Positions 1-20,687 of a stretch of 20,687 nucleotides of DNA are shown here, in pieces. The stretch covers positions 1 through 20,687 of IMG/VR virus record IMGVR_UViG_3300046170_000360. One strand, 5' to 3'. Source of the stretch: a virus. The translations under genes and the position numbers were made by a program. Within the stretch, counting starts at the first letter, position 1. Each line of letters begins with the position of its first letter. The notes under the pieces are model-generated. The model had not been told where the DNA came from. It ran no database searches and saw only the letters and a program-made list of their open reading frames with translations.

Positions 1-580
1 TCTGAACCACTTGTTGATTAGGCATTGGTGTAGGTGGTAATGCTGATTGACCCTCTGGATCAGAGTCAGGTAAAAAATCTTCAAGCTCTAAGTCAAATTC
101 ATCAAATAAAGTTAAACTTTGCATAGCAGCATTCATCGCTCTCAATGTAGGTTCTGCTTCAAAGAATACGTTTGCAATACCTGCTCTTTGTGCGAGGTCT
201 TGAAATCTTTCTTGTAGGCCTTCTGATGGAAAGAATGGATCAAATACACCAGCAGTAAGCTCATTGTATTCTGATTTTAGATTTCTTTTATCAAATATTT
301 CATAAGTTTTAGAAGGTGATATTCCAATTGTTCTAGCATTATCAATTGTATTTAACATTTTCTTACGTGCATTAAAGATTTGTTTGTTAGCAATATAATA
401 TCTCTCGATAACATCTTGTGCAGTTTTCATTTCAGTAGGATCAATCTCACCTGTAAATAGTTTTCTAGAATCTGATATTGCTTTTTGATATTCAAATAAT
501 TTAAATCCTAAAGATTTTTCTGGATCAACTTTGATTGGTCTAAACCCAAATATACCAGCTACTTCTCTTGGTACTTTCAT
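1..580 (-). CDS. C-terminal part of giant virion protein, partial at window edge
   Basis: This frame is open without a stop from an ATG at 580 to the left edge, about 193 residues. It begins MKVPREVAGIFGF and is rich in charged helices. Near the edge come an acidic patch (DEFDLELEDF) and a Pro/Gln-rich stretch. It is in the +1 frame relative to the fragment ending at 540. Removing one base near 592-593 joins GEPGK directly to DLRYMKVPRE, so I read it as the continuation of the large protein starting at 3932 rather than a separate gene. The ATG is probably an internal Met. I recognise no catalytic motif. Role inferred from context: internal virion or ejection protein. Confidence 0.7.
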   Translation of the reverse strand, partial: MKVPREVAGIFGFRPIKVDPEKSLGFKLFEYQKAISDSRKLFTGEIDPTEMKTAQDVIERYYIANKQIFNARKKMLNTIDNARTIGISPSKTYEIFDKRNLKSEYNELTAGVFDPFFPSEGLQERFQDLAQRAGIANVFFEAEPTLRAMNAAMQSLTLFDEFDLELEDFLPDSDPEGQSALPPTPMPNQQVVQ

Positions 581-893
581 ATATCTCAGATCCTTTTCCT
601 GGTTCACCTGTAAATGCTTTTATAGTTCTTTGGAAAGGAGCAGTAGTTGGTAGTAATGTTTTAGTTAAGTGTTGCATAATAGTTGCAATTTTTTCTGGCT
701 CAGGAGTTTGATCATTATATAATTGTCTTCCTTCTCTTGTTCTACCTTCTCTAAACCATATATCCATAAATGCTTCTGTATAAATAGATTCTGATATAAA
801 TGGTGATGCAGTTTGACCTGCAGCTTCTGCAATACCTTGAACAAATCCTTTTAATAAAACATCTTCATCTTCTACACCTTCTTGAATATTACG
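540..893 (-). CDS. frameshifted fragment of the giant virion protein
   Basis: This open segment encodes roughly 117 residues, from RNIQEGVEDED near 893, through an internal Met at 767 (MDIWFREGRTREG), to a stop at 540. The residues upstream of 767 read as good protein with no start codon, which shows it is not an independent gene. It is +1 relative to the fragment ending at 889, and removing one base of the AA pair at 895-896 restores continuity (TVL then RNIQEG). Its last residues after GEPGK are out-of-frame, because the protein continues in the next frame. No separate function should be assigned. Confidence 0.6.
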   Translation of the reverse strand, partial: RNIQEGVEDEDVLLKGFVQGIAEAAGQTASPFISESIYTEAFMDIWFREGRTREGRQLYNDQTPEPEKIATIMQHLTKTLLPTTAPFQRTIKAFTGEPGKGSEIYESTKRSSWYIWV

Positions 894-1128
894 TAAGTAC
901 TGTTTGAAAAGGTCTAGTTAAAGTATCATAGACATTATTTTGAGACCAGTTAATGTAGTACAGATCATTTGTTTCAGGATCTCTCATATATATTTTTTGT
1001 GAATCTTTTGCCCACGGTGCAACAAAGTCATTAGCAGCATCTGCTTCTTCGTTAGATACACCAAACATTGCTTGTGATCCTTTAATTAATCCGTAAGGGT
1101 ATTGCACCCATTGCAAGTGTAGTTCCAA
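889..1128 (-). CDS. frameshifted fragment of the giant virion protein
   Basis: A 79-residue open frame with an apparent TTG start at 1128. The first codons are out-of-frame noise. True coding begins near PYGLIKGSQAMFG and runs through FVAPWAKDSQKIYMRD and YYINWSQNNVYDTLTRPFQ to a stop at 889. It is +1 relative to the fragment ending at 1082. Dropping one base of the triple at 1097-1099 gives AMGAIPYGLIKG in a single frame. The composition, with aromatic-rich and membrane-proximal-looking helices, matches the upstream and downstream fragments. Not an independent gene. Confidence 0.55.
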   Translation of the reverse strand: MELHLQWVQYPYGLIKGSQAMFGVSNEEADAANDFVAPWAKDSQKIYMRDPETNDLYYINWSQNNVYDTLTRPFQTVLT

Positions 1129-1597
1129 TTAATCTTTTCCAAGCTAAACCTTTCATAGGGTTTTTACTAGTGAAAGGACTAATTTTTCCTGTAGTAGGAT
1201 CTCTAAAATCTTTCATTATTTGTCTGAAGATACCTGTGCCTGTTCTAAATACTTCTGATGGCCAAGACATAAAATTACCAAAAGGTGACATACGAGCTGC
1301 TCTTACAAATTCACCAACCTTTGCATAGTTTGGAATTGTATCTTGTACTATTTGTGCTACTTCTTTTTTAAGTGCATCATCAGATATTTTAACACCTGCT
1401 TTTTTATATGCATTACCTCTTTGAAGTAATTGAGTTTCATATCCTACAATTTTCCAAATATCATCTTCAGCCACATACATATCTTGCATAAACTTCGCAC
1501 CTTTTTTAATTCCTCTAGATGTTTTTTTACCTAAAGAATTAATCATAGGTTTTAAAATACTATCTGTTGCAATATTACCCTTCACCAAATCTAACAT
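1082..1597 (-). CDS. frameshifted fragment of the giant virion protein
   Basis: A 171-residue open frame. Its apparent ATG at 1597 lies inside the preceding 785-residue frame. Coding probably begins at GNIATDSILKP, just after the stop of that frame, giving the join DVRFGEG to NIATDS if one G of the triple at 1578-1580 is removed. The segment is a lysine-rich helical stretch (KKTSRGIKKGAKFMQDMYVAEDDIWKIVGYETQLLQ) with no recognised catalytic residues. Its last seven residues or so (LRIN) are out of frame, since the protein continues as IPYGLIKG in the next fragment. Part of the same giant protein. Confidence 0.65.
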   Translation of the reverse strand: MLDLVKGNIATDSILKPMINSLGKKTSRGIKKGAKFMQDMYVAEDDIWKIVGYETQLLQRGNAYKKAGVKISDDALKKEVAQIVQDTIPNYAKVGEFVRAARMSPFGNFMSWPSEVFRTGTGIFRQIMKDFRDPTTGKISPFTSKNPMKGLAWKRLIGTTLAMGAIPLRIN

Positions 1598-3932
1598 CTT
1601 TCATTAGATTTCTAAGATCACCAAGCCTTACGTTTGTATTAGTAATACCTAACTCTAAATATTCTCTATATCTTTCTTGTGATATAGGTTTTCTAGGTCC
1701 ACCTACTTGAACACTACCAAAAGCTCTATTCATTGCTTTTCCAAATCCTGGTCCAACAGTTCCATTTGCAAGTGCAAATGCACTAGAACTTAAAAAGTTT
1801 CTTATGTGTGTAGGTATAGATAAAATTGTTTTTGCATACTGTGCACCTGCTTTAGGTGTTAGTAGTAAGTTACGCCAAGCCCAAGAAAAAGTTTTACCTA
1901 ACGCACCTTGGCCTTCAGCTTCACCTCTCATCCAGTTTTGGATATTACTTACGTTAGTAAATCCTTCTGCTATTTCTCTTGTAGTGTATGTGTTTGCTAA
2001 TCTATTAATTAGTACACCATCTTTAAAATATTCTTTTACATATTCATCCATCGGTACAATATCTGCATCAGGTCCAAAAGCTCTTTTTGCAATTAGTGGA
2101 CTACCATGAAAAAATCCTCTTTGACCTAAGGGTGTATCTGATTTTGCAGCTGCTTTCATTGCATCATCTGTATCTAATATTTCATCAAACAATTGATTCT
2201 TTCTAGCAATAGTAGATAGTCTATTCATACCTTCAAAGATTGAGTGTCTTGCATCTTCAATCTCACCAAATAATTCTCTAAATACTTTTGATCCTTTACC
2301 AATTACTTGTAATTCTTTTTTACCACCTGGTAAATCTTTTGTTAAAGTTTGTGCAAATGTTTTTAAACCTGTTGCATCATCTGCAGCTTTAGATAAATTT
2401 TGATATGCAAATGTAGGTAATGTATCTTTTCTTGGATCCATTTTTCTAACTTGTTTTATAATATCGTTGACCATACCTTCTGCTTCTAAATCAGTAATTG
2501 GATTTTTATTTTTTGCAGCGTATCTTTTAAATAAAGCCTTAGCACTATTTATAGAATCTTGGGTTGGTTTATATTTAGAAAAGAAACCAGCTTCTGCATC
2601 TTCAAATATTTCAAATGTATTACCTATATAGTTTTTAACTCTGTTACCCATTATTTTTCTTAAATCTCTAGTAACACCTGTTGGTAAATCTACTTTACCG
2701 CCTGGACCCGCTGCAGTTATTTCTAATAAATCGTTAAATTCTTTTCTAGTTTTTGTTAAAACTTCTACAATATTATCAGCTACAGGATTTCCTTTTTGTG
2801 CACCCATTCTTTTAGTAACTATTTTTCTAAGTTGATTTTTTAAATTAGAATCTATTGGAGCCGTTAGGTCTCCTTCAAACAAAGTATTATCCAATACTTT
2901 TAAAAATTCTTTTCTTTCAGCGACACTAGATGCGTTAAAAAATTTTCTAAATTCTGGAAATACTTTATCAACTTCTGTATCTATACGAGCTACCATTTCT
3001 TCTGAAAAGTTTGTATCTCTCATTTGTCTTGCTTTTTGAGTTTGTTTTGCAAGAGCTATCTCTTCAGGTTTAGTACCTCTAAATCTAAATACACTTCCTA
3101 ATTTATCTAATCCTCTTTCTATTTTAGAACTACTGTATGCAAGTTCTTTTCCTCTTTTAGCTAATGCTTTTGCACCCGCTCCTACACCATATACAAATGG
3201 AGTAAGTAATATAGATTCAGAACCAAACTTTAATCTGTTTGCTAATTTTCTAGATGCATCTTCTGCAGGATCTTCAGAAATATCTCTATCTAATTCTGTA
3301 GGACCTCCCTCAAATAAATCTCCAAACGTACCTATTTTTTCTACATCAGCTACTAACGTTTCTCCAGCTGCACCACCTGCAACTACTGCTGCAAATCTTT
3401 GTTTACCTGATAAATCATTTAATTGTTTTGCTTTAGCTGTACCTTTTTTAAGATTTTTTCCTTTAAAGTTTACATACTTACCAGCTCTTTTTGCTTTTAA
3501 AGCTTTAGCAGCCATTGTTGCTGCTTTTGCACCTGCACCACCTGGTACAGCAATTTGAACAAAAGCTTCTGTTAATTTACCAATAGCTCTTTGTTCTGCA
3601 ATTTCTTCAAAAGGATTTAAGTCATCAAAAAATTGTTCAACTGATGCTGCTGTATCTGTATCTACACCCAAGTCAATTAACTCTGCACCTAAAGATACAA
3701 CTCCTTCACCTACTTTAATAACACCGGATGCTAAACCTGCTGCAAAAGCAGTAGCTCCACTTACTTCATTATTATCTTCAGCGTCTGCTAATTCAATATC
3801 AGTTTCATCAAGACCTGCTTTTACTAAGTCTTGTTTGTTTTGTTCTTGTGATTGTTTTTGTTTTTCTTTACCAGGTATAGATTTCTCTAAGACCAGTTTC
3901 CCTGTAATTGGATCTATGACTAGAGTAGCCAT
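1575..3932 (-). CDS. giant internal virion/ejection-type protein, N-terminal 785 residues
   Basis: The ATG at 3932 follows a good GGAG ribosome site, 2 nt after the previous stop. The first 30 residues contain a Lys/Gln-rich tract (about 20-36), followed by Gly/Ala-rich amphipathic stretches (about 60-90 and 120-145) that could contact membrane. Residues 260-600 are long charged helical segments, and the end is aromatic and helical. No lysozyme, protease or transglycosylase motif is evident. Length, position after the nozzle and composition fit phage internal virion proteins ejected with DNA; large polyvalent phage proteins are an alternative. The frame stops at 1575 after DVRFGEG, but coding continues in the +1 frame through four fragments to the window edge, giving at least about 1,300 residues. 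Whether the stop is real, programmed or an assembly error cannot be told here. Confidence 0.75.
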   Translation of the reverse strand: MATLVIDPITGKLVLEKSIPGKEKQKQSQEQNKQDLVKAGLDETDIELADAEDNNEVSGATAFAAGLASGVIKVGEGVVSLGAELIDLGVDTDTAASVEQFFDDLNPFEEIAEQRAIGKLTEAFVQIAVPGGAGAKAATMAAKALKAKRAGKYVNFKGKNLKKGTAKAKQLNDLSGKQRFAAVVAGGAAGETLVADVEKIGTFGDLFEGGPTELDRDISEDPAEDASRKLANRLKFGSESILLTPFVYGVGAGAKALAKRGKELAYSSSKIERGLDKLGSVFRFRGTKPEEIALAKQTQKARQMRDTNFSEEMVARIDTEVDKVFPEFRKFFNASSVAERKEFLKVLDNTLFEGDLTAPIDSNLKNQLRKIVTKRMGAQKGNPVADNIVEVLTKTRKEFNDLLEITAAGPGGKVDLPTGVTRDLRKIMGNRVKNYIGNTFEIFEDAEAGFFSKYKPTQDSINSAKALFKRYAAKNKNPITDLEAEGMVNDIIKQVRKMDPRKDTLPTFAYQNLSKAADDATGLKTFAQTLTKDLPGGKKELQVIGKGSKVFRELFGEIEDARHSIFEGMNRLSTIARKNQLFDEILDTDDAMKAAAKSDTPLGQRGFFHGSPLIAKRAFGPDADIVPMDEYVKEYFKDGVLINRLANTYTTREIAEGFTNVSNIQNWMRGEAEGQGALGKTFSWAWRNLLLTPKAGAQYAKTILSIPTHIRNFLSSSAFALANGTVGPGFGKAMNRAFGSVQVGGPRKPISQERYREYLELGITNTNVRLGDLRNLMKDVRFGEG

Positions 3933-3934
3933 GT

Positions 3935-4642
3935 TTACTCCGTACCATCAACGTCTAATGGTTCTAAAGTTATTGGATTTAATTCTGTAAAACTACCGTC
4001 TGAGTTTCTTCTGTAAGCTTTTCCTTCACCTGGATCATATGTTAAACCTCCTATTGGAACTGCTCCAAAATCAGGTTCATACTTTTTACTTTTTTTACTA
4101 TATTCATAACCTAGTTCGTAATAAGGTTGATTCTTATGTTTTAATCTAAAGTCAGCTAAGTTAGATGCACCTTGTTTAATTTGTGGAATATTTGAAGTAG
4201 AATATAAATCTGTTAATACTTCAAACTGTGCTTCATCTGTTTGCGCTGCAAAAAAATCTTTATTAGATGCTTTTATTCTAGCTAGTCTTTCAGCTCTCTC
4301 TGCTTCAATGTCCATTACTTCACCTTCTAATGCTAATTTTTTCTTTAGCTGTCCTCTTGCAGATAAGTCTTTAAATAACTGAGCTGTAGGTGCTTTTGCA
4401 GCTGTAGCTATATCACCTAATGTACTACCTGTAGAAGGTTGAGACATTAAATTTAATCCGCCTTGAATTAAAAATTGATTTAGTGGACTAATACCTTGAT
4501 CAGGAAATTGTTCTGCAATTTTTTGAAGTCTTTCTGCAGTAGTTCCATCTTGAAAATTTTCTCTGTCTTCAATACCAGACATAATACCATTCATGTTAGT
4601 AGAACCACCTCTAAACATAGGTCTTCTAAATACTCTACTCAT
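3935..4642 (-). CDS. virion-associated protein of unknown function
   Basis: A 235-residue protein whose ATG overlaps the previous stop as TAATG, preceded by GGAG, so translation is probably coupled. The N-terminus is basic with the motif RRPMFRGGSTNMNGIMSG, a style of start I associate with structural genes of AT-rich marine phages. Residues about 90-130 form a probable coiled coil (KKKLALEGEVMDIEAERAERL). The C-terminal third is Tyr/Gly/Pro-rich (EPDFGAVPIGGLTYDPGEGKAYRR), suggesting a beta segment. It sits between two internal-virion-type genes and is probably part of the same ejected complex or a tail-hub accessory. That role is inferred from position only. Confidence 0.7.
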   Translation of the reverse strand: MSRVFRRPMFRGGSTNMNGIMSGIEDRENFQDGTTAERLQKIAEQFPDQGISPLNQFLIQGGLNLMSQPSTGSTLGDIATAAKAPTAQLFKDLSARGQLKKKLALEGEVMDIEAERAERLARIKASNKDFFAAQTDEAQFEVLTDLYSTSNIPQIKQGASNLADFRLKHKNQPYYELGYEYSKKSKKYEPDFGAVPIGGLTYDPGEGKAYRRNSDGSFTELNPITLEPLDVDGTE

Positions 4643-5445
4643 TATTTTAATGCTCCGTAGATACCAGCTAACGTAGAACCTGCTCCTAATAAAGATGATA
4701 ATCCACTTGGATTAGGAGTAATTTGTTGAATTGATTGTCCAGGGTAACCAGCTATTAAACTTGTTACACCTTGACCATATTGTTGTGCAGCTGTTAATGG
4801 TTGATTTAAATTTTGTATATTTAATTGTTGTTGAGCAGCTAGTTCAGCTTGTCTTTGTTGTTGTAATGCACCACCCATTGTACTTAGTGCACCAATGTCT
4901 GCTCCTTGTAATGCAGGTACTTGTCCGGCTAAATTCATTTGTTGACCAAATTGTTGTGCAGCTAATTGATTAGCTTGTCCAAAACCTTGTTGCAATAATT
5001 GTGCTTGTAATGCAGCTCTGTTTCTATTTGATGCTGCTCCATATTCTGCTTCAGCTACACCTTGTCTTGCACCACCAAAAGCTCCTGCTTGAATTGCACT
5101 TTGAGCTATTCCGGGTATTCCTTTTTGTGCTTGAATATCATATTCTTGTAAAGTTGCATCAATGACATCTTGTTGATACGGAGACATGTAAGATTTATAA
5201 GCATCAGGTCCTGTCGCTGCTTCTGCTGCTTGTACATATGGTTGATAAGAACCAATACCAGCTTGCAATTTTTTTATTGCTTCTTGTTGTAATGGATCTT
5301 GTCCAGCTACAAATTGTGGACCATATACTTTTGAAAGATCAGCGGCTTTATAATCACCTACTGCTGTTGATAAATCACCTAAATAAGTTTTACCTGCTGC
5401 TTCTATAAACTCTGGTGGTAATACTCTTGTTTCTGAAACTGCCAT
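4642..5445 (-). CDS. Ala/Gln-rich internal virion protein
   Basis: A 267-residue protein starting in a TAATG overlap with a GGGAGAG ribosome site inside the upstream gene. It has an ordinary N-terminal domain (LPPEFIEAAGKTYLGDL), then a central helical region from about residue 85. That region includes MSPYQQDVIDATLQEYD, AGAFGGARQGVAEAEYG and long stretches dominated by Ala, Gln and Leu. The C-terminus is small-residue rich and hydrophobic (LSSLLGAGSTLAGIYGALK), which could insert in or associate with a membrane. Such Ala/Gln-rich proteins next to long virion proteins are typical of phage DNA-ejection proteins. That assignment is from composition and context, not a recognised catalytic motif. 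Confidence 0.7.
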   Translation of the reverse strand: MAVSETRVLPPEFIEAAGKTYLGDLSTAVGDYKAADLSKVYGPQFVAGQDPLQQEAIKKLQAGIGSYQPYVQAAEAATGPDAYKSYMSPYQQDVIDATLQEYDIQAQKGIPGIAQSAIQAGAFGGARQGVAEAEYGAASNRNRAALQAQLLQQGFGQANQLAAQQFGQQMNLAGQVPALQGADIGALSTMGGALQQQRQAELAAQQQLNIQNLNQPLTAAQQYGQGVTSLIAGYPGQSIQQITPNPSGLSSLLGAGSTLAGIYGALK

Positions 5446-6746
5446 TATACTCTCCCGCCTTTTTCTAATTTTTTCATCATGTCATACATACGTTGTGCAC
5501 CTTTGTTGACATTACCGTCACCCATTCCTCTTACAGCGTCAGCTGTAAATACAAATTCGTTGTTTGATAACATTGCAGGAATGTCATCTGCCTTTTCTTT
5601 TACACCAACTGGAGGAATAAATCCACCTGTTTCTCGTAAATCTAGCTCAGTAATTCCAGCAGGATTTTGATTTAATGGTAAGTCCATGATGCCTGAGGCC
5701 TGAACCGCGTTTTCTTCTGGATTACCCATTGCAAAACCCATTCTACCACCATTAGCCATCTTTTCTTCATATCGTTCAAAGTCTCTAGTAATACCTTCAC
5801 TAGCTTTACCAAAGAATGGCATTAACATTTTGTTATATTTTTCTTTTGTGATCTGTCCCTTTTCTAAGGCTTCATCTAAATACATTTTAAACATATACAT
5901 TGTAGTCGAAGGAGAAACACCACCTTTAGTTTCTTTTACAAACTCTAAATTTTCTTTTAATGATTTTTCTGCAGGCATTGGATTAGAAGTGGTTGTGTCC
6001 ATTTGCAATCCTCTTGGAAGATCTTCCATGTTATTACCTGTGTATGTAGGATCACCTGTTCCATCATCGTATCCCATTCTGCCACCCATGTATGCGGGTT
6101 CTCTATATGTGTTTGCTGCAGTAGTGGTTCCTTTTACACTATTAAATAATTCATCTATTTCTATTACAGACATATTTTCTACCATGTCTCCATATCCTTT
6201 TTTAATTAAAAAATCTTTTTTAGGATTTGTTCCATCATCGTATCCTATTCTACCACCATCCGCTTTATATTCAGCCATGTTAGCTTCTACAAATTCATTA
6301 ACTTCTTGATCAGTAGCATTTTTATTTAGATTTTTATAATACTGTGAAAGATAACTTCTTAAAGCTGCAGGGTTTCTTTTTATTTCTTCTGCTTGTTCAC
6401 CTGAAATACCTTGTGATGCAAATATACCAGCAAGTGCGCCGGCACCTAGTATACCTGCTTTACCTGCTAATTTATCTCCTAAAAAATTTTTAGCTCCAGA
6501 TAACATAGATCCAAAAGGACTTTGCATAATATCTCCACCAATACTTAAAGCTTTCAAAGGATTTAAACTACCCTTACCAAAAAAACCAGCTAGTCCTCCA
6601 GGCATCAATGCATTAGCACCAAAACCTAATATAGCTGCTTTACCTATAGGTGATTTAACTATTTTTTTAACAGTTTTACCAATAGACTTTACTAGACTTC
6701 CTAGTCCGTACATTTGTCTTGGCATTTGTGATCTTGAAATTGGCAT
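5445..6746 (-). CDS. tail/virion protein with GGR(I/M)G motifs
   Basis: A 433-residue protein. Residues 1-115 are Gly/Ala/Leu-rich and hydrophobic (SPIGKAAILGFGANALMPGG; AGILGAGALAGIF), suggesting membrane-active helices. A short motif then recurs: GGRIGYDDG at 164-172, GGRMGYDDG at 221-229, GGRMGFAMG at 333-341, and a terminal GGRV. Residues about 373-427 form a conserved-looking phage domain (ADDIPAMLSNNEFVFTADAV, then GMGDGN and GAQRMYDMMKKLE) that I have seen in many phage structural proteins without a known function. The ATG at 6746 has no Shine-Dalgarno; a promoter-like sequence ends 10 nt before it, so a leaderless transcript is possible. It ends in a TAATG overlap with the next gene. 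Confidence 0.75.
   Translation of the reverse strand: MPISRSQMPRQMYGLGSLVKSIGKTVKKIVKSPIGKAAILGFGANALMPGGLAGFFGKGSLNPLKALSIGGDIMQSPFGSMLSGAKNFLGDKLAGKAGILGAGALAGIFASQGISGEQAEEIKRNPAALRSYLSQYYKNLNKNATDQEVNEFVEANMAEYKADGGRIGYDDGTNPKKDFLIKKGYGDMVENMSVIEIDELFNSVKGTTTAANTYREPAYMGGRMGYDDGTGDPTYTGNNMEDLPRGLQMDTTTSNPMPAEKSLKENLEFVKETKGGVSPSTTMYMFKMYLDEALEKGQITKEKYNKMLMPFFGKASEGITRDFERYEEKMANGGRMGFAMGNPEENAVQASGIMDLPLNQNPAGITELDLRETGGFIPPVGVKEKADDIPAMLSNNEFVFTADAVRGMGDGNVNKGAQRMYDMMKKLEKGGRV
6057..6257 (-). repeat. pair of 30-bp direct repeats coding the GGR(I/M)GYDDG motif
   Basis: Positions 6057-6086 and 6228-6257 are near-identical 30-mers (two mismatches by eye). On the minus strand they encode GGRMGYDDGT and GGRIGYDDGT. 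A third, more diverged coding copy lies near 5740. Conservation at DNA level as well as protein level suggests recent duplication of the motif inside this gene. Confidence 0.7.
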
Positions 6747-6756
6747 AATTTTATTA

Positions 6757-6785
6757 ATTATATATAATAATCCCTTGTTTTACAA
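6757..6785 (-). promoter_or_regulatory. sigma70-like promoter before the GGRxG protein gene
   Basis: A -35-like TTGTAA at 6785-6780 and a perfect TATAAT at 6762-6757 are separated by 17 bp. The -35 starts immediately after the TAG stop of the upstream gene, and the -10 ends exactly 10 nt before the ATG at 6746. The gene has no ribosome-binding site, so a leaderless transcript would make sense. AT-rich DNA gives such matches by chance. The support comes from the same geometry recurring at two other gaps. Confidence 0.4.
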
Positions 6786-7028
6786 CTAGTCTGATCCTGC
6801 ACCTAAAGGTGGCATTGCTGCTACTTTTACTTTTAAAGATCTTGTTATTTCTTCTCTAATTGTAGGAGTAGATGTATTTGCAATATCATCCTCAGCCTCT
6901 TGATCAGAGTTATATTCTTGATTAGTTCTAGTATTACGTAATACTACTTCAGTTTCACACTTTACGACTGGTACTTTTTTACCATTTATCATTGTGTATG
7001 CTACTGATCCTTCTTCTTTAAACGCCAT
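6786..7028 (-). CDS. small conserved phage virion-type protein
   Basis: An 80-residue protein with an excellent AAGGAG ribosome site 6 nt before its ATG. The sequence reads as a small beta-rich domain (VAYTMINGKKVPVVKCETEVVLRN) followed by an acidic linker with YNSDQEAEDDIAN and a C-terminal strand (SLKVKVAAMPPL). The YNSDQEAEDD signature recurs, from memory, in small structural-region proteins of marine phages, where it is unassigned. It lies 9 nt after the 109-residue virion-type gene. A minor head or tail component is the most likely role, by context. Confidence 0.7.
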   Translation of the reverse strand: MAFKEEGSVAYTMINGKKVPVVKCETEVVLRNTRTNQEYNSDQEAEDDIANTSTPTIREEITRSLKVKVAAMPPLGAGSD

Positions 7029-7037
7029 GTTTTCTCC

Positions 7038-7367
7038 TTAGTCTCGGTTAATTTCAAGTATTGATGATATAACATGCAGACGGTTAGCATCCGCAGCTGT
7101 AACTTTTAATACTTCATTTTCTTCTAGTATAACAGGATGTGTTAAAAATTCTACCGTTGCATGTCCTGCTACAGATTTTACATCAAATAATACAAACACA
7201 TTACTAGAAGCATCTGTTATAGTAACAGTAAGCGTGCTACCATTATTACTATCATCACAAACCATAATAGATTTTACAATAGCTCTTGAGTCAGAGGGTA
7301 CTGTATACAAGACTGTTTCACTTGTAGTTGTTAAATCTAACTTTGCATTTTTATAAATATTAGCCAC
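7038..7367 (-). CDS. small beta-rich phage structural protein
   Basis: A 109-residue protein starting at a GTG (7367) that overlaps the stop of the upstream 55-residue gene within the 8-mer GTGGCTAA. It begins MANIYKNAKLDLTTTSETVLYTVPS and consists of alternating beta strands (AIVKSIMVCDDSNNGSTLTV; NVFVLFDVKSVAG; PVILEENEVLKVTAADANRL). This pattern is common in small phage proteins that decorate capsids or sit at the head-tail interface. Assignment as a structural protein is from pattern and position. No enzyme motif is present. Confidence 0.7.
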   Translation of the reverse strand: MANIYKNAKLDLTTTSETVLYTVPSDSRAIVKSIMVCDDSNNGSTLTVTITDASSNVFVLFDVKSVAGHATVEFLTHPVILEENEVLKVTAADANRLHVISSILEINRD

Positions 7368-7527
7368 TTACAAACCAAGAAAATCTTTCTTGCTCCTGTT
7401 TTTGTTCATTTAAAAATGTAGAGTTTAATTGTTCTACTATTAAAGAAATAGCTCTATTAATTTGTTTTTGGTTAGAAAAGTCATACTCTTCTTTTGGTTC
7501 AGGTAATCTAACTACTACTTTAGCCAT
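7360..7527 (-). CDS. 55-residue small protein of unknown function
   Basis: This short frame fills what would otherwise be an unexplained 150-bp gap. It runs from an ATG at 7527, inside the 8-mer ATGGCTAA that also holds the stop of the upstream gene, to TAA at 7360-7362, inside GTGGCTAA where the next gene starts. The protein begins MAKVVVRLPEPKEEYDFSNQ and continues as a helix rich in Gln, Asn and Glu (INRAISLIVEQLNSTFLNEQ), ending WFVSG. Tight overlaps on both sides and a protein-like sequence argue it is real. It could be a small tail or head-tail adaptor component, but I do not recognise it. Confidence 0.75.
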   Translation of the reverse strand: MAKVVVRLPEPKEEYDFSNQKQINRAISLIVEQLNSTFLNEQKQEQERFSWFVSG

Positions 7528-9094
7528 GCTTACCTACAAAATAACAAAGTGGTTCTAGTATTTTTCTATACACTCTACCTAGTAAATGTACCTTGCCTCT
7601 TGATTCCTGACGTATGTCTATAGTTCTGTGAACTGCAATGTGTTCTAATATTTTTCTAACTACTTTATTTGTTTTAGCCATTTTAACTAATGGTAAGAAT
7701 AATTTATGATAACCTTTTTGATATTCAGGTGCTAAACCTTTTGAATGTTTTAACCAAATTTTATTTCTAAAAGATCCAAAACCGTAAGATTCATTCATCA
7801 TAGTACAAACTATTTTACTACCACCACCTGTATTTCCACCGCCTCCGGTGTCTCTATCATCTTCTAGTTCAGTATCATACGATGATATTTTTAATCCTGT
7901 ATTAGGATTTGTTTTAGTTTGTACAGGGTTATTGTCTCCTGCTCCACTTGTTCCTCTATCAATTTGTTGTCCTCTATTACGATCTAATCCACCATAACTT
8001 ATATTATCCCCACCACCTCTACTTATAATATTTCTATCTCTATCTATAGCTTCTTGAATAGGGTCTCGACCGCCTCCGCCGCCTCCTATATTTATATAAT
8101 CATTAATTCTATTTATATTGTTATTTGCTAATATACTATTATTTGGAGCAATGTATCCTAAGTCTGCTGGACTTGGTGTGTAAACAGATGTAATACCTTT
8201 TTCAGGTCCTACTATAGTATTATCTATTATACTATCATCTGTTATAAAACGACCATCATCGTCTTCTGAATACGTTGATTGATTTATTTCTTGATCATAA
8301 GTAGGAATTTGATCATTAATAAATCCATCATCTATATCTTTTTGTTTAAGTTTATCGTTGAAAACAGTTGTTGCTTTAGCTGATCCACCAAAAAATTTAT
8401 CTTCTGCTGCTGTAAGTGCCTTGTTAAATTTTTCAAAACCTTCAGGTGTCATATTTTCTTTAGCTTTAGCTCTTCTTTTATCAAAAGTTTGTCTAGTTAC
8501 TTTAGCAGCATTGTATCCTGCCATGATATTAGAACCATCTTCTTTATAAGCGTCTCCGCCATCAGACACAAATTGTCCAATATCATTTAGTTGAAAACCT
8601 TGACCTAATAATTCATTTTCTAAAATAGCTCTGTTATTTACAGGCATCTTATCACCTAAATATTCTAAACCTTTTCCAATAAAACTATTTTTTAAATAAT
8701 TTGCAGCTGCACCAGGTATACCAGTTAATTGTTTACCTTCATAATAATCTGGATACATATCCATTAATTTTGCTACTTCAGTACTTGTGTTAGGAATATT
8801 TGTACCTGTAAGAGAACCTCCTGGAGTTCCAATTAAATTTCTTTCAGCAGCTTGTCTGTAATTATAAGGACTATATTGATCTGATGTTCTTGTTCTATTA
8901 GGATCAGGATTGTAAACACTATAACCATCTCCGCCACCACTAGGCATTGGTAATATACGTGCTGTAGGTGCATTAGGATCTTGAGGTGGAACAGTTACAG
9001 GCGGAGGTGTAGTTGGTGTTCTAGGTCCATACCTAAAAGTTTCAGGTAGTGCTCTGTTTAAATATTGTTGTGCTAGATCAAATAAAGTTGCCAT
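7520..9094 (-). CDS. phage protein with Gly-rich linkers and Cys-containing C-terminal domain
   Basis: A 524-residue protein starting in a TAATG overlap. Residues 25-50 are Pro-rich (TPTTPPPVTVPPQDPNAP). The middle contains helical and acidic segments (TYSEDDDGRFITDDSI). Polyglycine linkers (IGGGGGGRDP and TGGGGNTGGGSK) precede a compact C-terminal domain at about 426-524. This domain starts KIVCTMMNE and includes GFGSFRNKIWLKHS, PEYQKGYHKLFLPLV and a basic helical end. It resembles a domain I recall at the end of many phage tail-region proteins (Cys, then GYH, then P.V), whose function is unknown to me. The disordered, low-complexity body with a folded tail suggests an adhesion, plug or scaffold-like virion part. 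Confidence in function is low. Confidence 0.7.
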   Translation of the reverse strand: MATLFDLAQQYLNRALPETFRYGPRTPTTPPPVTVPPQDPNAPTARILPMPSGGGDGYSVYNPDPNRTRTSDQYSPYNYRQAAERNLIGTPGGSLTGTNIPNTSTEVAKLMDMYPDYYEGKQLTGIPGAAANYLKNSFIGKGLEYLGDKMPVNNRAILENELLGQGFQLNDIGQFVSDGGDAYKEDGSNIMAGYNAAKVTRQTFDKRRAKAKENMTPEGFEKFNKALTAAEDKFFGGSAKATTVFNDKLKQKDIDDGFINDQIPTYDQEINQSTYSEDDDGRFITDDSIIDNTIVGPEKGITSVYTPSPADLGYIAPNNSILANNNINRINDYINIGGGGGGRDPIQEAIDRDRNIISRGGGDNISYGGLDRNRGQQIDRGTSGAGDNNPVQTKTNPNTGLKISSYDTELEDDRDTGGGGNTGGGSKIVCTMMNESYGFGSFRNKIWLKHSKGLAPEYQKGYHKLFLPLVKMAKTNKVVRKILEHIAVHRTIDIRQESRGKVHLLGRVYRKILEPLCYFVGKHG

Positions 9095-11007
9095 TATCTA
9101 CGTCCGTCTGGTTGTATATCTATTTTTAATGTACCAAAACGCCAAGACTCACTAACATCAGTATTTTCTATCTTGATATTAACAAACCGGCCTCTGGCTC
9201 TTGTATCTTTTTTATCAGTATTTGCGTTAATTGTAAAGGGACTCAAAGAAGTAGTTGTGTCTGATTGTTGAGGGTAACGTTTGACAGCAAGGGTTACTTT
9301 TGCATTACCCTGTAAGTCTTTAAAATCAGGTATAAATCTTCTCATAGCTAAGAATACATCACCTGAAGTACCTTGGCTTTGTAAATCAAAATCATAAGAT
9401 TTTACAAAGGATGTAACAGTTGTAGTGCTACCATCAGGATTTACTTGGTCAGTTCCTACTTCATGTTCGAATAAAGTAGTTTGACCTAATCCATTTTCAC
9501 CCACAATCACAGGAAAAGTACCTGTAGCTGAATCATTAAATTTAGTAGCTGAAGGTTTAGGATATACACTAGCATCAATCCAAGAAGTTCTTGCTTCTGT
9601 TCCTATATACCAAACACCACCTTCTACTTTTTCTCCATAATTTAAAACTACGTATTGATCATTATAGTCAGAACTAGTTGATGGATAATACCAAACAACT
9701 TCAGTATATAAATTATTTATACCCGCATAAATTTGTTGACCTTTTGTAGTATCTGCTTGATCATAAACATAATCTTCAACAGAACATGGTAACGATTTAA
9801 CCGTACCATCAAACATAAAGAAACCATTATTAGACATCCAAAATGCAACACCATCTATTTCAATAGCTGCATTTTTACCAATTAATCCACAGTTAGTACC
9901 AACTTGTTCAAAACCAAATGTAAAAGGTGCACCAATAAATTTCATTGTGTATAATGCGTTATCTGTCCAAACTAGAATAGTTTCTTTAGCTTTTAAAGAT
10001 CCTATAATTTTTGTACCATCTTGTAGTCTTTGTGATCCAGCGCTGTTAATAGCTGTTGGTGTATAATCATTTATATCTTCTTGATCAGAAAATCTTATAA
10101 ACATATCATCTTGTGTGGATGTATCTCCAATAACTGTTTCCGTACCTAAATGAATCAAGTGACGTGTTGTAGGTGAAACTAAAGATACTCTAGTTGCTGT
10201 CGGATTAGCTGATGTAGAAAATCCTGAAGTTGATGTAGATGCTCTTGTTGTTAATCTTGAAGCGTTCCCCGCATTCCATGTAAAAGTTTTTCCATTTGCA
10301 ATTGTTGCAATTAATACTTGACCAAAGTTACTTAAACTCCAGAGGCCTGGTTCCAGACTCACGTCAGATGCTGAAGCAGCTTCTCCCCATGCTCCACTGC
10401 CCCAGGTATCTATACCCCAACCATAACCATATGATTGTTCTGCTGGTCCAACTTGTTCGTAAGGTTTAACTTCTAAACTACCACCTGTTGAAACTGTTGC
10501 TGTAGCATTAGAACTTTGTGTAATGGTAAATACACTTGAACTTGTAATACTTGTTACTTGAAATAATTTATCTTCAAAATCTGAATTAGAATAACCGGTA
10601 CCTACTGGTAAAGTTACATTATCTAATAATACAATATCACCTACACTTAAATTATGACTTGCTTTTGTAATAGAACAAACTGCTGAACCAGATGTTGTTG
10701 CAATTGTGCAAGAAGACAAAGTAGCTTTTAAAGGTGTAATATCATAGAGTTGACCTTCAAAGTATATAAGTAAAAATTTATCTGTACCGATTGCAATGTA
10801 TCTATTTCCATCTAAGTCTACAAATGCAAATTGACGTCTTGCAACACCTACTATTGTATCCGTAACTAATGATGACCAACCACCTACTTTCTCAGGTAGT
10901 CCATATCTAAATCTTGTATTATCACAGTCAATCCATCTGTTTTCAGCACCAGATGCAGTATCTTGTTTATCTATTCCGGGTAAGACTTTAAAATCAATTA
11001 GAGCCAT
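9094..11007 (-). CDS. tail nozzle-like (packaged-DNA stabilisation-type) protein
   Basis: A 637-residue protein with an AGGAG ribosome site. The N-terminus has the signature of phage nozzle/stabilisation proteins: a ligand-like LPGID start, then NRWIDCDNTRFRYGLPEKVGGW at about 23-44. An apparent inserted beta domain at about 95-180 carries ASHNLSVGDIVLLDN. After it come aromatic GYGWGIDTWGSGAWG at about 194-208, WSLSNFGQVLIA at 223-234 and TFTWNAGN. The rest is beta-rich, consistent with a propeller. Proteins of this type close the tail end of short-tailed phages and hold the packaged DNA. The gene is flanked by fibre genes on one side and virion proteins on the other, as expected. The family match is by recall, not by alignment. 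Confidence 0.75.
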   Translation of the reverse strand: MALIDFKVLPGIDKQDTASGAENRWIDCDNTRFRYGLPEKVGGWSSLVTDTIVGVARRQFAFVDLDGNRYIAIGTDKFLLIYFEGQLYDITPLKATLSSCTIATTSGSAVCSITKASHNLSVGDIVLLDNVTLPVGTGYSNSDFEDKLFQVTSITSSSVFTITQSSNATATVSTGGSLEVKPYEQVGPAEQSYGYGWGIDTWGSGAWGEAASASDVSLEPGLWSLSNFGQVLIATIANGKTFTWNAGNASRLTTRASTSTSGFSTSANPTATRVSLVSPTTRHLIHLGTETVIGDTSTQDDMFIRFSDQEDINDYTPTAINSAGSQRLQDGTKIIGSLKAKETILVWTDNALYTMKFIGAPFTFGFEQVGTNCGLIGKNAAIEIDGVAFWMSNNGFFMFDGTVKSLPCSVEDYVYDQADTTKGQQIYAGINNLYTEVVWYYPSTSSDYNDQYVVLNYGEKVEGGVWYIGTEARTSWIDASVYPKPSATKFNDSATGTFPVIVGENGLGQTTLFEHEVGTDQVNPDGSTTTVTSFVKSYDFDLQSQGTSGDVFLAMRRFIPDFKDLQGNAKVTLAVKRYPQQSDTTTSLSPFTINANTDKKDTRARGRFVNIKIENTDVSESWRFGTLKIDIQPDGRR

Positions 11008-11017
11008 ATTTTAGCTC

Positions 11018-11737
11018 CTATATGTTGTCTTTATAGATCCAGCCTCTAGTTGCATTAACATACACTAAAGTAAATGCAGCACCATTAGCTGAAACAACTA
11101 AATCAGAAGTAGCACCTAAAATTTTAGAACTGTTTCTACCGATTGTTAAATTATTAGATGCAAAATTATTACCACTATCTATAAATGTAACTTCATTACC
11201 TATTGCAGGAGATGCGGGTAAGTTTATTGTAATTGCAGTACCAATACCGCCTCCAGAAGTATCTATTAAAACTTGATCACCATTAACTGTAGTGTAAGTA
11301 GCAGAAGGTGTGTAGTATCCTTTTGTCTGTAATTTTCCTGTAATGTTTGTTCCATCAGAATATAAAACTGTTGTTGATCCAACAGGTAATGCAAGACCTG
11401 TTCCTGAAACTGTTTTAACTGTAAGTGTATAATTAGAAGCTGATCTTGCTGTTGCATCTTCTACTATAAAAACTCTTTCAGCACCATCAGGCATAGTTAC
11501 TGTTCTGTTAGCAGTTAATGTTCCTGTTAATTTGTAATATAAATTTTTACCATTTGATGTTGCATAAGTTGCAAGAGATAAAGCAACGTCCGCTCCACCT
11601 ACTGCAAGTGATAAATAACCACTAGCTGCTTGTTCTAAAATTTGTAAATTTGTATTAGTGATAGTTCCCCATGTACCAGATTTTTCACCTGTTGTTATGA
11701 GTTCTAATTTTAAATCGCTCGATGTACTTGATGCCAT
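11018..11737 (-). CDS. tail fibre protein with shared fibre module
   Basis: A 239-residue protein with a clear AGGAG site. The N-terminus (LKLELITTGEKSGTWGTITN, then LQILEQAASGYLSL) is a typical phage fibre start. Residues about 140-236 form a beta module with INLPASPAIGNEV, NNLTIGRNSSKILG and FTLVYVNATRGWI. The same module, with NLTIGRNSSNI and LVYVDATKGWI, occurs in the three Gly-rich proteins at 16451-20671. It therefore belongs to the same fibre family, although the oxygenase cassette lies between them. Likely a receptor-binding fibre or its base. There is no Gly-rich extension in this member. Confidence 0.8.
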   Translation of the reverse strand: MASSTSSDLKLELITTGEKSGTWGTITNTNLQILEQAASGYLSLAVGGADVALSLATYATSNGKNLYYKLTGTLTANRTVTMPDGAERVFIVEDATARSASNYTLTVKTVSGTGLALPVGSTTVLYSDGTNITGKLQTKGYYTPSATYTTVNGDQVLIDTSGGGIGTAITINLPASPAIGNEVTFIDSGNNFASNNLTIGRNSSKILGATSDLVVSANGAAFTLVYVNATRGWIYKDNI

Positions 11738-11744
11738 ATTTCTC

Positions 11745-12062
11745 CTACGGATTATCTGGGTCTATTGGGACCCATACTTGATTCACACCTGGTGGAATCG
11801 GATTCCATGATATCACACTTACAGGGTTAGTTGCAAGGTTTATTTGATTACCAGATAAAACTACTGTTTGACCTATTTTAATAACTACATTACCTGTAGA
11901 TAGATTTACTCTTTGTCCTGTAGGTAAAACAACTGATTTACCTTCAATAACTACATTACCTACTGAAAAGTTTAATCTTTGCCCACTTACAGTTACAAAT
12001 ATACTAACTCCGCCTGGATCGGCGAATGGTGCTCCGGCAAATGTGCTTCCTCCAAAATACAT
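11745..12062 (-). CDS. short repeat protein, putative tail fibre component
   Basis: I place the start at the ATG at 12062, inside a TAATG overlap with the preceding stop, giving 105 residues. A longer in-frame start at 12119 adds 19 residues that do not match the paralogue. The protein begins MYFGGSTFAGAPFADPGG, almost the same cap as the 275-residue neighbour. It then has about three copies of a 20-23 residue unit (TGQRVNLSTGNVV) and ends with a Trp-rich cap (ISWNPIPPGVNQVW). It looks like the same design with far fewer repeats, so a duplicate that lost repeats or a base version that the neighbour expanded. Role inferred: fibre or surface decoration. Confidence 0.75.
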   Translation of the reverse strand: MYFGGSTFAGAPFADPGGVSIFVTVSGQRLNFSVGNVVIEGKSVVLPTGQRVNLSTGNVVIKIGQTVVLSGNQINLATNPVSVISWNPIPPGVNQVWVPIDPDNP

Positions 12063-12889
12063 TACGGTGTTTGTATCCTTGTCCAAGTTTGTGAGACACC
12101 TGGTACTATACCATCCCACTGTTTAATATTAATAGAAGTTGGTACTGCTATTTCTAATCCTACGCCAGTTGTAATTACATTTGCTTTAGCTTGAATTGTA
12201 ACTGTACCTGTAGATAAATTTTGTCTATTTCCTGTAACAATAGCTGTTGCGTTTGCTTTAGTTGTAGCATTTCCAATTGCTATTTCTACTGCACTTCCTG
12301 TAATAGATACATTTGCTTTTGCAACAACTGATACGTCACCTGTATCTAAATCAACTCTTGATCCTGTAGGTAATACAGTTGCAGCTGCAGTTGTTGAAAC
12401 AGTTCCTGTAGATAATTCTACTCCTGATCCTGTAACACTATATCTAAATGTAAATGTAACTGTACCGGTATCTAATTCTAAAACACTTCCTGATGGTATA
12501 ACTGTTGCTTTACCAATTGTTGTTACATCTCCTGTATCTAAATTAACTCTATTACCTGTAACACCAACAACGTCTATACCTTTTGCTGTACCAGTATCAA
12601 TTTCAAAAGGACTACCAGTTGTAGCTATGTTTGCACCTGCTGCAATAGTAACACTTCCTGTTGCTATCTCTGTTGCAATACCCGATACACCAATAACATC
12701 GGCTACCTGAACATTACCAATTCCAATATTAAATCTATTACCATTTGGTAATATAAGAGCTTTACCAACTATACCAACAGTACCTGTTGATTCGTTAATT
12801 CTATTACCTGTTACAATCGCTAATGCATTAGGATTAAATCCTGGGTCTGCAAAAGGTGCTGATGCAAATGAAGTTCCGCCAAAAAACAT
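12062..12889 (-). CDS. long repeat protein, putative tail fibre component
   Basis: A 275-residue protein starting MFFGGTSFASAPFADPGFN. Residues 26-250 are about eleven copies of a 20-22 residue beta unit of the pattern TG-x-R-x-N/E-L-x-TG-x-V (for example VTGNRVNLDTGDVTTIGKAT). The C-terminal cap is IKQWDGIVPGVSQTWTRI. Unit lengths alternate between 20 and 22 in the first part, then stay at 22. Such strand-turn repeats are typical of elongated fibre shafts. Its AAGGA ribosome site lies 9 nt before the ATG, within the outer arm of the hairpin at 12900-12949, so translation may be controlled by RNA folding. Confidence 0.75.
   Translation of the reverse strand: MFFGGTSFASAPFADPGFNPNALAIVTGNRINESTGTVGIVGKALILPNGNRFNIGIGNVQVADVIGVSGIATEIATGSVTIAAGANIATTGSPFEIDTGTAKGIDVVGVTGNRVNLDTGDVTTIGKATVIPSGSVLELDTGTVTFTFRYSVTGSGVELSTGTVSTTAAATVLPTGSRVDLDTGDVSVVAKANVSITGSAVEIAIGNATTKANATAIVTGNRQNLSTGTVTIQAKANVITTGVGLEIAVPTSINIKQWDGIVPGVSQTWTRIQTP
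12140..12814 (-). repeat. array of about eleven 60-66 bp coding repeats
   Basis: Units begin at protein residues 26, 48, 68, 90, 110, 132, 152, 174, 196, 218 and 240 of the 275-residue protein, so spacing is 20 or 22 residues. The DNA copies are diverged but keep the TGxxxxLxTG core. A region like this can change length by slippage or recombination, which would alter fibre length. Confidence 0.7.
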
Positions 12890-12899
12890 AAATATAAAT

Positions 12900-12949
12900 C
12901 CTTAAAAGGAGACAGGGGGTATGTGGTGGTGCCCTGTCTCCATCTAAGG
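12900..12949 (-). terminator. strong hairpin: terminator-like, overlapping next ribosome site
   Basis: On either strand, GGAGACAGGG (12908-12917) and CCCTGTCTCC (12932-12941) form a perfect 10-bp stem with a 14-nt loop. CCTTA at 12900-12904 and TAAGG at 12945-12949 add a 5-bp outer stem. Read on the minus strand, the main stem is followed by TTTT, as in an intrinsic terminator. The outer arm includes the AAGGA that serves as ribosome site for the gene at 12889. It lies 7 nt after the stop of the last oxygenase gene and is the only sizeable hairpin I noticed. Confidence 0.6.
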
Positions 12950-12955
12950 ATTATA

Positions 12956-13579
12956 TCATCGTTTAAACCAAGAAGGAAGACCTAAATGTGGACGCTTGTC
13001 AAACATATTATCTCTAGCGCCTGGCGTTTTACGATTATTATAATGAAGAAATACTTGTACGCATTCTTTACCTTTGAATTTTTCTCTCCAATGTTCTAGC
13101 TCACAGCCAGAATAAACCAGCATATCTCCTGGTTTTAAATCTACTTTAATACCTTTCATACCAACTTCTCCAGATGGCTCAAGATATATTGGCCAATCAT
13201 CGCCACCAAGATTCATAGTAGTAGATATCTCACAACTAAATCTATCTTTGTGTCTTTTTAAAACATCACCTTTTTTATATATTCTTGCATAAGTATATGC
13301 AGGATATAATTTAAGACCTGTTACCTTTTCCATTTCTGGTTGGCATTTTAACATTAATGTTTCCATAGCAATATTAGAATACTGACTATAAGTTTCTGGT
13401 ATCTGTTCATCTCTACCCTCATAATGACCTATAATATTTTCAAAAGGTGAAATATATTTTTGTGCTCTACAAGTATCATATACTTGTTTTTGCATACTAA
13501 AATAATTTGCAACAAAAGTTGCTAGGTCTTTTGATATTGCTTGACGTATAACTGTATACTTTTTCTTTTTAAAACTCAT
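12956..13579 (-). CDS. 2OG-Fe(II) oxygenase-like protein
   Basis: A 207-residue protein whose start overlaps the previous stop as ATGA. It has the double-stranded beta-helix pattern of prolyl-hydroxylase-like enzymes. H110 and D112 (LKRHKDRF) form the first part of the metal triad. Then come a strand with TTMNLGGDDWPIYLE and the typical KPGDMLVYSG at about 149-157, with H163 (ELEHWRE) as the distal His. A basic residue about 8-10 positions later, in KGKEC, could bind 2-oxoglutarate. Substrate unknown. It is the last member of the oxygenase-like block, followed by the hairpin at 12900-12949. The active-site pattern looks complete, so activity is plausible. Confidence 0.8.
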   Translation of the reverse strand: MSFKKKKYTVIRQAISKDLATFVANYFSMQKQVYDTCRAQKYISPFENIIGHYEGRDEQIPETYSQYSNIAMETLMLKCQPEMEKVTGLKLYPAYTYARIYKKGDVLKRHKDRFSCEISTTMNLGGDDWPIYLEPSGEVGMKGIKVDLKPGDMLVYSGCELEHWREKFKGKECVQVFLHYNNRKTPGARDNMFDKRPHLGLPSWFKR

Positions 13580-14100
13580 ATAAATGTATATATTAAAATT
13601 AATCTAAATCCTTTTTTTGGAACTATATGATAATGAGGTAGTTTACCCCACATAACTACTTTATTTGAAATAGGTTTTATTTTAACTATTTTATTATCTT
13701 TTTTTATACACGTGTATGATTTTAAATCATCACAATGTATGTATATAATTAATTGTTTGTGTTCAAAACTATGATCTAAATGAACATCTGATTTTTCTTT
13801 GCCATTATTAATTGTTAAATTTAAACAAATTCTAAATATTTTTTTAAATTTAAATTTAAGTTTTTTACTTAGTTTTTTTAAAAGATTTGTTGCAAAAGGA
13901 TATAAATTAGAATTAATAGGGTTTGGTAAATTATCTTCGGGTCTATGAAGAATAGTATGTGAAAAAAAACAAAAATTATTTGTTTTATTTATTATTTCTG
14001 TTTTATTTAAGTAAAATGGAAAATTACTATTATTAATAATATTTTTTTTAAAATAATTTTGTGTTTTTTTATCGATTGCATTTAAATATTCTTTAAACAT
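13576..14100 (-). CDS. AT-rich 2OG-Fe(II) oxygenase-like protein
   Basis: A 174-residue protein overlapping both neighbours (8 nt at its start, ATGA at its end). It is extremely Lys/Asn/Ile-rich. H107 and D109 (SDVHLDHSF) plus H156 or H158 (LPHYHIVP) and R166 match the 2OG-Fe(II) oxygenase pattern, and LIIYIHCDD fits the strand between. A hand count of 13621-14100 gives about 88 G+C in 480 bases (18%), against 33-38% in single sampled lines of the flanking genes. That makes it a compositional outlier, suggesting a different origin or relaxed constraint. Activity is plausible because the key residues are present. Substrate unknown. The family call is weaker than for its neighbours. Confidence 0.65.
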   Translation of the reverse strand: MFKEYLNAIDKKTQNYFKKNIINNSNFPFYLNKTEIINKTNNFCFFSHTILHRPEDNLPNPINSNLYPFATNLLKKLSKKLKFKFKKIFRICLNLTINNGKEKSDVHLDHSFEHKQLIIYIHCDDLKSYTCIKKDNKIVKIKPISNKVVMWGKLPHYHIVPKKGFRLILIYTFI

Positions 14101-14725
14101 CTTTAGCCATCTCTTTCGGCACAGCAGTTATATTCCAATGTATAAACCTAAAAGGCTCTTTACCAAAGTCTACTGCAAACTCGTGTTCCAAGAACCCTGG
14201 AAAGATAATTAAAGTTCCAGGTGTAGGTTTAAAATGTATAAGCTCACTACCACCCCATACACCTTTTTGATCTGGTTTCATTTTTAATTTTGTAGCACGT
14301 GCACCTGTTCTCGGTTCGTGAAATACAGGGTAAGATGTTTTATCACTACACTTTAAAAAATAAAAACCTGATACGTGTTGATTCCAATGTACGTGTGCTG
14401 AATGATGACCACCACCTTTTTTAGCAAACTCTTGTACCCACATCTCACTAAACATAGTTGTGTATTGTTGCATATCAAAACCTTGGTGATCTAAATATTC
14501 CCAAGACTTTTGACCAATGTAATTTCTAAAATCTAAAAAGTCATTGTCTGCTGTAAGTGGTGTTGAATGATACGATCTTCCAAAGTCACCATGTTCTTTT
14601 ATAAATTTCTTTTCTCTTGTTCTTGCATCTTTAATATATTTATTAGATGCTTTGTTTAATGATTTTACAAACTCTGGTTTTTGTTCTGACCAAATAGTTG
14701 TACTAAAATAGTTACTTATAAACAT
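14093..14725 (-). CDS. putative 2OG-Fe(II) oxygenase (TIGR02466/PF13759-like)
   Basis: A 210-residue protein starting in a TAATG overlap. The sequence HSAHVHWNQHVSGFYFLK at about 108-125, with H111 and H113 followed by SGFYFL, is the hallmark I associate with the phage and bacterial family TIGR02466 (PF13759). The distal part PTPGTLIIFPGFLEHEF at about 168-183 provides H181, and R193 (EPFRFIHWNI) is positioned to bind 2-oxoglutarate. Members are common in marine phages, with unproven substrates. Its place inside a block of related enzymes next to fibre genes suggests virion-protein or host-target modification, but no substrate can be read from the sequence. Confidence 0.85.
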   Translation of the reverse strand: MFISNYFSTTIWSEQKPEFVKSLNKASNKYIKDARTREKKFIKEHGDFGRSYHSTPLTADNDFLDFRNYIGQKSWEYLDHQGFDMQQYTTMFSEMWVQEFAKKGGGHHSAHVHWNQHVSGFYFLKCSDKTSYPVFHEPRTGARATKLKMKPDQKGVWGGSELIHFKPTPGTLIIFPGFLEHEFAVDFGKEPFRFIHWNITAVPKEMAKDV

Positions 14726-15363
14726 TATTTAAAAGGCCTTCCTAAATGCCAAACAACAAGACTATATCTTGTGCCTGATGTTACGGGTTTAACTCTATGC
14801 CAAACGAAAGAAGGAAATACAATGATAGAACCTTTTGGTAATATTTCTTTTGCTCTTCTCAAATGTCTAGCTTCATCTCTCATATGTGGCTCGTAGTTTC
14901 TAAAATCAAATTCTAATTCACCACCTGTGTATTCTGAACCATCTGTTAATTGACAAGTCATAGATAGTTTTCTAATTCTTCCGTGTTCTGGATCATTAAC
15001 ATCGTCTCGTTGATAAGCTTTATCCCAACTATCACAATGCCAATCATAGTATTGGTTGTGTTTATATTTTGTAAACTGACAAGACTCACTTCTTTCCCAA
15101 TCAAAGTTCCAACCAGCTTGTCTATTTGCTTCGTGAACATATGGATGTAATTCTTTATATATCCAAGTATCATTTAACCAAACTAAATCAGAATTTCTTT
15201 TTCTTTTTAAATCTTTAACTTCTTCTTTAGATAATTTTCTATCACCATAACCGCCAGTTCTAGCCATTGTTTCTTCTTGTTGATTAGCATAAGCTATTAC
15301 ATCATCACAAAACTTTGGTGTAAGTGCGGCAGGAAAATGCCAATAGTAATTAGATATATTCAT
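14725..15363 (-). CDS. prolyl-hydroxylase-type 2OG-Fe(II) oxygenase
   Basis: The best-defined member of the block, 212 residues, starting inside the 3' end of the upstream gene (14-nt overlap). H109 and D111 (YYDWHCDSWD) and H189 (VFPSFVWHRV) form the complete iron triad. R199 (SGTRYSLVVW) is well placed to hold 2-oxoglutarate. LSMTCQLTDGSEYTGGELEF at 133-152 and LPKGSIIVFPS at 175-185 are the standard strands of prolyl 4-hydroxylase-like (PKHD-like) enzymes. It should hydroxylate a protein side chain or small molecule using O2 and 2-oxoglutarate. An insert rich in Arg, Asp and His (158-172) before the last strands may shape specificity. Substrate unknown. Confidence 0.9.
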   Translation of the reverse strand: MNISNYYWHFPAALTPKFCDDVIAYANQQEETMARTGGYGDRKLSKEEVKDLKRKRNSDLVWLNDTWIYKELHPYVHEANRQAGWNFDWERSESCQFTKYKHNQYYDWHCDSWDKAYQRDDVNDPEHGRIRKLSMTCQLTDGSEYTGGELEFDFRNYEPHMRDEARHLRRAKEILPKGSIIVFPSFVWHRVKPVTSGTRYSLVVWHLGRPFK

Positions 15364-15853
15364 AAGTTATTGTTTGAACAAAATTCAAACTATCTTTCTG
15401 ATCATTTGATACAATATACATATTAGTAGACGGAAACATAACAAACATATTTTTTTTAAGTTCTATGTCCCAACTTCTTCCCTTACGTCTATTATCATCA
15501 AAATGTATTCTTACCCAACACTTATCAACTTTAACTCCGTAAAGCATTGTAAAGTCAGGTGAGTTTCGAAGATCTACTGGATCAACATTTAATAAAGGTT
15601 TAGATACTTGACCGGGTTTATAAATGTCACCCCAAGAATCCTTGTTGACTAAATGAATACCATAATCAAGACCAATAAAGTCTCTCATATAAGTATTTAA
15701 CATATCCCAAGTTCTTGAAAATGGAAATTGTTTATTAGTAAATGATGATTGTAAAATATCGTTAGTAAGTTTTTCTTGGTCTATCTCAAAACCTTTCGGC
15801 ATATCGATATCACCATAGAATAGACTTTGTTCTGTTAATACTTTCTTTTGCAT
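15350..15853 (-). CDS. degenerate oxygenase-fold protein (possible pseudoenzyme)
   Basis: A 167-residue protein at the head of the oxygenase block. The C-terminal half resembles the same fold: VRIHFDDNRRKGRSWDIEL at 114-132 with H117 and D119, then NMFVMFPSTNMYIVS at 135-149. Aligning FPSTNMY with FPSFVWH of the next gene puts Y146 where the distal iron His should be and L156 where the 2OG-binding Arg should be. If that alignment is right, the protein is probably not a canonical oxygenase and may be a partner or scaffold. A TTGACA-type promoter-like element precedes it, and GGTGGTGG takes the place of a normal ribosome site. The fold assignment is by eye. Confidence 0.6.
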   Translation of the reverse strand: MQKKVLTEQSLFYGDIDMPKGFEIDQEKLTNDILQSSFTNKQFPFSRTWDMLNTYMRDFIGLDYGIHLVNKDSWGDIYKPGQVSKPLLNVDPVDLRNSPDFTMLYGVKVDKCWVRIHFDDNRRKGRSWDIELKKNMFVMFPSTNMYIVSNDQKDSLNFVQTITYEYI

Positions 15854-15863
15854 ACCACCACCA

Positions 15864-15892
15864 TATATAAAATAATATTAATTATTTGTCAA
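15864..15892 (-). promoter_or_regulatory. sigma70-like promoter before the oxygenase block
   Basis: A perfect TTGACA at 15892-15887 starts directly after the TAG stop of the MAHFAKL-type gene. After a 17-bp spacer comes TATATA at 15869-15864, 10 nt before the ATG at 15853. A transcript would begin almost at the start codon. AT-rich DNA produces chance hits, but the exact -35 box and 17-bp spacing are favourable. Confidence 0.45.
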
Positions 15893-16411
15893 CTATTGAG
15901 CAACCCAAGCTGTTCCGTTCCAATCGTAAATAGATGTATCAGTGTGATCTGTTGCATCTTTATTACTTTTTTTACCTTCCCAACCTTTAGTATTATCAGC
16001 TTGATATGCAGTTTCATTCCAAGTAATAGTCCAATCCCATACAACAGGATCTGCGCCATCATCAGTCACTGATGGATAAGTAATTGGTGCATCCCAAGAT
16101 GCAGTTGAAGTATTTTTAGTCCAAGACGCATATGGTTTTTTAGGCCAGAAAATTTGATTATCTTCGTCCCATTCATAACCTATACCTGCGTAGTTACCTC
16201 TAAAAGGTGTACCACCATCTTTATGTTGATTACCAGATGTATTGTATGAAGTTTGAATCCACATTTGTGCAGGCCAATTATTATGTGTTTCTAAATATTG
16301 TTGACCTACTGCTTCGTCTTCAACACCATCAGCATTTAACATATCTTTGTTATCAAGTGTTAATACTTGAATAACTTTACTGTTAGTTCCTAGTTTTGCA
16401 AAATGTGCCAT
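15893..16411 (-). CDS. MAHFAKL-type marine phage protein of unknown function
   Basis: A 172-residue protein with a strong AAGGAG ribosome site. It begins MAHFAKLGTNSKVIQVLTLDN and contains WIQTSYNTSGNQHKDGG, FRGNYAGIGYEWDEDNQIFW and PYASWTKNTSTASWDAPITY, ending in Trp-rich repeats (IYDWNGTAWV). I recall this pattern (MAHFAKL, WVQTSYN, NYAGIGY, PSW, WDAP) from many cyanophage and other marine phage genomes, where it is uncharacterised and usually near tail genes. The Trp/Tyr-rich strands suggest a carbohydrate-binding or fibre-associated beta domain. That is inference. It separates the Gly-rich fibre genes from the oxygenase block. Confidence 0.8.
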   Translation of the reverse strand: MAHFAKLGTNSKVIQVLTLDNKDMLNADGVEDEAVGQQYLETHNNWPAQMWIQTSYNTSGNQHKDGGTPFRGNYAGIGYEWDEDNQIFWPKKPYASWTKNTSTASWDAPITYPSVTDDGADPVVWDWTITWNETAYQADNTKGWEGKKSNKDATDHTDTSIYDWNGTAWVAQ

Positions 16412-16421
16412 AATTATTCTC

Positions 16422-16450
16422 CTTATATATTATTTTTAATTATTATTCAA
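16422..16450 (-). promoter_or_regulatory. weak sigma70-like element with the shared geometry
   Basis: TTGAAT at 16450-16445 follows the TAG stop of the upstream fibre gene. After 17 bp comes TATAAG at 16427-16422, 10 nt before the ATG at 16411. The -10 overlaps the AAGGAG ribosome site of that gene, so a transcript starting here would lose it. This copy is therefore the least convincing of the three. Confidence 0.25.
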
Positions 16451-17932
16451 CTACTGAAATTTATATCTTATCATTACAATACCTGAACCACCGGCTCCTA
16501 TACTTCCGCCAGGTCCATAACCAGCTCCACCACCGCCTCCCATATTAGCTGCGGCAGTACCTTCTGCAGGTCCACCACCACCAGCTCCACCACCACTAGG
16601 ATGACTTATTGGTCTTCCACCACCACCGCCAGCAAAATATTGTCCTGCAGCTCTTGGTTCTGAAGGGGGAGAAGATGCAGGTTCACCAAAAGAAGGGGAT
16701 GCTGGTCCTATAAAAGTTGTTGGAACAAAAGATCCATCGCCACCCGTACTTATATCTTCTGCTCCTGCCGTGCTTGCTCCACCGCCACCTGCTCCATATG
16801 AACCTGCACCAGGTCCACTTATCGTACCACCAGGTTTTCCTTGAGGTGGACTTACTGGAGGTACATTACCTGCTCCTCCAGAAATTGCTCCAGGTCCACT
16901 AGTATCTCGAGACCCAGCTCCACCACCAGAACCACCATCAGCACCAGGTCTTTGCGGAGTGGGGCTATGATTTCCAGCAGCTCCACCACCTGCAGATGTT
17001 ATTGTTGAAAAACTTGAATTTGAACCGCAATTTCTAGAACTAGATCCACCAGCTCCGCCGCCACCAACGACTACTGGATATCCTTGTGCTGATACAGGTA
17101 AAGCTGCTGGACCATTTAAAGGTGAAGCTGGACTTAAAGCTGTAAATGATCTGAAACCACCTGCTCCTCCTCCACCACCTTGATCACATCCACCAGATCC
17201 ACCACCAGCTACCACTAAATATTCAACTGTATTTGATCCTGCTGAATTACCTACTGAACAAACAGTAAAAGTTCCTGGTCCTGTAAAAATATGGGTTTTA
17301 AAATCACCACAAGTAGATATAGTATTACCTCCTGTTGCTGAAATATATTGTGCTCCATACATTGTTGTAGTTTGATCTTCTGTTGGAATCCAACCTTTAG
17401 TTGCGTCTACGTATACAAGCATTAGAGATTGACCATTTGTTGAAGACGTTCCATCAGCTGCAGATCCTTGAATATTAGAACTATTTCTACCTATTGTTAA
17501 ATTGTTTGTTGCAAAAGTTCTTGCATAATCATTGAAACCTACGATATCTCCTGCACTTGGTGAGGCAGGTAAAGTAGCAGTTACTGCTCCTGATGTAGTA
17601 TTAACAAAATAACCTTCACCACTGGCTGCTGTAAAATTTCCTGTTTTAATACTACCTGTTTGCCAATCAACAGTTCCTGTTCTACCGAATCCTGTCTGAC
17701 TTGCTCCGCTTGCAAGTGATACTGTATCACCAGAAGCACCCAAAGTTATTGTAGTTCCTGATTGTGAAATTATACTTCCGCCATCAGTTGCCTTTAATGC
17801 ATTTGATTTTAAATCTCCATTAACTGTTACTGGAACTCCTGCTGTTACTGAAACTGAATCTCCAGAATCTCCAACAGTTACTGTACCACAATTTGTTCTT
17901 GGACTAATTTTATTTACTTTTACTTCACTCAT
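16451..17932 (-). CDS. Gly-rich tail fibre/adhesin, paralogue 3
   Basis: A 493-residue protein with three parts. Residues 1-85 are a fibre start with repeated TxxLGASGDTV-type units, the second followed by GFGRTGTVDWQTGSIKT. Residues about 95-185 are the beta module with LPASPSAGDIV, NNLTIGRNSSNI and LVYVDATKGW. After a conserved link (HIFTGPGTFTV, 214-224), residues from about 240 are Gly-rich with many Gly runs, containing PPVSPPQG at 358-365. The end is GGSGIVMIRYKFQ. The Gly-rich part recalls polyglycine-II-type adhesins such as T-even gp38, where loops bind receptors. That comparison is inference. It is 37-50 residues longer than the other two paralogues, mainly through an extra N-terminal unit. 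Confidence 0.8.
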   Translation of the reverse strand: MSEVKVNKISPRTNCGTVTVGDSGDSVSVTAGVPVTVNGDLKSNALKATDGGSIISQSGTTITLGASGDTVSLASGASQTGFGRTGTVDWQTGSIKTGNFTAASGEGYFVNTTSGAVTATLPASPSAGDIVGFNDYARTFATNNLTIGRNSSNIQGSAADGTSSTNGQSLMLVYVDATKGWIPTEDQTTTMYGAQYISATGGNTISTCGDFKTHIFTGPGTFTVCSVGNSAGSNTVEYLVVAGGGSGGCDQGGGGGAGGFRSFTALSPASPLNGPAALPVSAQGYPVVVGGGGAGGSSSRNCGSNSSFSTITSAGGGAAGNHSPTPQRPGADGGSGGGAGSRDTSGPGAISGGAGNVPPVSPPQGKPGGTISGPGAGSYGAGGGGASTAGAEDISTGGDGSFVPTTFIGPASPSFGEPASSPPSEPRAAGQYFAGGGGGRPISHPSGGGAGGGGPAEGTAAANMGGGGGAGYGPGGSIGAGGSGIVMIRYKFQ

Positions 17933-17939
17933 AATTTAC

Positions 17940-19283
17940 CTATTGAAATTTGTACCTTATTATTATCACACCTGATCCACCATTTCCACCACCTGCATTA
18001 CCAGATCCTCCACCTGCTCCTCCACCACCGGCGCCTTTGTTAGCATCACCATTTTGTCCCGTTGAACAAGACCCCCCTGGACTTCCAGCTCCTCCACCAC
18101 CGTTTCCACCGCTACCACCTGGACCTGTGGTTCCACCACCACCGCCACCAGCATAAGGCGTTGAACTTGCTGTAATTGAACTAGTTGTTCCAGCACCTCC
18201 ATTTCCTCCTGGACCATTACTACCTGCTACAGTTGCTCCACCACCGCCACCACCACCTGATGGATGAGAAGTTCCCCCAGAATTTCCTTGAGGAGGACTT
18301 ACGGGAGGAGTATTTCCTCCACCATTATTAGAACCTGCATTTCCACTAGCTCCAGCTCCACCTCCAGATCCACCATCATCACCATCTTGTCCTTCGTTAG
18401 CTCCACCGCCACCGCCACCAGTAGAAGTTACTGTTGAAAAAACTGAATTATTACCAACTTCACCTGCTCCTCCAGTTCCACCACCACCTACTGTAATTGG
18501 ATATGCTTGAGCGGTAACTGTTACTGATGTTCCACCAGGATTACCATTTTTAGGTGAAGCAGTATAAGAATCTACTGGGCTTTTAAATTCTCTATAACCA
18601 CCAGCACCACCTCCCCCACCACCATTTCTTGCAGGACCATTTTGACTATTTCCACCAGCTCCTCCTCCAGCAACTACTGTATAAGAAACTACATTCTCTG
18701 CTGCAGTTGATGAAACTTTACAAACTGTAAATGTTCCTGGACCTGTAAATGTATGAATTTTAAAATTTCCTGAAGTTGTTATTGTTCCACCTGATGCAAC
18801 TAAATTAGGATTACCTATAACATTAGATGTTGAATCTTGAACGTTTTTCCATCCTTCAGTATCATCAACATAAACAAAAGTTACAGATTGACCTTCTGTA
18901 GTTAAAGTTATGTCTGCATTTACTCCACCAATTTTTTGTGAACCATTTGGTGAAATTGTTAAACCATTTGTTTGAAATGTATTTGTGTAGTCAACAACAG
19001 AAACAATATTACCTGCTGTTCCTGCTGGTAAGTTCATTGTAAATGCACCGCCTGAAGTGTTTGCAAAATAACCTTCACCATTTGCAGCTGTGAATGTGCT
19101 TGTTTTAATTGACCCTGTTTGCCAGTCTACTGTTCCTGTACGACCAAAACCGGATTGCGATGCACCTGATGCAAGAGTAACGGTATCGCCACTTGCACCA
19201 ATAGTAATTGTATTACTATTTTCATTGATAATGTTATTACCGTCTTGATCCTGAATATTGTCTACTTTAATTGTACTTGTCAT
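17940..19283 (-). CDS. Gly-rich tail fibre/adhesin, paralogue 2
   Basis: A 447-residue paralogue with the same order of parts: TITIGASGDTVTLASGA at 25-41, GFGRTGTVDWQTGSIKT at 45-61, the beta module ending FVYVDDTEGW at about 136-145, and HTFTGPGTFTV at 177-187. From about 204 onward it is Gly-rich, with NTPPVSPPQG at 324-333 and a GGSGVIIIRYKFQ end. It has the most polyglycine of the three. The start has no clear ribosome site and lies 2 nt after the upstream stop, so translation is probably coupled. Because all three ends are identical (IRYKFQ), the end probably has a conserved structural job, while the Gly-rich loops vary, as expected for receptor-binding surfaces. Confidence 0.8.
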   Translation of the reverse strand: MTSTIKVDNIQDQDGNNIINENSNTITIGASGDTVTLASGASQSGFGRTGTVDWQTGSIKTSTFTAANGEGYFANTSGGAFTMNLPAGTAGNIVSVVDYTNTFQTNGLTISPNGSQKIGGVNADITLTTEGQSVTFVYVDDTEGWKNVQDSTSNVIGNPNLVASGGTITTSGNFKIHTFTGPGTFTVCKVSSTAAENVVSYTVVAGGGAGGNSQNGPARNGGGGGGAGGYREFKSPVDSYTASPKNGNPGGTSVTVTAQAYPITVGGGGTGGAGEVGNNSVFSTVTSTGGGGGGANEGQDGDDGGSGGGAGASGNAGSNNGGGNTPPVSPPQGNSGGTSHPSGGGGGGGATVAGSNGPGGNGGAGTTSSITASSTPYAGGGGGGTTGPGGSGGNGGGGAGSPGGSCSTGQNGDANKGAGGGGAGGGSGNAGGGNGGSGVIIIRYKFQ

Positions 19284-19285
19284 AA

Positions 19286-20671
19286 TTATTGAAATTTATA
19301 CCTTATTATTACTATACCAGAGCCACCATTTCCAGCTTTAGCTGCTGGTGAAGAAGTTCCTGTGTTTCCACCACCTCCACCACCTCTGTTAGTAGTTCCA
19401 TCTCCAGCGTTTCTATCTATAGGTGGACTTGCTGCTGGCGCAGAAGTTGCTCCAACTCCACCTGTTCCACAAGGAGAAGCTGCTCCGCCTGCTGCAGAAG
19501 TTGGTCCATTTTGCGCTCCACCTCCAGCACCACCTGCATATGAAACTGCACTTCCTGTAATTGCTGTTGGTACACCTACAGCTCCATTACCTGCGGAGTT
19601 GTTATTACCAACAGGTGTTTGTGTTGCTGCAGCACCTGCACCACCACCTCCACCACCTTTTCCATTTAAACCTGGTTGACCACTACTTCGACCACCATCT
19701 TGTCCTTGAGGTGGACTAACAGGAGGTGTATTTCCCGATCCTCCCGTTCTACAAGCAGTTGCACCACCACCACCACCTCCAGATCCACCTGGATCTCCAT
19801 TTCCAGAACTTGGTGGTCCACCGCCGCCACCACCACCAGCTGATGTTATACTTGAAAAAACTGAATTAACTCCATTTGCTCCAGGAGTACAAGAACCGGT
19901 TACACCGGTTCCACCTCCACCCACTGTAATTGGAAAGCCTGTTGCTGTAATTGATATATCTGCTGCTCCTTCTAATGGACTAGCTGTATAAGTATCTACA
20001 GGTGATTTATTTTCTCTAAATCCTCCTGCTCCACCGCCGCCACCACCATTTCCTCCAGAACCTCCTGCTCCACCACCAGCTATAACTGCATAACTTACTG
20101 TATTTTCTGCAGCCACAGTTGATATTTGAGAAACACAAAAAGTTCCTGGGCCAGTGAATGTATGAATTTTAAAATCTCCAGAAGTTGTTATTGTACCACC
20201 AGTTGCAACTATGAATTGGCTTCCTGTAACTGAATTAGATGTTTCTTGAACATTAATCCAACCTTCTGTTGAATCAACATATACGAAAGTTGCTGTTTGA
20301 CCTTCAGTAGATAATGTTGCATCTGCTGCAACACCACCAATTTTTTCCGATCCATTTGGACTAACTGTTAAATTATTTGTTTGAAAAGTTCTTGTGTAAT
20401 CTGAAACTGCAACAACTGCACCAGCACTACCTGCTGGAAGATTAACAGTAAATGCTCCTCCACTTGTATTACAAAAATACCCCTCTCCTGCTGCCGCAGT
20501 AAACGTAGCTGTTTTAATACTTCCTGTTTGCCAAGACACAGCTTGAACTCCAGATACTTTAGATGCAGATAGTGTTGCACCTGACGGAATTGTTACTGTA
20601 TCACCAGAAGCACCTAGTGTTAATGTAGTTCCGCATTGTGGTTCAACTGTATTTACTTCTATTTTACTCAT
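19286..20671 (-). CDS. Gly-rich tail fibre/adhesin, paralogue 1
   Basis: A 461-residue paralogue. TTLTLGASGDTVTIPSGATL lies near residues 15-34, WQTGSIKTATFTAA at 47-60, the beta module with NLPAGSAGAVV and FVYVDSTEGW at about 77-138, and HTFTGPGTFCV at 170-180. A Gly-rich half follows, with NTPPVSPPQG at 314-323 and GGSGIVIIRYKFQ at the end. It differs from its siblings in several Cys residues (C67, C179, C261, C307, C401) that could be solvent-exposed. The ATG is in a TAATG arrangement, so an upstream gene beyond the right edge may end here; only 16 bases of it are visible, too few to identify. No ribosome site is visible. Confidence 0.8.
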   Translation of the reverse strand: MSKIEVNTVEPQCGTTLTLGASGDTVTIPSGATLSASKVSGVQAVSWQTGSIKTATFTAAAGEGYFCNTSGGAFTVNLPAGSAGAVVAVSDYTRTFQTNNLTVSPNGSEKIGGVAADATLSTEGQTATFVYVDSTEGWINVQETSNSVTGSQFIVATGGTITTSGDFKIHTFTGPGTFCVSQISTVAAENTVSYAVIAGGGAGGSGGNGGGGGGAGGFRENKSPVDTYTASPLEGAADISITATGFPITVGGGGTGVTGSCTPGANGVNSVFSSITSAGGGGGGGPPSSGNGDPGGSGGGGGGATACRTGGSGNTPPVSPPQGQDGGRSSGQPGLNGKGGGGGGAGAAATQTPVGNNNSAGNGAVGVPTAITGSAVSYAGGAGGGAQNGPTSAAGGAASPCGTGGVGATSAPAASPPIDRNAGDGTTNRGGGGGGNTGTSSPAAKAGNGGSGIVIIRYKFQ

Positions 20672-20687
20672 TAAATAATTACCAATG

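Follow-up and report, generated by a model that had tools for sequence, protein, structure and literature searches.

Why does a pelagiphage carry a run of oxygenase-type genes among its tail-fibre genes, and what are the two elements found at the ends of this run? We have addressed this question using a 20,687-nt stretch of DNA (the window), a fragment of an HTVC023P-type pelagiphage. The host of pelagiphages, SAR11, is the commonest bacterium of the ocean. An earlier reading of the window (the sequence-only reading) had proposed a cassette of five overlapping oxygenase-fold genes, bracketed by its own start and stop signals and interrupting the fibre locus as a moron-type insertion. The gene cluster of this phage type has already been published (Wittmers et al. 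2022, PMC9599517), and its oxygenase/'ferrochelatase' genes were read there as iron/heme-related partner auxiliary metabolic genes (AMGs).

Gene content of the block

The block consists of five consecutive minus-strand ORFs (p6 to p2; Table 1). As previously described, these overlap: neighbours share 4, 8, 1 and 14 nt (listed from p2/p3 up to p5/p6). The core p6-p5-p4-p2 is found in identical order between fibre genes in 94 contigs and is present, with its order unchanged, in HTVC023P and 023Pt_psg01. The place of p3 (18% GC) differs among relatives, in which extra enzymes (oxygenases, sulfotransferase-like and tryptophan halogenase-like) are also inserted at several junctions.

Table 1. Features of the fibre locus, with positions in the window
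Feature	Coordinates	Strand	Description
Three Gly-rich fibre genes	16451..20671	-	GNxPPVSPPQG motif, PF21722; exchanged along with the block
p7	15893..16411	-	172 aa, PHROG 7759; small protein directly 3' of Gly-rich fibre gene; upstream flank of block
Promoter-like element TTGACA-17-TATATA	15864..15892	-	TTGACA 15892-15887, 17-nt spacer, TATATA 15869-15864
p6 leader	15851..15866	-	Ribosome-binding site and start, ATATGGTGGTGGTATG; GTGGTGGT (15861-15854) complements hairpin loop
p6	15350..15853	-	167 aa, conserved first block gene, fold unassigned
p5	14725..15363	-	2OG-Fe(II) oxygenase, PF13640, PKHD-hydroxylase-like
p4	14093..14725	-	PF13759 / TIGR02466-type putative 2OG oxygenase
p3	13576..14100	-	Accessory 2OG-type protein, optional slot gene, PHROG 274
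p2	12956..13579	-	2OG-type oxygenase, PHROG 2954
Conserved 17-bp hairpin	12894..12958	-	Arms 12897-12917 and 12932-12952, 14-nt loop CACCACCACATACC at 12931-12918
Downstream fibre genes f1-f3	11018..12889	-	f3 has 90-aa module common to Gly-rich genes

Four of the five block proteins have support as oxygenases of the 2OG-Fe(II) type: p2, p3 and p5, and, as a putative member, p4. In profile searches p5 matches PF13640 (E 7.7e-16) and p4 matches PF13759 (E 3.9e-12), both above the cut-off. The match of p4 to TIGR02466 (E 1.3e-14) is below the cut-off of that profile, and its motif is H-x-H..H instead of HxD. The metal triad and distal basic residue of p5 (H109-x-D111..H189..R199) are invariant in 19 sequences, and a comparison with PiuC gives an E value of 3e-4. 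For p3, H107-x-D109..H156..R166 is invariant across relatives with 19-61% identity to p3, and PF13640 matches 11 of 18 p3 relatives (best 1.4e-6).

The invariant residues of p2 are H110-K-D112 and H163; the distal basic residue is not resolved. Profile-profile comparisons of p2 with p5 and of p3 with p5 gave no alignment, so the evidence for the p2 fold rests on an AlphaFold-type model (pLDDT 69, pTM 0.70). This predicts a double-stranded beta-helix that resembles 2OG enzymes (VIA Z 14-15), the top Foldseek matches being a P. putida prolyl-4-hydroxylase (E 1.5e-7) and PHD2. Together with the HxD..H motif, the model points to a fold of the 2OG-oxygenase type. Sequence searches of solved structures with p2, p3 and p6 profiles returned chance-level matches only.

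The database names of two of these proteins are contradicted by fold and motif. The name 'ferrochelatase' (p2) finds no ferrochelatase Pfam match in 40 members and the predicted fold differs, while 'DNA endonuclease V' (p3) finds no such Pfam profile in 18 members, which match 2OG profiles instead.

p6 is not supported as an oxygenase-fold protein. It shows neither an invariant histidine nor the metal triad among 40-42 sequences, has no match in profile searches, gives nothing in profile-profile comparison with p5 or p3, and its AlphaFold model (pLDDT 45) is unusable. Among named phage records it is found in HTVC023P and 023Pt_psg01 only and, besides these, in one SAR11 single-cell contig. The five proposed oxygenases are thus reduced to four.

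Exchange of the block with the glycine-rich fibres

Residues 148-238 of f3 share 46% identity (E 2e-21) with one Gly-rich protein and 43% (E 5e-14) with another, which bears out the fibre module previously noticed on both sides of the block. A Gly-rich gene precedes p7 in all 132 contigs with a called gene before p7. The order in L205, L425, L375 and L427 is likewise, in every case, a Gly-rich gene and then a p7-like gene.

Among deduplicated loci of one backbone, 19 carry both the oxygenases and the Gly-rich fibres, 2 the oxygenases only, 3 the Gly-rich fibres only and 9 neither (p = 2.5e-4). The two contigs with oxygenases only start at p6 or near p7, and a Gly-rich gene would lie off the contig. 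Of the 12 block-less loci with enough sequence, 9 have had their Gly-rich fibres replaced as well. Isolate HTVC027P, from the same host, is without block, Gly-rich fibres and hairpin. Fibres and oxygenases appear to be exchanged together because loci without the block are mostly without Gly-rich fibres. In this comparison of loci, they read as one exchangeable fibre module and not as an intrusive moron. The oxygenase run is indeed bracketed, as had been suggested, but it does not seem to interrupt the locus, since it is exchanged along with the fibres. The sequence-only reading had also suggested looking for relatives in which the genes next to the block are adjacent. Relatives with flanking genes f3 and T about 85-97% identical can be without the block; an empty site (both ends with nothing between) was not seen among the relatives compared.

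This association bears on the explanation that the oxygenase genes serve auxiliary metabolism or host takeover (for example, 2OG/nitrogen balance, or nucleotide or lipid/glycan modification) and merely ride with the fibre region. Cyanophage readings of 2OG/nitrogen signalling and DNA repair (PMC3037559), the partner AMG reading for HTVC023P-type phages (PMC9599517) and the presence of the same families near neck or baseplate genes of myoviruses are all in keeping with it. We nevertheless consider it somewhat unlikely, given the strong tie to Gly-rich fibres within one backbone, the further tailoring-type enzymes among the slot genes (sulfotransferase-like, tryptophan halogenase-like), and the naming of host recognition and oxygenases together in marine phage islands (PMC3909814).

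The hairpin and the p6 leader

The hairpin ranks first among the inverted repeats of the window and is located in a 66-nt non-coding gap (12890-12955) between the block and f1. Its covariance model, R1, gives 80.2 bits. All 17 pairs show double compensatory changes: the stem sequence varies freely with its structure kept, and the loop sequence is conserved. An oxygenase-type gene lies directly 5' of the hairpin in 57 of 60 copies, the remaining three having <30 nt upstream (57 of 57 testable); in 7 copies this oxygenase is not p2. A search of Rfam found no family that covers the hairpin.

A UUUU run comes after the upper G+C stem but is paired within the covarying lower A+U stem (8 pairs), and the terminator scan does not include this hairpin because its loop is 14 nt. 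With a conserved loop, covariation in the lower stem and pairing of its U-run, the hairpin appears to be something other than a plain terminator. The strong hairpin noticed by the sequence-only reading is real and conserved.

The loop complements the p6 leader. By duplex energy with the loop (-15.1 kcal/mol), the leader in the window ranks first of 58 candidate start windows, and in 77 of 96 loci no start window matches the loop better than the p6 leader does. From lineage to lineage the two sequences change in concert, with up to 12 contiguous pairs. Five loci (L019, L469, L472, L487 and L502) have a 12-nt perfect complement between loop ACCACCTCAATC and leader ATTGAGGTGGTA, both unlike the common type. 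In L068 loop TCCACACCA pairs with leader TGGTGTGGA, in L044 CATACCACC pairs with GGTGGTATG, and in L002 and L282 CCACCAA pairs with TTGGTGG. The SAR11 single-cell contig, found later, fits this pattern. For 41 unique pairs, the loop and leader of one locus fit each other better than in any of 2000 shuffled pairings, a permutation that overstates independence because the sequences are related; with seven class representatives the result was 42-56 of 5040.

Shorter matches also occur. In about ten loci the p6 leader is without the G-rich motif although the loop is of the common type, and the match is only 6-7 nt; L595, L074 and L551 have a class-B loop yet a 5-nt match only; and operons with another first gene match over about 6 nt (L205, L425, L375, L427) or not evidently (L308, L339). 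Runs of GGT-GGT glycine codons in the fibre genes provide a further 30 sites that match the class-A loop over 8 nt. Shine-Dalgarno likeness constrains the composition of both leader and loop.

It is unlikely, in our judgement, that the hairpin mainly terminates transcription or stabilises the 3' end of the mRNA with a protein-bound loop, its match to the leader arising from Shine-Dalgarno/anti-Shine-Dalgarno resemblance. Such a role would suit its non-coding position, the G+C stem followed by UUUU, and the CACCUC of the class-B loop, which resembles the anti-Shine-Dalgarno sequence of 16S rRNA. However, covariation of the 8-pair lower stem leaves the U-run paired and not free, the co-change extends past the Shine-Dalgarno core (TTGA/TCAA, UGGUGUGGA/UCCACACCA), and other gene starts with a Shine-Dalgarno sequence match the loop worse in most loci. 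A role as DNA, with leader and hairpin serving as terminal repeats or recombination joints for cassette exchange, is highly improbable. The two do mark both ends of a unit whose enclosed enzymes are replaced (L205, L425, L375, L427), but the complementary stretch is short and follows the position of ribosome-binding site and start codon, the freely varying stem with conserved structure is an RNA-type signature, and an empty site with both ends was not seen.

The start signal proposed by the sequence-only reading is present. Its TTGACA begins directly after the p7 stop codon, and the transcription start predicted from TTGACA/TATATA would lie only a few bases ahead of the ATG. The element is more than chance because 18 of the 22 distinct long p7-p6 spacers in relatives also have it, compared with 0.07 expected from shuffling, yet it is optional: of 55 distinct spacers, 33 are short ones without it.

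That the block is a moron-type insertion bringing its own promoter and terminator is highly unlikely: the element is conserved in a subset of spacers and the block is missing from relatives with near-identical flanks, but most distinct p7-p6 spacers have no promoter, block-less loci mostly lack Gly-rich fibres too (no simple insertion), presence and absence at an otherwise unchanged site were not observed, and codon use is mostly uniform. On this last point, p3-p6 resemble the structural genes (|z|<1.7) and p2 deviates (z 4.8).

A proposed fibre-tailoring operon and related systems

We propose that HTVC023P-type pelagiphages have an exchangeable Gly-rich tail-fibre module, of which the block forms the enzymatic half. 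Two RNA elements would mark its ends: the p6 leader, with ribosome-binding site and start codon, and the 3' hairpin with its exposed complementary loop. Transcription through the operon end would supply the loop for pairing with the leader, either within one mRNA or from a 3' fragment released from it. This would lower translation of the operon, a negative feedback limiting enzymes that consume iron and 2-oxoglutarate. As the most likely substrates we see the Gly/Pro-rich fibre proteins of the genes immediately upstream, whose hydroxylation or other tailoring would alter receptor recognition. We give this account of a fibre-tailoring operon with self-limiting RNA feedback, taken whole, slightly better than an even chance. 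Computation shows the gene content, the covariation of the hairpin and its place at the end of the oxygenase run, the co-change of loop and leader and the link with the Gly-rich fibres; we infer that pairing takes place and represses translation, and that the fibre is the substrate. A literature search on phage-fibre hydroxylation found no relevant paper with the terms tried.

We hold tentatively, at a little under an even chance, that the operon ends form a matched RNA lock, in which the loop evolves in step with the first gene's ribosome-binding site and start codon and any enclosed enzyme set is self-limited. If so, fibre-tailoring enzymes could be swapped within a portable regulatory frame. 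If the account is right, the long-puzzling oxygenase clusters of marine phages acquire a testable function, the tailoring of Gly-rich fibres. The analysis also removes the misleading 'ferrochelatase' label, which is widespread among the 156 phage records that contain a relative, and describes a conserved RNA, probably a riboregulator, outside all Rfam families.

Several known systems are comparable. The 2OG oxygenase clusters of cyanophages and pelagimyophages (PMC3037559; HTVC008M, Mosig) likewise have 3-5 related oxygenases in a row close to virion genes, but are without p6, and no R1 hairpin was found in the searched stretches of HTVC008M, Mosig and HTVC033P. The partner genes described for HTVC023P-type phages (PMC9599517) concern the same phage type and cluster, with oxygenases adjoining the so-called ferrochelatase; here a 2OG-oxygenase fold is predicted for that protein, and the cluster is linked to Gly-rich fibres and has a paired leader and hairpin. 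OppZ and CarZ, autoregulatory small RNAs derived from 3'-UTRs in Vibrio cholerae (PMC7398697), are also operon 3'-end RNAs complementary to their own transcript. Such complementarity to the operon's own mRNA is seen here, with co-change, although in a phage, in a hairpin loop and by computation. Finally, metaviromic islands of marine phages (PMC3909814) list Fe(II)-dependent oxygenases in variable host-recognition islands, for which the present locus resolves the exchange unit and its RNA borders.

Gene order and the block proteins

The window, a 20.7-kb virus fragment, carries its features on the minus strand in the order of transcription shown in the table. Pelagibacter phage HTVC023P and phage 023Pt_psg01 match its block, the gene run p6 to p2, with 83-84% identity across 65-69% of the stretch used as query. 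In a Pelagibacteraceae single-cell genome, a 59.5-kb contig (L597, QCMS01000007.1) has this p6, leader and hairpin as well, and this supports SAR11 as the host of the window phage. This contig, from a SAR11 single-cell genome, itself resembles a phage genome.

Features of the window, in order of transcription, and accessory genes found in relatives
Feature	Location	Strand	Remark
Gly-rich fibre genes	16451..20671	-	three genes
p7	15893..16411	-
p6 leader	15851..15866	-	ribosome-binding site and start of p6
p6	15350..15853	-	first gene of block
p5	14725..15363	-
p4	14093..14725	-
p3	13576..14100	-
p2	12956..13579	-	last gene of block
Hairpin	12894..12958	-	loop 12931-12918
f1, f2, f3	11018..12889	-	fibre genes 3' of block
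T		-	gene after f3
Tryptophan halogenase-like slot gene	L020, L082
Sulfotransferase-like slot gene	L030, L035, L071, L102, L120, L128
HNH-type, homing-endonuclease-like ORF	L032/L033		inserted between p5 and p4

Pfam matches above cut-off were obtained for p5 (PF13640, E 7.7e-16; HxD..H..R invariant in the family alignment) and p4 (PF13759, E 3.9e-12; motif HxH..H). No Pfam match exists for p3 itself, but PF13640 matches 11 of 18 members of its family (19-61% identical to p3), across which H-x-D, H and R are invariant. PHROG 274, the p3 family, named 'DNA endonuclease V', is a 2OG-type family. The window copy of p3 has only 18% GC, and in relatives its slot is empty or otherwise filled.

In PHROGs (PHROG 2954) and in many phage records p2 is named ferrochelatase. 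This name finds no support: none of 40 p2-family members matches a ferrochelatase profile in Pfam, and predicted fold and motif are of the 2OG-oxygenase type. HKD and the distal His are kept in the family, and the predicted model (pLDDT 69, pTM 0.70) resembles prolyl hydroxylases (Foldseek E 1.5e-7) and several 2OG enzymes (Z about 15). The name appears, from predicted fold and motif, to be wrong in PHROG 2954 and in many cyanophage and pelagiphage records. Relatives of p2 occur in 156 phage records, many labelled ferrochelatase.

The sequence-only reading had taken all five proteins as oxygenase-fold. Profiles, motifs and one predicted fold support four as oxygenase-type (p2, p3, p4 and p5), exceeding its threshold of three. 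The exception, p6, is conserved (relatives 68-93% identical to the window protein) but has no invariant His among aligned relatives and no usable predicted model.

Linkage of the block to Gly-rich fibres

We gathered 230 loci, for most of which p4, p7 or f3 served as anchor, and a further 129 with T as anchor; some contigs stand under two locus ids. The complete order p7-p6-p5-p4-(p3)-p2 is found in 94 contigs, and a Gly-rich gene precedes p7 in all 132 cases with a called gene there. Additional genes occupy the p6/p5 (27 of 138), p5/p4 (14 of 119) and p4/p2 junctions (19 of 106, plus three with a p3 relative). The majority encode more 2OG-type proteins, while the remainder resemble, from sequence only, sulfotransferases, a tryptophan halogenase and an HNH protein (table). 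In L205, L425, L375 and L427, p7-like genes alternate with Gly-rich fibre genes, which suggests that each such fibre has p7 as its partner (a tip or assembly protein).

Among contigs that extend 4 kb or more upstream of T (two duplicates removed), 19 carry both oxygenase and Gly-rich fibre genes, two only the former, three only the latter and nine neither (p = 2.5e-4). HTVC023P has Gly-rich fibres and block; HTVC027P, which infects the same host, has neither. Fibre set and enzymes hence form, for the most part, a single unit of exchange. The block had been proposed to be a moron-type insertion in the fibre locus. Relatives with f3 85-97% identical and a different fibre set lack it. Near the same site HTVC027P has three opposite-strand genes (gp72-74; L598:7292-8953), one annotated as a 2OG oxygenase.

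We favour the Gly-rich fibre itself as the enzyme substrate, given the fibre linkage, the conserved GNxPPVSPPQG motif, the prolyl-hydroxylase-like p2 model and the other tailoring-type enzymes. The enzymes may instead act on the host surface or on small molecules.

Promoter, hairpin and leader

The promoter-like TTGACA start proposed for the block holds for part of the relatives. Of 22 distinct long p7-p6 spacers, 18 carry TTGAC[AT]-15..18-TA (shuffling predicts 0.07), and these include spacers unlike in sequence; none of 33 short spacers has it. It is a putative optional promoter; most relatives presumably transcribe block and fibre genes together.

The element after p2 was aligned in 26 relatives. 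Double compensatory changes, one or more per pair, affect all 17 predicted pairs, in both the G+C upper and the A+U lower stem, and the loop CACCACCACATACC is largely retained despite stem replacement (for example, L031, L085, L091 and L144). A covariance model finds one hairpin per locus, reverse-strand echoes aside, and none in the block-less loci searched or in HTVC027P. An oxygenase-type gene lies directly 5' of 57 of 60 copies, the other three having <30 nt of preceding sequence; in seven copies this last gene is not p2.

The p6 leader GGTGGTGGTATG holds the ribosome-binding site and start. In the window it is complementary to the loop over 8 nt (-15.1 kcal/mol) and ranks first among 58 candidate start windows; leader and loop co-change among relatives. 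Five contigs, retrieved by separate searches for each motif, combine leader ATTGAGGTGGTA with loop ACCACCTCAATCACC (12 contiguous pairs). Other combinations are TGGTGTGGA with TCCACACCA (L068, where the likely start is GTG, not ATG), GGTGGTATG with CATACCACC (L044) and TTGGTGG with CCACCAA (HTVC023P and L282); leader GGTATGTGGT has a 10-nt match to the common loop in a different register. Over 41 unique pairs, own leader-loop pairs exceed 2000 of 2000 shuffles; when each of the seven classes has one representative, 42 to 56 of the 5040 arrangements are equally good. The probability that shuffled letters give runs as long as those observed is 0 to 0.004 for L019, L502, L465, L068 and L044, and 0.009 for the window. 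Exceptions are L595, L074 and L551 (5-nt match); several leaders without the G-rich motif match over 6-7 nt, and operons with a different first gene over about 6 nt or not at all. The common loop also has matches of 8-9 nt, among them 30 sites of 8 nt, to GGT-GGT glycine codon runs within the fibre genes.

Proposed control and known systems

The cluster and its neighbours have already been published for HTVC023P-type phages (PMC9599517), similar clusters are found in cyanophages (PMC3037559), and host-recognition islands contain oxygenases (PMC3909814). Within our partial coverage of the literature we found no earlier report of fibre linkage at such resolution, correction of the 'ferrochelatase' name or description of the leader-hairpin pair.

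Pairing of the hairpin loop with the leader, either inside one mRNA or via a released fragment, would mask the first gene's start codon or ribosome-binding site. Reduced translation once the operon has been completed would be the simplest outcome, a feedback resembling that of OppZ and CarZ, in which RNA from the 3' end of an operon pairs with its own transcript (PMC7398697). Here too, the RNA of the operon 3' end is, by sequence, complementary to its own transcript.

Follow-up and report, generated by a model that had tools for sequence, protein, structure and literature searches.

Adhesin and oxygenase genes of the locus

The window, by which we mean the whole stretch of DNA that was analysed, is an entire IMG/VR virus record of 20,687 bases, from a marine phage akin to those that infect the ocean bacterium Pelagibacter. 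Among named relatives, the Pelagibacter phage HTVC023P stands closest together with the complete genome 023Pt_psg01; in both, the gene order is nearly the same and the orthologues of the oxygenase that we call oxy212 are 84–87% identical; the HTVC033P orthologue is 62% identical. On the minus strand, the locus reads in the order of three Gly_rich_2 genes, p172, p167 and four oxygenase-type genes (oxy212, oxy210, p174 and oxy207).

The three Gly_rich_2 (PF21722) adhesins are encoded on the minus strand at 19286..20671 (adhesin 1, 461 aa; E = 2.4e-16), 17940..19283 (adhesin 2, 447 aa; E = 3.6e-12), and 16451..17932 (adhesin 3, 493 aa; E = 8.1e-14), with scores of 52.6, 47.2, and 60.9 bits, respectively, against a curated cut-off of 24.3. 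Pattern matching placed the motif PPVSPPQG once in each protein, at residues 316-323 of adhesin 1, 326-333 of adhesin 2 and 358-365 of adhesin 3 (positions 19704..19726, 18286..18308, and 16839..16861, minus strand), just as a preliminary description of this DNA had claimed; in adhesin 1 the wider box GNTPPVSPPQG covers approximately residues 313-323. The DNA copies of the motif (CCTCCAGTAAGTCCACCTCAAGG, CCTCCCGTAAGTCCTCCTCAAGG, and CCTCCTGTTAGTCCACCTCAAGG) differ at three codons, all synonymously, within otherwise divergent flanks, indicating that the motif is neither a chance occurrence nor a fresh copy. The reversed motif pattern had no match within the window's own record. An AlphaFold2 (AF2) model of adhesin 1 had a pLDDT of 88, and values of about 95 in the box blocks, indicating that the box is confidently ordered. 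Among PDB structures this model matched the N-terminal part of TSP4, a phage tailspike; its match to the Pam3 fibre (7ypx; Foldseek E = 7.7e-5 over 317 columns; TM 0.30/0.52, where 0.52 is by target) was weaker.

Immediately downstream lies p172 (15893..16411, minus strand; phrog_7759, E = 2.5e-33), a constant neighbour of Gly_rich_2 adhesins that adjoins them in podophages and myophages alike, including at loci that have no oxygenase. By analogy with gp25, the chaperone of the Pam3 fibre (PMC9608196), p172 could be an adhesin chaperone. The next gene, p167 (15350..15853, minus strand), had no Pfam or PHROG match, and a weak hhalign comparison with the oxy212 family (probability 17%, E = 0.0014) hints at a possibly degenerate oxygenase-like fold.

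The gene oxy212 (14725..15363; 212 aa; PF13640, E = 7.7e-16) is found downstream of the adhesins, likewise on the minus strand, and its product carries both the HxD...H iron-binding triad and the 2OG-binding arginine of 2OG-Fe(II) oxygenases. The H109/D111/H189/R199 pattern noted in the preliminary description is intact, and none of the four residues varies among 59 aligned sequences, some as low as 27% identical. The AF2 model of oxy212 (pLDDT 94) found its top PDB fold matches in the viral prolyl hydroxylase vCPH (5c5t), the P. putida prolyl 4-hydroxylase (P4H) in complex with EF-Tu (4iw3), an algal P4H with a Ser-Pro peptide (3gze), and PHD2. The earlier designation of oxy212 as a prolyl-hydroxylase-type enzyme therefore stood as far as its fold is concerned (E = 5.9e-11), but not in its sequence profile, whose best matches among solved proteins were the PKHD-type PiuC and Sbal_3634 (E = 1.7e-14 to 1e-13), ranking above the P4Hs. 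Since the profile is nearer to PKHD-type PiuC than to prolyl 4-hydroxylases, even the prolyl specificity of oxy212 is only putative; the fold and the chemistry themselves are likely.

The three genes that follow, all on the minus strand, also have features of this enzyme class. The putative 2OG-Fe(II) oxygenase oxy210 (14093..14725; PF13759, E = 3.9e-12) has H111, H113, and H181 invariant in its alignment and shows profile similarity to oxy212. In p174 (13576..14100), H107, D109, H156, and R166 are invariant in 26 diverse sequences, and a PDB profile search gave a weak match to a DNA demethylase (E = 0.03); in oxy207 (12956..13579), H110, D112, and H163 (HxD...H) are invariant. Profile-profile comparison gave no confident match of oxy212 to oxy207, p174, or p167, so the assignments of oxy207 and p174, which look like further 2OG-type oxygenases, rest on the invariant residues. 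The label of p174 in phrog_274 is 'DNA endonuclease V' and that of oxy207 in phrog_2954 is 'ferrochelatase'. For p174, Pfam gave no match, a PDB profile search extending to E = 5 listed no T4-type endonuclease V, and the HxD...H...R residues are invariant; for oxy207, there was no Pfam match, and the three PDB profile matches, all very weak (E = 1.4-1.7), were 2OG dioxygenases. Both labels are probably wrong in these genomes, judging from sequence comparisons. Given this doubt, the published partner-gene account of ferrochelatases and oxygenases in HTVC023P-type phages (PMC9599517) needs re-reading. The preliminary description was silent on the 2OG-type look of these three neighbours (14093-14725, 13576-14100, and 12956-13579), as it was on the wider box family described below.

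The proline box and its relation to the oxygenase

At least 120 stretches in IMG/VR matched the motif pattern, nearly always with the core G-N-T-P-P-V-S-P-P-Q-G-N-x-G-G in hypervariable surroundings; these scans need exact codon patterns, and the frequencies given here are samples of fragments rather than of the whole collection. When the generic box pattern was shifted out of frame, it had 45 matches in IMG/VR, against at least 120 in frame. PPVSPPQG proved to be the proline-bearing version of a general box found in glycine-rich adhesins of phages, GN-T-P-x-x-S/T-P-x-QG; the dominant forms of this box in IMG/VR are PVSP, as in the window, and STSS, the serine form (PSTSPSQG). Among loci that bear the enzyme, the intermediates PVSA and PVSS are frequent, the fourth proline is missing in 38% and the second in 16% of boxes, and PPVSPP accounts for 38 of the 87 boxes in loci selected by the oxygenase. 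In 84,980 prokaryote genomes the proline-box pattern gave only three stretches, which came from two contigs in metagenome bins; being nearly absent from cellular genomes, it cannot be used there as an enzyme-free control. A tblastn search of phage records with a 28-aa box peptide, a short and low-complexity query, returned no match.

We then counted oxy212 at loci that continue for 5 kb or more downstream of the box. Where both variable prolines were present, 46 of 47 loci had it; where one was present, 12 of 12 did; and where neither was, 7 of 37 did. When loci were chosen by the box alone, oxy212 accompanied 24 of 25 proline boxes versus 5 of 32 serine forms (raw Fisher p = 4e-10, kinship ignored). 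Among longer records it was found in 12 of 13 with a proline box, the exception (L042) being a 16 kb fragment, and in 6 of 6 such records of at least 20 kb; among large serine-box records, 4 of 25 had strong oxy212 matches. Phages with the exact motif and no oxygenase, sought as counter-examples to the idea that the enzyme acts on the motif, were thus not found in numbers.

To follow box and enzyme through descent, we built a co-variation tree from the adjacent gene p172 (198 rows) and took path-disjoint pairs on the best tree. Nine pairs had unlike proline boxes; the enzyme was unchanged in eight of them and changed alike in one; of 11 pairs differing in the second proline, 10 were ties and one changed the same way, and of 32 differing in the fourth, 31 were ties and one changed the same way. 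Conversely, the box was unchanged in seven of the eight pairs that differ in the enzyme, and changed the same way in one. Only four independent contrasts fall on supported branches of this tree, giving low power against a weaker relation. Because pairs rarely change box and enzyme jointly, the raw co-occurrence is mostly one inherited split. The expected co-occurrence of motif and oxygenase therefore held as a count of loci but not as joint gain or loss, and it fails as proof of a substrate. The pairing of adhesin and hydroxylase is nevertheless real and old.

Box and enzyme are also found apart. In S-SM1, S-RSM4, HTVC008M, and Mosig (genomes of 141-194 kb), oxy212 orthologues of 40-47% identity adjoin each genome's only Gly_rich_2 gene, the best of them at about 1.2 kb, 1.8 kb, 3.4 kb, and 0.5 kb, respectively, and the box pattern is absent across all four whole genomes. 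In turn, 12 of 25 large serine-box records, some of which may be fragments, had neither PF13640 nor PF13759, the two families considered, above cut-off. The box thus needs no enzyme and the enzyme no box. The absent co-variation, the enzyme beside box-less adhesins and the serine boxes without these Pfam oxygenases together suggest that the box is probably kept for structural reasons, and it may form one strand of a glycine-rich lattice.

What is conserved is the unit of adhesin, p172, and oxygenase cassette, not the box-enzyme pair. The Gly_rich_2 - p172 - oxygenase order recurs in HTVC023P, 023Pt_psg01, and HTVC033P, and adhesin, p172, and cassette lie side by side in pelagipodoviruses, cyanomyoviruses, and pelagimyoviruses, except that the stretch of Mosig that was read showed no p172. 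Many Gly_rich_2 adhesins have no oxygenase alongside. A distant oxy212 relative in S-H25 adjoins a helicase, and another in Melnitz-3 is unlinked, with about 15 kb between it and the closest Gly_rich_2 gene. The PPVSPPQG observation stands, but as a small part of this larger pattern, and the case shows that an obvious motif-enzyme pairing alone is not evidence.

Candidate targets of the oxygenase cassette

Because the cassette keeps its place beside both adhesin and p172, in podoviruses and in T4-like myoviruses, its likeliest target is the adhesin (or p172). We tentatively propose, as the leading candidate among the readings considered, that the locus encodes receptor-binding adhesins with a structural lattice box and a co-inherited oxygenase cassette that modifies the adhesin module, possibly at sites other than the box. 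The three glycine-rich proteins would be receptor-binding adhesins, and their C-terminal domain is probably organised as a polyglycine-type lattice bearing hypervariable loops, as in gp38 of phage S16 or gp24 of Pam3. We infer that the box GN-T-P-x-x-S/T-P-x-QG packs as one conserved, structurally constrained strand of such a lattice, and at its two variable positions small residues would be accommodated, namely proline in the pelagiphage-like lineage and, for the most part, serine in others. The downstream cassette, of about four co-inherited 2OG-type oxygenases, may hydroxylate adhesin side chains before assembly, and the modified residues need not be box prolines. Families, invariant catalytic residues, synteny, and the lack of box-enzyme co-variation were observed directly; that the substrate is a peptide, and that this peptide is the adhesin, we infer. 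The more specific claim, that a 2OG oxygenase battery in a portable module common to marine podoviruses and T4-like myoviruses post-translationally hydroxylates the phage's own glycine-rich receptor-binding adhesin, we regard as possible but doubtful.

The preliminary description had proposed that oxy212 hydroxylates the PPVSPPQG prolines of the three adhesins, stabilising their fold or altering receptor binding. The near-constant company of enzyme and exact motif, the mostly enzyme-free serine form, and the likeness of the oxy212 fold to hydroxylases acting on viral, EF-Tu, Ser-Pro, and HIF peptides speak for it. However, the association is mostly one inherited split, so that this proposal loses its main support; the box changes without the enzyme, orthologues of the enzyme adjoin box-less adhesins, prolines 2 and 4 are often missing from the boxes of loci that retain the enzyme, and the nearest sequence profile is that of PiuC rather than a P4H. 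We consider it unlikely. Less likely still is action on nucleic acid or a small molecule, for example phage DNA or a siderophore-like compound: p174 and oxy207 have profile matches to DNA demethylase and TET-like dioxygenases, and PiuC, to which oxy212 is similar, bears the name of a pseudomonal iron uptake factor, but the matches of p174 and oxy207 are weak (E-values of 0.03 to 1.7) and the genes lie in the tail module, not in the replication module.

A stronger competitor is that the oxygenases modify the host, with targets such as EF-Tu or proteins of the ribosome or envelope, or change 2-oxoglutarate or iron metabolism, their place in the tail module resulting only from late expression or modular exchange. 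One of the best fold matches of oxy212 is the P. putida enzyme in complex with EF-Tu, several distant paralogues are not near adhesins, and authors of marine phage genomes assume host metabolic roles (PMC9602691, PMC9599517). Against this, phages of widely different types keep the close oxy212 orthologue beside their single Gly_rich_2 gene. We rank modification of the adhesin module first, followed closely by host targets. Several observations also weigh against modification of the adhesin module: synteny could equal hitch-hiking inside a late tail module, the TM-scores of the Pam3 match are modest (0.30/0.52), Gly_rich_2 adhesins often occur without an oxygenase, and distant oxy212 relatives lie elsewhere (S-H25, Melnitz-3). 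No amino-acid analysis of these virions is known to us; as to PBCV-1, whose prolyl 4-hydroxylase has been characterised, its particles contained no hydroxyproline in an analysis cited as reference 162 of PMC7019647. Marine viral P4H genes and a possible link to tail fibres have already been mentioned in general terms (PMC9301287); the cassette's constant partner, the Gly_rich_2 adhesin together with p172, offers a substrate hypothesis that is concrete and can be tested in the cultured phages HTVC023P and HTVC033P.

Comparison with known systems

Prolyl 4-hydroxylases such as PBCV-1 vCPH, a viral collagen prolyl hydroxylase, carry the same HxD...H...R/K residues as the oxy212 family. The vCPH fold is common with that of oxy212 (5c5t; E = 5.9e-11, TM 0.62/0.72), while vCPH and the other prolyl 4-hydroxylases (P. 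putida, algal, and PHD2) have only about 14-22% identity to it, and the window had no collagen-like repeats that we noticed. The PKHD-type PiuC and Sbal_3634 are bacterial and lie outside any phage tail module, and their match spans only the second half of the profile. Our literature search found no paper for PiuC, nor for a prolyl hydroxylase with a cyanophage tail fibre.

The oxygenase cassettes of HTVC023P-type pelagiphages and T4-like cyanophages consist of the same genes as in the window, in nearly the same order. In the portion of the published account available to us (PMC9599517), the HTVC023P-type cassette genes are described as auxiliary metabolic genes, one or two members being taken as ferrochelatases, and are not tied to glycine-rich adhesins.

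For the adhesins, the hypervariable loops on the glycine lattice of gp38 and Pam3 gp24 are taken as receptor binders (PMC12892980, PMC9608196), and the distal glycine-rich lattice of the Pam3 fibre, with its variable tip, has been proposed to bind receptors (PMC9608196). As in Pam3 gp24 (7ypx) and S16/PP01 gp38, glycine-rich motifs alternate with hypervariable segments in the window's adhesins, and the genes hold a tail position; gp38 of S16/PP01 was absent among the listed structure matches. In contrast to Pam3 gp24 and gp38, the N-terminal part of the window's adhesin resembles TSP4/gp10-type modules, and the box and the triplication of the adhesin are features of the window's own lineage.

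Adhesins and their neighbours

In many phages, the Gly_rich_2 (PF21722) glycine-rich adhesins are immediately flanked by p172 (phrog_7759; 15893-16411 in the window) whether oxygenases are present or absent, and p172 is a possible chaperone dedicated to the adhesin. PF13759-type oxygenases lie near p172 and an adhesin carrying the serine box (PSTSPSQG form) in about one third of serine-box loci (L381, L360, L312 and similar), indicating that the oxygenase-adhesin neighbourhood extends beyond the pelagiphage lineage. In the Pelagibacter phage HTVC033P (L126), the region 26662-30734 encodes a pair of Gly_rich_2 proteins, 580 and 598 aa long, each with a double domain; only one contains the exact box, PPVSPPQG, and both contain the variant TPPTDPPQG.

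The p167 gene

Pfam and PHROG searches of p167 (15350-15853) returned no match, and an alignment of 28 sequences revealed no invariant column. We observed that p167 weakly resembles the C-terminal part of the oxygenase oxy212; p167 is possibly a degenerate oxygenase.

The oxygenase cassette

The PHROG labels of oxy207 ("ferrochelatase", phrog_2954; 12956-13579) and p174 ("DNA endonuclease V", phrog_274; 13576-14100) look wrong, because 2OG-oxygenase-type residues are invariant in both families. In the PF13759-type family, represented by oxy210 (14093-14725), H111, H113 and H181 are invariant, forming an H-x-H motif plus a distal H, in contrast to the usual oxygenase pattern, H-x-D.
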